NCBI RefSeq assembly: GCF_000737065.1
Contig: NZ_AQRC01000005.1
Location: forward strand, 1-64,000
Direction of reading: 5' to 3'
Source of the DNA: Thioclava atlantica
GTDB lineage: Bacteria; Pseudomonadota; Alphaproteobacteria; Rhodobacterales; Rhodobacteraceae
DNA: 64,000 nt
A model generated the notes under the pieces. That model searched no databases. It was not told the origin of the DNA and saw nothing but the letters and a program-made list of their open reading frames with translations. Position 1 is the first letter of the stretch, and each line of letters begins with the position of its first letter. Both the position numbers and the translations under genes were made by a program. This document shows, one piece after another, positions 1 to 64,000 of this stretch.

Positions 1-61
1 GGAGTACAGGTGGCCGAAAAGAGCTTAGCGTAGGATTTAGCACCGTCCGGCAGCAGACCCC
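1..61 (-). mobile_element. Terminal end of a Tn3-family transposon (38-bp terminal inverted repeat)
   Basis: Read on the minus strand, positions 61 to 24 form a 38-bp sequence that starts GGGGTCTGCTG and ends ATCCTACGCTAAG. A length of 38 bp, an outer GGGG and an inner TACGCTAAG are the hallmarks of Tn3-family terminal inverted repeats. Positions 1-23 are then the inside of the element. One plus-strand frame runs from the window edge to a TAG at 31-33 inside the repeat, and could be the last codons of a transposase, but nothing in it is recognisable. The five bases just outside, TTCAA (62-66), are AT-rich, as Tn3 targets usually are, and would be the target duplication. The family assignment rests on remembered consensus features. 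The other end lies outside the window. Confidence 0.75.
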
Positions 62-964
62 TTCAACTGGACCTATACGCTGGGCACCGGCCTGATGGAT
101 CCCTGGACGCTGGGCGCGACCGCGCTGATCCCCGCCGAAGGGGTCGAGCCGCGCGCCCTGCCGCTTCTGATGCGCCGCTTCGACGCGACGATCTTCGCCG
201 CCGCGCCCGGCATCTATCGCCAGATCCTTCGCGATCACGCGAAGCTCGACCTGCCGAAGCTGCGCCACGGGCTGAGCGCGGGCGAGGCATTGCCCGAGCC
301 CACCCGCGCGGCCTGGACCGCGGCCACGGGGACGAATGTTTACGAGGCGCTCGGCATGTCGGAATGCTCGACCTTCATCTCGGGCTGCCCCGACCACCCT
401 GCCCCGCCCGGCACGACCGGCTATCCGCAGCCCGGCCGCCGGGTCGCGGTGCTGGGCGAGGACGGCGCGCCGGTTCCGCGCGGCACCCCCGGCACGCTTG
501 CGGTGCATGCGAGCGATCCGGGGCTCTATCTCGGCTACTGGAACGCGCCCGAGGAAAGCGCCGCGCGGCGGCAGGGCGAATGGTTCGTGACAGGCGACAC
601 GGTGGCGATGGCGGAAGACGGCGCGATCACCTATCTCGGGCGCGGCCATGACATGCTCAATGCTGGCGGCTTCCGGATCTCGCCGATCGAGATCGAGGAG
701 GCGATGCATGGCTGCCCCGGCGCGGGCGAGGTCGCCGCGGTCGAGATCGCGGTCAAGGCCGATGCGACCGTGATCGGGCTCGCCTATACCGGCGGGGCCA
801 GCCCCGAGACGCTGAAAGCCCATGCGCAGGACGTGCTCGCGCGCTACAAGCAGCCGCGGGCCTATCGCCATGTCGCGGCCCTTCCGCGTAACCGAAACGG
901 AAAGATCCTGCGCGCCAGCCTGCGGGCGCAGTGGCAAGAGGAGATCGCCCATGATCACGCTTGA
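62..964 (+). pseudogene. AMP-dependent acyl-CoA synthetase, 3' fragment interrupted by a transposon
   Basis: This is the C-terminal half of an ANL-superfamily acyl-CoA synthetase, which activates a carboxylic acid as an adenylate and transfers it to CoA. Homology-like sequence (FNWTYTLGTG...) begins immediately at base 62, upstream of the first ATG at 95. Motifs in order: GMSECSTF (A5-like), a GD in the ATP-binding region, GRGHDMLNAGGFRI (A8 hinge) and NRNGKILR with the catalytic lysine near the end. Only about 300 of the usual 500 or more residues are present. In-frame stops at 26-28 and 38-40 lie in the inserted Tn3-type end. The 289-residue remainder from ATG 95 lacks the N-terminal domain, so it is probably inactive. 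Its last 14 bases overlap the next gene, which suggests a former operon. Confidence 0.75.
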
Positions 965-1598
965 TATCTTCGCCGATCCGGTCTGCCCCTGGTGTTTCAT
1001 CGGCAAGGCGCGGCTCGACCGGGCCTTCGCCGAACGCCCCGGACATCCGTTCGTGCGCGCCTGGCAGCCATTCGAGCTCAACCCCACGCTGCCGCCCGAA
1101 GGGATGCCGCGCGCCGAATACCTGCAGGCCAAATTCGGTCAGGACGGCGCGGCACAGATGCATGTGCAGCTGCTCGAGATCGCCGAGGCCGAGGGCTATG
1201 ATTTCCATCCCGAACGCGTCACCCATCAGCCCAATACGCGCGACGCGCACCGCCTGCTGCACTGGGCCGGGATCGAGGGCGTTCAGGAAGCGGTGATGGC
1301 GGCGCTGCTCGATGCGCATTGGCGCGAGGGGCTCGATATCGGCGATCACGCAGTCCTGGGCGAGATTGCCGGGGCGAAGGGGATGGAGCGCGGGGTCGTC
1401 GAACGGCTGCTCGCCTCCGATGCCGATCGCGACACGATCGCCGCCAAGGAGGAACATGCGCGCGAGCGCGGGATCACCGCGGTGCCGAGCGCCATCGTCG
1501 CGGGCCGTCATCTGGTGACCGGGGCGCAGCCCACCGAGCTCTGGCTCAAGGTGATCGACGAGCTCTCGGGCGCGCCACCCGCAGCGACCCGGCACTGA
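951..1598 (+). CDS. DsbA family oxidoreductase (FrnE-like)
   Basis: A 215-residue thioredoxin-fold protein of the DsbA/FrnE (2-hydroxychromene-2-carboxylate isomerase-like) group. The N-terminus has the dithiol motif CPWC (DPVCPWCFIGK) at about residues 11-14, and a helical insertion follows. The conserved GITAVPSAIV segment near residue 175 carries the cis-proline loop of the fold. There is no signal peptide, so it is probably a cytoplasmic thiol-disulfide oxidoreductase. The start ATG lies inside the end of the acyl-CoA synthetase gene (14-base overlap), so the two were probably co-translated; after the transposon insertion its expression may depend on another promoter. Substrate unknown. 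Confidence 0.85.
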   Translation: MITLDIFADPVCPWCFIGKARLDRAFAERPGHPFVRAWQPFELNPTLPPEGMPRAEYLQAKFGQDGAAQMHVQLLEIAEAEGYDFHPERVTHQPNTRDAHRLLHWAGIEGVQEAVMAALLDAHWREGLDIGDHAVLGEIAGAKGMERGVVERLLASDADRDTIAAKEEHARERGITAVPSAIVAGRHLVTGAQPTELWLKVIDELSGAPPAATRH

Positions 1599-1662
1599 GT
1601 TCCTTCCTCCGCGCCCGCGCACAGGACGCTGCGCGCGCCGCGCACTGGCCAATGCCGCCCAG

Positions 1663-2925
1663 ATGCCTATTGTGGACGGCATTCCCTTCATGACGAAAGT
1701 CCGGTCCGACATGGCCTACAGCCCCGATGCGCCCCGCGCGCGCAGCCCCCTTTCCCTGCCCGAGCTGACGGTGATGCTCGCCTCGCTCGTCGCGACGGTC
1801 GCCTTCTCGATCGACGCGATGCTGCCCGCGCTGCCGCAGATCGCGGCTGAGCTGAGCCCCGACGCGGTCAACCGCGCGCAGCTCGTGCTGAGCGCCTTCG
1901 TGCTCGGGATGGGGATCGGCACCTTCGTCGCGGGCCCGATCTCGGATGCGATCGGGCGCAAACGCACGATCAATGGCGGGATCGCGATCTATCTCGTCGC
2001 GGCCTTCACCGCCGCCCATGCGCAAAGCCTCGAGGCGCTGCTCGCGGCGCGCGTGCTTCAGGGGATCGGCGCGGCAGGTCCGCGGATCACCGTGATGGCG
2101 CTGGTGCGCGACCTCTTCAAGGGGCGCGAAATGGCGAAGGTCACCTCCTTCATCATGATGATCTTCATCCTCGTCCCCGCCGTCGCCCCCTCGATCGGAT
2201 CGCTGGTGATCGCGGCGGCCGGGTGGCGCGGCGTGTTCTGGGCCTTCATGGCCTTCGGCCTGATCGGGGTGAGCTGGCTCAACCTGCGCCAACCCGAAAC
2301 GCTCCCCCCCGAACACCGCCGCCCGCTGAGCCTTTCCAAGCTCGGCGAAGCCGCGCGCGAGGTGCTCGCCCATTCCGACGTGCGCCTCTACATCGTCACC
2401 CTGACGCTGGGCTTCGGGCAGATGTTCGCACTGCTCTCCACCGCGCCGCAGCTCTATGCCGCGCATGGCGTGCGCGAGACCTTCCCGCTCTGGTTCGCGA
2501 TCGGCGCGCTGATGGCCGGCACGGGCGCGGTCTTCAATGCGCGTTTCGTGATGCATCTCGGGATGCGGCGGATCGTGAAAGGGTCCTATCTCATGCAGAT
2601 CGGCGTCTCGAGCGTGATGATGGGGCTCGTTCTGGCGGGCTTCACCGATGGCAGCGCCGGCTTTCCGTTCATCTTCCTCTATACGGTGAGCGTGTTCTGG
2701 ATGGCGGGCGTCACCTTCGGCAATCTCAACGCGCTCGCCCTCGAACGGATGGGGCATATCGCGGGAATGGCGGCCTCGCTGGTGACCGCGATCTCCACGG
2801 TCGGCGCGGTTGCGATCGCGGTCCCGGTGGGCCTCGCCTTCAACGGCACGGCCCTGCCGATGGTCAGCGCGACGCTGATCTGTTCGAGCCTCGCCTGGTG
2901 GCTGATCCGCAAGACGCAGGAATGA
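1663..2925 (+). CDS. MFS multidrug exporter, Bcr/CflA type
   Basis: A proton-driven drug exporter of the DHA1 (Bcr/CflA) branch, 420 residues from the first ATG, with about 12 hydrophobic segments. The loop after TM2 carries MFS motif A (GPISDAIGRKRTI), and the N-terminal TM1 (ASLVATVAFSIDAMLPALPQI) is typical of the family. ATGs at 1690 and 1711 are possible alternative starts, giving 411 or 404 residues; no strong Shine-Dalgarno separates them, and 1690 has a weak GGACGG ahead of it. The gene ends seven bases before a dispersed palindromic repeat shared with the convergent mfd gene. Substrate cannot be read from the sequence. Confidence 0.85.
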   Translation: MPIVDGIPFMTKVRSDMAYSPDAPRARSPLSLPELTVMLASLVATVAFSIDAMLPALPQIAAELSPDAVNRAQLVLSAFVLGMGIGTFVAGPISDAIGRKRTINGGIAIYLVAAFTAAHAQSLEALLAARVLQGIGAAGPRITVMALVRDLFKGREMAKVTSFIMMIFILVPAVAPSIGSLVIAAAGWRGVFWAFMAFGLIGVSWLNLRQPETLPPEHRRPLSLSKLGEAAREVLAHSDVRLYIVTLTLGFGQMFALLSTAPQLYAAHGVRETFPLWFAIGALMAGTGAVFNARFVMHLGMRRIVKGSYLMQIGVSSVMMGLVLAGFTDGSAGFPFIFLYTVSVFWMAGVTFGNLNALALERMGHIAGMAASLVTAISTVGAVAIAVPVGLAFNGTALPMVSATLICSSLAWWLIRKTQE

Positions 2926-2931
2926 GGGAAA

Positions 2932-3063
2932 GGGGCGCTGCCCCTCTTCGCTGACGCGAATTCACCCCGGGATATTTGGATCAAGAGGAAGCGGACAGTC
3001 TCTTCCAAATGCCCGGAAATATCCCGGGGGAGGCTGCCGGCAGGCAGCCGGGGGCAGAGCCCC
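2932..3063. repeat. Dispersed palindromic repeat, full copy (copy 1)
   Basis: Full copy between the convergent MFS gene and mfd. Outer arms GGGGCGCTGCCCC (2932-2944) and GGGGGCAGAGCCCC (3050-3063) flank two inner arms: CCCCGGGATATTTGGATCA (left) and AAATATCCCGGGGG (right). The inner arms are roughly complementary, so the transcript can fold from either strand. It lacks a strong T-run, so it is not a classical terminator. Related copies lie at 12091, 19844, 24721, 35207 and 40423. Confidence 0.8.
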
Positions 3064-3064
3064 T

Positions 3065-6000
3065 TCAGGCTTTCTTCTTTTCCATCGCGACGACCTTTTC
3101 GGCGAGATCGCGCGCGATCGCGAAGGCGCCGCGGATCTTGTCCTTGTCGTTCTTCCAGTCGCGGCGGATGACGAGCTTGTTGTCCTTCACCCTGGCCAGA
3201 TCGCGCTGCGCGGTGAGGAATTCCACGAGCCCCGCGGGATTGGGAAACTTGTCGTTGTGGAACTGCACCGTCGCGCCTTTCGGGCCCGCATCGAGACGTC
3301 CGATCATCGCGCGCTTGCACATCGCCTTGATCCGCACCACCAGAAGAAGCGTGTTCACCTCTCTGGGCAGCTCCCCGAACCGGTCGATGAGTTCCGCCGC
3401 GAAGCCCTCGAGCTCGACCTTGGTGGTCAGAGAGGAGAGCCGGCGATAGAGCCCGAGCCGCACGTCGAGATCGGGGACGTAGCTCTCGGGGATCATCACC
3501 GGCACGCCGAGGTTGATCTGCGGCGACCAGTCGCCATCCGCGGTCTCGGTCAGCTCGCCCGATTTCAGCTTCGAGATCGTCTCTTCGAGCATGGACTGGT
3601 AGAGCTCGTAGCCCACCTCGCGGATATGGCCCGACTGTTCCTCGCCCAGCAGATTGCCCGCGCCGCGCAGGTCGAGATCCTGGCTCGCGAGGTTGAAGCC
3701 CGCGCCCAGGCTGTCGAGCGAGCCCAGCAGGCGCAGGCGTTTCTGTGCCTGGGGCGTGAGCGGCATGCGCGGCTTCGTCGTCAGGTAGCAATAGGCGCGG
3801 GTCTTGGCGCGCCCGACCCGGCCGCGGATCTGGTAGAGCTGCGACAGGCCGAACATGTCGGCGCGGTGCACCACCATCGTGTTGGCGGTGGGGATGTCGA
3901 GCCCGCTCTCGACGATGGTCGTCGCGAGCAGCACGTCGTATTTGCCGTCATAGAAGGCGTTCATCCGCTCATCGAGCTCGCCCGCCGCCATCTGGCCGTG
4001 AGCTACGAGATATTTCACCTCCGGGACATGCGTCTTCAAGAACTCTTCGATCTCCGGCAGATCGGAAATCCGCGGCACGACATAGAAGCTCTGCCCGCCG
4101 CGGTAATGTTCGCGCAGCAACGCCTCGCGGATCGTCACCGTGTCGAACTCGCTGACATAGGTGCGGATCGCGAGCCGGTCGACGGGGGGCGTGCCGATCA
4201 CCGAGAGGTCGCGCACCCCGGTCAGCGAAAGCTGCAGCGTGCGCGGGATCGGGGTCGCGGTCAGGGTGAGGACGTGGATCTCGGAACGCATGTCCTTCAG
4301 GCGTTCCTTGTGCTGCACGCCGAAATGCTGCTCCTCGTCGATCACCAGCAGGCCGAGATTGGCGAATTTCACCGTCTTGGCGAGGACCGCATGGGTGCCC
4401 ACGACGATATCCACCGTGCCCTCGGCGAGACCCTGCCGGGTCTGCGCCGCCTGCTTGGCCGAGACGAAGCGCGACAGCGGACGTACGGTGATCGCGGTGC
4501 CGCGGAAACGCTCGGAAAAGGTCTGGAAGTGCTGGCGCGCAAGCAGCGTCGTGGGCGCGATCACCGCGACCTGCATCCCCGATTGGGCGGCGATGAAGGC
4601 TGCGCGCATCGCCACCTCGGTCTTGCCGAAGCCGACATCGCCGACCACGAGGCGGTCCATCGGCGTGCCCGATTTCAGATCCGCGGCGACATCCTCGATC
4701 GCGGCCATCTGGTCGTCGGTCTCGGTATAGGGGAAGCGCGCGGCGAAGGCTTCCCATTCGTGATGCGGCGCCTCGAGGATCGGGCCGGCGCGCAGGTAGC
4801 GTTCGGCCGCGATCCGCATCAGCTTGTCGGCGATCTGGCGGATGCGCTCCTTGAGCTTGGCCTTCTTCGCCTGCCAGGCGCCGCCGCCGAGCTTGTCGAG
4901 AAGGCCTTCCTCATGGCCGTAGCGGCTGAGCAGCTCGATATTCTCGACCGGCAGGTAAAGCCGGTCGCCGCCCGCATATTCGAGCAGCACGCAATCATGC
5001 GGCGCGCCGAGCGCCTCGACCGTCTCGAGCCCCTTGTAGCGCCCGACGCCGTGATCGACATGCACGACGAGATCGCCCGGCGAGAGCGTCGTGTGCTCGG
5101 TCAGGAAGTTCTCGGCCTTGCGCTTGCGCCGCGGCTTCGAGACGAGGCGCTCGCCCAGCACATCCTGCTCGGAGATCACGGTGAGCTGTTTGCCGTCGCG
5201 CGGGGCCTCGAACCCCTCGTCGAGCGGCCAGACCGTGAGATTGAGGCCGGCATCGATCTCGCGCGCATCCCCGATCAGCTTGGCGCCGATCAGCCCCTCA
5301 TCCTCCATCAGTCCTTTCAGGCGTTCGCGTGCGCCCTCGGACCAGCTCGCGATCACCACCGGACCGTCGCTGAGACGTGCCTGAACTTGATCCTTCAAGG
5401 CGCTGAAAAGGCTGACCGTTTCGACCTTGCGCTCGGGCGCGAAATTGCGACCGATCCGCCCGCCCGCATTGAGGATGCCCGGTCCGGGCGGCGCGGCGTT
5501 GACCTGAAGGCTGAGCACGCGCAGGGGTGCGAGCGTCGTCTTCCAGCCCTCCGGGTCGAGATAGAGCAGTCCCGGCGGCGCGGGTTTGTAGACCGAATCC
5601 AGCCGGTCGCGCCGCGTCATCGCCTCGCGCCGGGTGTCGTATTGATCCTCGATCCCTTCCCAGCGGCTTCCCTGCTGCGGACCGATCTGATCGTCGAGCA
5701 TCACGCTCGCCTCGGGAAGATAGTCGAAGATCGTCTCGAGCCGGTCGTGGAAGAAGCCCAGCCAATGCTCCATCCCCGCCTGCTTGCGCCCCGCCGACAC
5801 CGCCTCGTAAAGCGGGTCTTCCGCACCGCCCGAGCCGAACTCGATGCGGTAATTCTGCCGGAACCGGGTGATCGCGGCCTCGTCGAGGATCACCTCGGAG
5901 ACCGGGGCCAGCTCGACGCCCGAGAGCTTCTCGGTGGTGCGCTGGCTGACCGGATCGAAGCGGCGCGCCTCGTCGAGCACGTCGCCGAAGAGATCGAGCC

Positions 6001-6508
6001 GCACCGGGCCGCCCTCGCCCGGCGGGAAGATGTCGATGATGCCGCCGCGGATCGCGTAATCGCCGGGCTCCGACACGGTCGAGGCCTGCGAGAAACCCAT
6101 CCGGACGAGGAAATCGCGCAAGGCCCCCTCGTCGATGCGCTTGCCGACCTGCGCCGAGAAACTCGCCCCCGCGAGCACCTCGCGCGCAGGGACACGCTGC
6201 ATCGCCGCCGACAGCGTCGTCAAAAGCACGAAGGGCCCGGGCATCCCCGCGGCCAGCGCCGCGAGCGTCGCCATCCGGGTGGCCGAGATATCGGCATTGG
6301 GCGAGACCCGGTCATAGGGCAGACAGTCCCAGGCCGGGAAGTCCAGCACCACCGCCTCGGGCGCGAAGAAGGCCAGCGCGCCGCGCATCGCCGCAAGGCG
6401 CCTGTCGTCGCGCGCGACGTGGATCACCGATTTGCCCTTGCCGAGTTCCTTCGCGAGCAGAGCCGCGTCAAAACCCTCCGGGGCGCCCGAGAGAATAAAA
6501 TGCTCCAT
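3065..6508 (-). CDS. mfd: Transcription-repair coupling factor
   Basis: Mfd displaces RNA polymerase stalled at DNA lesions and recruits UvrA. At 1147 residues it has the expected length. The N-terminal UvrB-like region is followed by the RNA polymerase interaction domain (LSPGDLVVHVDHGVGRYKGL). The helicase motor has Walker A GDVGFGKTE, the DEEQ box (VIDEEQHFGV) and motif III LTATPIPRTL. A TRCF C-terminal domain completes the protein. ATG 6508 (MEHFILSGAPEG) is preferred; an in-frame upstream start at 6544 adds 12 residues of poor quality. It is convergent with the MFS gene and follows a small membrane protein gene on the same strand. Confidence 0.97.
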   Translation of the reverse strand: MEHFILSGAPEGFDAALLAKELGKGKSVIHVARDDRRLAAMRGALAFFAPEAVVLDFPAWDCLPYDRVSPNADISATRMATLAALAAGMPGPFVLLTTLSAAMQRVPAREVLAGASFSAQVGKRIDEGALRDFLVRMGFSQASTVSEPGDYAIRGGIIDIFPPGEGGPVRLDLFGDVLDEARRFDPVSQRTTEKLSGVELAPVSEVILDEAAITRFRQNYRIEFGSGGAEDPLYEAVSAGRKQAGMEHWLGFFHDRLETIFDYLPEASVMLDDQIGPQQGSRWEGIEDQYDTRREAMTRRDRLDSVYKPAPPGLLYLDPEGWKTTLAPLRVLSLQVNAAPPGPGILNAGGRIGRNFAPERKVETVSLFSALKDQVQARLSDGPVVIASWSEGARERLKGLMEDEGLIGAKLIGDAREIDAGLNLTVWPLDEGFEAPRDGKQLTVISEQDVLGERLVSKPRRKRKAENFLTEHTTLSPGDLVVHVDHGVGRYKGLETVEALGAPHDCVLLEYAGGDRLYLPVENIELLSRYGHEEGLLDKLGGGAWQAKKAKLKERIRQIADKLMRIAAERYLRAGPILEAPHHEWEAFAARFPYTETDDQMAAIEDVAADLKSGTPMDRLVVGDVGFGKTEVAMRAAFIAAQSGMQVAVIAPTTLLARQHFQTFSERFRGTAITVRPLSRFVSAKQAAQTRQGLAEGTVDIVVGTHAVLAKTVKFANLGLLVIDEEQHFGVQHKERLKDMRSEIHVLTLTATPIPRTLQLSLTGVRDLSVIGTPPVDRLAIRTYVSEFDTVTIREALLREHYRGGQSFYVVPRISDLPEIEEFLKTHVPEVKYLVAHGQMAAGELDERMNAFYDGKYDVLLATTIVESGLDIPTANTMVVHRADMFGLSQLYQIRGRVGRAKTRAYCYLTTKPRMPLTPQAQKRLRLLGSLDSLGAGFNLASQDLDLRGAGNLLGEEQSGHIREVGYELYQSMLEETISKLKSGELTETADGDWSPQINLGVPVMIPESYVPDLDVRLGLYRRLSSLTTKVELEGFAAELIDRFGELPREVNTLLLVVRIKAMCKRAMIGRLDAGPKGATVQFHNDKFPNPAGLVEFLTAQRDLARVKDNKLVIRRDWKNDKDKIRGAFAIARDLAEKVVAMEKKKA

Positions 6509-6550
6509 GAGAAAGCGACCTATCGGGCTTGCGCGCGGTGTCAAGTCCGC

Positions 6551-7084
6551 TCAGATCATCTGGTGGTAGCTCAGGTTCTGGAACATGCCCCAGAGCGAAG
6601 CGATCACGATGGCGAGCACGCCCACCGCCTGCACGCTGATCCGGTGGCGCGCGAGGGCCGAGATCACGACATCCGCCCCCGCGCCGGCCTCGATCGCAGC
6701 CTCGAGACGTTGCGCCAGGCGCAGGCTGATCCCGAAGACGATCATCAGCGGCGCGAGCAGAAGCGTGATCGCCTGCGCGGTCTCCGAGCCGTAGAAAAAG
6801 CCGGTGATCGCGAGGAAGGAGAGCAGGAACGGGATGCTCATCGCCATCGAGAACCCCGCATCGCGCCGGATCCGGTTGAGCCTGCGCGCGTTGAGCCGCG
6901 CCATCGCCACGAGATCCTCGGCGCTCTCGCCTCCCTTGCGGCGCGCGCGCCCCACCATGTCCCAGGGAACCCCGAGAACCCAATGCGAGGCCGAGGACCA
7001 GACGACGGCCAGCGCGATCCAGTACCACAGATTGGCGAAACTCCGCAGATCGATCAGTCGGGCGATCAATTCAATGACTTGCAC
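6551..7084 (-). CDS. Conserved Rhodobacterales membrane protein
   Basis: A 177-residue protein with about four hydrophobic segments: WYWIALAVVWSSASHWVLGV, an FLLSFLAITGFFYG region, a LLLAPLMIVFGISL region and VGVLAIVIASLWGMF near the C-terminus. A basic cytoplasmic loop (RARRKGG, RLNARRLNRIRR) follows TM1. I recall relatives labelled 'component of SufBCD complex' in Rhodobacteraceae, but nothing here (no Fe-S motif, no suf neighbour) supports that name. It lies 42 bases upstream of mfd on the same strand. Function unknown. Confidence 0.7.
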   Translation of the reverse strand: MQVIELIARLIDLRSFANLWYWIALAVVWSSASHWVLGVPWDMVGRARRKGGESAEDLVAMARLNARRLNRIRRDAGFSMAMSIPFLLSFLAITGFFYGSETAQAITLLLAPLMIVFGISLRLAQRLEAAIEAGAGADVVISALARHRISVQAVGVLAIVIASLWGMFQNLSYHQMI

Positions 7085-7258
7085 GCGTCGGGCCTCTCGG
7101 AATTTCTTGGTTCAGAAGAGATAGACCAGCGCGGGGCGAAGCGAAAGTCCGTTGCGCGGCACACACTCTCCCGTGACCGACCCGCCGTGCTGCCCCGCCC
7201 GCTTGCCTGCCCGCGCGATCCGTGGCACCCCTTTGCCCAAGCCAGAGGAGCCACTGCG

Positions 7259-8260
7259 ATGAACCCGATCCTTCCGCCCTTCCCCCAGACCCGCCTGCGC
7301 CGGATGCGCCGCAGTCAGGCCCTGCGCGATCTCGCCCAGGAACACCGGTTGAGCGTGAAGGACATGATCTGGCCGATCTTCATCACCGATGTCCCGGGCG
7401 CCGATGTGGAGGTGCCCTCGATGCCCGGCGTGTTCCGCCGCACGCTCGAGGGCGCGGTGAAGGCAGCCGAAGAGGCCGCGACGCTCGGCATCCCCGCGAT
7501 CTGCCTCTTTCCCTATACCGATCCGGCGGTGAAGACCGAGGCCTGCGAAGAGGCGTGGAACCCCGACAACATCACCAACCGTGTGATCCGGGCGATCAAG
7601 GCAGCGGTGCCCGAGATCGCGATCATGACCGATATCGCGCTCGATCCCTATAACGCGAACGGCCATGACGGGCTGGTGCGCGACGGCGTGATCCTGAACG
7701 ACGAGACCGTCGAATGCCTGGTGAAGATGGCGCTGGCGCAGGCCGAGGCGGGCGCGGATATCCTCGGTCCCTCGGACATGATGGACGGGCGGATCGCCGC
7801 GATGCGCGCGGCGCTCGAGGATGCGGGCCATTCGGAGGTGACGATCCTCTCCTATGCCGCGAAATACGCCTCCGGCTTCTACGGGCCGTTCCGCGATGCG
7901 GTGGGCGCATCGGGCGCGCTCAAGGGCGACAAGAAGACCTACCAGATGAATCCGGGCAATTCCGACGAGGCGATCCGGCTGGTGGCGCGCGATCTCGCCG
8001 AAGGCGCGGACATGGTGATGGTCAAGCCGGGCATGCCCTATCTCGACATCTGCCGCCGGGTGAAGGACCAATTCGGCGTGCCGACCTATGCCTACCAGGT
8101 GTCGGGCGAATACGCGATGATGATGGCGGCGGTGAACAATGGCTGGCTCGATCATGACAAGGTGATGCTGGAAAGCCTGATGAGCTTCCGGCGCGCGGGT
8201 TGCGACGGGGTCCTGACCTATTTCGCCCCCGCCGCGGCACGGCTTCTCGCACAAGGCTGA
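7259..8260 (+). CDS. hemB: Delta-aminolevulinic acid dehydratase (porphobilinogen synthase)
   Basis: HemB condenses two 5-aminolevulinate molecules into porphobilinogen in tetrapyrrole synthesis. The protein has 333 residues. The two active-site lysines are visible in LSYAAKYASGFYGPFR and MVKPGMPYLD. The loop that holds three zinc-binding cysteines in zinc-type enzymes reads DIALDPYNANGHDG here, without any cysteine. Zinc-independent enzymes of this type are known in Rhodobacter. ATG 7259 follows CCAGAGGAGCC. The gene is divergent from the small membrane protein gene, with 174 bp between them and no obvious Fnr-type TTGAT-N4-ATCAA site. Confidence 0.97.
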   Translation: MNPILPPFPQTRLRRMRRSQALRDLAQEHRLSVKDMIWPIFITDVPGADVEVPSMPGVFRRTLEGAVKAAEEAATLGIPAICLFPYTDPAVKTEACEEAWNPDNITNRVIRAIKAAVPEIAIMTDIALDPYNANGHDGLVRDGVILNDETVECLVKMALAQAEAGADILGPSDMMDGRIAAMRAALEDAGHSEVTILSYAAKYASGFYGPFRDAVGASGALKGDKKTYQMNPGNSDEAIRLVARDLAEGADMVMVKPGMPYLDICRRVKDQFGVPTYAYQVSGEYAMMMAAVNNGWLDHDKVMLESLMSFRRAGCDGVLTYFAPAAARLLAQG

Positions 8261-8301
8261 GCGGCGTCTCGCCACAAAACCGTGACGTTTCTCAAGGAGA
8301 A

Positions 8302-8330
8302 GTGACAGTCGGGGCCTGTTACGCTATAAG
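8302..8330 (+). promoter_or_regulatory. Sigma-70-type promoter for the SYLF lipoprotein gene
   Basis: GTGACA (8302-8307) and TATAAG (8325-8330) are separated by exactly 17 bases, a good match to the housekeeping consensus. The predicted start is near 8337, about 60 bases upstream of the ATG at 8398. This would give the gene its own transcript, separate from hemB. Confidence 0.55.
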
Positions 8331-8397
8331 TTGTGGGGACAGGTCAGGATAAGACCATGCATGGCCCGGCCGGAACCGGGCACAATCGAGCGGAGCT

Positions 8398-8964
8398 ATG
8401 GACAGGATGAGCATGATTTCGAGACGAAGCCTTCTGGCGATGGGCGGCGCGGGGCTGACGCTTGCGGCCTGCGGCAACGGGATCGGCAGCGCGGGAGCGA
8501 GCCGGCTCGACGCGCGCGTCGACGCGACGCGAAACTACCTTCTGACGAAATATCCCGGCACCCAGGACCTCGAGACCAAGTCGGTCGGCGTGTTGTGGAT
8601 GCCCTTGATGACCGAGGCGAGCTTCGGCTTCGGCGGGGCTTTCGGGCAAGGTGCGCTGCGGATCAACAATGTCACGGTCGACTACTACGCGGCGGCGGCC
8701 GCGAGCTTCGGGCTGCAGATCGGCGCGCAGCAATATGCGCATGCGCTGTTCTTCATGACCCCCGAGGCGCTTGCCGATTTCCGGCGCTCGGACGGCTGGC
8801 AGCTCGGCGCGGATGCGCGCTATGCGCTGCCCGATCGCGGCGGTGCGATCGCGGCCTCCACCCTGACCTCGACCGCGCCGGTGATCGCGCTGGTCTTCGG
8901 CCAGGCCGGCCTGATCGCGGGCGCCTCGCTCGCCGGAACGAAATACACGCGGATCATTCCGTAA
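8398..8964 (+). CDS. SYLF (YSC84-related) domain lipoprotein
   Basis: A 188-residue exported protein. The N-terminus SRRSLLAMGGAGLTLAACG has a twin arginine, a hydrophobic stretch and a lipobox LAAC, so it may be a Tat-type lipoprotein. The rest matches the bacterial SYLF/YSC84 family, with features such as GVLWMPLMTEASFGFGGAFG, VDYYAAAAASFGLQIGAQ, LFFMTPEALADFR and TAPVIALVFGQAGLIAG. Eukaryotic SYLF domains bind phosphoinositides; the bacterial role is unclear, possibly lipid binding at the envelope. In-frame ATGs at 8407 and 8413 are alternative starts. It has its own promoter and an intrinsic terminator. Confidence 0.8.
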   Translation: MDRMSMISRRSLLAMGGAGLTLAACGNGIGSAGASRLDARVDATRNYLLTKYPGTQDLETKSVGVLWMPLMTEASFGFGGAFGQGALRINNVTVDYYAAAAASFGLQIGAQQYAHALFFMTPEALADFRRSDGWQLGADARYALPDRGGAIAASTLTSTAPVIALVFGQAGLIAGASLAGTKYTRIIP

Positions 8965-9007
8965 TATCAATGCCTTGCGCGCCGATCTTGGCGCATGACA
9001 TCAAGAA

Positions 9008-9041
9008 AGCCCCGCAACCTCTCGGTTGGCGGGGCTTTTTT
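9008..9041 (+). terminator. Intrinsic terminator after the SYLF gene (possibly bidirectional)
   Basis: The stem pairs AGCCCCGC-AACC with GGTT-GGCGGGGCT around a TCTC loop (one bulged G) and is followed by TTTTTT. On the minus strand the same stem is followed by TTTCTTG, so it may also end the convergent transglycosylase transcript. Confidence 0.9.
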
Positions 9042-9055
9042 CGCTTTTCTTCGGA

Positions 9056-9670
9056 TCAACCGCCCAGGATCACCCGGACATAATTGCGCGTCTCGCGATA
9101 GGGCGGCACGCCGTTATGCTTGTCCACCGCCTCCGGCCCCGCATTATAGGCGGCCAGCGCCAGCCGCCAGCTTCCAAACCGGTCATACATCATCCGCAGG
9201 TAGCGCGCGCCGCCATCGAGATTCTGCGCGGGATCGGAGAAGTCCACGCCCAGCTTCGCCGCGGTCGCCGGCATGAGCTGCGCAAGCCCCCGCGCCCCTT
9301 TGTGCGAGCGCGCATTCGGGTTCCAGCCGCTCTCCTGCTGGATCAGGCGCAGGAAGAGATCTCCGGGAATGCGGTAACGATCGGCCGCGGCCTTCGCCAC
9401 GCTCAGATAGCGCCCGCGATAGTTGCCCTGATAGCGCGGCACGACATCGGACCCGCTCGCGCCCGCCAGTTTCTTCGCGTCGGGCTTGAACCGCGTCGAA
9501 TGTTCGTATTGCTGCGACGCGCGCGTATCGAGAACGCGAAGCTGGTTTTGAAACAGCATCGTGCGCGATTTCGACGATTTCCCGCTCAGTTTCAGACCAT
9601 CGGCCTGCGCGATCCCTGCGGCGAAGAGGATAACGACCCCCGCACCGGCAACCCCCACCAGTTTACGCAT
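9056..9670 (-). CDS. Lytic transglycosylase, SLT domain
   Basis: A 204-residue periplasmic murein hydrolase that cleaves peptidoglycan glycan strands to anhydromuropeptides. The signal peptide is [20 protein letters not shown]. The SLT domain occupies roughly residues 88-200: the catalytic glutamate is E113 in [14 protein letters not shown], followed by [13 protein letters not shown] and [18 protein letters not shown], all standard family motifs. It is a stand-alone small member without LysM or other binding domains. Upstream lies a 9-bp hairpin that probably ends the neighbouring regulator operon. Confidence 0.93.
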
Positions 9671-9750
9671 GGCACCTGCACTTCACTATCCACTGTTCCG
9701 GGCGTGAGGTTACCCCAAATCGGCTTGAAAGTTAACCGAAACGGCAAACG

Positions 9751-9772
9751 GATCGGCGAAGCCTCGCCGATC
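9751..9772 (-). terminator. Hairpin downstream of the LuxR-type regulator operon
   Basis: A perfect 9-bp inverted repeat, GATCGGCGA / TCGCCGATC, with a 4-base loop lies 17 bp beyond the regulator's stop codon. On the minus strand it is followed by CGTTTGCCGTTT, a weak T-rich stretch, so termination is likely but not certain. Confidence 0.5.
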
Positions 9773-9788
9773 CCTGGTCGGAATGCGG

Positions 9789-10325
9789 TTAAACTCCGGG
9801 CTGTTGCGGTTTTGCACCGCGCCCGATCGGCCCCTCGAAGAGTTCCTCGACGAAGACCGAGACGAGTTGCGCCCGTCCCGACACGCCCGCCTTGCGGTAG
9901 ACCGCGTTGAGATGGGATTTCACCGTCGCCTCGGAAGAGCCGCGCAGCTCCGCCGTCTCGGCGATCGAGAAGCCCTTGATCGTGAAACTCGCCACATCCG
10001 CCTCCGAGGTGGTGAGCCCCCAGGAGCGGAACTGGCTCTCCATCAGCTCGGCCATCGCGCCTTGCGCGGCCGAAAGCGCCCGGTCCGACATCGCCTGACG
10101 CCGTAACATCGCCCAGAGCACCCGCGCCTCGACGACGATCGCCCCCATCAGGCCGAGATTGGCGAAAAGCTCCACATTGAGAAGAACGGAAAAATGGCCG
10201 GTGTCGCGGATATCCTCGAGCACGTCGACCAGAAAGAAAGACGCGCAGATCGCCTGGAACAGGATGAGCGCGGCGAGCGCGCCCTCCCGGGTCCAGAGCG
10301 AGACACGCTCACTCGCCATTGCCAT
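9789..10325 (-). CDS. Membrane-anchored LuxR-type transcriptional regulator
   Basis: A 178-residue protein with two N-terminal hydrophobic segments (about residues 14-34 and 46-70) and a C-terminal LuxR/FixJ helix-turn-helix: LTTSEADVASFTIKGFSI, then AETAELRGSSEATVKSHLNA. There is no receiver domain, so it is a one-component regulator that would act from the membrane. It is the last gene of a three-gene run with a b-type cytochrome (7-bp gap) and a PepSY protein, which suggests that it reads a redox or envelope state. The start could be either of two closely spaced ATGs (10325 or 10319). Its target genes are unknown. Confidence 0.8.
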   Translation of the reverse strand: MAMASERVSLWTREGALAALILFQAICASFFLVDVLEDIRDTGHFSVLLNVELFANLGLMGAIVVEARVLWAMLRRQAMSDRALSAAQGAMAELMESQFRSWGLTTSEADVASFTIKGFSIAETAELRGSSEATVKSHLNAVYRKAGVSGRAQLVSVFVEELFEGPIGRGAKPQQPGV

Positions 10326-10332
10326 TTGCGCG

Positions 10333-10920
10333 TCATCTCCTGCCGCCGGTGAATACCTTCTTTCCGGTAATCATCGCGCGGGCGAGGTTGACGCGCAACC
10401 GGCGGCTCTCGAAGACCACCGCCGCGACATGCGCCGCGACCGAGATCTCCGCCCAGTTCACCGCCGCCTCGTGAACCTCCTTCGGCCAGGCGACCCCCCA
10501 ATAGGCGTCGGTCGTCATCAGCCAGCCCGACCCGGCGATCACCAGAAGCGTCGCGAGCAGGTTGTAGATCATCAGCGCCCCGAGCGGCGAATGCCCGATA
10601 TGGGCGTGACGGCGGCCATTGGCCATGTCGCTCAGCTGGGTGAGCGCGCCCGAGGGCGAGGGCGGAAAGTCGGAAAACCGGGCATGTCTCGTCCCGATGA
10701 CACCCCAGAGCACGCGCGCGGCGACAAGGCCCGCGACCGTGTAGCCGATATAGTGATGCAGATCGTGCTTGGGCGAGGTGAAGAGCGCATTCGCGCCGAA
10801 CAGCCCGACGATCGACCAGTGGAAGATCCGCACGAACGGATCCCAGACGCGATGCGCGCCCTGCGCCTGCTCGGCTTTCGGTTCCGGGAAATCGGTATGG
10901 AGCGTGTCCTGATGTGCCAT
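10333..10920 (-). CDS. Cytochrome b561-type membrane protein
   Basis: A 195-residue four-helix di-heme cytochrome b of the b561 / Ni-hydrogenase cytochrome b superfamily, which carries electrons through the inner membrane. Candidate heme-ligand histidines lie in VRIFHWSIVG (H34), the KHDLHHYIGY segment (H52-H56), around H110, and near the last helix (H150 and H164). A hydrophilic N-terminal tail of about 25 residues precedes TM1. The partner genes are a periplasmic PepSY protein upstream and a membrane-bound LuxR-type regulator downstream. No hydrogenase or oxidoreductase gene is nearby, so the electron partner is unknown. Confidence 0.85.
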   Translation of the reverse strand: MAHQDTLHTDFPEPKAEQAQGAHRVWDPFVRIFHWSIVGLFGANALFTSPKHDLHHYIGYTVAGLVAARVLWGVIGTRHARFSDFPPSPSGALTQLSDMANGRRHAHIGHSPLGALMIYNLLATLLVIAGSGWLMTTDAYWGVAWPKEVHEAAVNWAEISVAAHVAAVVFESRRLRVNLARAMITGKKVFTGGRR

Positions 10921-10995
10921 GACGGCTCTCCTTCTTGGCGGGAAGATGAGGGCCGGGATCGCCCCCGGCCCTTCTGCGCGATGCCTCGTGACGGA

Positions 10996-11250
10996 TCAGT
11001 CGGAATCCTGGCCCTTCACCTGCTTGAGGCTCTTGTCGAAGAAGAGCTCCATGCGCTTGCCGTTCTTGAGCGCGTAGACCTCGATCAGGCCCTTGTCCAT
11101 TTCCATGCGGCGCACCTCGTAGCCCTGCTTGGTGAGCTGGGTCTTGAGGGTCTTCGCCGTGCCCGCAGCGACCGCGCTTTCCGCCAGCGCGGGCAGCGCC
11201 GCGGTGGCGGCGATTGCGGTCGATACGGCGATCAGGGTCAGTTTCTTCAT
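10996..11250 (-). CDS. Periplasmic PepSY-domain protein
   Basis: An 84-residue secreted protein with a clear signal peptide (MKKLTLIAVSTAIAATAALP, cleavage near ALA-ES). The remaining 60 residues resemble a single PepSY domain: a TLKTQLTKQGYEVRRMEMD helix, then a strand pair, LIEVYALKNGKRMELFFD. PepSY domains are thought to inhibit or modulate enzymes or to bind cofactors at the cell surface. The start is the ATG at 11250, because the longer frame upstream has no signal sequence. It is the first gene of the PepSY / cytochrome b / LuxR-type run. Confidence 0.8.
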   Translation of the reverse strand: MKKLTLIAVSTAIAATAALPALAESAVAAGTAKTLKTQLTKQGYEVRRMEMDKGLIEVYALKNGKRMELFFDKSLKQVKGQDSD

Positions 11251-11531
11251 GGGCTCGTTCCTCATTCTCATGACGATGCCGGCGCGGGACCATCCCGGCG
11301 CCGGTGTCCCTGTTGTGGGCCCCCATCCCGCGCCGGCCATCGCATCGAGGTTGGAGAGCGGCGCGGGGCACGCGCCTGCAACCAAAGGTGCACGCGGAAA
11401 TCCGCCGCGATCCCGCCACGGCAGGCAAAGAACCGCCCCTATTCTCCCGCGGATGGCTGCTCTATACCCGTTGGAACGGATTGAGAATCGCGGCCCCCTC
11501 GAGCGGGGCTGCACAGCTTTCGGAGGAACGC

Positions 11532-12047
11532 ATGGCAGGCAGCGTCAACAAGGTCATTCTGGTGGGAAATCTCGGGCGCGACCCGGAAGTGCGGACCTTC
11601 TCCAATGGCGGCCGGGTGTGCAACCTGCGCATCGCGACGTCGGAAAACTGGCGCGACCGCACTACCGGCGAGCGCAAGGAACGCACCGAATGGCATTCGG
11701 TCGCGATCTTCTCCGAGCCGCTCGCCAAGATCGCCGAGCAATATCTGCGCAAGGGGTCGAAGGTCTATATCGAGGGCCAGCTCGAGACCCGCAAATGGCA
11801 GGACCAGTCGGGCCAGGACCGTTACTCGACCGAGATCGTGCTGCGCCCCTATCGCGGCGAACTGACCCTGCTCGACGGCCGTGACGGCGGCGGCTCGGGC
11901 GGTGGCGGCGGCTCCTATGGCGGTCCGTCCTCGGGCGGCCCCGGCGGCTATGACGAGGGCGGCGGTTATGGCGGCCCCTCCTCGGGTGGCCCCGGCGGCG
12001 GCGGCGGCGGCGGCCGGCCCGATTTCGACGACGAGATCCCGTTCTAA
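11532..12047 (+). CDS. ssb: Single-stranded DNA-binding protein
   Basis: SSB coats single-stranded DNA during replication, recombination and repair. The 171-residue protein has an OB-fold ([20 protein letters not shown]..., about residues 1-112), then a Gly/Ser/Tyr-rich linker of about 50 residues, then the acidic tip DFDDEIPF that binds partner proteins. The ATG follows GGAGGAACGC. A LexA-like GAAC-N7-GAAT lies 44 bp upstream of the start; it is one base off the alphaproteobacterial GAAC-N7-GAAC form. An intrinsic terminator follows four bases after the stop. Confidence 0.97.
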
Positions 12048-12050
12048 GAC

Positions 12051-12075
12051 AAAGGGCCCCATTCGGGGCCCTTTT
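12051..12075 (+). terminator. Intrinsic terminator of ssb
   Basis: AAAGGGCCCC and GGGGCCCTTTT form a perfect stem around an ATTC loop, starting four bases after the ssb stop codon and ending in a T-run. The A-run on the 5' side would let it work on the other strand as well. Confidence 0.9.
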
Positions 12076-12090
12076 CGTTTGCCGAAAGAT

Positions 12091-12216
12091 GGGGCGCTGC
12101 CCCCGCCCGCTTCGCGGTCCCCCCGGGGTATTTCACTCTAGGTGAAGCGGCTGTGCTTCCTCTTGACCCAAATATCCCGGGGGTGAGGCGCAGTCGCGCC
12201 GAGGGGGCAGCGCCCC
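12091..12216. repeat. Dispersed palindromic repeat, full copy (copy 2)
   Basis: Full copy between the convergent ssb and glgC genes. Outer arms are GGGGCGCTGCCCCC (12091-12104) and GGGGGCAGCGCCCC (12203-12216). The inner arms are CCCCGGGGTATTTCACTC with AGGTGAAGCGG on the left and GCTTCCTCTTGACCCAAAT with ATCCCGGGGG on the right. ssb already has its own terminator here, so the repeat is not needed to end that transcript. Confidence 0.85.
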
Positions 12217-12226
12217 TTGCCTGCTC

Positions 12227-13498
12227 CTATTCCAGCGCCTGCGCGCGTTTGTCGAGCATAGATTGCGTGATCAGCACGATCCCGCCCTCGGATCGCCGGA
12301 ACCATTTCTCGTCCTCGTCGGGATCCTCGCCCACCACCAGCCCTTCGGGGATATGCACGCCGCGATCGATCACGCAGCGCGACAGCCGCGCATGCCGCGC
12401 GATATCGACATAGGGCAGCACCACCGCTTCCTCGAGCGTGGCATAGCTATGCGCCCGCACCCCGGTGAAGAGCAGCGAGTTGCGCACCTCTGCCCCCGAG
12501 ACGATGCAATCGCCCGCGACGAGCGACGAGATCGCCGTTCCGCGTCGCCCTTCCTCGTCATGGATGAACTTGGCCGGCGGCACGATCTCGCCATAGGTCC
12601 AGATCGGCCATTCGTTGTCGTAGAGGTCGAGCTTGGGGGTGAAATCGGTGAGGTCGATATTCGCGCGCCAGAAGGCATCCACCGTGCCCACATCGCGCCA
12701 ATAGGGTTCGGTCTCGAGCCCGGAGGTGACGCAGCTATCCGAGAATTTATGCGCCATCGCCTTGCCGTTCTTCACGATCTCGGGGATCAGGTCATTCCCG
12801 AAATCATGGCTCGAATCCGGGTCCTCCATATCCTCGAGCAGCAGCTCGCGCAGGAAGACCCAGTCGAAGACGTAGATCCCCATCGAGGCGAGGCTCTGAT
12901 CGGGATCGCCCGGCATCGCGGGCGGATCGGCGGGCTTTTCGAGGAAATCGGTGATCTGGCCGGTCTCGTCGACCGCCATCACGCCGAAGGCGGTCGCCTC
13001 CTCGCGCGGGACGGTCAGGCAGCCGATGGTGACATCCGCCGCCGTCTCGACATGCTCGCGCAGCATCACCTCGTAATCCATCTTGTAGATGTGGTCGCCC
13101 GCCAGAATGATCACGTATTTGACGTCGTAGCTCTCGATGATGTCGATATTCTGCGCCACCGCATCGGCGGTGCCGCGATACCAGCGGCTTTCGAGCACGC
13201 GCTGCGAGGCGGGCAGGATGTCGAGATATTCGTTGCGTTCGGCGCGGAAGAAATCCCAACCGCGCTGGATATGCCGGATCAGCGAATGGGCCTTGTACTG
13301 CGTCGCGATCGCCATTTTCCGGATGCCCGAATTGAGCGCGTTCGACAGCGCGAAATCGATGATCCGGGTCTTGCCGCCGAAATAGACCGCCGGTTTCGCG
13401 CGCCGGTCGGTGAGTTCCTTGAGGCGGCTCCCGCGGCCTCCCGCCAGCACGAAGGCCATCGCCTGGGCGCTCAGGCGCGTATTGGGTTGTGGCTTCAT
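12227..13498 (-). CDS. glgC: Glucose-1-phosphate adenylyltransferase
   Basis: GlgC makes ADP-glucose from glucose-1-phosphate and ATP, the committed step of bacterial glycogen synthesis. The 423-residue protein starts at ATG 13498 ([14 protein letters not shown]) after GGAGAGGAAAGG. The N-terminal nucleotidyltransferase signature is [31 protein letters not shown] and the substrate-binding FLEKP follow, and a left-handed beta-helix ends the protein. It is the last gene of a glgP-glgB-glgC run and is 29 bp from glgB. No glgA follows, which is unusual because glgA commonly does. Confidence 0.96.
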
Positions 13499-13527
13499 CC
13501 TTTCCTCTCCCCTCCCTTTCGTCGCAA

Positions 13528-15672
13528 TCAGACCGGCGTGAACATCACGACCGACAGCGGCGGCAAGTAGACCTCCGCACTGCAAGCGCACCGTGACTGC
13601 GCCTCGGCCTCTGCCCGCACCGCCCCCAGATTTCCGCGATTGCCGCCGCCGTAATGGGCGGAATCGGTGTTCAGGATCTCGACCCACTCGCCTTCATGGG
13701 GCAATCCGAGACGATAGATGCGCTCGATCGGGGTCAGATTGGCCGCGACGACGACAGGGGCCGCCCCCGGCGCGCGCCGCTCGAAGACGAAGACGGAGGC
13801 CTCGGCATCGTCGGCCTCGATCCAGGCGAACCCCTCCGGATCGCAATCGCCCCAATGCAGCGCAGGCAGATCACGGTAGAGCCCGTTGAGATCGCGCAGG
13901 AGATCGCGCAGCCCCGCATGGCGCCCGTCGCGCAGCAGATACCAGTCGAGTTCGCGCTCGTGGCTCCATTCCGACCACTGGCCGAATTCCTGCCCCATGA
14001 AGAGGAGCTTCTTGCCCGGATGCGCCCACTGGAAGGCGTAGAAGGCACGCAGGTTCGCGTATTTCTCCTCCTCACTGCCCGGCATCTTGCCCAGCATCGA
14101 GCCCTTGCCGTGCACGACCTCGTCATGGCTGATCGGCAGGATGAAATTCTCGGAATAGATGTAGGAGCTCGCGAAGGTCAGCTCGTCGTGGTGGTGCTTG
14201 CGATAGACGGGATCGCGCGCGAAATAGCGCAGCGTGTCGTTCATCCAGCCCATGTTCCACTTGTAGCCGAAACCGAGCCCCCCATCGTGGACCGGGCGTG
14301 TGACGCCGGGATAGGCGGTGCTCTCCTCGGCCACCGTCATGATCCCTTCGGCGCCACCATAGGAAGCCGCGTTCATCGCCTGCAGGAACGCGATCGCCTC
14401 AAGGTTCTCGCGACCGCCATATTTGTTGGGGATCCACTCGCCCTCGGCGCGCGAATAGTCGCGATAGAGCATCGAGGCCACCGCATCCACGCGCAGGCCA
14501 TCGAGGTGATATTCCTCGAGCCAGTAGAGCGCGTTGGCGAGCAGGTAATTCGACACTTCGCGCCGCCCGTAATTGTAGATCAGCGTATTCCAGTCCTGGT
14601 GGAAGCCCTCTTTCGGATCTGCATGTTCGTAGAGCGCGGTCCCGTCAAAGCGGCGCAGGCCGTGATCGTCGGTCGGGAAATGGCCCGGCACCCAGTCGAG
14701 GATCACGCCGATCCCGCGCCGATGCGCTGCATCGACGAATTCCGCGAATTCCTCGGGTCGTCCGTGACGGATCGTCGGCGCGTAAAGCCCGATCGGCTGG
14801 TAGCCCCAGGAGCCGTCGAACGGATGCTCGGTGATCGGCAGGAGTTCGATATGGGTGAAGCCCATGTCGCAGACATAGTCGACCAGCTTCTCGGCCAGTT
14901 CGTGATAGCTCAGCGGCCGCCCGCCCTCGTCCCAGATCCGGACCCAGCTGCCCAGATGGACCTCGTAGATCGAGATCGGCGCGTGGCGTTCGTGTTTCGC
15001 GGCGCGCTCGTCGCACCAGCGCGCATCGCCGAAATGATGCAGGCCGAGATTGCGCACGACCGAGGCCTGCGCGGGCGGATGCTCGGCCCCGAACCCCACC
15101 GGGTCGGCCTTGAGCGGCAAAGGCTTTCCCGCGGCATCGAGGAGTTCGTATTTGTAGAGCGCGCCCTGATGGATGCCGGGCACGAAGATCTCCCAGACCC
15201 CGGTCGCGCCGATGCGCCGCATCTGGTGGCGCCGTCCGTCCCAGTAATTGAACTCGCCCACCACCGAGACGCGCCGCGCATTCGGGGCCCAGACCGCGAA
15301 ATGGACGCCCTCGACACCCTGATGGGTGATCGCATGTGCCCCGAGCTTTTCCCAAAGCCGCTTGTGAGTGCCCTCCCCGATCAGGAATTCGTCGATCGGG
15401 CCGAGCACCGGGTCGAAGCCGTAAGGGTCATCGAAATCCCAGGTCGATTGCGCGTTCTGCGCCCGCAGACGATAGCCTTTCTCGCGCCATGGCCCCGCGA
15501 AGATCCCCGCGATCACCGGTTCGAGCTCCACCTCTTCGTCCCCGAGCGCCCAGACCCGGTCCGCCCCCGGCACCATCGCGACGATCTGCCCTTCATGCAG
15601 GCCCAGAACCGAGAACGGGTCCGGATGGGTCGCCTCGATCAGCTCTCGCGCCTGCGCAGGGTCCAGTGCCAT
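13528..15672 (-). CDS. glgB: 1,4-alpha-glucan branching enzyme
   Basis: GlgB introduces alpha-1,6 branches into glycogen. The 714-residue protein has two N-terminal CBM48-type beta domains ([20 protein letters not shown]), a GH13 barrel and a C-terminal beta domain. The nucleophile aspartate lies in [19 protein letters not shown], the acid/base glutamate in [12 protein letters not shown], and the third acidic residue in [13 protein letters not shown]. The ATG at 15672 follows AAGGAGC. It lies between glgP (13-bp gap) and glgC, so the three are almost certainly co-transcribed. Confidence 0.97.
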
Positions 15673-15685
15673 GATGCTCCTTGCT

Positions 15686-18082
15686 CTAGAGGGCCGATTG
15701 CGTGTCCCAGATCTCTTTCATGTAACCCGCGATCGCCCGGTCGGAAGAAAAATACCCCATCCGCGCGGTGTTGAGCGCAGCCTTCCTCGCCCAGCTTGCG
15801 CGATCGGCGAAGGCCGCGTCCACCTCTTTCTGCGCGGCGCGGTAGGCCTCGAAATCGGAAGCCACGAGGAAATAATCGCTGTGCCAGCAATTATGGACGA
15901 GGTCGTGATAGCGTTCGGGCTCGTCGGGGGAAAACCGGCCTTCCGCCACCATCTGCAACACGTCCTGAAGCGTCTGGCTCGCCATGATCGCGTGGCGTGC
16001 ATGTTCGGGGTCGCGGCGGCGCTCGATGACCTCGTCGGCGGTCATCCCGAACAGGAAGAAGTTCTCCGCTCCCACCTGCTCGCGGATCTCGACATTCGCG
16101 CCATCGAGCGTGCCGATGGTAAGCGCGCCGTTGAGCGCGAATTTCATGTTGCCGGTGCCGGAGGCTTCCTTGCCCGCGGTCGAGATCTGCTCCGACAGAT
16201 CCGCTGCCGGGATCAGCCGTTCGGCCATGCTCACGTTGTAATTCGGCGGGTAGACGATCTTCAGGCGCCCGTCGACGTAAGGGTCGTTATTCACCACCTC
16301 CGCCACATCGTTGATCAGGCGGATGATCTGCTTGGCGGTGTAGTAGCCGGGCGCCGCCTTGCCGCCGAAGATCTTCACCCGCGGCTGGAAATCGGCCTGC
16401 GGGTTCTCGCGGATCTCGTGCCATTCGGCGATCGTCTGCAGGATGTTGAGTAGCTGGCGCTTGTATTCGTGGATCCGCTTGACCTGAATGTCGAAGATCG
16501 CGTCGGGATCGACGGTGATACCCTGCGTTCGCGCGATCCATTCGGCGAGATGCTCCTTGTTGCGCCGCTTCGCCGCCATGAAGGCCTCGAGAAACCCCGC
16601 ATCCTCGACATGCGGCTCAAGCGCGAGCAGCCGGTCGAGATCGGCCTCCCAGCCTTCCCCGATCGTGTCGATGATGAGATGCGAGAGCGCCGGGTTCGCC
16701 ATGCGCAGCCAGCGCCGCGGGGTGATCCCGTTGGTCTGGTTGATGATCCGGCCGGGATGGAGCTTGTCGAGCTCGGGAAAGAGATTTCGCTTGATCAGCT
16801 CGGTATGGAGCGCCGAGACCCCGTTGACCTTGTGCGAGGTGATGAAGGCCAGCTCGCCCATCCGCACTTCCTGATGCTTCACGATGCCGACGTAGTGCGG
16901 GCGCTTCGGGTTCATCTTCAGGTGCCAGGCGTCGATCTGCTCGATGATCTGCATGTGGCGCGGCAGCACCGTGCCGATCAGATAGGTCGCCCAGCGTTCG
17001 AGCGCCTCGGGCAGCAGCGTGTGGTTGGTGTAGCCCAGGCATTGCAGCGCGATGTCGATGGCCTGTTCGAACTCCATCCCGTGCAGATCGGTGAGGATCC
17101 GGATCAGCTCCGGCCCCGCGATCGCGGGATGGGTGTCGTTCATCTGGATCGCGACGTGATCGGGCAGATCGACGAGCGCGAGCCCGGCCGCGAGATGGCG
17201 CCGGATGATGTCCTGAAGCGCCGCGGCGGTGAGGAAATACTCCTGCTTGAGCCGCAGCTCCTTGCCCGCGAATGTGGTGTCGTCGGGGTAGAGCACGCGG
17301 CTCAGGGTCCGCGCCAGCGCCTCGGGTTCGGCCGCGGCGGCGTAGTCGCCGTGATTGAACCGCTCGAGATCGAAAAGCTCGGTGGGCTTGGCGGCCCAGA
17401 GCCGCAGCGTATTGGCCCATTTCCCTTCCCAGCCGATCACCGGCATGTCGAAGGCCTCGGCGAGGACGGTCTCGGCAGGGACCCAGTGCGGTTTGCCGTC
17501 GCGCGTCTCGACATGGCCCTTGAAGCCGATCTCGTAGGCCGCTTCGGGGCGCTCGAACTCCCAGGGGTGGCTCTGCTTGAGCCAGTCCTCTGGCGTCTCG
17601 ACCTGCCGCCCGCCCTCGAAGCGCTGCTTGAAAAGCCCGTGCTCGTAGCGGATGCCGTAGCCGTAGCCCGGACAGCCCAGGGTCGCCATGCTCTCCATGT
17701 AGCACGCCGCGAGCCGGCCCAGCCCGCCATTGCCGAGCGCGGCGTCGGGTTCGTTCTCGACGACCTTCTCCCAGTCGAGCCCCAGCCCCTCGATCGCTTC
17801 GCGGCATATCGCCCGGATCCCAAGATTGATCGCTGCATCCTCGAGCATCCGTCCGATCAGGAATTCCATCGACAGGTAATAGACCCGCTTGCGTCCCTCT
17901 TCCCAGGTGCGGCGCGTCGCGGCGAACCAGGGCGCCACGACACGGTCACGGATCGCGAGGCTGAGCGCCATGCGCCAGTCATAGACCGAGGCATGCTCCG
18001 GATCCTTGCCCATCGAATAGGTGATATGGTGCAGGATCTCGTCGCGCAGGCTCTCGGCGGTGGGGCGTTGGGTGTCTTTCAC
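15686..18082 (-). CDS. glgP: Glycogen phosphorylase
   Basis: GlgP releases glucose-1-phosphate from glycogen chain ends. The 798-residue protein has the usual family length. The pyridoxal-phosphate lysine lies in [20 protein letters not shown] near the C-terminus; [14 protein letters not shown] and the glycine-rich [19 protein letters not shown] are conserved N-terminal motifs. It is the first gene of the glgP-glgB-glgC run and is divergent from an alpha-glucosidase gene. Together they point to storage glucan synthesis and mobilisation, although glucan synthase is absent here. Confidence 0.97.
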
Positions 18083-18175
18083 GCGGAAGGTCTCCGGACT
18101 CGCCTCATAACGATTGATTGATGGGGCGCGCCCCGGGCAAGGTCAAGCGAAGGGCGAAAAAGCGCCGCTCCCCCG

Positions 18176-18203
18176 TTGCTGATTGCGCTAACAAACCTAT
18201 GCT
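18176..18203 (+). promoter_or_regulatory. Candidate promoter of the alpha-glucosidase gene
   Basis: TTGCTG (18176-18181) and TATGCT (18198-18203) are separated by 16 bases, with a predicted start near 18210 and about 37 bases of leader. The spacer contains GCGCTAACAA, which resembles half of a LacI-family operator, but no symmetrical second half is present. Confidence 0.4.
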
Positions 18204-18246
18204 TGCCGCGAGAACAGGCAATATGAAAATTCGTGAGGACTTCGCA

Positions 18247-19836
18247 ATGAGCAAGGATTGGTGGCGCGGAGCGGTGATCTACCAGATCTACCCGCGCAGC
18301 TTTCAGGACGACTCGGGCGACGGGATCGGCGATCTCGAGGGGATCACCCGGCGGCTCGATCATGTCGCCTCGCTGGGGGTGGATGCGATCTGGCTGAGCC
18401 CGATCTTCACTTCGCCGATGGCGGATATGGGCTACGACGTCTCGGATTACCGCGACATCGACCCGCAATTCGGCACGCTCGCGGATTTCGACGCTCTCGT
18501 CGCGAAGGCCCATTCGCTGGGGCTGAAGGTGATCATCGACCAGGTGATCTCGCATAGTTCCGACCAGCACCCGTGGTTCAAGGAGGCGAAGAAAGGCGGC
18601 GCGAAGAAGGACTGGTATGTCTGGGCCGACCCGAAACCCGACGGCTCGCCCCCCAATAACTGGCAAGCCGTCTTCGGCGGTTCGGCCTGGGAGTGGGCGC
18701 CCGAGCGCGGCCAGTATTACCTGCACAATTTCCTGATCGAGCAGCCCGACCTGAACCTGCACAATCCGGAGGTGCAGGACGAATTGCTCGACGTGCTCCG
18801 GTTCTGGCTCGATCGCGGCGTGGACGGGTTCCGGCTCGACACGGTGAACTACTATTTCCACGACCGCGCGTTGCGCGACAATCCGGCGATGACGCCCGAT
18901 CCCGACCGCTGGCCGCCGATCTCGACCTATGACATGCAAGATCACGAGTTCGACAAGAACCGCCCCGAGAACCTCGACTTCCTGAAACGGATGCGGGGGC
19001 TGCTCGACCGGTACGAGGACCGCACGCTGATCGGCGAAGTGGGCGAGGCGCCGCATCGCGCGCTCGGGATCATGGCCGCCTATACCGCGGGGCAGGACCG
19101 GCTCCACATGGCCTACAGCTTCGACATGCTCGGGCCGAAATTCACGCCCGCGCATTTCCGCTCGCGCATCGAGGGCTTCTTCGAAGGCGCGCCCGACGGC
19201 TGGCCCTCCTGGTCCTTCTCGAACCACGACGTGCAGCGCCATGTCACCCGCTGGGCGAAATACGGCGCGCCCGACGCGATCGCGAAACTGGTGATCTCGA
19301 TGCTGGCCTCGTTCCAGGGCACGATCGGGATCTATCAGGGCGAGGAACTCGGCCAGACCGAGACCGGACTCGAATATCACGAACTCACCGACCCGCCCGG
19401 TCTGCGCTTCTGGCCCGAGAACAAGGGGCGCGACGGCTGCCGCACGCCGATGGTCTGGGATGACGGCGCCAATGCCGGCTTCTCGAGCGTCAAACCCTGG
19501 CTGCCGGTGAAGCCCGAGCAGGCGGCCCGTGCGGTCGCCCTGCAGGAGCCGGACGAGACCTCCGTCCTCGCCCATTACCGCCGCGTCCTGGCCTTCCGCA
19601 AGGACACCCCGCTCCTGCGCAGCGGCCGTTCGGAATTCCTCGATCTGCCCGAGCCGATCCTCGGCTTCGACCGGATCGAGGGCGAGACCCGCCTCACCTG
19701 CCTGTTCAATCTCGGCCCCGCCCCGGTGACGATCGACGCGCCCGGGGGCACGCTGACCGGCCCCTGCCTCGCCGCATCGCTCGACGACGGCAGGCTCACG
19801 CTTGGTCCCAACGGCGCGGCCTGGCTCGAACGCTGA
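18247..19836 (+). CDS. aglA: Alpha-glucosidase, GH13 family
   Basis: A 529-residue cytoplasmic exo-alpha-glucosidase (no signal peptide). WWRGAVIYQIYPRSFQDD is the typical N-terminus. The catalytic residues are the aspartate in GFRLDTVNYYFHDR, the glutamate in LIGEVGEAP and the aspartate in SFSNHDVQRH; the barrel's VIIDQVISHSSDQHPWF is also visible. ATG 18247 is preferred because GAGGAC precedes it at good spacing; an ATG at 18223 would add eight residues. It is divergent from glgPBC, so it probably degrades imported alpha-glucosides or maltodextrins. The agl transporter and regulator genes seen beside such genes elsewhere are absent. Confidence 0.9.
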   Translation: MSKDWWRGAVIYQIYPRSFQDDSGDGIGDLEGITRRLDHVASLGVDAIWLSPIFTSPMADMGYDVSDYRDIDPQFGTLADFDALVAKAHSLGLKVIIDQVISHSSDQHPWFKEAKKGGAKKDWYVWADPKPDGSPPNNWQAVFGGSAWEWAPERGQYYLHNFLIEQPDLNLHNPEVQDELLDVLRFWLDRGVDGFRLDTVNYYFHDRALRDNPAMTPDPDRWPPISTYDMQDHEFDKNRPENLDFLKRMRGLLDRYEDRTLIGEVGEAPHRALGIMAAYTAGQDRLHMAYSFDMLGPKFTPAHFRSRIEGFFEGAPDGWPSWSFSNHDVQRHVTRWAKYGAPDAIAKLVISMLASFQGTIGIYQGEELGQTETGLEYHELTDPPGLRFWPENKGRDGCRTPMVWDDGANAGFSSVKPWLPVKPEQAARAVALQEPDETSVLAHYRRVLAFRKDTPLLRSGRSEFLDLPEPILGFDRIEGETRLTCLFNLGPAPVTIDAPGGTLTGPCLAASLDDGRLTLGPNGAAWLER

Positions 19837-19843
19837 GAAAGGT

Positions 19844-19970
19844 GGGGGCTCTGCCCCCGCCCGCTTCGCGGTCTCCCCCGGGGTATTTCACTCCAGGTGA
19901 AGCGGATGTGCTTCCTCTTGATCCAAATATCCCGGGGATGAATGGCGAAGCCAGAGGGGGCAGCGCCCCC
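19844..19970. repeat. Dispersed palindromic repeat, full copy (copy 3)
   Basis: Full copy between the convergent alpha-glucosidase and hflX genes. Outer arms are GGGGGCTCTGCCCCC (19844-19858) and GGGGGCAGCGCCCCC (19956-19970). The inner arms CCCCGGGGTATTTCACTCC / AGGTGAAGCGG and CTTCCTCTTGATCCAAATA / TCCCGGGG are close to those of copy 2. This is the most symmetrical copy in the window. Confidence 0.87.
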
Positions 19971-19982
19971 TTCAGGCCGATC

Positions 19983-21269
19983 TCACAGGTTGCGAAAGCG
20001 GCTGCGCTGCGCGCCCGTCCACTCGACATCGAAGCGCCAGCCCTCTTCGGTCTGGTGCTCGGCGCGCACCACGTTCTGCTCGTGGAGCCAGGCGCGCTTG
20101 CGGCCCTCGGCGAAGGGCAGCGCGATCTCTTCGTGGAAGCGCTCTTCCGCGAGTTTCTCGTCGACGGCCGCGAGAAGCGCCGCGACCCCTTCGCCGGTGA
20201 GCGCCGAGATCGCCTGCAGATCGGGCTCGCGCGCCTCTTGCACCGAGAGCGCGCGGCGCGGCTCGGGCGGGACCAGGTCCATCTTGTTCCAGACCTCGAT
20301 CAGCGGCACGTCCTTCGCGACCCCGAGCTTGCCGAGGATGTCGTTCACATCCTGCGCCTGCTCCTCGGTCTCGGGATGCGAGATGTCGCGCACATGCAAG
20401 ATCAGATCGGCCTCGAGCACCTCTTCGAGGGTCGCGCGGAAGGCCGCGACGAGCTGGGTGGGCAGGTCGGAGATGAACCCCACCGTATCGGACAGGATCA
20501 CCTTGCGGCCCGAGGGCAGCTCCAGCCCCCGCATCGTCGGATCGAGCGTCGCGAACAGCATGTCCTTGGCCAGGACCTCGGCCCCGGTCACCCGGTTGAA
20601 GAGCGTCGATTTGCCCGCATTGGTATAGCCCACCAGCGCCACGATCGGGAACGGCACCTTGCGGCGCGCGGCGCGGTGCAGCTCGCGCGTCTTCACCACC
20701 TTGGCGAGCTGGCGGCGCAGGCGCACGATCTGCTCGTCGATGGCGCGGCGGTCGGCTTCGATCTGGGTCTCGCCGGGCCCGCCCACGAAACCGAGCCCGC
20801 CGCGCTGGCGTTCGAGGTGGGTCCAGGCGCGCACGAGCCGGGTCCGCTGATAGCTCAGCGCCGCCAGTTCGACCTGCAGCACGCCTTCGCGGGTGCGGGC
20901 GCGATCGGCGAAGATCTCGAGGATCAGCCCGGTCCGGTCGAGGAGTTTCACCCCCCATGCCTTCTCGAGATTGCGCTGCTGCACGGGCGTCACCGGCCCG
21001 TCCACCAGAACCAGATCGACCTCGGCCGCCTCGAGCCGGTCCTTGATTTCCGCGAGCTTGCCCGAGCCGAAGAGATGACCGGGCTCGGGTTTCCTGAGCT
21101 TCGCGATCTCGGACCCCACGACCTGCAGATGCGGCAAGGCCCCGGCGAGCGAGACCGCCTCGGCCAGCGCAAATTCGGGCAAGTGCCTCTGGCCCTCGCG
21201 CGACGGGATGTCGGGATGGATCACATAGGCCCGCGTTTCGGGCGTTTCAGTGGATGTCGTTTCGCTCAA
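19983..21269 (-). CDS. hflX: GTPase HflX
   Basis: HflX is a ribosome-associated GTPase that splits stalled or heat-damaged 70S ribosomes. The 428-residue protein has the N-terminal HflX-specific domain (LVDGPVTPVQQRNLEKAWG), a glycine-rich linker with GGLGFVGGPGETQIEADRR, and a GTPase domain with G1 GYTNAGKST, G3 DTVGFI and G4 NKMD. It lies 11 bp downstream of hfq, the same pairing as in many proteobacteria, and is convergent with the alpha-glucosidase gene. Confidence 0.97.
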   Translation of the reverse strand: MSETTSTETPETRAYVIHPDIPSREGQRHLPEFALAEAVSLAGALPHLQVVGSEIAKLRKPEPGHLFGSGKLAEIKDRLEAAEVDLVLVDGPVTPVQQRNLEKAWGVKLLDRTGLILEIFADRARTREGVLQVELAALSYQRTRLVRAWTHLERQRGGLGFVGGPGETQIEADRRAIDEQIVRLRRQLAKVVKTRELHRAARRKVPFPIVALVGYTNAGKSTLFNRVTGAEVLAKDMLFATLDPTMRGLELPSGRKVILSDTVGFISDLPTQLVAAFRATLEEVLEADLILHVRDISHPETEEQAQDVNDILGKLGVAKDVPLIEVWNKMDLVPPEPRRALSVQEAREPDLQAISALTGEGVAALLAAVDEKLAEERFHEEIALPFAEGRKRAWLHEQNVVRAEHQTEEGWRFDVEWTGAQRSRFRNL

Positions 21270-21280
21270 GGCGGGGACGC

Positions 21281-21514
21281 TCAGTCGTCGCCTTCATAGA
21301 GCGAAATCGGCTGCCCCGGCATGATCGTCGAGATCGCGTGCTTGTAGACCAGCTGCGACTGGCCGTCGCGGCGGAGCAACACACAGAAGTTGTCGAACCA
21401 GGTGATCACGCCTTGCAGCTTCACCCCGTTGATCAGGAAAATCGTGACGGGAACCTTTGTCTTGCGCACATGATTGAGAAATGCGTCCTGCAGGTTCTGT
21501 TTATCGCCAGCCAT
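21281..21514 (-). CDS. hfq: RNA chaperone Hfq
   Basis: Hfq forms a hexameric ring that pairs small RNAs with mRNAs. The 77-residue protein contains the Sm1 motif ([20 protein letters not shown]) and the Sm2 core ([10 protein letters not shown]), and lacks the long acidic tail seen in enterobacteria. Its transcript probably includes hflX. A TTGACA-like element lies on the minus strand at 21576-21571, 57 bp upstream of the start, but no good -10 element fits it. A candidate Hfq-type small RNA is described at 53763. Confidence 0.97.
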
Positions 21515-21659
21515 TATATTCTTGCCCTTAACTTTATGTCCTTCGGGCAGCCCCGTTGATCTGCCCCTTGTGTCAAGTATGCAGCGCAGCGCGGGAGATT
21601 CCAGCCCAAAAAACAGTTTGTTACGCCACGGGCCGGTTTTTGCTCACCCAGGGGCAGGT

Positions 21660-23183
21660 TCAGGACCGCCAGAATTCGGGGTTGAAGAGCGCGATGATGG
21701 CCAAGGTCTCGAGCCGGCCAAGCACCATCGCGAAGGCGAAGATCGCCTTGATCGGCTCGCTCAGATGGGCCCAGCTGAGCGGAACGTCGGCCGCGATTCC
21801 CGCCAGCGGCCCGGTATTGGAGAGCGCCGCGATGGTCAGGATGGTCGCCGGCTCGAAGCTCAGCCCGAACAGCGACACCGCCATCATCACCCCGGCGATC
21901 GAGATCGCGAAGAGCATGAAGAATATCCAGCTGATATAGGCCCCCTCGCGGCGCAGCCGGCGCGCCATCGACCCGCCCCCCGCGATCGAACTGGGATAGA
22001 TCAGCTTGTCGAGTTCGCGCTCGCCGTGACGCAGCAGCGCATAGACCCGCAAGAGCCGCACGCCGCCTGCCGTCGTCGCGACGCCCCCGCCGATGATCGC
22101 GAGCCCCGCGAGGATCAGCCCCGGCGTGCCCAGCCCCGACCAGTCGCGCGCATCGTGCCAGGCGGTCGATTCGAAGCCGGTCGTGGTGAGGAAGGACAGC
22201 GAGGTGAAGAGCGAGCCCCAGATCGATTTCACGATCGCGTCGAGATGGGCGGGCATGCGCACCTCGAGCGCCGCGATCCAGTGGCGCAGGAACAGGAAGA
22301 CCGGAACGATGACCACCAGCGCCGCGGCCAGCCGCAATTCGGGATCGTTGCCGATCCGGTCGGAGGCACGCAGCTCGCCGCCGCCCGGCCAGAGCCTGCG
22401 CGAGAGCGCGGGCAGGAAGAAAACGAAGATCAGCACCTCGCCCGCAAGCCCCGAGCGCGCGCCGATCATCCCGCCCACCGGCGAGATGCCGGAGGTCGAG
22501 AGCGTCGACATCGCGTGGATCAGTGCGGTCAGTGGGCGGTCGCCCGCCATCAGGAGCGCCACCCACAAGAGCAGCGTGAGCCCGGCATAGATCGGCGCGA
22601 TCGTCACCGCGTAATGGGCGATGCGCTCGGAGGTCTCGGCCCCGCCATCGGCGGCGGGGGCGGCCGAGCTCGGCGCGCCCGAGGGGCCGCCCGAGAAGAA
22701 CACCTCGAAGCCGCCCAGGCGCATCGGCGCGAGTACCGCGATCGCCATCACCAGGATGAAGAACCCGCCCAGCCAGGCCACCAGCCCGCGCCACAGATGC
22801 AGCGAGCCGATCAGCCGCCCCGGGTCGTAGAGCGTGCCCCCCGTCGTGGTGAAGGAGGAGACCATCTCCCACCAGCTGTTGAAGAAACTCGTATCGGGCA
22901 CCGCGATATCGAAGGGCACCGCGAACATCACCGGCAGCAGCGTGAAGGCCGCGAGCATCGTCAACAGGCTCGCGCGCCCTGCCCGCCGCGCGCGCGGGTT
23001 CGCGGCATTGGCCAGCGCGATCAGCGCGGTGCCGAAGAGAAACAGCGTGCCGGAATAGAAGAACGCCCGCGCCACATGGTGATGATGCGTCACGAGCGCA
23101 TGGATCGCCGGCACATACATCGCGAGCGACGAGGCGCCCATCAGCAGGATTGGCAGCGGCAGGGCCTTGATGACGCGTTCCAT
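21660..23183 (-). CDS. trkH: Trk potassium uptake protein, membrane subunit
   Basis: TrkH is the potassium-translocating subunit of the low-affinity Trk system. The 507-residue protein has the four pore-loop repeats of the SKT superfamily, with filter-region glycines in TTTGGTLYDPG, MSTLSTSGISPVGG, LTTTGFESTAW and ALSNTGPLAG. It ends in ALFNPEFWRS. It follows trkA with a 12-bp gap, so both Trk subunits come from one transcript. Confidence 0.95.
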   Translation of the reverse strand: MERVIKALPLPILLMGASSLAMYVPAIHALVTHHHHVARAFFYSGTLFLFGTALIALANAANPRARRAGRASLLTMLAAFTLLPVMFAVPFDIAVPDTSFFNSWWEMVSSFTTTGGTLYDPGRLIGSLHLWRGLVAWLGGFFILVMAIAVLAPMRLGGFEVFFSGGPSGAPSSAAPAADGGAETSERIAHYAVTIAPIYAGLTLLLWVALLMAGDRPLTALIHAMSTLSTSGISPVGGMIGARSGLAGEVLIFVFFLPALSRRLWPGGGELRASDRIGNDPELRLAAALVVIVPVFLFLRHWIAALEVRMPAHLDAIVKSIWGSLFTSLSFLTTTGFESTAWHDARDWSGLGTPGLILAGLAIIGGGVATTAGGVRLLRVYALLRHGERELDKLIYPSSIAGGGSMARRLRREGAYISWIFFMLFAISIAGVMMAVSLFGLSFEPATILTIAALSNTGPLAGIAADVPLSWAHLSEPIKAIFAFAMVLGRLETLAIIALFNPEFWRS

Positions 23184-23195
23184 CGCTCCCGCGCC

Positions 23196-24572
23196 TCAGA
23201 AGAAGTCGATCGAGACCTGCAGGAGCCGCTCGACCTCCGGCACATCGCTGGTGAGGGCGAAGAGCACGACGATATCGCCCTCCTCGATCCGGGTATTGCC
23301 GGTGGGCTTGACGATCTGGTCGCCCTTGCGGATCGCCCCGATCAGCACGCCCTCGGGGAACTCGACCTCGCGCACCGCCTTGCCCGACATCGGCGAGGTG
23401 CCCATCACCTGCGCCTCGATCACCTCGGCCTCGGCATCGCCGATCGAATAGATCGCGCGCACCCGCCCGTGCCGGATATGGCGCAGGATCGAGGACACCG
23501 TGGTCGCGCGCGGATTGATATAGGCGTCGATATCGAGCGCGCTCAGGAGCGGCGCGAGCGTCGGGTCGTTGATCAGGCAGATCGCCATCCGGCAGCCCGC
23601 CTGCTTGGCGCGCACCGAGACGAGGATGTTGGTCTTGTCGTCGTCGGTGACGGCCAGAACCGCATCGGCGCCCTCGATATTGGCCTCCGCGAGCAGCTCG
23701 GCGCTCATTCCGTCGCCATTGAGCACGATCGTGCGGTCGAGCGCATCGGCCGCGCGTTCGGCCTGCGAGCGGTTGCGCTCGATGATCTTGGCGCGGATCC
23801 GGTCGGTGCGGGCCTCGAGCGCGCGCGCCACCCCGAGCCCGACATTGCCGCCGCCGATGATGACGATGCGCTCCTGCTTGCGGGTGGATTTGCCGAAGAT
23901 GTCGAGAGTGCGATCCACGTCGCCGGTGACCGCGAAGACATAGATCTGGTCGCCCGCGAAAAGCTGATCGCCCGGCTCGGGGGCGAAAAGCCGCCCCTCG
24001 CGCCGGATCCCCACCACCAGCGCGCGCAGGGTCGAGAAAAGATCGGTGAGCTGGCGCAGCGGCGTCTCGAGCACCGGGCATTCCGCGTCGAGTTCGATCC
24101 CGAGAAGCTGCAGCTTGCCGTCGAGAAAGCTCTCCGTGTCGAAGGTCGAGGGGGCGGCAAGCCGCTGCAGCGCGGCTTCCGCGACCTCGCGTTCGGGGCT
24201 GATCACCACGTCGATCGGCAGGTGATCGCGGCGATAGAGATCGGAATATTCCGGCAGCAGGTAGCTCTGCGCCCGGATCCGCGCGATCTTGCGGGTGATC
24301 CCGAAGACCGACATGGCGACCTGGCAGGTCACCATGTTCACCTCGTCCGAATGGGTTGCCGCGATCATCAGGTCGCAATCGCGCGCGCCCGCCTGCTCGA
24401 GCACGTCGGGATGCGAGGCGAATCCCACCACGCCCTGAACGTCGAGCGTATCGGCGGCGCGCCGCACCAGATCGGGGTTCGAATCGACCACCGTCACATC
24501 GTTGCGCTCGCCCGCGAGATGCCGCGCGATCTGCCACCCGACCTGACCGCCGCCGCAGATGATGACCTTCAT
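23196..24572 (-). CDS. trkA: Trk potassium uptake protein, NAD-binding regulatory subunit
   Basis: TrkA gates TrkH through nucleotide binding. The 458-residue protein has two RCK units: an N-terminal Rossmann fold (IICGGGQVGWQIARHLAG) with a TrkA-C domain, and a second Rossmann fold (IIGGGNVGLGVARALE) with a second TrkA-C domain ending in LQVSIDFF. The gene is first in the trkA-trkH operon. A sigma-70-type promoter lies 31-60 bp upstream. Confidence 0.95.
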   Translation of the reverse strand: MKVIICGGGQVGWQIARHLAGERNDVTVVDSNPDLVRRAADTLDVQGVVGFASHPDVLEQAGARDCDLMIAATHSDEVNMVTCQVAMSVFGITRKIARIRAQSYLLPEYSDLYRRDHLPIDVVISPEREVAEAALQRLAAPSTFDTESFLDGKLQLLGIELDAECPVLETPLRQLTDLFSTLRALVVGIRREGRLFAPEPGDQLFAGDQIYVFAVTGDVDRTLDIFGKSTRKQERIVIIGGGNVGLGVARALEARTDRIRAKIIERNRSQAERAADALDRTIVLNGDGMSAELLAEANIEGADAVLAVTDDDKTNILVSVRAKQAGCRMAICLINDPTLAPLLSALDIDAYINPRATTVSSILRHIRHGRVRAIYSIGDAEAEVIEAQVMGTSPMSGKAVREVEFPEGVLIGAIRKGDQIVKPTGNTRIEEGDIVVLFALTSDVPEVERLLQVSIDFF

Positions 24573-24602
24573 GGCAAAAACTCCGCGCCCTGTCTTGGCC
24601 CC

Positions 24603-24632
24603 TATCTAGGCCGCCTTTCCGGGAGGGGTCAA
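24603..24632 (-). promoter_or_regulatory. Candidate promoter of trkA-trkH
   Basis: On the minus strand TTGACC (24632-24627) and TAGATA (24608-24603) are 18 bases apart, with a predicted start near 24596, 24 bases ahead of the trkA ATG. A similar TAGATAGG lies between the divergent hisI and IscU-like genes (around 40861). Confidence 0.45.
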
Positions 24633-24720
24633 ATGGGAAGCGTGCGCACCCGGCCGGCCCGTGTCTTTTGCGTCATGCGCAAGGCGCCCCCGGCAGCGAT
24701 ATCTGGGATTGAATGGAAAT

Positions 24721-24785
24721 ACCGCTTCCTCCTGACGAAAATATCCCGGGGGTGAATGGCGAAGCCAGAGGGGGCAGCGCCCCCT
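24721..24785. repeat. Dispersed palindromic repeat, right half (copy 4)
   Basis: Only the right half of the element is well preserved: GCTTCCTCCTGACGAAAATA, then TCCCGGGGGTGAATGGCGAA and GGGGGCAGCGCCCCCT. The piece TGAATGGCGAAGCCAGAGGG matches copy 3 almost base for base. It lies at the 3' end of the ABC transporter ATPase gene, between two genes on the same strand, and not at a convergent junction. Confidence 0.7.
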
Positions 24786-24795
24786 GCCCCCGGGG

Positions 24796-25887
24796 TCAGC
24801 GGAACAGGACCAGCGCGCCGGGCGACCAGGCGACGCGGGTGCGGGTGCCGACATCGAGAACGGGGCGGCCGAAGACGTTGCGCATCGAGATCCGCACCGG
24901 GCGCTCCATCCCGTCGAGCCGCACGTCGTAATAGGTCATGTCGCCGTAATAGACGACCTCGTCGATCACGCCCTGTGCCTCGCGGTCGCCCGCCTGCTGG
25001 CCTTCGTAGAGAAGGGTGAGCGTTTCGGGACGGAACCCCACCGCGGCCTGGTCGCCCGCGGGGGCGAGCGAGACCTGGGACCGGGCGACCTCGAGCGCGC
25101 CGAGCCCGGCCACCTCGGCGGTGATCGTGTCGCCCCGCTCGCCGGTCACCGTCGCGGGCAGGAAGTTCATCACGCCGATGAAATCGGCCACGCGGCGCGA
25201 ATTGGGGCGGCGGTAGAGCGTCTCGGGATCGGCGAGCTGGGCGATCTCGCCCTCGAACATCACCGCGATCCGGTCCGACATCACCAGCGCCTCTTCCTGG
25301 TCATGGGTGACGAGGACGAAGGTGATTCCCACCTCGCGCTGCAGCTTGATCAGTTCGACCTGCATCTGCTCGCGGATCTTGCGATCGAGCGCGGAGAGCG
25401 GCTCGTCGAGGAGCAGCACCTTGGGCTTGAGGATGAGCGCGCGGGCAAGCGCGACGCGCTGGCGCTGACCGCCCGAGAGCGCATGGGCGGCGCGCGCGCC
25501 ATAGCCCTTGAGCCCGACCATCTCGAGCGCTTCCTCGACGAGCTTGGCCTTCTCGCCTTTCGAGCGGGTGTCGCGGCGCAGCCCGAAGCCCACGTTCTGC
25601 GCGACGCTCAGATGCGGGAAGATCGCGTAGGACTGGAAGACCATGTTGGTCGGGCGCTTGTTCGCGGGCACGCCCGCCATGTCGCGCCCGTCGATCAGCA
25701 CCGCGCCCGAGGAGATGTCCTCGAAGCCCGCGATGGTGCGCAACAGCGTGGTCTTGCCGCAGCCCGACGGTCCGAGCAGCGAGAAGAACTCGCCCGGGCG
25801 GATCTCGGCCGTGATACCGCGCAGCGCATGGTAATCGCCGTAATATTTGTGCACTTCGCGGAAGGCGATCATCGGCTGGGTCGTCAC
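24796..25887 (-). CDS. ABC transporter ATP-binding protein, spermidine/putrescine type
   Basis: The 363-residue ATPase of an importer in the PotA-like group. Walker A is GPSGCGKTT, the signature is LSGGQRQRVALARAL, Walker B is VLLLDEPLSALD, and the switch histidine is in LVTHDQEEAL. The last 110 or so residues form a TOBE-type regulatory domain. Its start overlaps the end of the permease gene by four bases, the usual sign of coupled translation. The substrate may be a polyamine or a related amine, but the family also carries other solutes, and no binding protein is present to decide. Confidence 0.9.
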   Translation of the reverse strand: MTTQPMIAFREVHKYYGDYHALRGITAEIRPGEFFSLLGPSGCGKTTLLRTIAGFEDISSGAVLIDGRDMAGVPANKRPTNMVFQSYAIFPHLSVAQNVGFGLRRDTRSKGEKAKLVEEALEMVGLKGYGARAAHALSGGQRQRVALARALILKPKVLLLDEPLSALDRKIREQMQVELIKLQREVGITFVLVTHDQEEALVMSDRIAVMFEGEIAQLADPETLYRRPNSRRVADFIGVMNFLPATVTGERGDTITAEVAGLGALEVARSQVSLAPAGDQAAVGFRPETLTLLYEGQQAGDREAQGVIDEVVYYGDMTYYDVRLDGMERPVRISMRNVFGRPVLDVGTRTRVAWSPGALVLFR

Positions 25888-26693
25888 AGGAAACCTCCGG
25901 TATCCTTGGCGCCGGTCCGCTTCAAACCGCGGCGGCGGAAGAATTCGGCCACGCTCAGGAGCACGATCGAGGCCGCGACGAGGCAGGTACCGAGCGCCAT
26001 GATGACCGGGATCGAGCTGGGAAAGCGCAGCTGCGAAAAGATGTAGGTGGGCAGCGTGGGCTGGTTGCCCGCGAGGAAGAAGGCCACGATGAACTCGTCG
26101 AGCGAGATCGTGAAGGAGATCAGGAAGGCCGAGATGATGCCGGGCATCACCAGCGGCAGCACGATCAGCCGGAAGGTCCCGATCCGGGTCTCGCCAAGAT
26201 CGACCGCGGCCTCCTCGAGCGATTGGTCGAGCGTCGCGAAGGCGGTCTGCAGCACCGCAATCGCATAGGGAAGCGAGATGATGACATGGCCGAGGATCAC
26301 CGTGCCGATCGAGAGGTTCACGCGCAGCACCTCGAGCATGACCAGCAGGAGCGACATCCCCATCAGGATATCGGGCAGCACCATCGGCAGCATGATCAGC
26401 CCCATGATCGAGCCCTTCGCCCGGAACCTGTAGCGGGTCGAGGCGCGCGCTGCGAAGACGGCGAGGATGGTGGCGCCGGCCGAGGAGGTCAGCGCGATGA
26501 TCAGCGAGTTCGAGAGCGCATGGCGCAGCGTGTCGTTCTCGGCCATCTTCGCGAACCAGCCGGTGGTGAAACCCTTGAGCGGGAAGGCGATGATCGTGCC
26601 GTCATTGAAGGCAAAGAGCGGCAGCAGCAGGATCGGCGCATACAGGAACAGCAGATAGGCCAGCGCATAGATCTTGAGTGGCGGGAATTTCAT
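25884..26693 (-). CDS. ABC transporter permease, PotC-like
   Basis: A 269-residue inner-membrane permease with six hydrophobic segments. The cytoplasmic EAA loop EEAAVDLGETRIGTFRLIVL, which couples to the ATPase, is intact. The opening YALAYLLFLYAPILLLPLFA is typical of the second permease of polyamine-type importers. It lies between the first permease gene (seven-base gap) and the ATPase gene (four-base overlap). Confidence 0.9.
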   Translation of the reverse strand: MKFPPLKIYALAYLLFLYAPILLLPLFAFNDGTIIAFPLKGFTTGWFAKMAENDTLRHALSNSLIIALTSSAGATILAVFAARASTRYRFRAKGSIMGLIMLPMVLPDILMGMSLLLVMLEVLRVNLSIGTVILGHVIISLPYAIAVLQTAFATLDQSLEEAAVDLGETRIGTFRLIVLPLVMPGIISAFLISFTISLDEFIVAFFLAGNQPTLPTYIFSQLRFPSSIPVIMALGTCLVAASIVLLSVAEFFRRRGLKRTGAKDTGGFL

Positions 26694-26700
26694 GCGCGCC

Positions 26701-27597
26701 TCACTTTCCGGCCTTGAGGAAGCGGCGGTTGAGCCAGAGGAAGAGCAGCGCGAGCGCGCCGACGACGAGGAGCGAACTGACCGCGATGGCCGAACCGAGC
26801 GGTCGGTTGTCGAGCGGCAGCATCTGCGCCTGGATCAGGTTCGCCACCATCGGGATCTTGCCGCCGCCGATCAGCTCGGGCGTGACATAGTCGCCCACCG
26901 TCGGGATGAAGACGATCAGGGTCGCGGCGACCACCCCGGGCATCGCGAGCGGCAGCGTCACGCGCAGGAAGGTGCGCCAGCGGCTCTCGCCGAGGTCCTG
27001 ACCCGCTTCCAGCAGCGAGCGGTCGATCTTCTCGAGGCTGACGAAGATCGGCAGGATCGCGAAAGGCGCATAGGCATGGGCGAGCGTGAGTGTGATCGCC
27101 CCGACCGAATTGAGCATCTGCAGCGGATCGGCGATCAGCCCGTTCGGGCCGATGATGCCCAGACTCTCGAGAGCCGAATTGACCACGCCGTTATAGCCGA
27201 GGATCACCTTCCACAGGAACACGCGGATCAGATAGGAGGTCCAGAACGGGATCGTGATCAGCAAGATCCAGCGCGCTTTCTTCGAGGGCTCCAGCCCGAA
27301 GCTCAGGAAATAGGCGATCGGGAAGGCCAGCGCGACGGTGGCGAGCGTCACCAGCCCCGCCACGAAGAGCGAACGGACCAGAATCACCCGGAAGATCGGA
27401 TCGGACCAGGTCGCGATGTAATTCTGCACGGTGAATTCGTGAATCACCGTCAGGTAGCCGTCCTTGAAGAAGGAATAGGCCAGGATCGTCGCGAGCGGCG
27501 CGGCCAGCAAAAGCACGGCATAGATCGCGGGCGGAGCGATCAGCGCATATCCCTGCGCGGCCTCGCTGCGCGTCCAGCTCTCACCTTTTGCCGCCAT
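26701..27597 (-). CDS. ABC transporter permease, PotB-like
   Basis: A 298-residue permease, first gene of the importer operon. The EAA loop is LEAGQDLGESRWRTFLRVTL. ATG 27597 (MAAKGESWTRSEAAQG) is preferred because GGGAGA precedes it at good spacing; a longer frame opening at 27642 adds 15 arginine-rich residues. A MocR-type regulator gene ends 128 bp upstream on the same strand. No periplasmic binding-protein gene lies on either side. Confidence 0.88.
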   Translation of the reverse strand: MAAKGESWTRSEAAQGYALIAPPAIYAVLLLAAPLATILAYSFFKDGYLTVIHEFTVQNYIATWSDPIFRVILVRSLFVAGLVTLATVALAFPIAYFLSFGLEPSKKARWILLITIPFWTSYLIRVFLWKVILGYNGVVNSALESLGIIGPNGLIADPLQMLNSVGAITLTLAHAYAPFAILPIFVSLEKIDRSLLEAGQDLGESRWRTFLRVTLPLAMPGVVAATLIVFIPTVGDYVTPELIGGGKIPMVANLIQAQMLPLDNRPLGSAIAVSSLLVVGALALLFLWLNRRFLKAGK

Positions 27598-27725
27598 GCG
27601 GATCTCCCTCAAAGCGCCTCTTGGCGGGCGCCGTCGCGCCACGAAAGCACATGCCCGCAGTCGAGAAAAGAGGGGACGCGATGTTGCGCGCGCGGGTTTC
27701 GGGCAAATGCCGCGAATTTGTGCAG

Positions 27726-29138
27726 TCAGACCGGGAGGTCGTCGGGCATCCGCTCGAGAAGGCGCTTGAGACGCTCGATCGCCTGCCGGAAGCGCTCTTC
27801 GGGCACGCCGCCCGCAAGCGCGATGCGCACCGCGTTCGGGGCCTGCCCGTCTTGCAGCGCGTATTCATCGCTCGCGCGCAGGAGCACCCCTTCGGCCTCG
27901 GCCATGCCCTTGAAGGTGGAGCCGCGCCAGCCCAGCGGCAGGGTGAGCCAGACGAAGCTCAGCCCCGGCTGCCAGCCAAGCTTCTGATCGCCGAGGCTTT
28001 GCAGCAGCATCTGCAACCTCCGCCCCATCACCGCCTGCGCGCGATGTTTGAGATCGAGCGCCTCGCCGCTCTCGAAGAGCCGGAACATGATATCGGTGAC
28101 CGGCCGAGAGACGCCGAAATAGCTGTGCTGCGCGGTCAGCCGGCCAGCCTCGCCCATGCCCTCGGGCGCGACCACGATCCCGAACCGCATCCCCGCCGAG
28201 ATCGATTTCGACAGCGAGGTGATATGCCAGCAGCGTTCCGGGGCGAGCGCGCGCAGGCTCGGCAGGCCCGAGACCGGCGCGGTGTAGCAGTCATCCTCGA
28301 TGATCTGCAGATCGTGCCGACGCGCCACCGCGACGATCGCCTCGCGCCGCGCACGCGACATCCGGCCCGCGGTGGGGTTCTGGGCATCGGGCGTGATGCA
28401 CACGACCTGCCCGCCATGACGCCGGCAGGCCGCCTCGAGCGCCTCGGGCACCATCCCCTCCTCGTCGATCGTCACGCCGCGGATCTCGGCCCGGTTGAGC
28501 CGCGCGGCATGGCGAAAGCCCGGATAGGCCAGTTCCTCGGCATAGACCACGGGGCGCTCGCCGCGCAGGCAGCATTGCAGCACCACGTTGATGCCGTTCT
28601 GCCCGCCATGGGTGAGCACGAGATCATCCGCGGTGATCCCGTCGAAATCGGTATATTCCGAGAACCAGACCAGCGCGGCCTTGCGGCAATATTCGTCACG
28701 CTTGAGCCCCGGATATTCGAGGTAATGCATGTCGATATCCTTCGCGGCCTCGGCCATCGCCCGCGCCAGCGCCGCAGTCTGCCCGATATCGGGAAGTTGC
28801 GGCGAACGCAGATCGACCACCCCGTCATCAAGCTCTGGATCGCGCATCGGCAAGGGGTAAAGCGTCTCGGTCGGCCCCATCCGCCGCGTTTGTGTCGATA
28901 CAAAGGTGCCCCGCCCCACCTGCGCCTCGAGAAGCCCCTCCTGGGTGGCGATTTGGTAGCCCCGCGCGACCGTGCCGGGCGTCACCCCCAATTTCCACGC
29001 CAAGTCCCTGACAGTGGGGAGTTTTGTGCCCGGAACAAGGTCCCCGCGACGGATGCCTTCGCGCAGCGCGCGCACCAGTGCGAGATATTTCGGGCCGCTT
29101 TGCGGGGCGAGGTCCGGGGTCCAGCTTGTGTCAGTCAC
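27726..29138 (-). CDS. MocR/GntR-type regulator with aminotransferase domain
   Basis: A 470-residue fusion of a GntR winged helix (about residues 15-85: GDLVPGTKLPTVRDLAWKLG, TPGTVARGY) with a fold-type I aminotransferase domain. The pyridoxal-phosphate lysine is in SLSKSISAGMRFG (around residue 309), and PDAQNPTAGRMS and IIEDDCYTAP are other cofactor-pocket motifs. MocR proteins use PLP as a sensor and usually control an adjacent metabolic or transport operon. The candidates here are the ABC importer downstream and the divergent DUF1127 gene. The intergenic region holds direct repeats of TTGTATC. Confidence 0.9.
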   Translation of the reverse strand: MTDTSWTPDLAPQSGPKYLALVRALREGIRRGDLVPGTKLPTVRDLAWKLGVTPGTVARGYQIATQEGLLEAQVGRGTFVSTQTRRMGPTETLYPLPMRDPELDDGVVDLRSPQLPDIGQTAALARAMAEAAKDIDMHYLEYPGLKRDEYCRKAALVWFSEYTDFDGITADDLVLTHGGQNGINVVLQCCLRGERPVVYAEELAYPGFRHAARLNRAEIRGVTIDEEGMVPEALEAACRRHGGQVVCITPDAQNPTAGRMSRARREAIVAVARRHDLQIIEDDCYTAPVSGLPSLRALAPERCWHITSLSKSISAGMRFGIVVAPEGMGEAGRLTAQHSYFGVSRPVTDIMFRLFESGEALDLKHRAQAVMGRRLQMLLQSLGDQKLGWQPGLSFVWLTLPLGWRGSTFKGMAEAEGVLLRASDEYALQDGQAPNAVRIALAGGVPEERFRQAIERLKRLLERMPDDLPV

Positions 29139-29168
29139 AATATTTCTCTGGTTGGGTGATTGTGGGCA

Positions 29169-29212
29169 TTGTATCCCTTGCCTACCAGAGATCGCACATT
29201 TGTATCAATACA
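29169..29212. promoter_or_regulatory. Candidate MocR operator: TTGTATC direct repeat and palindrome
   Basis: TTGTATC occurs at 29169-29175 and again at 29200-29206, exactly 31 bp apart (three helical turns). The second copy is part of the inverted repeat TGTATCAATACA (29201-29212). The sites lie in the 87-bp gap between the divergent MocR-type gene and the DUF1127 gene. A related palindrome, TTTGTGTCGATACAAA, lies inside the MocR coding region at 28889-28904. Direct repeats in such promoters are typical of MocR binding sites. Confidence 0.45.
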
Positions 29213-29225
29213 GAAAGGCACAGCC

Positions 29226-29414
29226 ATGTTCACCCTGTCGCGGACCCGCCCCGCCACCGCCCGTCTCGCCGCGCCCGGCTTGATCGCGCGCGTCGCGCGC
29301 GTCCTCGCGACCCGCCGGTCGCGTGCCGCGCTGGCGAAGCTGGACCCAAGGCTGCTCGACGATATCGGAATTTCCGAGGCGATGGCCCGGAGCGAAATGC
29401 GCCGCTTCCTGTGA
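29226..29414 (+). CDS. Small DUF1127 protein
   Basis: A 62-residue arginine-rich protein. The C-terminal half (RRSRAALAKLDPRLLDDIGI, SEAMARSEMRRFL) is a DUF1127 domain, common as tiny stand-alone proteins in alphaproteobacteria. Some act in RNA maturation and in phosphate or carbon metabolism, but the role of this one is unknown. ATG 29226 is preferred over one further upstream (29160), because that start would place the candidate operator repeats inside the coding region. An intrinsic terminator follows. Confidence 0.85.
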   Translation: MFTLSRTRPATARLAAPGLIARVARVLATRRSRAALAKLDPRLLDDIGISEAMARSEMRRFL

Positions 29415-29455
29415 CGCGGGCGATCCGCACATTCCCCTGAGCGGATCGTCACTTC

Positions 29456-29482
29456 GGCCGGGCCTCGCGCCCGGTCTTTTTT
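29456..29482 (+). terminator. Intrinsic terminator of the DUF1127 gene
   Basis: GGCCGGG and CCCGGTC pair (one G-T wobble) around a seven-base loop and are followed by TTTTTT. A second 8-bp inverted repeat, CGATCCGC / GCGGATCG, lies just upstream at 29421-29448. Confidence 0.85.
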
Positions 29483-29586
29483 GTCGCGGCTCGGCGTTTC
29501 GAAGTCCCGACATTGTTACGGGGCCAGCAACTTGATTGCCAGCCCCGCACCCGCCCCGTGAGCTCCCGGGGCGCGCCCCCCTCGTG

Positions 29587-32193
29587 TCAGCCGCGCAGCA
29601 GAACCACCGCTTCGTGCTTCTTCAGCGTCTTGCGTGCGGCGTGATAGCCCGCGCGGCCGGTCGCGGTCCCGAGCTCCGGGAAGAGCTCCAAGATCTCCTG
29701 ACGCTGCGCATTGCCCATGCCGCCGAGACTCTGATCGCCGGGCTGGAAGCTCTCGGTCCAGGCGCCGTTCGCGAGCACGACCTCATGGCGGTCGAACATG
29801 AAATGCAGGTAGCTCGTGCCCAGCGTCTCGGCCCTGCGCACCCCGGCAGCGCCGACGAGATGCTTGGCCGCGACGAGCACCTCGTGCTCCTCGAAATAGA
29901 GCGCAGTCTTGTCGTTCGTGACCAGCATCCGGTGGTTGGGCGAGACCAGCATGTCGCGCTCGGGCAGCCCGTTGCCGAGGCTCCCTGCCCGGATCAGCAC
30001 CGGCTTGAGATGCGGTGCCGCCTCGAGCTCGTCGCGCGTCATGTCGGCCCGGCCCGCCCAGCGGATCTCCTGGATGCCGTTGTCGCGGGTGAGGACCTTG
30101 TCGCCCTCGCGCAGATCCTCGACCGCCACCTCGCCGCGCGGCGTCGCGATCCGCGTGCCGGGCGTGAAACAGGGAATGACCTGCTCCATGTTCGAGAATT
30201 CGAGCGAACCGGTGACATGGCCCTCGCCGTCGAGGAAATTCACCGTGCCCGCATAGGTCGAGACCCCGGTCACCGGATCGTAATCGGTGACCGTCGAATT
30301 GACCTGGAGCGGACCCGCGCCGCGCAGATCGAGCGTGTCGAAATCATCGCCGCCCTCGCCACCATCGAGCGTGTCGCCCATGCCGTTCTCGGGCGCATCC
30401 ACGAGGAAGAGGTCGCGGTCATCGCCGCCGAAGACGCTGTCGCTCCCCTCCCCGCCCATCAGCGTGTCGGCCCCGGCCCCGCCGTCGATCCGGTCGGCGC
30501 CGTCTTCGCCGAAGATCACGTCATTGCCCGCGCCGCCCATGACGATATCCGCGCCCGTGCCCGCATGGATGAGATCGTTGCCGTCGTTGCCTTCGAGCGA
30601 GTCGTTGCCCGCGCCGCCCTCGATCGTATCCGCGGCATTGCCGCCCAGGATCGTGTCATTGCCGGCCCCGCCATCGAGCGTGTCCTCGCGCGGGCCGCCG
30701 AGCAGCAGATCGTCGCCCGCGTCGCCATAGAGCGCGTCGCTGTCCTGGCCGGCATCGAGCGTATCGTTGCCGTCGCCCCCGTGCAGCGTGTCGTTGCCAT
30801 TGCCGCCCGAGAGCGAGTCGTCGCCCGCACCGCCGAAGAGCGAGTCGTTGCCATCGCCCCCATGCAGCGTGTCATTGCCTTCCTGGCCGTAGAGAACGTC
30901 GTCGCCCGCGCCGCCCTGCAGGTCGTCATTGCCCGGCTCGCCGGTGCCGTCCTCGACCGGAACGGTCTCGCAATGCATGTCGGTGATCGAGATCTTCTGA
31001 TCGGTCGAGCCGCCGTTGGAATATCCGATCGTCAGCTGCGCGGTCGGGTCGACGATCTCGACGAGGACCGAGCCCACGGCGTCATCCTCGCCCAGCGACC
31101 CGGTATCCTGATCGCCTCCGGTGATCGTGTAGGTGCCGTCGCCATTGTCGACCACCGTCTGGTGGCCCGAAGGCGTGAGCTTGATCGCGACCGGATTGCC
31201 CTCGGCATCGACGGCCGAGAGCGTCACGACATCGACGTGATCGTCGCAGCTGTCGGAACGGTCGAGATCGTTGATCCGGAACGAGAGGTTCTGCACCTCG
31301 CCGGTATAGTCCGGATTGTCCGAGGAGAAGTTCAGCGTGGTGGTCGAGGTCGGATCGATCCCGCCCTCGCCGCCGCAGCCGTAAAGCTCGAGCGCGGAAT
31401 GGCTGTCATAGCTCTCACCCGGCGCGACATATTGCGTCGAGCTGACGAATTTCGCCGACGCCCCGTGATCTTGCGCATTGAAGTCGAAGCTGACCTTGGT
31501 GTCGCCCATGTCGACGGTCTGATCGCCCACCCGGCCGCAATCCTGGCTGAAATTGCCCCAATCCACGGTCTGCGACACCGGATCGGAGGCCGGTCCGCTG
31601 CCGGTATCGCCATCACCGTAGATCGTGTCTGCCCCGGCGCCGCCGATCAGCGTATCCGAGCCGCCATTGCCATAGATCAGGTCGTCGCCGTTTCCGCCCT
31701 CGACAGAGTCATTGCCCGCGCCCGCCATCACCGTGTCGTTGCCGTCCCCGGCCAGGATGATGTCGTCATTGCCGACCTGCCCCGGCAGGATGGCATCGTG
31801 GTGATCGACCATGTCGCCCTGCGGGTCGCCCGTGTAATGGACGTCGATCAGGTCGTCGCCCGAGGTGCCCTGCACGATGCCGTCGCCTTGCGGCTCCTCG
31901 ACCGTGACATGCACCGTCGCGGTATCGTAGCCGCCATGACCGTCGGAGATCTTGTAGGTGAAGCTGTCGGAGCCCGAATATCCCGGATCGGGCGTGTAGG
32001 TCACCGTGCCGTCGGAATTGACCGTCACCGAGCCATGCGCGGGATCGGAGGCGTGGATCACCGACAGCGTGTCGTATTTGTCGTAATCCGTATCGTTCGC
32101 CAGCACATTGATGACGAGCGACGAATTGTAGGTCGCGGTTGCGGTATCGTCCTTGGCATCCGGGTTGTGATTGCAGCGGTAGTAAAACGACAT
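29587..32193 (-). CDS. Secreted RTX-repeat protein with Hint domain
   Basis: An 868-residue protein, probably exported by a type I system (no signal peptide). Order: a Big/cadherin-like domain at about residues 10-105 (INVLANDTDYDKYDTLSVIH), a first block of calcium-binding glycine/aspartate repeats (GDGNDTVMAGAGNDSV), a middle beta-rich domain of about 230 residues, a longer second repeat block (GGDGNDSLFGGAGDD and similar), then a Hint domain from about residue 676 (CFTPGTRIATPRG, SPNHRML). ATG 32193 follows GGGAGA. Genes for the export ABC protein and membrane fusion protein are not in the window. Hint domains of this kind are common at the ends of such proteins in Rhodobacterales. Confidence 0.9.
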   Translation of the reverse strand: MSFYYRCNHNPDAKDDTATATYNSSLVINVLANDTDYDKYDTLSVIHASDPAHGSVTVNSDGTVTYTPDPGYSGSDSFTYKISDGHGGYDTATVHVTVEEPQGDGIVQGTSGDDLIDVHYTGDPQGDMVDHHDAILPGQVGNDDIILAGDGNDTVMAGAGNDSVEGGNGDDLIYGNGGSDTLIGGAGADTIYGDGDTGSGPASDPVSQTVDWGNFSQDCGRVGDQTVDMGDTKVSFDFNAQDHGASAKFVSSTQYVAPGESYDSHSALELYGCGGEGGIDPTSTTTLNFSSDNPDYTGEVQNLSFRINDLDRSDSCDDHVDVVTLSAVDAEGNPVAIKLTPSGHQTVVDNGDGTYTITGGDQDTGSLGEDDAVGSVLVEIVDPTAQLTIGYSNGGSTDQKISITDMHCETVPVEDGTGEPGNDDLQGGAGDDVLYGQEGNDTLHGGDGNDSLFGGAGDDSLSGGNGNDTLHGGDGNDTLDAGQDSDALYGDAGDDLLLGGPREDTLDGGAGNDTILGGNAADTIEGGAGNDSLEGNDGNDLIHAGTGADIVMGGAGNDVIFGEDGADRIDGGAGADTLMGGEGSDSVFGGDDRDLFLVDAPENGMGDTLDGGEGGDDFDTLDLRGAGPLQVNSTVTDYDPVTGVSTYAGTVNFLDGEGHVTGSLEFSNMEQVIPCFTPGTRIATPRGEVAVEDLREGDKVLTRDNGIQEIRWAGRADMTRDELEAAPHLKPVLIRAGSLGNGLPERDMLVSPNHRMLVTNDKTALYFEEHEVLVAAKHLVGAAGVRRAETLGTSYLHFMFDRHEVVLANGAWTESFQPGDQSLGGMGNAQRQEILELFPELGTATGRAGYHAARKTLKKHEAVVLLRG

Positions 32194-32987
32194 CCCCAAA
32201 TCTCCCTGGTACCGGAAGGGCAATCCCGTGCCACTTCGGCAAAAACCCACGACGACGGCCTGATCTCACCGCCCCTGACGCGCGAGACGGCCCATGCCGG
32301 CAAGCGCGGTATCGAAAACGGACGGAGAGGACGGCGCACATGGAAGGCCGGCAAAGCGGCAGCGAGCTCGTAAGGGCCCGCTGTGCAATATCAAGCGGAT
32401 GGGCCAAGGCCCGTCACGCAATCCGGCAGCTTCCGGTGAGGCGTCTTGCCCAACCTTTTCGCTGGCCACCCCCATGGCCAGGATGCCCCCACCAGGGCAT
32501 GCCTCAATCTGCCCACGCCCCCGGCGGAAAGGAAGCGTTTTCTGCCATCTTCTCGCCCCATTCCGTCCAATTGCCCGAGAAACGAGCAGCAATAAGCTCC
32601 GCCGGGAAGTGGCTGAAATCGCGCACTGTTTCGAATTTACACGCGCAAGTTCAGGGCGCATCCCCCCCGCATCAATCCCAGGTTGCGCAATACCCGCAAA
32701 AACCGCACCAGATTTCCAGAATGCAACCAATTCGTGAAATGTCTGTTCGCGTTTTCGCAACAATGAACACCGACGGCCGTTTCCCCTGTCGAACCAATTC
32801 GACGCCCAATTTTCGCCCTATTGCCGCCATGATTGTTCGGAGCCCCTCACCAAAGATCCGGCATTTCCGGTTTTGTTCAGCGGGAAAAGACACCACCGAG
32901 TCGAATCATTTCCACCCGACGGATCGCCACCACGAAGGACGCGGGTCCCGCTCACTTGCGGCGAAGAATTTCGATCGAAGGGAAAGC
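32194..32987. other. Gene-poor segment of lower GC between the RTX gene and tRNA-Leu
   Basis: About 790 bp without a convincing gene. Open frames cross it on both strands, but they run on through the tRNA or lack ribosome sites and family likeness. The stretch 32640-32960 is visibly poorer in GC than its surroundings. It contains a pair of abutting GANTC sites (GAGTCGAATC, 32898-32907) and CCAATTCG twice. It must hold the RTX gene promoter; I cannot place it. Confidence 0.6.
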
Positions 32988-33071
32988 TGGTGCCCGAGGT
33001 CGGACTCGAACCGACACGCCTTGCGGCGGCGGATTTTGAATCCGCTGCGTCTACCATTCCGCCACTCGGGC
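32988..33071 (-). tRNA. tRNA-Leu (anticodon CAA)
   Basis: On the minus strand the gene runs from GCCCGAGTGGCGGAATGG to CTCGGGCACCA, with an encoded CCA. The acceptor arms GCCCGAG / CTCGGGC pair perfectly. The anticodon stem GCGGA/TCCGC closes the loop TTCAAAA, giving anticodon CAA. There is a long variable arm, as expected for tRNA-Leu, and the T loop reads GGTTCGAGTCC. Confidence 0.97.
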
Positions 33072-33117
33072 CCAGTGAGCGACCTCTAGCGCGAGCCTGC
33101 ACCGCTGGCAAGCGCCC

Positions 33118-33978
33118 TCAGAGGTTGCGGATCGAAAACGTATCGCATTGTTTTAGATCGCCGCTCAGATAGCCGCGCTCGAACCAGCGCTGGCGCTGCT
33201 CGGAGCTGCCATGGGTGAAGCTGTCGGGCATCGGAACCCGCCCGGCACTGCGCTGGAGCGTGTCATCGCCGATCCGTGCCGCGGCAGTCATCGCCTCAGT
33301 GATATCGCCCGGCTCGATCGCCCCGATCTGATCCTCGGCATGGCGCGCCCAGATCCCCGAGAAGCAATCGGCCTGCAACTCGACCCGCACCGAGAGCGCG
33401 TTCGACTGCGCCTGCGAGCTTTGCGCGCGGATCTCGTTCACCTTGCCCAGGATCCCGAGCTCGTCCTGCACGTGATGGGCCACCTCATGGGCCACGACAT
33501 AGGCGGCGGCGAAATCGCCCTTCGCGCCAAGCTGCTGAGAAAGCGTGTCGAAGAAATGCGTGTCGAGATAGACGCGCCGGTCGCCCGGGCAGTAGAACGG
33601 CCCCGTCGCCCCGCTCGCATTGCCGCAGCTCGACCGCGTGACGCCACTATAGAGGACCAGCGTGACCGGCCGGTAGGCCTCGCCGAGCTGGGTGCGGAAG
33701 ATGCCGTCCCAGACCTCCTCGGTATCGGCGAGCGTCACCGAGACGAAATCCCCCATTGCCTTCTCGCGCGCGCTCAGCTCCTGCGATTGGGAGACCACGG
33801 GTCCGGAGCCGGTCGACCCGTCGAGCAGCGGCGTGAGATCGACGCCCAGGAAATAGCCCACGACGACGACGGCGAGAATGCCGAGACCGCCTCCCCCGAG
33901 GCGGACCGCGCCGCCGCCCCTGCGGGCACCGCGCCGGTCCTCGATATTGCGGCTGCCACGCCGTCCGCGCCATTGCAT
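33118..33978 (-). CDS. Neutral zinc metallopeptidase, YpfJ family
   Basis: A 286-residue membrane-anchored protein: an Arg/Gly-rich N-terminus (RGRRGSRNIEDRRG), one transmembrane helix (LGILAVVVVGYFLGV) and an extracytoplasmic domain. The zinc motif HEVAHH lies in AAYVVAHEVAHHVQ, and SSCGNASGATGPFYCPGDRR is conserved in the family. ATG 33978 has GGAGAG seven bases ahead; a GTG six bases further upstream is less likely. Substrate unknown. It lies between tRNA-Leu and a divergent YqaA-like gene. Confidence 0.9.
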   Translation of the reverse strand: MQWRGRRGSRNIEDRRGARRGGGAVRLGGGGLGILAVVVVGYFLGVDLTPLLDGSTGSGPVVSQSQELSAREKAMGDFVSVTLADTEEVWDGIFRTQLGEAYRPVTLVLYSGVTRSSCGNASGATGPFYCPGDRRVYLDTHFFDTLSQQLGAKGDFAAAYVVAHEVAHHVQDELGILGKVNEIRAQSSQAQSNALSVRVELQADCFSGIWARHAEDQIGAIEPGDITEAMTAAARIGDDTLQRSAGRVPMPDSFTHGSSEQRQRWFERGYLSGDLKQCDTFSIRNL

Positions 33979-34118
33979 CGTCACGCTCTCCGTTGGACTG
34001 CCGCCAGAATAGCCACCTCACGGCGCGGTGAACAGAGGCCGCGAACAGCGCTTGCACGCTTGACCTCGGCGCATCGGAGGGGCACGAAGCTTGCGAGCAG
34101 AAAAACGAGGCCCCCTGC

Positions 34119-34697
34119 ATGATCCGCCGTATCTACGACTGGACGATGACCCGCGCGAGCCATCCGAACGCGATGTGGATCCTCGGGCTCTTGGCCTTCA
34201 TCGAGGCCTCCGTCTTCCCGATCCCGCCCGATGTGCTGATGATCCCGATGATCCTCGCCCGCCCCTGGGCAGCCTGGCGCATCGCGCTGGTGGCGACCGC
34301 AGGCTCGGTTGCCGGGGGCTGCCTGGGTTATCTGATCGGCTACGGGTTCATGGATCTGATCGGTCAGCCGATCCTGGAATTCTACGGCAAGGCGCAGGCC
34401 TTCGACCAGCTCGCCGCGCGGTTCAACGAGATGGGCGGCTGGGCGGTGCTGGTCGCGGGCGTCACCCCCTTCCCCTACAAGGTGATCACGATCTTCTCGG
34501 GCGCCACCCATCTCAACCCGGCGCTGTTTCTCGGCGTCTCGATCGTGGCGCGTTCGCTGCGCTTCTTCGTGCTGGCGGGGCTGCTGTGGAAATTCGGCGC
34601 CCCGATCAAGACCTTCATCGAGCGCTGGCTCGGCCTTCTCTCCATCCTGTTCGTCGTTCTGCTGATCGGCGGCTTCTACCTGCTGAAGTATCTCTGA
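34119..34697 (+). CDS. YqaA-like membrane protein (SNARE-associated/DedA superfamily)
   Basis: A 192-residue integral membrane protein with about five hydrophobic segments. The features FIEASVFPIPPDVLMIPMIL and GVTPFPYKVITIFSGA are typical of the YqaA branch of the DedA superfamily, whose members are linked to lipid flipping and envelope homeostasis. Its stop codon overlaps the dsbB start (TGATG), so the two are translationally coupled. Confidence 0.85.
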   Translation: MIRRIYDWTMTRASHPNAMWILGLLAFIEASVFPIPPDVLMIPMILARPWAAWRIALVATAGSVAGGCLGYLIGYGFMDLIGQPILEFYGKAQAFDQLAARFNEMGGWAVLVAGVTPFPYKVITIFSGATHLNPALFLGVSIVARSLRFFVLAGLLWKFGAPIKTFIERWLGLLSILFVVLLIGGFYLLKYL

Positions 34698-35191
34698 TGA
34701 CCCAAACGCATGACCGCTTCTCGTTCCGCATGCTTGTCGGCTACGCCGCCGCCGGCTCGGCCTTCGTTCTCGCCGCGGCACTCGGCTTCCAGGCGATGGG
34801 CTATGCGCCCTGCCATCTGTGCCTGCTGCAGCGCTGGCCGCATCTCGCCGCCGCCCTGATCGGGCTCGCGACCCTCGCCTTCCGCCTGCCGGGCTGGAGC
34901 GCGCTTCTCGGGATGATCGCCGCGCTCACCACCGCGGGCCTCGGGATCTACCATTCGGGGGTCGAGCGGAAGATCTTCGCCGGCCCCGCCGATTGCACCT
35001 CGAGCGCGGTGGATGCGACGATGTCCGCGGCCGACCTGCTCAAGCAGATCAACGAGGCGCCGCTGGTGCGCTGCGACGAGATCCCGTGGGAGATGTTCGG
35101 CCTCACCATGGCGAACCTCAACGCGCTGGCCTCGCTCGCGCTCGCGGGCCTGTGGCTCTGGGCTTATCTCAAATCGCGCGAAACCGCCTGA
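34697..35191 (+). CDS. dsbB: Disulfide bond formation protein B
   Basis: DsbB reoxidises DsbA with quinone as acceptor. The 164-residue protein has four hydrophobic segments. The first cysteine pair is PCHLCLLQRWPH in the first periplasmic loop; the second pair is split between ADCTSSAVD and LVRCDEIPW in the long second loop. It starts inside the stop codon of the YqaA-like gene. No periplasmic DsbA is encoded in this window; the CPWC protein at 951 has no signal peptide and is not its obvious partner. Confidence 0.92.
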   Translation: MTQTHDRFSFRMLVGYAAAGSAFVLAAALGFQAMGYAPCHLCLLQRWPHLAAALIGLATLAFRLPGWSALLGMIAALTTAGLGIYHSGVERKIFAGPADCTSSAVDATMSAADLLKQINEAPLVRCDEIPWEMFGLTMANLNALASLALAGLWLWAYLKSRETA

Positions 35192-35206
35192 GGCACCCGC
35201 GCGCCG

Positions 35207-35243
35207 CCTCCGGCGGGGGTATTTCGGTCCAGGTGAAGAGACA
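35207..35243. repeat. Dispersed palindromic repeat, left half (copy 5)
   Basis: Contains only the left inner arm: CGGGGGTATTTCGGTCCAGG followed by TGAAGAGAC. It lies just after dsbB, between genes on the same strand. The right half and both outer G/C arms are missing, which suggests a decayed or single-ended form. Confidence 0.6.
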
Positions 35244-35378
35244 TCCGCGCGTCCTTTGCCCCGGCGCATTCGCCCCTGCGGCGGGATCTGACGCGACGCT
35301 CGGGCCCTTCGGCGATTGCGCCCGCCGCTTGCGGGCTCTATAACCGTCGACAACAATATCTAGAGCATTGAGGCGCGC

Positions 35379-38141
35379 GTGACCGACACTCCTGAAACGC
35401 CGGAAACCGAAGAAGAAGGCCCGGGGAAACCCGCCTATCTTGGCCCGACCGTCTCCATCGCCGAGGAGATGAAGACCGCCTATCTCGATTACGCGATGAG
35501 CGTGATCGTGAGCCGCGCGATCCCCGATCTGCGCGACGGTCTCAAGCCGGTGCACCGGCGCATCCTCTTCGCGATGCACGAGACCGGCAACACGCATGAC
35601 AAGCCCTATCGCAAATCGGCGCGCCCGGTCGGCGACGTGATGGGTCAGTATCACCCGCATGGCGACGCGGCGATCTACGACGCCTTGGTGCGGATGGCGC
35701 AGCCCTTCTCGATGTCGCTGCCGCTTCTCGACGGCCAGGGCAATTTCGGTTCGATGGACGGCGACAATGCCGCGGCGATGCGCTACACCGAGGTGCGCAT
35801 GCAGAAGGCCGCGCAGTCGCTTCTCGCCGATATCGAGAAGGACACGGTCGATTTCCAGGACAACTATGACGGCAAGCAGAAGGAGCCGACGGTTCTTCCG
35901 GCGCGCTTCCCCAACATGCTCGTCAACGGCGCCGGCGGCATCGCGGTCGGCATGGCCACCAACATCCCGCCCCACAATCTGGGCGAGGTCTGCGACGCCA
36001 CGCTCGCGCTGATCGACAATCCCGACATGTCGGACGAGGCGCTGATGGAGATCGTGCCCGCGCCCGATTTCCCGACCGGCGCCCAGATCATGGGCCGGGG
36101 CGGCGCGCGCAAGGCCTATCTCGAGGGCCGCGGCTCGGTCATCATCCGCGCCAAGACCCGGGTCGAGGAGATCCGCAAGGACCGCTACGCGATCATCCTC
36201 GACGAGATCCCCTATCAGGTGAACAAGGCCGCGATGATCGAGAAGATCGCCGATCTCGTGCGCGAAAAGAAGCTCGAGGGCATCTCGAACATTGCCGACG
36301 AATCCGACCGCGTCGGCGTGCGCGTGGTGATCGAGCTCAAGCGCGACGCGACGCCGGACGTGGTGCTCAACCAGCTTTACCGGTTCACGCCGATGCAGAC
36401 CTCCTTCGGCTGCAACATGCTCGCGCTGAACGGGGGCAAGCCCGAGCAGCTGACCCTGCGCCAGTTCCTGAGCTACTTCATCACCTTCCGCGAGGAAGTC
36501 GTGGCGCGGCGCACGGCCTTCGATCTGCGCAAGGCGCGCGAGCGCAGCCATATCCTGTGCGGTCTCGCGGTGGCGGTGTCGAATGTGGACGAGGTCGTCG
36601 CGACGATCCGCTCCTCGGCCGATGCGGCCGAGGCGCGCGAGCGGCTGATGACCCGGCGCTGGCCCGCCCATGACATCGTCGAATATCTCAAGCTGATCGA
36701 CGACCCGCTGCACCCGGTCAACGACGACGGCACCTACAATCTCTCGGAGGCGCAGGCCCGCGCGATCCTCGATCTGCGGCTGCAGCGCCTGACCCAGATC
36801 GGCGTGAAGGAAGTCACCGACGAGCTGGCGCAGCTGGCCGAGAAGATCCGTGAATATCTGGCCATCCTCGCCTCGCGCGAACGGATCATGGCGATCATCG
36901 CGGAGGAGCTTCGCGAAGTGAAGGAGCAGTTCGCCGTGCCGCGCCGGACCGAGATCGTCGACTGGGCCGGCGATATGGACGACGAGGACCTGATCGAGCG
37001 CGAGGACATGGTCGTGACGATCACCCAGGGCGGCTATATCAAGCGCACGCCGCTGGCCGATTTCCGCGCCCAGAAGCGCGGTGGCAAGGGGCTCTCGGGC
37101 GGCGCGCTCAAGGATGACGACACGGTCACCACGCTGTTCGTCGCCAACACCCATACCCAGCTTCTGTTCTTCACCACCGACGGGATGGTCTACAGCCTCA
37201 AGTGCTGGCGCCTGCCGCTCGGCTCGCGCCAGTCCAAGGGCAAGGCGATCGTGAATATCCTGCCGATCCCGACGGGCATCTCGATCGCGGCGATCATGCC
37301 GGTCGACGCACCCGAGGAGGAATGGGAGAACACGCAGGTCTTCTTCGCGACCTCGGATGGATCGGTGCGCCGCAACGCGCTGTCCGATTTCACCAATATC
37401 AAGCGCAACGGCAAGATCGCGATGAAGCTGCCCGAGGATGTGAGCCTCGTGAATGTGCGGCCCTGCACCGAGGATGACGACGTGATGCTGGTGACCGCGA
37501 ATGGCCGCGCGATCCGCTTCCCCGTCCCCGAGGTGCGGATCTTCAAGGGCCGCGATTCCACCGGCGTGCGCGGGATCCGGCTGGCTGCGGACGATATCGT
37601 CGTCTCGATGTCGGTGATCCGCCATTTCGAGGCGAGCGCCGAGGAACGCGTCGCCTATCTCAAGCAGCGCCGCCTGATGGCGGGCGTGACCGAGGACGAG
37701 GTGGACGAGGACGAGGAGCAGGTCGCCGAGGGGCAGCTGAGCCCCGAGCGCTATGCCGAGATGTCGGCGGCCGAGGACCTGATCCTGACGATCACCGCGA
37801 AAGGCTCGGGCAAGATCTCGTCGAGCCACGACTACCCGGTGCGCGGACGCGGCGGCCAGGGCGTCACCGCGATCGACAAGGCGATGCGCGGCGGGCCGCT
37901 CGTGGCCTCCTTCCCGGTCGAGATGAGCGACCAGATCATGCTCGCCACCTCGACGGGTCAGTCGATCCGCTGCCCGGTGGAGGATATCTCCTTCCGCTCG
38001 CGCTCGGCCGGCGGCGTGCGGGTGTTCAACACCTCCAAGGGCGAAGAGGTCGTCTCGGTCGCGCGGATCGCCGATCAGGGCGACGAGGACGGCAATGGCG
38101 AGGCCGAAGAGGCCCCGGCGTCCGAGGGCGGCACCGAATAA
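35379..38141 (+). CDS. gyrA: DNA gyrase subunit A
   Basis: GyrA cuts and rejoins DNA for negative supercoiling. It has 920 residues, starting at GTG 35379. The quinolone-resistance region reads [18 protein letters not shown]: the residue equivalent to E. coli Ser83 is alanine (Ala97), while Asp87 is kept. The catalytic tyrosine is in [10 protein letters not shown]. The GyrA-box QKRGGKG is present in the C-terminal beta-pinwheel, which marks it as GyrA and not ParC. An acidic insert ([13 protein letters not shown]) lies in the C-terminal half. Confidence 0.97.
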
Positions 38142-38173
38142 GCCCGATGGCGCGACGCGCAGCACAAGGCAGG

Positions 38174-38208
38174 CAGGAAGGGACGCACGCGTCCCTTCCT
38201 GTCGTTTC
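38174..38208 (+). terminator. Intrinsic terminator of gyrA
   Basis: A perfect 12-bp stem, CAGGAAGGGACG / CGTCCCTTCCTG, with a CACG loop lies 32 bp after the gyrA stop and is followed by TCGTTTC. The T-run is short, but the stem is very stable. Confidence 0.75.
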
Positions 38209-38240
38209 ACCGGGTTTCCAATTCGCAGGACAGGGGCTAA

Positions 38241-39590
38241 ATGAGCGCCATGACAGAAGAACTCCATATCGTCGGCGGTGGCATGGCGGGCTCGGAAGCG
38301 GCCTGGCAGGCCGCCAATGCCGGGATCCGCGTGGTGCTGCACGAGATGCGGCCCAAGGTCGAAACCTTCGCCCACCAGACCGGCAATTTCGCCGAGATGG
38401 TCTGCTCGAACTCGTTCCGCTCGGACGATCACGAACGCAATGCGGTCGGCCAGCTTCACTGGGAAATGGGCGCGGCGAACGGGTTGATCATGGAAACGGC
38501 CCGCAAGCACCGGCTGCCGGCGGGCGGTGCGCTCGCCGTGGACCGGGAGGCGTTTTCGCAGGCCGTGACCGACACCCTGCGCAGCCATGAAAACATTTCC
38601 TTTGTCGAAGAAGAAGTTACAGATCTTCCTTCATCCGGAAACTGGATCTTCGCGACCGGCCCGCTGACCTCGGAGGGGCTGGGCCGCGCGATCCTCGAGG
38701 CGACCGGCGAGGACCGTCTGGCCTTCTTCGACGCGATCGCCCCCATCGTCTATGCCGAGACGATCGACATGGACCTTGCCTGGCGGCAGTCGCGCTACGA
38801 CAAGGGCGAGACCGAAGAGGAACGCACCGCCTATATCAACTGCCCGATGACGCGCGACGAATACGAGGCCTTCATCGACGCGCTTCTGGCCGCCGACAAG
38901 ACCGAGTTCCACGAGGGGGAAACCGCAGGCTATTTCGACGGCTGCCTGCCGATCGAGGTGATGGCCGAACGCGGTCGCGAAACCCTGCGCCACGGGCCGA
39001 TGAAGCCGGTGGGCCTGACCAATGCGCATAAGCCCGAAGAGAAAGCCTATGCCGTGGTGCAGCTGCGCCGCGACAATGCGCTCGGCACACTCTACAATAT
39101 CGTCGGCTTTCAGACCAAGATGAAGTACGGCGCGCAAGCGGATGTTTTCCGGATGATTCCGGGGCTGAAACAGGCAAAATTCGCGCGCCTGGGCGGGATC
39201 CACCGCAACACCTTCATCAATTCGCCGACGCTGCTCGATGCGCAGATGCGGTTGAAATCGCATCCGAACCTGCGGTTCGCCGGGCAGATCACCGGGGTCG
39301 AGGGCTATGTGGAAAGCGCCGCGATGGGGCTTTTGGCGGGGCGCATGGCCGCGGCGGAGCTGCAAGGGCGCGAATTGCCGCCTCCGGGCCCAGATACCGC
39401 GATGGGCGCGCTGATCACCCACATCACCGGCGGCGCCGAGGCCAAGACCTTCCAGCCGATGAACGTGAATTTCGGGCTGTTCCCGCCGATCGACGCCAAG
39501 GGTGGACGTCGCGGGCGCAAGGACCGCTACAAGGCATATACCGATCGCGCAAAAGACTCGTTCACCCAATGGCTTGAGGGGCAGTCCTGA
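38241..39590 (+). CDS. trmFO: Folate-dependent tRNA (uracil-5-)-methyltransferase TrmFO
   Basis: TrmFO makes 5-methyluridine at position 54 of tRNA, using methylenetetrahydrofolate and FAD. The 449-residue protein has the N-terminal FAD motif [15 protein letters not shown] and the family signatures [10 protein letters not shown] and [18 protein letters not shown]. The start is ATG 38241 or 38250. The stop is one base before the gluQRS start, so the two tRNA-modification genes are probably one operon. Confidence 0.96.
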
Positions 39591-39591
39591 G

Positions 39592-40440
39592 GTGATCACC
39601 CGGTTCGCGCCATCGCCCACCGGCCCGCTCCATCTGGGCCATGCCTATAGCGCGATCCTCGCCCATGACATGGCCCGCAAGGCCGGCGGGCAATTCCTGC
39701 TCAGGATCGAGGATATCGACCAGAGCCGCGCCAGGACGCATTGGGAAGAGCAGATTTACGACGACCTGCGCTGGCTCGGACTGACTTGGGACGGGCCGGC
39801 TCTACGACAATCCGAGCGGTTGAACATCTACCGGCAAGCTCTTGAAACGCTTTGGGAAGGGGGTTTTCTTTTCCCCTGTTCCTGCACGAGACGCGATATC
39901 GAGGCGGCCGCATCCGCCCCCCAGGAAGGGGCGCATTACGGACCGGACGGGTTGATCTATCCGGGTACCTGCCGCGAGGCAGGCGCGCGCGCTCCGGGCC
40001 AGCCCCTGCCCGACGCGGTCCTGCGCCTGAACATGGATCGCGCCGCAAGGGATTGTGAATTCGAGGAAATCTGCGATCTCCATCTTGGGCATCACGCGCT
40101 CGCCCGTACCGCATTGATCGACACGGTCGGTGATGTGGTGCTGGCGCGGCGCGAGATGGGCACCTCCTACCATCTTTCCGTGGTCGTCGATGACGCCGCC
40201 CAAGGCGTCACCCATGTCACCCGCGGGGCGGATCTGTTCGAGGCGACCCAGATTCATGTCCTGCTTCAGAAATTACTTGAGCTTCCGACCCCAACATATT
40301 GTCATCACGATTTAATTCGTGACAGCGACGGCAAACGTCTCGCCAAGCGCGAGGACGCACGGGCGATCTCGAAATACCGCGCGGAAGGTGCCACGCCGGG
40401 CGACATCCGCCGCATGGTCGGGCTTCCTCCTTCCTCTTGA
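39592..40440 (+). CDS. gluQ: Glutamyl-Q tRNA(Asp) synthetase
   Basis: This truncated glutamyl-tRNA synthetase paralogue attaches glutamate to queuosine in tRNA-Asp. It has 282 residues and lacks an anticodon-binding domain. The start GTG opens VITRFAPSPTGPLHLGHAYS with the HLGH nucleotide motif. The zinc site is CSC in FPCSCTRRD plus Y and C in LIYPGTC. The KMSKS-like loop is GKRLAKRED. The last codons and the stop codon lie inside a copy of the dispersed repeat. Confidence 0.95.
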   Translation: MITRFAPSPTGPLHLGHAYSAILAHDMARKAGGQFLLRIEDIDQSRARTHWEEQIYDDLRWLGLTWDGPALRQSERLNIYRQALETLWEGGFLFPCSCTRRDIEAAASAPQEGAHYGPDGLIYPGTCREAGARAPGQPLPDAVLRLNMDRAARDCEFEEICDLHLGHHALARTALIDTVGDVVLARREMGTSYHLSVVVDDAAQGVTHVTRGADLFEATQIHVLLQKLLELPTPTYCHHDLIRDSDGKRLAKREDARAISKYRAEGATPGDIRRMVGLPPSS

Positions 40441-40456
40441 GATAAATATCCTCCCC
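40423..40456. repeat. Dispersed palindromic repeat, right half (copy 6), overlapping gluQ
   Basis: TTCCTCCTTCCTCTTGAGAT followed by AAATATCCTCCCC matches the right inner arm of copies 2 and 3. It overlaps the end of gluQ, so its CTCTTGA supplies the last codon and the stop codon. The convergent hisI gene ends 13 bp further on. Confidence 0.65.
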
Positions 40457-40468
40457 GAAGGGCCGCTC

Positions 40469-40831
40469 TCAGCCCTCCATCGGCTTGAGGATCTCGACCT
40501 CCTCGCCCTGGCGCAGAGCGGTGTAGAAGCACGAACGCCGGTTGGTGTGGCAGGCGGGGCCCTCCTGATCCACCAGCAGAAGCAGGCAATCGCGGTCGCA
40601 ATCGATCCGCATCTCGCGCAGGGTCTGCACATGCCCAGACGTCTCGCCCTTCGCCCAGAAGGATTGCCGCGAGCGCGACCAATAGGTGACGCGCCCGGTC
40701 TCGAGCGTGCGCGCGATGCTCTGGGCATTCATCCAGGCCATCATCAGCACGTCGCCCGAAAGCGCATCCTGCGCGATCGCGGGGATCAGGCCGTTCGCGT
40801 CATAGTTCAGGCTTTGGGGATCGAATGGCAT
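40469..40831 (-). CDS. hisI: Phosphoribosyl-AMP cyclohydrolase
   Basis: HisI opens the purine ring of phosphoribosyl-AMP in histidine biosynthesis. The 120-residue protein is the stand-alone form, without a fused HisE pyrophosphatase domain. The metal-binding motif is in DCDRDCLLLLVDQEGPACHT, followed by NRRSCFYTAL. The gene is convergent with gluQ and divergent from the IscU-like gene. Confidence 0.96.
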   Translation of the reverse strand: MPFDPQSLNYDANGLIPAIAQDALSGDVLMMAWMNAQSIARTLETGRVTYWSRSRQSFWAKGETSGHVQTLREMRIDCDRDCLLLLVDQEGPACHTNRRSCFYTALRQGEEVEILKPMEG

Positions 40832-40892
40832 CGGCTCTTTCCTTCCTTGGGATCCCATCCTATCTAGGCCGGACGAGCCACGGGGAAAAGAC

Positions 40893-41321
40893 ATGAGCGA
40901 CGCCGATCTCATCAAGCTCTACTCGCAGCGCATCCTGGCGCTGGCGGCCGACATGCCCGCGACCGACCCGCTGCCCGCCCCCGACGCGGTGGCCCGCAAG
41001 CGTGCGCCGCTCTGCGGATCGACCGTCGAGGTGGCGATCACCTGCAAGGACGGGCGGATCACCGGCTACAGCCAGAAGGTCCATGCCTGTGCGCTCGGGC
41101 AGGCCTCGGCCGCGATCTTCGGCGCGCAGGTGATCGGACTCAGCCGCGACGAGGTGCAGCGCCTGCGCGATCAACTGGCCGAGATGCTCAAGGGCGGCCC
41201 AGCACCGCAAGCCCCCTTCGGCGAGTACGAAGTGCTGAGCGCGGCGCGGGACTATCCGAACCGGCACGGCTCGATCCTGCTTGCCCCCGAAGCCACGCTC
41301 GAAGCGCTCGAGAACTGCTGA
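40893..41321 (+). CDS. IscU/SufU-like iron-sulfur cluster scaffold protein
   Basis: A 142-residue protein of the NifU N-terminal family. Two of the usual cluster-binding cysteines are visible, in KRAPLCGSTVEV (C41) and KVHACALGQASAA (C65); a third cysteine is the last residue, as in LEALENC. Members assemble or carry Fe-S clusters. It is diverged from canonical IscU (no LPPVK motif) and stands alone, without an isc or suf operon, divergent from hisI. Its client is unknown. Confidence 0.8.
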   Translation: MSDADLIKLYSQRILALAADMPATDPLPAPDAVARKRAPLCGSTVEVAITCKDGRITGYSQKVHACALGQASAAIFGAQVIGLSRDEVQRLRDQLAEMLKGGPAPQAPFGEYEVLSAARDYPNRHGSILLAPEATLEALENC

Positions 41322-41343
41322 TCCCCCTTGCCGCGCCGGATTG

Positions 41344-41375
41344 AAAAAGGGCCGCCACTCATCAGAGCGGCGGCC
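41344..41375 (-). terminator. Intrinsic terminator of the small membrane peptide gene
   Basis: On the minus strand GGCCGCC and GGCGGCC form a stem followed by CTTTTTC. It lies about 100 bp after the stop of the 40-residue gene and just past the convergent IscU-like gene, whose transcript it could also end less efficiently. Confidence 0.7.
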
Positions 41376-41478
41376 GAGGAAGCGCTTCCGGACAGGCAGA
41401 CCTGGGGAACAGGCAGGCCGCGATTTGGGACAGGTGCGGCAGCGGAAAGCGCGAGGCAGTGAAAAAGCGGGTGCGGGA

Positions 41479-41601
41479 TCAGAACATCCCGGGCAGCCAG
41501 AGCGCCATCAGGAAACTGGAACACAGTGCGACGCCACCGATCGCGTCCGCCAGAAGCGTGCGTTGATTGCGTGCGAGAAACTCTTTGATGTCCTGGGCCA
41601 T
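41479..41601 (-). CDS. Small single-pass membrane peptide (40 residues)
   Basis: A short open frame with a very strong ribosome site: AAGGAGG six bases before ATG 41601. The peptide opens MAQDIKEFLARNQRTLLADA, followed by a hydrophobic segment IGGVALCSSFLMALWLPGMF to the end. This is the layout of a small anchored membrane protein: a cytoplasmic amphipathic N-terminus and one C-terminal helix. An intrinsic terminator follows on the same strand. It lies between recG and an IscU-like gene. I do not recognise a named family. Confidence 0.7.
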   Translation of the reverse strand: MAQDIKEFLARNQRTLLADAIGGVALCSSFLMALWLPGMF

Positions 41602-41699
41602 CTGATGCCTCCTTCTACCCTGTTGCTATTTTGTTCTCACGATTCCCGCGTCAAGTAAAGAACTTTTTAGGAACATCGGGGAACGGGAAGGGAGAACGT

Positions 41700-45961
<4,262 letters not shown>

Positions 45962-45999
45962 GTAAAGAGCGGTGACGGAGATCACCGGCCAGAGGGAAA

Positions 46000-46713
46000 T
46001 CAGGCGCCCATGGCGACGCGGCGTTGCATCTCGGACGGATCGGGATCGCGCAGCACATAGCCGCGGCCCCAGACCGTCTCGATATAGTTTTCGCCTTCGG
46101 TCGCATCGGCGAGTTTCTTGCGCAACTTGCAGATGAAGACGTCGATGATCTTGAGTTCGGGCTCGTCCATGCCGCCATAGAGATGGTTGAGGAACATCTC
46201 CTTGGTCAGGGTCGTGCCCTTGCGCAGGCTCAGAAGCTCGAGCATCTGGTATTCCTTGCCGGTCAGATGCACCGACTTGCCCTCGACATCGACCGTCTTC
46301 GCGTCGAGATTGACCGAAATCTTGCCGGTCCGGATGATCGACTGCGCGTGGCCCTTGGAGCGGCGGATGATCGCGTGGATGCGCGCCACGAGTTCCTCGC
46401 GGTGGAAGGGCTTCGTCATGTAATCGTCGGCGCCGAAACCGAACCCCTTGATCTTGTTCTCGGTGTCATCGGCCCCGGTGAGGATCAGGATCGGCGTTTC
46501 GACCTTCGCGAGGCGAAGCTGGCGCAGCACCTCGTGCCCGTTCATGTCCGGCAGGTTCAGGTCGAGCAGGATCAGATCGTAATCGTAAAGCTTCGCGAGA
46601 TCGATCCCCTCCTCCCCCAGATCGGTGCAATAGACATTCAGGTTGGCGTGGGTCAGCATTAATTCGATGCTGCGCGACGTGGTGGGGTCGTCTTCTACCA
46701 ATAAAATACGCAT
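46000..46713 (-). CDS. ctrA: Cell-cycle response regulator CtrA
   Basis: CtrA is the essential or developmental master regulator of alphaproteobacteria; in Rhodobacterales it controls motility, gene transfer agents and related functions. The 237-residue protein starts [20 protein letters not shown]. The phosphorylated aspartate is D51 ([13 protein letters not shown]), the receiver lysine is in DDYMTKPF, and an OmpR-type winged helix follows ([27 protein letters not shown]). A CtrA-like half-site lies about 50 bp upstream, and sciP lies just beyond. Confidence 0.97.
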
Positions 46714-46760
46714 TCGGAGGTCTCCGCGTTTATCCCTCGTTATGAACGACACTTACATCA

Positions 46761-46769
46761 ATTGGTTAA
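46761..46769 (-). promoter_or_regulatory. CtrA-like half-site upstream of ctrA
   Basis: On the minus strand this reads TTAACCAAT, close to the TTAACCAT half-motif reported for CtrA in Rhodobacteraceae. It lies about 50 bp before the ctrA start and could mediate autoregulation. A full TTAA-N7-TTAA pair is not present. Confidence 0.35.
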
Positions 46770-46807
46770 TACCCTCTTACATTCGCACGGTTTCCCTGTT
46801 TTGCAAC

Positions 46808-47086
46808 CTAAAGTTGTCGATACTTCTGGATGGCGGTGACCTTGAGCCCCTGCAGGCCGTGTTTCGAGATGCCGTCGATCCAGAGATCAAGTTCCTCCTC
46901 GGACAGGTCGTAGCGTTCGAGCACTTCCTCGCGCGCGATCAACCCGTGGGCGACCGCCTTGACCACCACCGCCTTGCGGCTGGCGACCCATCGGCGCGTC
47001 TCGACCGGGGGCAGGTCGGCGCGCGTCAGGGTGGACCCGTCCGGCAGCGTCACCGCCCGCGGGCCATTCACCTTCTTGAGATACAT
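46808..47086 (-). CDS. sciP: CtrA inhibitor SciP (DUF1153 protein)
   Basis: A 92-residue DUF1153 protein. The sequence MYLKKVNGPRAVTLPDGSTL, then TRADLPPVETRRWVASRKAV and an HTH-like VAHGLIAREEVLERYDLS matches the SciP pattern. In Caulobacter SciP binds CtrA and blocks activation of CtrA-dependent promoters in G1. It lies about 95 bp upstream of ctrA on the same strand, so the activator and its inhibitor are genetically adjacent. Confidence 0.87.
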   Translation of the reverse strand: MYLKKVNGPRAVTLPDGSTLTRADLPPVETRRWVASRKAVVVKAVAHGLIAREEVLERYDLSEEELDLWIDGISKHGLQGLKVTAIQKYRQL

Positions 47087-47159
47087 GGGTTCACCCCTTC
47101 CTCGTCTTCACGCAGGCGAGAGTGCGTGCAGCGCGCTTAACAGCGGGTGAAACGCGGGG

Positions 47160-47187
47160 TTGTGAGTAGCTCGCATTTTCCTATATT
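47160..47187 (+). promoter_or_regulatory. Candidate promoter of mnmA
   Basis: TTGTGA (47160-47165) and TATATT (47182-47187) are 16 bases apart, with a predicted start near 47194 and a leader of about 22 bases before ATG 47216, which is preceded by GAAAGGACC. Confidence 0.5.
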
Positions 47188-47215
47188 CCTGCGGATCTCT
47201 TGAAAGGACCGTCCC

Positions 47216-48352
47216 ATGCCCAAGGATCTGCCGCTCAATTCGCTCGGCTTCCCGAAGCCGCCCTCCGAGACCCGTGTCGTCGTCGCCATGTCCGGTGGTG
47301 TCGACAGCTCGGTCGTGGCCGCACAGCTGGCCGAGGAAGGTTATGACGTGGTGGGGGTGACCCTGCAGCTCTACGATCACGGCGCGGCACTGGCCAAGAA
47401 GGGTGCGTGCTGCGCGGGCCAGGACATCCACGACGCGCGCCGCGTGGCCGAGGAGATGGGCTTTCCCCATTACGTGCTCGACTACGAGAACACCTTCCGC
47501 GAGGCGGTGATCGACGAGTTCGCCGACGCCTATCTGGGCGGCGCGACGCCGGTGCCCTGCATCCGCTGCAACGAGCGGGTGAAGTTCAAGGACCTCCTCG
47601 AGACCGCGAAGGATCTCGATGCCGATTGCATGGCGACGGGGCATTACATCCAGCGCAAGATGGGCGCGCAGGGGCCCGAGCTGCATTGCGCGGCCGATGC
47701 GAACCGCGACCAGAGCTATTTCCTGTTCTCGACCACGCCCGAGCAGCTGAGCTATTTGCGCTTCCCGCTTGGGCATCTGGCCTCGAAGGCCGAGACCCGC
47801 GCGCTCGCGGCGAAATACGGGCTGCCGGTGGCCGACAAGCCCGACAGTCAGGACATCTGCTTCGTGCCGAACGGCAATTACGCGAGCGTCATCGAGAAGC
47901 TGCGCCCCGGCGCGGCCGATCCCGGCGAGATCGTGGACATGGAGGGCAACGTGCTGGGCGAGCATCGCGGCGTGATCCATTACACGATCGGCCAGCGGCG
48001 CGGGCTTGGCATCGGCGGGCTCGAGGACCCGCTCTATGTGGTGAAGCTCGATCCCGAGAAACGCCAGGTCGTCGTCGGCCCCAAGGAGGCGCTCTCGACC
48101 CGGACGATCCCGGTGCGCGAGATCAACTGGCTCGGCGACGAGCCCTTCACCTCGCGTTCCGAATGGCACCTGAGCGTCAAGGTCCGCTCGACCCGCCCGC
48201 CGCGCGAGGCGATCATCCGTCCGCTCTCGGAAACCGAGGCCGAGGTGGAACTGGTCGTGCCAGAGGAAGGCGTCAGCCCCGGTCAGGCCTGCGTCTTCTA
48301 CGCGCCCGAGGACAGCCGCATCTTCGGCGGTGGCTGGATCTACAAGAAATGA
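47216..48352 (+). CDS. mnmA: tRNA-specific 2-thiouridylase
   Basis: MnmA thiolates the wobble uridine of tRNAs for Lys, Glu and Gln. The 378-residue protein has the PP-loop [16 protein letters not shown], the catalytic cysteine pair in [13 protein letters not shown] and [14 protein letters not shown], and a C-terminal beta-barrel domain. It is divergent from sciP and convergent with the phasin-like gene. Confidence 0.96.
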
Positions 48353-48458
48353 TCTCGGCGCGGCCGACCCTCGGGGCTGGCCGCGTCACGCTGCGTTCCC
48401 GGGGATGCTCAGACCGGCACGTCGCTCAAGCTGACCTCGTGCTTGCCGGTCCGAGTCC

Positions 48459-48830
48459 TCACTTTCCCGCGGCGGCCTTCGCAATGGCCTCGCCCTCCTC
48501 TGTCGCACTGCGCACCGCGCGTTCCGCGATCCCCGTCACCGAGGTCGCCAGTTTCGAGCTTTCGGTGGCATAATCGCTCATCATGCGTTGCCAGAACTCA
48601 CCCCAGAGGTTCATCGCCTGCATCGGATCGGCGGTATCCGCGAGCTCTCCGATCATCTCGCGATCACGCTCGAAACGGGTCTTGAGGAAATCGAGCACCT
48701 CGATGTTCTGCGCGATCAGGGCCTCCATCATGCGCAGCTGCGGGGCCATCATCGAACTGACATCCCCGACATTGGGGACCGGCATGCAACCCGCCATCCG
48801 CGTGCCGGGTGGGTTTTTCTTCGTCGCCAT
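48459..48830 (-). CDS. Phasin-like granule-associated protein
   Basis: A 123-residue, mostly helical protein. The central region (MMAPQLRMMEALIAQNIEVL, then DFLKTRFERDREMIGELADT) and the alanine-rich end resemble phasins, which coat polyhydroxyalkanoate granules. ATG 48830 (MATKKNPPG) is preferred. A class I PHA synthase gene lies about 2.8 kb away, which supports the reading but does not prove it. Confidence 0.65.
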   Translation of the reverse strand: MATKKNPPGTRMAGCMPVPNVGDVSSMMAPQLRMMEALIAQNIEVLDFLKTRFERDREMIGELADTADPMQAMNLWGEFWQRMMSDYATESSKLATSVTGIAERAVRSATEEGEAIAKAAAGK

Positions 48831-48932
48831 TACAGCCTCCATTCGAATTTCTTGAAGCTATCATCATTTCGTCGTTCGCCGCGTTGACATGGAGCAATAA
48901 TGCCACCGAACCCGCAAGACGCAGCACGGGCG

Positions 48933-48957
48933 GGGCGATTTGGGCGAAAAATCGCCC
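48933..48957. repeat. Perfect inverted repeat upstream of the exonuclease gene
   Basis: GGGCGATTT and AAATCGCCC form a perfect 9-bp stem with a seven-base loop, 42 bp before the exonuclease start and followed by a T-rich GGAGCGTTTAATTT. It could be an operator, a leader hairpin or a weak terminator; the sequence does not decide between them. Confidence 0.4.
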
Positions 48958-48999
48958 GGAGCGTTTAATTTCCGTGCAGATGACGCAGATTGAAAGGCG

Positions 49000-50001
49000 A
49001 TGAGCGACCCGATCCTGATCCCGCGCCCCGAAGGGCTCTACTGCCCGCAAGGCGATTTCTTCATCGACCCGAGCCGACCCGTCGCGCGCGCGCTGATCAC
49101 GCATGGGCATGCCGATCACGCCCGCGCGGGCCACGGCGCGGTACTCGCGACCCGGCAGACGCTCGAGATCATGGCGATCCGCTATGGCGCGGATTTCGCG
49201 GGGCAGCGGCAGGCCTATGAGGCGCCCCTGCGGCTGGGCGAGGTGACGGTGAGTTTCCACCCCGCGGGCCATGTGCTCGGCTCGGCGCAGATCGCGGTGG
49301 AGGCGGGCGGACAGCGCATCGTCGCCTCAGGCGATTACGCGCGGGTCTCGAACCCGTCCTGCGCGCCCTTCGAGCCGGTCCCCTGCGACATCTTCATCTC
49401 CGAAGCCACCTTCGCGCTGCCGGTCTTCCGCCATCCCGACCCGGCGCAGGAGATGGAGAAGCTCCTGGCCTCGATGCGCGCCGCCCCCGAGCGCCCGCAT
49501 CTGATCGGCGCCTATGCGCTGGGCAAGGCGCAACGGGTGATCATGCTGGCGCGCGAGGCGGGCTATGACGCGCCGATCTACATTCACGGCGCGCTGCAGA
49601 GACTTTGCGACTACCACATCGAGCAAGGCGTGCCCCTGGGCGAGCTGCGTCCTGCGACGATGGACAAGGCCGAGGCGGGGGGCTTGCGCGAGGCGCTGGT
49701 CATCGCGCCGCCCTCGGCTTTCGCCAGTCCCTGGGTGCAGCGCTTCGCCGATCCAGTGATCGGTTTCGCCTCGGGATGGATGCAGATCCGCGCCCGCGCG
49801 CGCCAGAGGGGCGTGGAATTGCCGCTGGTGATCTCGGACCATGTCGACTGGGAAGATCTCACCCGCACCGTCACCGAGATCGACCCGGCCGAACTCTGGA
49901 TCACCCATGGCCGCGAAGAGGCGCTGATGCGATGGGCGGAGCTCGAAGGCCGCCGCGCCCGCCCGCTGCATCTCGTGGGCTATGAGGAGGAGCCGGAATG
50001 A
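49000..50001 (+). CDS. Ligase-associated DNA exonuclease (MBL fold)
   Basis: A 333-residue metallo-beta-lactamase-fold nuclease of the type found beside bacterial ATP-dependent ligases. The metal-binding motif is ITHGHADHARAGH; HPAGHVLGSAQ and SGDYARVSNP are further conserved features of the beta-CASP-like group. It overlaps the ligase start by four bases, so both proteins are made together. In the LHEP cassette this is the exonuclease (E). The helicase and phosphoesterase partners are absent here. Confidence 0.88.
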   Translation: MSDPILIPRPEGLYCPQGDFFIDPSRPVARALITHGHADHARAGHGAVLATRQTLEIMAIRYGADFAGQRQAYEAPLRLGEVTVSFHPAGHVLGSAQIAVEAGGQRIVASGDYARVSNPSCAPFEPVPCDIFISEATFALPVFRHPDPAQEMEKLLASMRAAPERPHLIGAYALGKAQRVIMLAREAGYDAPIYIHGALQRLCDYHIEQGVPLGELRPATMDKAEAGGLREALVIAPPSAFASPWVQRFADPVIGFASGWMQIRARARQRGVELPLVISDHVDWEDLTRTVTEIDPAELWITHGREEALMRWAELEGRRARPLHLVGYEEEPE

Positions 50002-51569
50002 GGGATTTCGCCCGCCTTCTCGAACGGCTCGCCTTCACGCCGGGGCGCAATGCCAAGCTCGATGCGCTGGCCGATTACCTGCGCCACGCCCCCGACCCCG
50101 AGCGCGGCTATGCGCTGGCGGCGCTGACCGGAGAGCTGGACCTGGGCCGCGCGCAACCCGCCGTCCTGCGCGCGATGGTCGGCGAGCGGGTCGATCCAGA
50201 GCTTTTCGCGCTCTCCTATGACTATGTCGGCGATCTGGCCGAGACGATCGCGCTGATCTGGCCGGGCGACGGAGAGCCGGGCGCGCTCGATCTGCCCCAT
50301 GTCGTCGAGACCCTGCAGGACACGCCCAAGATCCGCACCGGCCCGGTGATCGCGGACTGGCTGGACCGGCTCGCACCGTCGGAACGCTATGCGCTCCTGA
50401 AGCTGGCGACGGGCGGGTTGCGGGTCGGCGTCTCGGCGCGGCTCGCGCGGATGGCGCTGGCGCGGCTCGGCGGCCCGTCGCTCGAGGAGATCGAGGAGAT
50501 CTGGCACGGGCTCGCGCCGCCCTATCGCGCGCTTTTCGACTGGATCGAGGGCGGCGAGAAACCCGAACGCGCGGGGCTCGCGCCGTTTCGTCCCGTGATG
50601 CTCTCGACGCCGATCGACCGGGAGGGACTCGACGCGCTCGATCCCGCCGAATTCGCCGCCGAATGGAAATGGGACGGCATCCGGGTGCAGGCCGTGGCCG
50701 AGGGCGGCGAGCGGCGGCTCTATTCGCGCACCGGCGAGGATATCTCGGGGGCCTTTCCCGATATCGTCGCGCATATGGGGTTCGAGGGCGCGCTCGATGG
50801 CGAATTGCTCGTGCGGCGCGGCGACCAGGTGGCGCCCTTCGGCGATCTGCAGAAACGGCTGGGCCGGAAATCGCCGGGCAAGGCGCTGCTGGCCTCGCAC
50901 CCGGCGGCGCTGCGGCTCTATGATGTCCTGCTCTGGGAGGACGAGGATCTGCGCGCCCTGCCCTTCGATACCCGCCGCGAGCGGCTCGAAGCGGCAGTGG
51001 CGGATCTGAACCCCGAGCGCTTCGACGTCTCGGAAGTCCTGCCCTTCGGCGCCTGGGACGATCTGGCCGCCCTGCGCGCGGCGCCGCCGCAGGTGGTGAT
51101 CGAGGGGGTGATGCTCAAGCGCCGCGACACACCCTATATGGCGGGACGACCGAAGGGGCCGTGGTTCAAATGGAAGCGCGATCCGCGCCTGATCGACGCG
51201 GTGGTGCTCTATGCGCAGCGCGGCCACGGCAAGCGCTCGGGATTCTATTCCGATTTCACCTTCGGAGTGTGGGAGGACGAAGCGCTGGTGCCCGTGGGCA
51301 AGGCCTATTCCGGCTTCACCGACGAGGAACTGCGCCGCCTCGACCGGTTCGTGCGCAATCACACGGTCGACCGCTTCGGCCCGGTGCGCGCGCTCTCGCC
51401 CGCTCTGGTGGTCGAGGTGGCCTTCGAAGGCCTCAACCGCTCGACCCGGCACAAATCGGGGGTGGCGATGCGGTTTCCGCGGATCTCGCGGATCCGCTGG
51501 GACAAGCCCGCGGCGGAGGCCGACCGGATCGAGACCCTGCGCGAGATGCTGGACGGGGGCGAGGACTGA
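49998..51569 (+). CDS. ATP-dependent DNA ligase (LHEP type)
   Basis: A 523-residue nucleotidyltransferase ligase. After an N-terminal DNA-binding domain of about 200 residues, the adenylation motif is EWKWDGIRVQ, with the active-site lysine near residue 223. Motif III is FEGALDGELLV, motif IV VIEGVMLKRRD and motif V GPWFKWKRDP; an OB-fold domain ends the protein. It is paired with the exonuclease and probably repairs DNA ends or breaks alongside the NAD-dependent LigA. It is convergent with phaC, with only 15 bp between the stops. Confidence 0.92.
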   Translation: MRDFARLLERLAFTPGRNAKLDALADYLRHAPDPERGYALAALTGELDLGRAQPAVLRAMVGERVDPELFALSYDYVGDLAETIALIWPGDGEPGALDLPHVVETLQDTPKIRTGPVIADWLDRLAPSERYALLKLATGGLRVGVSARLARMALARLGGPSLEEIEEIWHGLAPPYRALFDWIEGGEKPERAGLAPFRPVMLSTPIDREGLDALDPAEFAAEWKWDGIRVQAVAEGGERRLYSRTGEDISGAFPDIVAHMGFEGALDGELLVRRGDQVAPFGDLQKRLGRKSPGKALLASHPAALRLYDVLLWEDEDLRALPFDTRRERLEAAVADLNPERFDVSEVLPFGAWDDLAALRAAPPQVVIEGVMLKRRDTPYMAGRPKGPWFKWKRDPRLIDAVVLYAQRGHGKRSGFYSDFTFGVWEDEALVPVGKAYSGFTDEELRRLDRFVRNHTVDRFGPVRALSPALVVEVAFEGLNRSTRHKSGVAMRFPRISRIRWDKPAAEADRIETLREMLDGGED

Positions 51570-51584
51570 AAGGAGTGCGCGCCC

Positions 51585-53384
51585 TCAGCGCTCGAGTACA
51601 TACGCCCCCGGAGCCTCGGCACACGCGCGGTATTTCCGTCCCTTGCCCATCGGCGGAGGTGCGATCTTCTCGCCCTCGCCGCGTTTCTCCAGCCATTTTG
51701 CCCAGCGGAGCCACCACGAGCCGGACCTGACCGGATTGGCCGCCGCCCAGTCCTCCGGGCCCGGATGGGTCATGCCGGGGCGATGCTCCATCAGCCGGTA
51801 CTTTGCGCGCGGCTCATCGGGCGGCGAGACTATCCCGGTATTGTGCCCGCCCGAGACCAGCGCGAAGGTCACCTCGCCCGGCAGCGCCCAGGTGAGCTTG
51901 TAGACCGAATGCCACGGCGCAATGTGATCCGCCTCGGTCGCGACCGCGAAGACGGGCACCGAGATATCCTGCAGGAAGACCGGTGCCCCGCCCGCCTCCA
52001 TCCGCCCCTCGGCGAGGTCGTTTTCAAGAAACATCCGGCGCAGATATTCGGAATGCATCCGATAGGGCATCCGCGTCGCGTCATGGCTCCACGACGCCAT
52101 CGCGCCATCGGTCTCGCGCTCGCCCATCAGATAGGCGCGGACCATATGCGACCAGACGAGGTCCTTCGATTTCAGCATCGAGAAGGTGCCCGCCATCGCC
52201 GTCTTGTCGAGATAGCCCTCCTCCCACATCATGTCCTCGATCAGCGCAAGCTGATCCTCGTTGGTGAACAGGCTCAGCTCCCCGGCTTCGGTGAAATCGA
52301 CCTGGGCGGCCAGCATCGTGATCGAGGCGAGGCGGTCATCGCCATCGCGCGCCATCGCGGCCGCCGCCACCGCCAGAAGCGTGCCGCCGAGGCAATAGCC
52401 GAGCCCGTGGATCTTCTGCGCGCCGGTGATCGCGCTCACCGCGTCGAGCGCCTCCATCACGCCGAGCTTGCGGTAATCGTCGAAACCGAGGCAGCGGTGG
52501 TCCTCGCCCGGGTTCTTCCACGAGATCGCGAAGACGGTGAATCCCTGCCCGACCAGCCAGCCGATCAGCGAGTTCGTCCGCTCGAGATCGAGGATGTAAT
52601 ATTTCATGATCCAGGCGGGCACGATCAGCAACGGCACAGGATGCACCCGATCGGTCGCGGGCGCATATTGGATCAGCTCGATCAGGTCGTTGCGAAACAC
52701 CACCTTGCCCGGGGTCAGCGCCACGTCCCGTCCGGGGATCAGCGTCGGCTCGGGCTCCTCGCCTCCCTGCAGCAGCTTCGCCATATCTTCGGCGAAATAG
52801 CTCCAGCCGCGGATCAGGTTGGCCCCGTGTTCCTCCGTCGTTCGCGCCATCACCTGAGGATTGGTCGCGAGGAAGTTGCTCGGCGAGACCATGTCGAGCC
52901 ATTGCCGCGCGAAGAATTCCATCATCTGTTCGTGCCGGTCCTCGACGCCGCGCACGCCGGTAGTGGCGTTGTGCCACCATTGCTGCGCGTGCAGGAAGCT
53001 CTGCGCATAGAACGCATAGGGAAAGCGCTCCCATTCGGGCGCCTTGAAGCGGCGATCCTGCGGCAACGGGTCGAGCGGGCGCGCGCCCGGATCGTCCTCG
53101 GCATGGGGCGTCATCGCGCGCATCAGATGCGTCGCTTTGCGCGCGGCCTTCCAGGCGAGCTCGGCCTGCTTGCCGGGGCTGAGCGCCAGATGCGCCGCCC
53201 AGTCGGCCCAGGCGAGCCCGAGCGCAACCGGCGAGAGCCCACCCTCGGCGCGTCCAAGGACGGCATGCGAGATCCGGTCGAGCCGCTCGAACGCGGCCAC
53301 CGCGGCATCGCGTGCCTCATCCGCGTCCGGCGCCCCGGGCGCAGCTCCGGAACAGTCCCGACTTGCGATATGTCCGTCCGCCAT
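51585..53384 (-). CDS. phaC: Class I polyhydroxyalkanoate synthase
   Basis: PhaC polymerises hydroxyacyl-CoA into storage polyester. The 599-residue protein starts at ATG 53384 (MADGHIASRD) after GGGGAGAAACG. The lipase-like box GLGYCLGGTLLAV carries the nucleophile cysteine near residue 328; the catalytic aspartate is in TEADHIAPWHSVYKL and the histidine in VSGGHNTGIVSPP. The length fits class I enzymes. No phaA, phaB, phaR or phaZ gene is adjacent. The upstream region (53385-53762) shows no gene. Confidence 0.95.
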   Translation of the reverse strand: MADGHIASRDCSGAAPGAPDADEARDAAVAAFERLDRISHAVLGRAEGGLSPVALGLAWADWAAHLALSPGKQAELAWKAARKATHLMRAMTPHAEDDPGARPLDPLPQDRRFKAPEWERFPYAFYAQSFLHAQQWWHNATTGVRGVEDRHEQMMEFFARQWLDMVSPSNFLATNPQVMARTTEEHGANLIRGWSYFAEDMAKLLQGGEEPEPTLIPGRDVALTPGKVVFRNDLIELIQYAPATDRVHPVPLLIVPAWIMKYYILDLERTNSLIGWLVGQGFTVFAISWKNPGEDHRCLGFDDYRKLGVMEALDAVSAITGAQKIHGLGYCLGGTLLAVAAAAMARDGDDRLASITMLAAQVDFTEAGELSLFTNEDQLALIEDMMWEEGYLDKTAMAGTFSMLKSKDLVWSHMVRAYLMGERETDGAMASWSHDATRMPYRMHSEYLRRMFLENDLAEGRMEAGGAPVFLQDISVPVFAVATEADHIAPWHSVYKLTWALPGEVTFALVSGGHNTGIVSPPDEPRAKYRLMEHRPGMTHPGPEDWAAANPVRSGSWWLRWAKWLEKRGEGEKIAPPPMGKGRKYRACAEAPGAYVLER

Positions 53385-53762
53385 CGTTTCTCCCCTCGAT
53401 GCCCCGAGAACCCCGGATTGCTGCCGCTCTCGCGCGGTCCCTATGCTCGCATATCCGTGCGAAACTCCGATGAAACCGGCGCAGCCGCCCCATATCTGCA
53501 TATCTTACGGCAAAAGCGCCCCTCTTCACATCGCCGCGAGAGAGAAGAAAGTTCGGAACCGATGCCTTCATGCAGCAGTTCGACCCTCAGACATGGCGCA
53601 GACGGAAAAGGAAACCTTGCGATGATCAGGCCCGGATCCTCGAAACCGCCTTCCCACCGCGCGACCCGGCTCTCTCTCACGGGGCGCGCGCGCGGGGCTT
53701 CGGGCGGCAAGGGACCTCTCTGACCCATCCCGACGCGGCCATGCGTCTGTGCAGATACGGTT
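53385..53762. other. Intergenic region upstream of phaC without a recognisable gene
   Basis: This part of a 609-bp gap holds no convincing coding region; the frames that cross it lack ribosome sites and family likeness. It should contain the phaC promoter. CATATC occurs three times (53450, 53491, 53499), which may or may not be meaningful. No clear promoter for the downstream RNA candidate is visible. Confidence 0.55.
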
Positions 53763-53906
53763 GGTCGGGTGTTCTCTCTCCCTTCCCCTCACCCCGGCCC
53801 GACCTGCCGTTTCCGCCTGCTTCCGGACCTTTTTCGGTTCTGTCTCTCGGTCCGGAAGCTGGGTTTCACTCCCAACTCCCCGCCCCCTTTCAAGGGGCGG
53901 GGTTTT
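53763..53906 (+). ncRNA. Candidate small RNA: three hairpins ending in an intrinsic terminator
   Basis: Three inverted repeats follow one another: GGTCGGG / CCCGACC (53763-53769 with 53798-53804), GCTTCCGGACC / GGTCCGGAAGC (53819-53829 with 53849-53859, a perfect 11-bp stem), and CCCCGCCCC / GGGGCGGGG (53878-53886 with 53894-53902) followed by TTTTGTCT. The first two loops are strongly C/U-rich (CTCTCTCCCTTCCCCTC and TTTTTCGGTTCTGTCTCTC), as in small RNAs that pair with Shine-Dalgarno sequences. No good promoter is visible just upstream, so the 5' end is uncertain. Alternatively it is a leader element of the exporter gene that starts 88 bases after the T-run. Confidence 0.5.
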
Positions 53907-53956
53907 GTCTGTCGCGCCCCCGGCCCCGCACCCGCGAGAACGACGACACCACGGGG

Positions 53957-53984
53957 ATGACAGGCGGCGTTTTCGTTCTAGCTA
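53957..53984 (+). promoter_or_regulatory. Candidate promoter of the DHA2 exporter (leaderless transcript)
   Basis: ATGACA (53957-53962) and TAGCTA (53979-53984) are 16 bases apart. The predicted start is only two or three bases before the ATG at 53994, which also lacks any Shine-Dalgarno sequence. Both facts fit a leaderless mRNA. Confidence 0.4.
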
Positions 53985-53993
53985 TCCCCGGTC

Positions 53994-55508
53994 ATGCTGA
54001 ACCGGATCCGTGAGAATATCCTGCCCCTGACGGTGGCGCTCGCCTTCCTGATGGAACTGATCGACGCCACCGTGCTCGCGACGGCGATCCCGGTCGTCGC
54101 GCGCGATCTTGGTGTGCCGGTGCTGTCGCTGAAGATGGCGATGGCGACCTATCTGATCTCGCTCGCGGCGCTCGTGCCGATCTCGGGCTGGATCGCCGAC
54201 CGGTTCGGGGCACGGCGGATCTTCGTGCTCGCGATGGCGATCTTTCTCGTGGCTTCGCTGCTCTGCGCGGTGCAGACGACCCTCACGGGGCTGGTGCTCG
54301 CCCGCGCGCTCCAGGGCGTGGGGGCCGCGATGATGTCGCCGGTGGGGCGGCTGATCGTGCTGCGCAATACCGAGAAATCCGAGATGACGCGCGCCATGGT
54401 CTATGTGATCATGCCGGCGCTGATAGGCCCCGCGATCGGCCCCTTCGTCGGCGCCACGGTCACCACCTTCTTCGGCTGGCGCGCGATCTTCCTGATGAAC
54501 CTGCCCTTCGGCGCGCTGGCGATCTGGCTGACCTTCCGCAACATGCCGAAAGAGGGGCCGACCGAGGCCAAGCCCTTCGACCTGCCGGGGTTCCTGCTCT
54601 CGGCGCTCGGGCTCGCCGCGGCCATGACCGGCTTCTCGGCGCTTGGCGAGCATATCCTGCCCTGGCAGCTCGCCGCGGCGCTGAGCCTCGGCGGCCTCGG
54701 ACTTCTCGCGGCCTATTGGGTCCATGCGGGCAAGCGCCGCGACCCGCTGCTCGACCCGCGCCTGTTTCGCCATCGGACCTTCGACGTCAGCGTCACGGGT
54801 GGGCTGATCTTCCGGCTCTCGAACGGGGCGATCTCGCTCTTGCTGCCGCTCTTCTTCCAGCTCGGGCTCGGGGCCACGGTGATGCTCTCGGGCGCGCTTA
54901 CCGGGCTCAACGCAGTAGGGGCGGTCGCGATGCGCGGCCTGGCGCCGCGGATGCTCGACCGGTTCGGCTTCAAATGGGTGATGGTGAGCGCGGCGCTGCT
55001 GCGCGGGATCACGATCTTCGGCTTCGCCACGGTCACCAGCCTCACCGACTGGCAGCTCGTGCCGCTCCTGCTGATCGGTGGCGCGGCGCAATCGGTGGTC
55101 TTCACCGCCGTCAACTCGATCGCCTTCGCCGATCTCGAGGGGCACGAGATGAGCGCGGGCACGGCCTTCACGGCGATGAGCCGGCAGGTCTCGCTCGCGC
55201 TCGGGATCGCGCTGGCGGGTGTGGTGCTCGAACTGACGGCCGGGGCCGCCGCGACGACCGCCGGGACCGAGATGATGCCGGTCGGCGCGTTCCTGGCCAG
55301 CTTCCTCATCGCCGGGCTCACCGGCCCGCTCTCGGCGCTCTATTTCCTGCGCCTGCGTCCCGGAGATGCCGACGCGTTGCGGCGCAAGCGCCGTCCCGTC
55401 GAGGGGATCGGCAGCTCGCGCGAGCCCTACCGCCCGCCGCAGCCCGCCCCTTCGCAACCCACCTGTCCCGGGGCCATACGGCCTGCGAGGCGGGACGCCG
55501 CGGAATAG
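53994..55508 (+). CDS. MFS exporter, DHA2 (EmrB/QacA-like) family
   Basis: A 504-residue drug:proton antiporter-like protein with about 13-14 hydrophobic segments. It opens LPLTVALAFLMELIDATVLA, the TM1 pattern of the DHA2 group. Motif A is GWIADRFGARRIFVLAM and the antiporter-type motif region is QGVGAAMMSPVGRLIVL. No EmrA-type fusion protein gene is adjacent. The start ATG has no ribosome site. Substrate unknown. Confidence 0.85.
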   Translation: MLNRIRENILPLTVALAFLMELIDATVLATAIPVVARDLGVPVLSLKMAMATYLISLAALVPISGWIADRFGARRIFVLAMAIFLVASLLCAVQTTLTGLVLARALQGVGAAMMSPVGRLIVLRNTEKSEMTRAMVYVIMPALIGPAIGPFVGATVTTFFGWRAIFLMNLPFGALAIWLTFRNMPKEGPTEAKPFDLPGFLLSALGLAAAMTGFSALGEHILPWQLAAALSLGGLGLLAAYWVHAGKRRDPLLDPRLFRHRTFDVSVTGGLIFRLSNGAISLLLPLFFQLGLGATVMLSGALTGLNAVGAVAMRGLAPRMLDRFGFKWVMVSAALLRGITIFGFATVTSLTDWQLVPLLLIGGAAQSVVFTAVNSIAFADLEGHEMSAGTAFTAMSRQVSLALGIALAGVVLELTAGAAATTAGTEMMPVGAFLASFLIAGLTGPLSALYFLRLRPGDADALRRKRRPVEGIGSSREPYRPPQPAPSQPTCPGAIRPARRDAAE

Positions 55509-55558
55509 GGACGAAATCGGGGGATGCAGGCGCGTGCGGGCCGGTGTAGCGTGGCGCC

Positions 55559-56044
55559 ATGCTCAAGCTCGACCCTCGCGATATCGAAATCCTGCGCGTG
55601 CTGGCCCGCGAAGGCCGGATCACGAAAGCGGCGCTGGCAGAGAAGATCAACCTCTCGCCCACCCCCGCCTGGGAACGGCTGAAGAAACTGGAAAAGGCCG
55701 GGCTGATCTCGGGTTACCGTGCGGAGTTCAACCTGCGCAAACTCGGGCCGCATGTGACGCTTTTCGTCGCGGCCGAGCTTTCCGATCACACCGCGGCCAG
55801 TTTCCAGACCTTCGAGCGCTCGCTCGATCAGCATCCCGAGGTGGTGGGCTGCTGGGCGCTCGGCGGCGGGTTCGATTACCTGATGCAGATCGTCACCCGC
55901 GACATCGACGCCTATCAGCGGCTCATCGACTCGATGCTCGATGCGCGGATCGGGATCGCGCGCTATTTCACCTATATCGTGACGAAAGAGGTGAAATCGG
56001 CAGCCATGCCGCCCTTCGAGATGCTGGCAGGCCATTTGGACTAG
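55559..56044 (+). CDS. Lrp/AsnC family transcriptional regulator
   Basis: A 161-residue feast/famine regulator. The N-terminal helix-turn-helix is LDPRDIEILRVLAREGRITK with NLSPTPAWERLKKLEKAGLI; the C-terminal RAM domain (HPEVVGCWALGGGFDYLMQI) binds amino acids. It is followed on the same strand by an aldehyde dehydrogenase and an aminotransferase gene, the asnC-ssd-atf order described at the end of ectoine catabolic clusters in Ruegeria. The ligand here is unknown. Confidence 0.92.
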   Translation: MLKLDPRDIEILRVLAREGRITKAALAEKINLSPTPAWERLKKLEKAGLISGYRAEFNLRKLGPHVTLFVAAELSDHTAASFQTFERSLDQHPEVVGCWALGGGFDYLMQIVTRDIDAYQRLIDSMLDARIGIARYFTYIVTKEVKSAAMPPFEMLAGHLD

Positions 56045-56147
56045 AGCCCCCCGGAATTTCAGCCCGGATCGCGGCGGGCGGCAGGCCATTTGGACCGAAC
56101 CTTTGCGCGCGCGGTGCGAGGATGGCGGTATCAAGGAGGTCCGTCCC

Positions 56148-57623
56148 ATGCTCGATACCGCACTCTCCGCCCGCCCCGACATCTCCGACAAGCGCCTGCT
56201 GCGCTGCTTTTCCTATGTGAACGGCCGCTGGATCGCCGGCGACGACCGCGCGATCATTCCCGTCACCAACCCCGCCAATGGCGAGCGTCTGGGCGACGTC
56301 ACCGCGCTCGGCCGGGCCCAGTCGCGCGCCGCGATCGACGCCGCGCAGACCGCCTTCGCGCAGTGGTCGATGACCTTGCCGCAAGAGCGCTCGACCCTGC
56401 TGCGCCGCTGGTTCGATCTGGTGATGGACGCCCGCGACGATCTGGCGCGGATCATGGTGCTCGAACAGGGCAAGCCGCTGTCGGAGGCGCGCGGAGAGAT
56501 CGACTATGCCGCGAGCTTCATCGAATATTACGCCGAGGAGGCCAAGCGTCCCAATATCGAGGGCGTCACCTCGCACCTGCCCGATGCCGAGGTCGAGCTG
56601 TGGCTCGAACCTGTCGGCGTGGTGGGGCTGATCACGCCCTGGAACTTCCCCTCGGCGATGCTGACGCGCAAGGCGGCGGCCGCCCTCGCCGCGGGCTGTA
56701 CGGTGCTCGCGCATCCCTCCCATGAGACGCCCTTCTCGGCGCTCGCGCTGGCGGAGCTGGCCGAACGCGCAGGGCTGCCGCCGGGCGTCTTCAACGTGCT
56801 CACCGGTCACGCGCCGGAAATCGTCGAGCCGTGGACCGAAGATCCCCGGGTGCGCGCGCTCTCCTTCACCGGCTCGACCGAGGTGGGCCGCCTGCTCTAT
56901 CGCCAGTCCGCCCGGACCGTGAAGCGGCTCGTTCTCGAACTGGGCGGCCACGCCCCCGTCATCGTGTTTCGCGGCGCCGACCTCGACCGCGCGGTGGCCG
57001 AGACGATCAAGGCGAAATTCGCAACCTCCGGTCAGGATTGTCTCGGCGCGAACCGCATCTATGTCGAGCGGCCCGTCTACGAGGAGTTCTGCCGCCGTTT
57101 CATCGAGGCGACGCAGGCGCTCGGTGTCGGTGCGGGGCTCGAGGATCCCGATATCGGTCCGCTGATGAATGAAGGCGCCGTGGCCAAGCAGGAAGAGCAT
57201 GTGGCCGATGCGCTGGCAAAGGGCGCAAGGCTCGCCTGCGGCGGCAAGCGACTCGATCGCGGACCGCTCTTCTTCGCGCCGACCGTGCTGACCGATGTCC
57301 CCGACGACGCCAAGATCATGCGCGAGGAAACCTTCGGCCCCGTCGCGCCGATCACCGTCTTCGACACCGAAGAGGAGGTCTTCGCCCGCGCCAATGCGAC
57401 CGAATACGGGCTCGTCGCCTATGTGCACAGCCAGAACCCCAAGCGCATCTACCGCGCCACCCGCGCGCTGCAATTCGGCATGGTCGCGGTCAACCGCACC
57501 AAGGTCACCGGCGCGCCGATCCCCTTCGGCGGTATGAAGCAATCGGGGCTCGGCCGCGAGGGCTCGCGCCGCGGAATGGAAGAATTCATGGAAATCAAGT
57601 ATGTCTGCCGCGACTGGGCATGA
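56148..57623 (+). CDS. NAD(P)-dependent aldehyde dehydrogenase (semialdehyde dehydrogenase-like)
   Basis: A 491-residue dehydrogenase of the succinate/aspartate-semialdehyde group. ATG 56148 follows AAGGAGGT. PWNFPSAMLTRKAAAAL is the cofactor motif, the catalytic glutamate is in LELGGHAPV, and the catalytic cysteine is in TSGQDCLGANR (about residue 297). The lysine that normally contacts the adenosine ribose (motif KPAxxTP) is replaced by histidine: LAHPSHETPFSAL, His189. It overlaps no gene and lies 17 bp before the aminotransferase gene. Confidence 0.9.
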   Translation: MLDTALSARPDISDKRLLRCFSYVNGRWIAGDDRAIIPVTNPANGERLGDVTALGRAQSRAAIDAAQTAFAQWSMTLPQERSTLLRRWFDLVMDARDDLARIMVLEQGKPLSEARGEIDYAASFIEYYAEEAKRPNIEGVTSHLPDAEVELWLEPVGVVGLITPWNFPSAMLTRKAAAALAAGCTVLAHPSHETPFSALALAELAERAGLPPGVFNVLTGHAPEIVEPWTEDPRVRALSFTGSTEVGRLLYRQSARTVKRLVLELGGHAPVIVFRGADLDRAVAETIKAKFATSGQDCLGANRIYVERPVYEEFCRRFIEATQALGVGAGLEDPDIGPLMNEGAVAKQEEHVADALAKGARLACGGKRLDRGPLFFAPTVLTDVPDDAKIMREETFGPVAPITVFDTEEEVFARANATEYGLVAYVHSQNPKRIYRATRALQFGMVAVNRTKVTGAPIPFGGMKQSGLGREGSRRGMEEFMEIKYVCRDWA

Positions 57624-57640
57624 CAGGGAAAGGAGACCAG

Positions 57641-59011
57641 ATGCTGACCAATGACCAACTCGACAAGTGGGATCGCGAGAGCTTTTTCCACCCCTCGACC
57701 CATCTTGCCCAGCACGCGCGCGGCGAGAGCCCGAACCGGATCGTGACCGGCGGTCAGGGCGTGTTCATCGAGGACCGGGATGGCAACAAGCTGCTCGACG
57801 CCTTCGCGGGGCTCTATTGCGTGAATGTGGGCTATGGCCGCACCGAGATCGCGGATGCCATCGCCGAGCAGGCGAAGGAACTGGCCTATTACCACGCCTA
57901 TGTCGGCCACGGCACCGAGGCCTCGATCACGCTCGCCCATATGGTGCTTGAACGCGCGCCCGATCACATGTCGAAGGTCTATTTCGGCCTGTCGGGCTCG
58001 GATGCGAACGAGACCAACATCAAGCTGGTCTGGTATTACAACAACATCCTGAACCGGCCCGAGAAGAAGAAGATCATCTCGCGCTGGCGCGGCTATCACG
58101 GCTCGGGGCTGATGACCGGCTCGCTGACGGGGCTGGAACTGTTCCACAAGAAATTCGACCTGCCGCTGAGCCAGGTGATCCATACCGAGGCCCCCTATTA
58201 CTTCCGTCGCCCCGATGCGGCGATGTCGGAAGAGGCCTTCACCGCCTATTGCGCGAGCGAGCTGGAGCAGCTGATCGAACGCGAGGGCCCCGACACCATC
58301 GCCGCCTTCATCGGTGAGCCGGTTCTGGGCACCGGCGGCATCGTGCCCCCGCCGAAAGGCTATTGGGAGGCGATCCAGAGGGTTCTGGCCAAATACGACA
58401 TCCTGCTGATCGCCGATGAGGTCGTCACCGGTTTCGGGCGTCTCGGGAGTATGTTCGGCTCGGATCACTACGGCATGAAGCCTGACCTGATCACCATCGC
58501 GAAGGGCCTGACCTCGGCCTATGCGCCGCTTTCGGGCACGATCGTGAGCGACAAGATGTGGAAGGTGCTCGAGCAAGGCACGGACGAGAACGGCCCGATC
58601 GGCCATGGCTGGACCTATTCGGCCCACCCGATCGGCGCGGCGGCCGGTGTCGCGAACCTCGAACTGATCGACAAGCTGGGACTGGTCGCGAATGCCGGGA
58701 TGGTCGGGAAATATCTCAACGACCAGATGCGCGCCGCGATCGGCGAACACGCCAATGTCGGCGATATCCGTGGCGAGGGGATGCTCTGCGCGGTGGAATT
58801 CGTGAAGGATCGCGACGCCCGGACCTTCTTCGAGGCCTCCGAGAAAGTCGGCGCGAAGCTCGCGCGCGCGCTGGTCGAGCGCGGCGTGATCGGGCGCGCG
58901 ATGCCGCAGGGCGACATCCTGGGCTTCGCCCCGCCGCTCTGCCTGACCAAGGACGAGGCCGACCGGATCGTCGCGGTCACCGCCGATGCGGTGAAGGCCA
59001 CGCTCGGGTGA
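57641..59011 (+). CDS. Class III pyridoxal-phosphate aminotransferase
   Basis: A 456-residue omega-aminotransferase. ATG 57641 follows AAAGGAGACC; an upstream ATG at 57620 lies in the stop of the dehydrogenase gene and is less likely. The PLP lysine is in ITIAKGLTSAYAPLSG, the aspartate in LLIADEVVTGFGRLG, and WRGYHGSGLMTGSL is also conserved. Members act on putrescine, GABA, diaminobutyrate or similar amines. With the dehydrogenase it would turn an amine into a carboxylic acid by way of a semialdehyde. The substrate cannot be fixed from sequence alone. Confidence 0.9.
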   Translation: MLTNDQLDKWDRESFFHPSTHLAQHARGESPNRIVTGGQGVFIEDRDGNKLLDAFAGLYCVNVGYGRTEIADAIAEQAKELAYYHAYVGHGTEASITLAHMVLERAPDHMSKVYFGLSGSDANETNIKLVWYYNNILNRPEKKKIISRWRGYHGSGLMTGSLTGLELFHKKFDLPLSQVIHTEAPYYFRRPDAAMSEEAFTAYCASELEQLIEREGPDTIAAFIGEPVLGTGGIVPPPKGYWEAIQRVLAKYDILLIADEVVTGFGRLGSMFGSDHYGMKPDLITIAKGLTSAYAPLSGTIVSDKMWKVLEQGTDENGPIGHGWTYSAHPIGAAAGVANLELIDKLGLVANAGMVGKYLNDQMRAAIGEHANVGDIRGEGMLCAVEFVKDRDARTFFEASEKVGAKLARALVERGVIGRAMPQGDILGFAPPLCLTKDEADRIVAVTADAVKATLG

Positions 59012-59018
59012 TAGCGGT

Positions 59019-59046
59019 CAGGGCCCGTCCGCAGCGGCGGGCCCTG
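59019..59046. terminator. Hairpin between the convergent aminotransferase and lpxB genes
   Basis: CAGGGCCCG (59019-59027) and CGGGCCCTG (59038-59046) form a perfect 9-bp stem with a 10-base loop, filling the 37-bp gap between the two stop codons. No T-run follows directly, so it may protect 3' ends or act as a factor-dependent stop. Confidence 0.55.
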
Positions 59047-59048
59047 TC

Positions 59049-60203
59049 TCACCCGTTCTTTTCGAGAAATCCTAGAACCGACCGGGCCGCGCGTTCCCCC
59101 GGAGACGCCCCGCCTTCGCCGAGCCGGCGCATCGTCTCCTCCATCGCCGCGATCTGTTCCGCGCGTACCGAGGGCGTCTCGAGGATTTCCAGCATCTTTC
59201 CGGAAATCTCGCGCGGCTTGCAGTCGGGGCCGAGGAATTCGGGCACCGCGCGGGTCTCGGAGACGAGGTTCACCAGCGTCACCGTGTCGATCCGCAGCAT
59301 CCGCCAGATCAGGTGCCAGGTGAGGAAACTGGCGTCATAGGCGATCACCATGGGCACCCGGTTCGCGGCGAGTTCTAGGCTCACCGTGCCCGACGCCGCC
59401 AGCGCGATATCGGCGGCCGCGAAGGCTGCGCGCTTGTCCTCGGCGCTCTCCACGACGATCGGGGGCACCGGCCAGCGCGCGGTCATCTCGCGCACCATGC
59501 CTGCCACCCCGCGCACCGTGGGCAGCACCACCCGCAGACCCGGTTCGCGGTCGCGCAGCTGCATCAGCGCCTCGTCGAAGCGCGGCCCGAGCCGTTTCAC
59601 CTCGCCCCGGCGCGAGCCCGGCAGGCAGAGCGCGAGCGGTTGCTCGGCGTCGATCATGTGGATCTCGCGGAAGGCCGCAGCCTCGGCCGCACCCGCACGC
59701 GGCTCGGCCACGACCGGATGGCCCACGAAATCACAGCTCATACCCGCCGCTTCCATGTAGGGCGGCTCGAAGGGCAAGAGCGCGAGCACATGATCGACGA
59801 CCTGCGCCATCTTCTGCGCGCGCCCCGGACGCCATGCCCAGACCGAGGGCGCGACGTAATGGATCACCTTGAGATCGGGGCGCTTCTGCTTCGCGAGTCG
59901 CGCGACCCGCAGGCAGAAATCCGGACTGTCGATGGTGATGAGCGCATCGGGGGCCATCGCCACCACGGCCTCGGCGGTCTCGGCGATGCGGCGTTTCAGG
60001 TGGCGGTATTTCGGCAGGACCTCCATGATCCCCATGACCGAGAGCTCTTCCATCGGAAAGCGGCTCTGCAGGCCTTTCGTCTCCATCTCGGGCCCGCCGA
60101 TGCCCTGCCACTCGATCCCCGGCGCCAATGTCTCGAGCCCCGCCATCAGGGCGCCGCCGAGCTTGTCGCCCGAGGCTTCGCCCGCGATGACGAAGACCCT
60201 CAT
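59049..60203 (-). CDS. lpxB: Lipid-A-disaccharide synthase
   Basis: LpxB joins lipid X and UDP-diacylglucosamine to form the lipid A disaccharide at the inner membrane. The 384-residue protein has GEASGDKLGGALM at the N-terminus, VAPSVWAWRPGRAQKMA in the middle, and SGTVSLELAANRVPMVIAYD near the C-terminus, all family signatures. Its start overlaps the lpxI stop by four bases. It is the last gene of the envelope operon and convergent with the aminotransferase gene. Confidence 0.96.
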   Translation of the reverse strand: MRVFVIAGEASGDKLGGALMAGLETLAPGIEWQGIGGPEMETKGLQSRFPMEELSVMGIMEVLPKYRHLKRRIAETAEAVVAMAPDALITIDSPDFCLRVARLAKQKRPDLKVIHYVAPSVWAWRPGRAQKMAQVVDHVLALLPFEPPYMEAAGMSCDFVGHPVVAEPRAGAAEAAAFREIHMIDAEQPLALCLPGSRRGEVKRLGPRFDEALMQLRDREPGLRVVLPTVRGVAGMVREMTARWPVPPIVVESAEDKRAAFAAADIALAASGTVSLELAANRVPMVIAYDASFLTWHLIWRMLRIDTVTLVNLVSETRAVPEFLGPDCKPREISGKMLEILETPSVRAEQIAAMEETMRRLGEGGASPGERAARSVLGFLEKNG

Positions 60204-61015
60204 GGCACCCTCGCCCAGAGAAAGAGCCCCGCTGACTCGGCGGCCGCGATCACGGCCGCACGGTCAAGGAGCATCACACCGCCCGCCTCGAAGGCGATCC
60301 CGGCAAGCCCGGCGGCGGCGGCATTCTCGACGGTCGTCACGCCGATCGCGGGCAGATCGACACGGCGATCCTGACCGGGTTTCGGCGCCTTGTAGAAGAC
60401 CCCTTTCAACCCGTTAAGATCGCGGCGCAAACCCTTGTGGTGGCGCACGAAATCGAGCATCGCATCGGTTCCCGGAACGGTCTCGACAGCAAGGCAGAGC
60501 CCGCGCGCAACCACCGCGCCCTGCCCGATATCCGACGCGCCAAGGGCCGCGACGATCTCGGCGCCGCGCTCGGCATCGGCCTGCTCGACCACACCGGGCG
60601 CACCGCAAAGCACGCCCTCGTCGGGCACCAGATCGGGGGCGATCTCATGCGCGCCCACGACCTCGAATTCCCATTCCTCGAAGACCTCGATCACCGCGCG
60701 CAGCGTCGCATCATCGCCCGCCTGCATCGCCATCGCGAGCCGGGGAACGAGTTGGGCCGAGCGCGGGTCGAACTGTTCGGGGTCGATGGCCGGGCGCTGC
60801 ATCGCGCCTGCGAAAACCACCCGGCGGATGCCGCGATCGGTCAGCTCGTCGAGAAACGGCACCAGCCGCTCGATCCGGAAGCGCAGATGCTCGCCCGTCA
60901 GATCGCAGGGCGCGCCGATCATCTCGCAGACGAGAAGCCCCGGGGCCGCCTCGGCCACGATCGCGGGAAGACGGCCGGAGCCGGCGATCAGCGCGGTATC
61001 CGTCGCTCCGCTCAT
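60200..61015 (-). CDS. lpxI: UDP-2,3-diacylglucosamine pyrophosphatase LpxI
   Basis: LpxI (DUF1009) hydrolyses UDP-2,3-diacylglucosamine to lipid X and UMP; it replaces the unrelated LpxH of gammaproteobacteria. The 271-residue protein starts with an LIAGSGRLPAIVAEAA nucleotide-binding-like segment and ends with the typical DLPAIGVTTVENAAAAGLAG. It overlaps lpxA by four bases upstream and lpxB by four bases downstream. Confidence 0.93.
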   Translation of the reverse strand: MSGATDTALIAGSGRLPAIVAEAAPGLLVCEMIGAPCDLTGEHLRFRIERLVPFLDELTDRGIRRVVFAGAMQRPAIDPEQFDPRSAQLVPRLAMAMQAGDDATLRAVIEVFEEWEFEVVGAHEIAPDLVPDEGVLCGAPGVVEQADAERGAEIVAALGASDIGQGAVVARGLCLAVETVPGTDAMLDFVRHHKGLRRDLNGLKGVFYKAPKPGQDRRVDLPAIGVTTVENAAAAGLAGIAFEAGGVMLLDRAAVIAAAESAGLFLWARVP

Positions 61016-61809
61016 TTGCCCGGCGTCAGGAAGCTGCGGTCCGAGGGACCGAGGATGAAATCGAGCACCTCGCGGACGAGGTCGGATTCGACGCCCGCCT
61101 CGGAGAGCTGGCGCGCGCTGTCGCGGAAGCTGCCCTGCCCGAGGACGCCGAGCGCGTCGCGCAGCGCCGCGATCTCGTCGCGCGACGTGCCGCGGCGTTT
61201 CAGCCCCACGAGATTGAGCCCTTCGAGCTGTGCCCGCGGGCCTGCGACCAGCGCATGCGGGATCACGTCGGCAGTGACCATCGAAAGCGCCCCGATGATC
61301 GCGCCGCGCCCGAGCCGGACGAACTGGTGCACGCCCGAGAGCCCGCCCACGATCACGTCATCCTCGATCACGCAATGGCCCGCCACGGCGACCGAATTCA
61401 CCAGGATCACGCGGTCGCCGATCCGGCAGTCATGCGCGACATGACACGAGGACATGAACAGCCCGTCATCGCCGACCTCGGTGATCCCGCCACCGCCCTC
61501 GGTGCCGGAATTCATCGTGACATATTCGCGGATCCGGTTGCGCTTGCCGATCACCAGCCGGGTCTTCTCGCCGCGGAATTTCAGGTCCTGCGGGATCTGG
61601 CCGAGCGAGGCGAAGGGAAAGACGCGCGTCTCTTCGCCGATCTCGGTCGCGCCCTGCACCACGACATGGCTTTGCAGCTCCACGGCGCGGCCCAGAACCA
61701 CCTCGGATCCGATCACGCAGAACGGCCCGACGCGGCAATCGGGACCGATCACCGCCCCGTCTTCGATCACCGTCGAAGGGTGAACCTGCGCGCTCGGATG
61801 GATGCTCAT
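61012..61809 (-). CDS. lpxA: UDP-N-acetylglucosamine acyltransferase
   Basis: LpxA transfers the first acyl chain to UDP-GlcNAc in lipid A synthesis. The 265-residue protein starts at ATG 61809 (MSIHPSAQVHPSTVIEDGAV), with many left-handed beta-helix hexapeptides (VIEDGAVIG, VLGRAVELQ). The catalytic histidine lies in SSCHVAHDCRIGD. It is five bases from the fabZ stop. Confidence 0.96.
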   Translation of the reverse strand: MSIHPSAQVHPSTVIEDGAVIGPDCRVGPFCVIGSEVVLGRAVELQSHVVVQGATEIGEETRVFPFASLGQIPQDLKFRGEKTRLVIGKRNRIREYVTMNSGTEGGGGITEVGDDGLFMSSCHVAHDCRIGDRVILVNSVAVAGHCVIEDDVIVGGLSGVHQFVRLGRGAIIGALSMVTADVIPHALVAGPRAQLEGLNLVGLKRRGTSRDEIAALRDALGVLGQGSFRDSARQLSEAGVESDLVREVLDFILGPSDRSFLTPGK

Positions 61810-61814
61810 CGCGC

Positions 61815-62276
61815 TCAGCCCTTGATATCCATCATCGCCATGAACTCGGCCTCGCAGGCCAGTTCGCCATCGACCTCGGCACGGCCCTTGAACTTCCAGA
61901 CCTTTCCGCCGCCCCGCAGCACCGTCACATGCATCTCCAGCACGTCTCCCGGGACCACCTTGCGCCGGAACTTGCACTTGTCGATCGCCATGAAATAGGT
62001 GCCGAGCTCCTTGTCGATCGTGTTGGTCGTGATGCCGACGACGACCGCCGAGGTCTGCGCCATCGCCTCGACGATGGTCACGCCGGGCATGATCGGCTCG
62101 TCCGGGAAATGGCCCTGGAAATGCGGTTCGTTGCAGGTGACGTTCTTGATGCCGACCGCGCCCTTCATCGGGACGATATCGCGCACCTTGTCGATCAGCA
62201 GGAACGGGTAGCGATGCGGGATGATCCGCTTGATGAGCGAGAGATCGGCTTCGGTATAGGGGGCGGGTTCGGTCAT
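61815..62276 (-). CDS. fabZ: 3-hydroxyacyl-ACP dehydratase FabZ
   Basis: FabZ dehydrates hydroxyacyl-ACP in fatty acid elongation and supplies acyl chains at the branch to lipid A. The 153-residue hot-dog protein has [16 protein letters not shown], the catalytic histidine in [17 protein letters not shown] and the catalytic glutamate in [11 protein letters not shown]. It lies between skp (106-bp gap) and lpxA. Confidence 0.96.
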
Positions 62277-62382
62277 CGGATGTCCTCGTCTTCAGGCGGC
62301 GACAGGCGCGGCCCGCTTCTCTTTTGGTTATGTTGCTAGCAATGGATCGGGCGCTTGGCAAGGAGCGCGGCGGCGCGCAAGT

Positions 62383-63171
62383 TCAGTTGGCGGAGCCGCT
62401 CTCATCGGGCATCGGAAGGCCGAGCGGCAGGGCGGGTTGCGGCGGCGCGCCGCCCTTGAGGACCGGATCGGCGCCGGTTTCGGCTTTCTTGTTGGCGCTG
62501 TCATCGACATAGACCCTGCCCTGATCGGGCGCCGTGTCGGCGGAGGGCCCGTCTGGCTGCGCGGCCGTGCCAGGATCGGTCGTCGGCGCCGGAACTTCTG
62601 CGGGCACCCGTCCCGCTCCGTCGCCGATCTCCTTGTCCACGCGCTTGCCGAGTTCCTCGGTGACGTCGGCTTCGGCGAGACCGCGGATAATGACCCGCGA
62701 ATCCAGCACAACGGTCGCCCCGCGCGTCTGCAGCACCTCGTCGAGAAGCGGCATCACGGTGCGCACGAAGGTCTGGCGCTCGTCGTTCAGTTGGCGCTGG
62801 ATCGCGTCGGCCTTCGCCTTCTGCGCGGTGCGGATCTCGGTCGCGCGCTTGTCGAAGGCAGTCGCCGCCGCCTGGAAATCGGCCGGAGCCATCTTCGAGC
62901 GGCGTTCGGTCAGGTCGCGCTCCTCCGCCTCGAGTTGCCCGGCAATACGGTTGTTCTCGGTGCGCAGAGCCGCCGAGGCATTCTCGATCTCGTCATTGAC
63001 GCGCTTGCCCCAGAGCGAGTTCTCGTAGAGCCGTTCCCAATCCAGCGTGAGGACGGGGCTACGCTCGGCACTCTGGGGCGCGGCGGCGGTCTGTGCCCCC
63101 GCCGCGAGCCCCGAGACCGCCAGCGCGACCCCGGTCAGAGCCGCCGCTATTCCCCGGACGATCGGGCGCAT
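62383..63171 (-). CDS. skp: OmpH/Skp-family periplasmic chaperone
   Basis: A 262-residue exported protein with a signal peptide ending near AAGAQTAAAP. Residues of about 45-170 form the helical Skp/OmpH core (LTLDWERLYENSLWGKRVND, then a long coiled-coil-like region). The last 80 or so residues are a Pro/Ala/Gly-rich low-complexity tail, longer than in E. coli Skp. It delivers unfolded outer-membrane proteins to the BAM complex. It lies one base from the bamA stop codon. Confidence 0.85.
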   Translation of the reverse strand: MRPIVRGIAAALTGVALAVSGLAAGAQTAAAPQSAERSPVLTLDWERLYENSLWGKRVNDEIENASAALRTENNRIAGQLEAEERDLTERRSKMAPADFQAAATAFDKRATEIRTAQKAKADAIQRQLNDERQTFVRTVMPLLDEVLQTRGATVVLDSRVIIRGLAEADVTEELGKRVDKEIGDGAGRVPAEVPAPTTDPGTAAQPDGPSADTAPDQGRVYVDDSANKKAETGADPVLKGGAPPQPALPLGLPMPDESGSAN

Positions 63172-63172
63172 C

Positions 63173-64000
63173 TCAGAACTGGGTCGAGAGCGTCAGATCG
63201 AAGTTCTGGGTCCGGTCATAGTCTTCCTTCTTGATCGCGCGCGAGAAGTTCAGGCGCAGCGGACCGATGCCGGAATCCCAGAAGATCGAGACGCCGACCG
63301 CGGAGCGGATATGCATCGAGTCATCGACCGTCGCGGAAGTGCCGGAGGTGTTGTCGAGCCCCCAGACCGAGCCGACATCCCAGAACAGGCCGCCGGTGAT
63401 GCCGTATTCCTCGGGCAGACCGATCGGGAATTGCGCCTCGACCTTGCCGGCCCAGTAGTAATTGCCGCCGAGCGCGTCATTGTTGGGTGCCGAGCCGTCG
63501 CGCGGCCCGATGCCGTAGCTCTCGAAGCCCCGGATCTGGTTGCCGTTGTAGCGCTGCAGGATCGTCGTGCCGCCCGTCGCATGCACCGCGCCGCCCTCGA
63601 GCGAGGCCCGCAGCGTGACCTCTTCGTTGAAGACCTTGCGCTCGCCCTGGATCTTCGCCGAGGTCGTGCCGCCGGTGACGTCGCCGCCCAGACCCCAGAA
63701 ATCCTGCGACAGGCTGAATTTCCAGTTGAAGCGCGGGTCGATCTGCTCGAGCGAGGTGTCGTAGCTGTAGGTGTAGCCGACGCCGGAATAGCGCTGCGTG
63801 CCTTTGGTCGCTTCCTCGTCCTTCAGGATCTGCGAGGAATCCGCCGACACGTTGCTGAGCGTGTCCTCGCCGACCTTGTAGCGCACCTGCAGGCGGCCAC
63901 GCTCGGAGACGGGGAATTCGAAGGCGGGCGAGAGGTTGATCCGCCGCGTGTCGAAATTCTGGTTCGTCGCCGAGCTCGAGGTGAAATAGCCCGCGCCGAA
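63173..64000 (-). CDS. bamA: Outer membrane protein assembly factor BamA (C-terminal part, cut by window edge)
   Basis: The C-terminal 275 residues of BamA, the outer-membrane beta-barrel that inserts other barrels. The visible part is barrel: alternating strands such as FGAGYFTSSSATNQNFDTRR, RGFESYGIGPRDGSAPNNDA (with the conserved loop-6 region RGF), the late SAVGVSIFWDSGIGPLRLNF, and the final strand NFDLTLSTQF ending in phenylalanine. The start and the POTRA domains lie beyond 64000. It is the upstream member of the skp-fabZ-lpxA-lpxI-lpxB run. Confidence 0.93.
   Translation of the reverse strand, partial: FGAGYFTSSSATNQNFDTRRINLSPAFEFPVSERGRLQVRYKVGEDTLSNVSADSSQILKDEEATKGTQRYSGVGYTYSYDTSLEQIDPRFNWKFSLSQDFWGLGGDVTGGTTSAKIQGERKVFNEEVTLRASLEGGAVHATGGTTILQRYNGNQIRGFESYGIGPRDGSAPNNDALGGNYYWAGKVEAQFPIGLPEEYGITGGLFWDVGSVWGLDNTSGTSATVDDSMHIRSAVGVSIFWDSGIGPLRLNFSRAIKKEDYDRTQNFDLTLSTQF

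Follow-up and report, generated by a model that had tools for sequence, protein, structure and literature searches.

The draft genome of Thioclava atlantica comprises 3,925,460 bases in 46 contigs, and the window, meaning the whole stretch of 64,000 nucleotides that was analysed, consists of bases 1-64000 of contig C5. Its first base is the edge of this contig, that is, an assembly break. The window opens with the end of a Tn3-family transposon, which is followed by the 3' fragment of a gene for an AMP-binding acyl-CoA synthetase; downstream, a DSBA-like gene, a gene for an MFS transporter and, on the opposite strand, the gene for transcription-repair coupling factor follow in this order. The coordinates are given in Table 1, together with the extent of a conjugative island that carries another copy of the transposon.

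Table 1. Features at the start of the window (contig C5) and the parts of the radC island on other contigs.
Feature	Position	Strand	Evidence or remark
tnpA-side terminus of the 3,690-bp Tn3-family element	1..61		100% identity to the reverse complement of C34 1-61 (locus L008)
Last tnpA codons, EYRWPKRA, and stop TAG (26-28)	2..28	+	Translation; end of the 963-aa TnpA of C34
Terminal inverted repeat, 39 bp	23..61	-	Identical to the tnpR-side repeat
Target duplication TTCAA, 5 bp	62..66		Second copy adjoins the tnpR-side repeat on C23; single in 3 relatives
AMP-binding acyl-CoA synthetase, 3' fragment of the interrupted gene	62..964	+	From codon 210 of 509, first ATG taken as start
DSBA-like gene	951..1598	+	Overlaps the synthetase stop; Pfam PF01323, 128 bits
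radC island, part on C8	C8:1-34990		Loci L140, L141
radC island, part on C22	C22		Loci L120, L121
radC island, part on C6	C6:1-12048		Locus L122

The ends of Tn3-family transposons are inverted repeats of about 38 bp with GGGG at the outer and TACGCTAAG at the inner side. A preliminary description of this DNA, made from the letters alone, had recognised this 38-bp layout at positions 61 to 24 of the minus strand, and it is present there as claimed, the perfect repeat itself measuring 39 bp. The two in-frame stops noted within the first 40 bases are TAG at 26-28 and TAG at 38-40; the first of them terminates the transposase gene tnpA, which is transcribed in the direction of the synthetase fragment. 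The transposon end is not a chance match, because exact copies of bases 1-61 stand on the edges of contigs C22 and C24 and within contig C34 of the same genome. The tnpR-side end of the same element was found at the edges of C23 and C6, and each of the five edges (C5, C6, C22, C23 and C24) carries only 61-63 bases of the element. A 22-base pattern of the repeat, searched with up to three mismatches, occurs at seven places in the genome, all of them exact, and its reversed control at none. In the rest of the window, 10-mers from the terminal repeat occur six times, 12-mers once and 14-mers not at all, and a search of positions 1-5000 with Rfam gave nothing at gathering scores. Outside this genome, bases 1-61 match the ends of elements annotated as Tn3, with some match in 277 plasmid records.

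The complete element was found on contig C34, which is 3,690 bp long and spans exactly from repeat to repeat, both being perfect over 39 bp. It contains tnpA on the minus strand, for a protein of 963 aa, and tnpR on the plus strand, for one of 203 aa; the two genes are divergent, lie 120 bp apart and both have their stop codons inside the terminal repeats. TnpA was recognised by the NCBIfam model transpos_Tn3 (NF033527) with 1050 bits (cut-off 500) and by the Pfam models DDE_Tnp_Tn3 (PF01526) with 442 bits and PF13700 with 189 bits, and its residues 4-959 align to the TnpA of Tn4430 in the PDB with an E-value of 2.9e-154. SSDG, DT and NKGEA, which we take to be the segments holding the catalytic residues, are kept in this alignment. 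TnpR matches the Pfam family Resolvase (PF00239) with 150.7 bits. The gap of 120 bp between the two genes has 57.5% AT, contains short repeats without clear res subsites and, judged only by its position, is presumably res. With a large DDE transposase, a repeat of about 38 bp that contains the family motif, a 5-bp duplication and a resolvase, C34 is a small cryptic Tn3-family transposon, an ordinary type of insertion. The tnpA, tnpR and matching repeat for which a search to the left of the window had been proposed all lie on this contig, but the suggestion of accessory cargo was not borne out, as C34 holds no cargo genes besides tnpA and tnpR.

In our reading, which we hold with a probability of about 0.96, this cryptic transposon of 3,690 bp, with its 39-bp repeats, tnpA, tnpR and presumed res, entered the synthetase gene by transposition at codon 210. 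The N-terminal part of the gene and the second TTCAA, both expected on the far side of the element, were located on contig C23, where the synthetase frame extends to TTCAA beside the tnpR-side repeat; the frame resumes at base 62 of the window, the position from which coding likeness had been described. Joining the flanks on C23 and C5 gives 509 open codons counted from the first ATG, with the insertion at codon 210. The empty site was examined in 19-kb stretches from three genomes (G001, G003 and G007), chosen from the relatives of 11 compared loci, and in all three C23 and C5 adjoin with an overlap of exactly 5 bases and a single TTCAA, so that the interpretation of bases 62-66 as a target duplication was upheld. 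C23 aligned to these stretches (E 1e-15) over the 4.2-4.3 kb next to the gene only, its other 14 kb being unaligned. The synthetase aligns without interruption in all 11 compared loci (L018-L028; ten from the same genus and one from the same family) at 58-84% identity. Its 3' part has a DNA match at E <=0.001, in several cases a weak one, in 28 of 41 genomes, namely 40 relatives and the genome itself. Within the genus, 12 of 15 genomes have such a match, which in G005 is divided over two contigs, and no DNA match to the 3' part was found in the remaining three (G008, G011 and G012). We infer the join of C23, C34 and C5, no single contig spanning all three, and the copy in the synthetase gene is most probably the full C34 element.

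The start of the window at a contig edge, and the identical 61-63 bases at the edges of several contigs, would also be expected if bases 1-61 were an assembly artefact, in which the edge of a repeat was misjoined to an intact synthetase gene. The preliminary description had allowed for such a join, and the first bases do sit at a break, but the other half of the gene stops at the opposite end of the element with the same TTCAA, this TTCAA is single in the three relatives, and a full-identity match to the 3' half of the gene exists in this genome solely on C5. Together with the empty sites, the matching duplication therefore indicates a real insertion, and we consider an artefact hardly credible. 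Another explanation, which we regard as very unlikely, is that the gene was interrupted by a short non-autonomous derivative, consisting of the ends without tnpA and tnpR and mobilised by another copy; the interior of the synthetase copy is unassembled, and miniature Tn3 derivatives have been described (PMC4133298), but both edges break after 61-63 bases, equal to the other edges of the element, and a short form would normally have been assembled through its own unique junction.

With regard to the insertion of the complete transposon, the mechanism can be outlined by analogy with that established for the family, in which TnpA fuses donor and target into a cointegrate that contains the element twice, and TnpR then separates them at res (PMC7157771). 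At this locus, accordingly, TnpA would have formed a cointegrate by replicative transposition into the synthetase gene, and TnpR would have resolved the cointegrate at res. Among the relatives, a target duplication is the exception: one of 5 bp was found in only one of eight copies with printed ends, near or distant, or in one of six when L066 and L080 with their misplaced ends are left out, and the sole case is ACATT in Rhodobacter capsulatus SP108. For Tn3434a, Tn6122 and Tn5393, duplications of 6 bp are reported (PMC3281130), and both this report and the missing 5-bp duplications among relatives count against the insertion reading, as do the lack of a spanning contig, the unequal numbers of tnpA-side and tnpR-side edges, the placing of res by position and the fact that the synthetase gene is not universal in the genus.

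The fragment of the interrupted gene contains the domains AMP-binding and AMP-binding_C. Two intact relatives score highest with models of the benzoate-CoA ligase family, at 215 and 220 bits under a curated cut-off of 375, and for one of them the top solved structures are benzoate-CoA ligases. The name was therefore limited to AMP-binding acyl-CoA synthetase. Since the element cuts its frame, the interrupted synthetase is predicted to be inactive; its loss would be expected, and so would polarity on the DSBA-like gene. An ordinary event accounts for the broken gene as well as for the assembly break, and there is consequently no cargo to seek at this site.

To place the transposon among its relatives, 315 stretches encoding related TnpA proteins were collected, of which the best 80 were taken further. 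Among these 80, the whole element is present in Pannonibacter carbonis Q4.6 (L041) and Celeribacter persicus (L040), with one and three mismatches in 3,690 bp, respectively. P. carbonis belongs to the Hyphomicrobiales and C. persicus to the Rhodobacterales, thus to two orders; it is the same 3,690-bp element in both, but at insertion sites other than the one in the synthetase gene, and neither copy has a 5-bp duplication. The copy of R. capsulatus SP108 with the ACATT duplication consists of two pieces with 98.3% and 99.3% identity. These pieces are separated by an insert next to the presumed res (L110, 1666-2913) with an ORF of 297 aa, which we take to be an IS3-like insertion sequence. Element DNA gave some match (E <=0.001) in 97 of 295 genomes of the family, many of the listed matches being short and partial; apart from its own, the only same-genus genome among those listed is G003, which has no match.

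The closest described element that was found is Tn3434a of Paracoccus, a cryptic Tn3-family transposon of 3,695 bp organised like Tn6122 (PMC3281130). The element on plasmid pAMI1 of Paracoccus aminophilus (L135), which by strain and length is probably the published Tn3434a, shares 76.7% DNA identity, 85.7% TnpA identity and 80.3% TnpR identity with C34; the DNA divergence is thus about 23%, and the terminal repeats are 86.8% alike. Repeats of 38 bp and duplications of 6 bp are given for Tn3434a (PMC3281130), whereas the C34 element has 39 and 5 bp. Tn6122 from Paracoccus halophilus is likewise described as cryptic, with identical 39-bp repeats and divergent tnpA and tnpR with res between them, but it measures 3,792 bp with a TnpA of 967 aa (PMC3281130), as opposed to 3,690 bp and 963 aa. 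Two TnpA proteins of P. halophilus, either of which may belong to Tn6122, show 73.0% (L105) and, over 835 residues, 86.3% (L044) identity to that of C34.

The element on plasmid pP13_h of Phaeobacter piscinae (L136) has a TnpA with 99.9% identity and identical outermost 35 bp, but its TnpR is only 80.6% identical, and this element may be a recombinant. An IS110-family gene separates its tnpA from the end, and past its tnpR lies an annotated aph(3'')-Ib, both of which are absent from C34; in Tn5393, strA and strB lie downstream of tnpR (PMC3281130). By its example, the element in the synthetase gene could be larger and carry accessory genes, but C34 terminates exactly at both repeats with tnpA and tnpR alone, and the near-identical copies of P. 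carbonis and C. persicus likewise measure 3,690 bp, which makes this alternative extremely improbable. In the literature searched, no paper was recognised as describing the C34 element or the radC island, which is no proof of absence.

For the cryptic 3,690-bp transposon, we infer at least three copies in the genome, at C5/C23, at C6/C22 and at C24. The edges are unbalanced, with three on the tnpA side (C5, C22 and C24) and two on the tnpR side (C23 and C6), and therefore one or more partner edges must be missing; the partner of the C24 edge was not found in searches of the genome with the element ends and the 22-base repeat pattern. The C5/C23 copy has TTCAA on both sides. The pairing of C6 with C22 was taken from P. 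carbonis, where these two sequences flank the element and no duplication is seen. The island copy has no 5-bp duplication in either genome (L041; C6 and C22 edges), which points to a rearrangement beside it before the transfer. Contig C24 begins with a transposon edge, and its far end resembles the reverse complement of the C8 start over about 60 bases. On the same contig, a stretch of 16.4 kb (C24 1139-17567, L123) with a multicopper oxidase and ccmF is 99% identical to C. persicus.

The C6/C22 copy lies in an island which, with the pieces on C8, C22 and C6 added up, comprises about 78 kb including the transposon. It matches P. carbonis Q4.6 at a reported identity of 100% over C6 1-12048, over C22 1-14790, 14788-20000 and 20001-28064, and over C8 64-34,925, for the most part on contig NZ_PUDR01000013.1; the last 2.1 kb of the C8 stretch were found on another P. 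carbonis contig. In P. carbonis, C22 and C8 adjoin with an overlap of 11 bases, and in T. atlantica both contigs break at this junction, C8 starting with about 63 bases that are not shared there. About 28.7 kb of additional sequence separates two parts of C22 in P. carbonis. C22 encodes proteins with TrbL, TraG/TrbE-like and T2SSE domains inside a stretch shared with P. carbonis (20001-28064).

At one end of the island, C8 contains an N-terminal part of RadC and an integrase-like gene, and at the other, C6 contains the C-terminal part of RadC, with secA about 1.2 kb further on. At the C6-type end in P. carbonis, the island continues into a different RadC-like sequence, as judged by eye, and at the opposite end a 92% match begins a contig. 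Both hosts therefore appear to carry the same island in radC. Prophages in radC have been described in other bacteria (PMC4774983), and a scan of five contig stretches detected no tRNA genes as a possible target. The identity to Pannonibacter is unlikely to result from contamination, which was also considered, given the differing RadC-like flank at the C6-type end and the 92% match at the other. Beyond the island, the DNA of C6 at and around secA is 75% identical to C. persicus over 2.7 kb (1812 bits) and 71-72% identical to P. carbonis in two pieces of about 525 bits. Because this region is nearer to C. persicus than to P. carbonis, a transfer of the island between families or orders is likely.

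The island copy is a plausible, unproven source of the synthetase insertion; as C34 is a single consensus of all copies, the hop may have gone in either direction. Whether the Tn3 element came on the radC island of about 78 kb, very recently passed between T. atlantica and the lineage of P. carbonis, directly or via a common donor, and then spread into the chromosomal gene, is in our view an evenly balanced question. If so, a vehicle and its passenger would have been caught in dispersal after arrival. The island observation matters somewhat more than the synthetase insertion, since a shared island with a transposon copy shows a route by which Tn3 elements that are small and cryptic may spread and then insert into metabolic genes.
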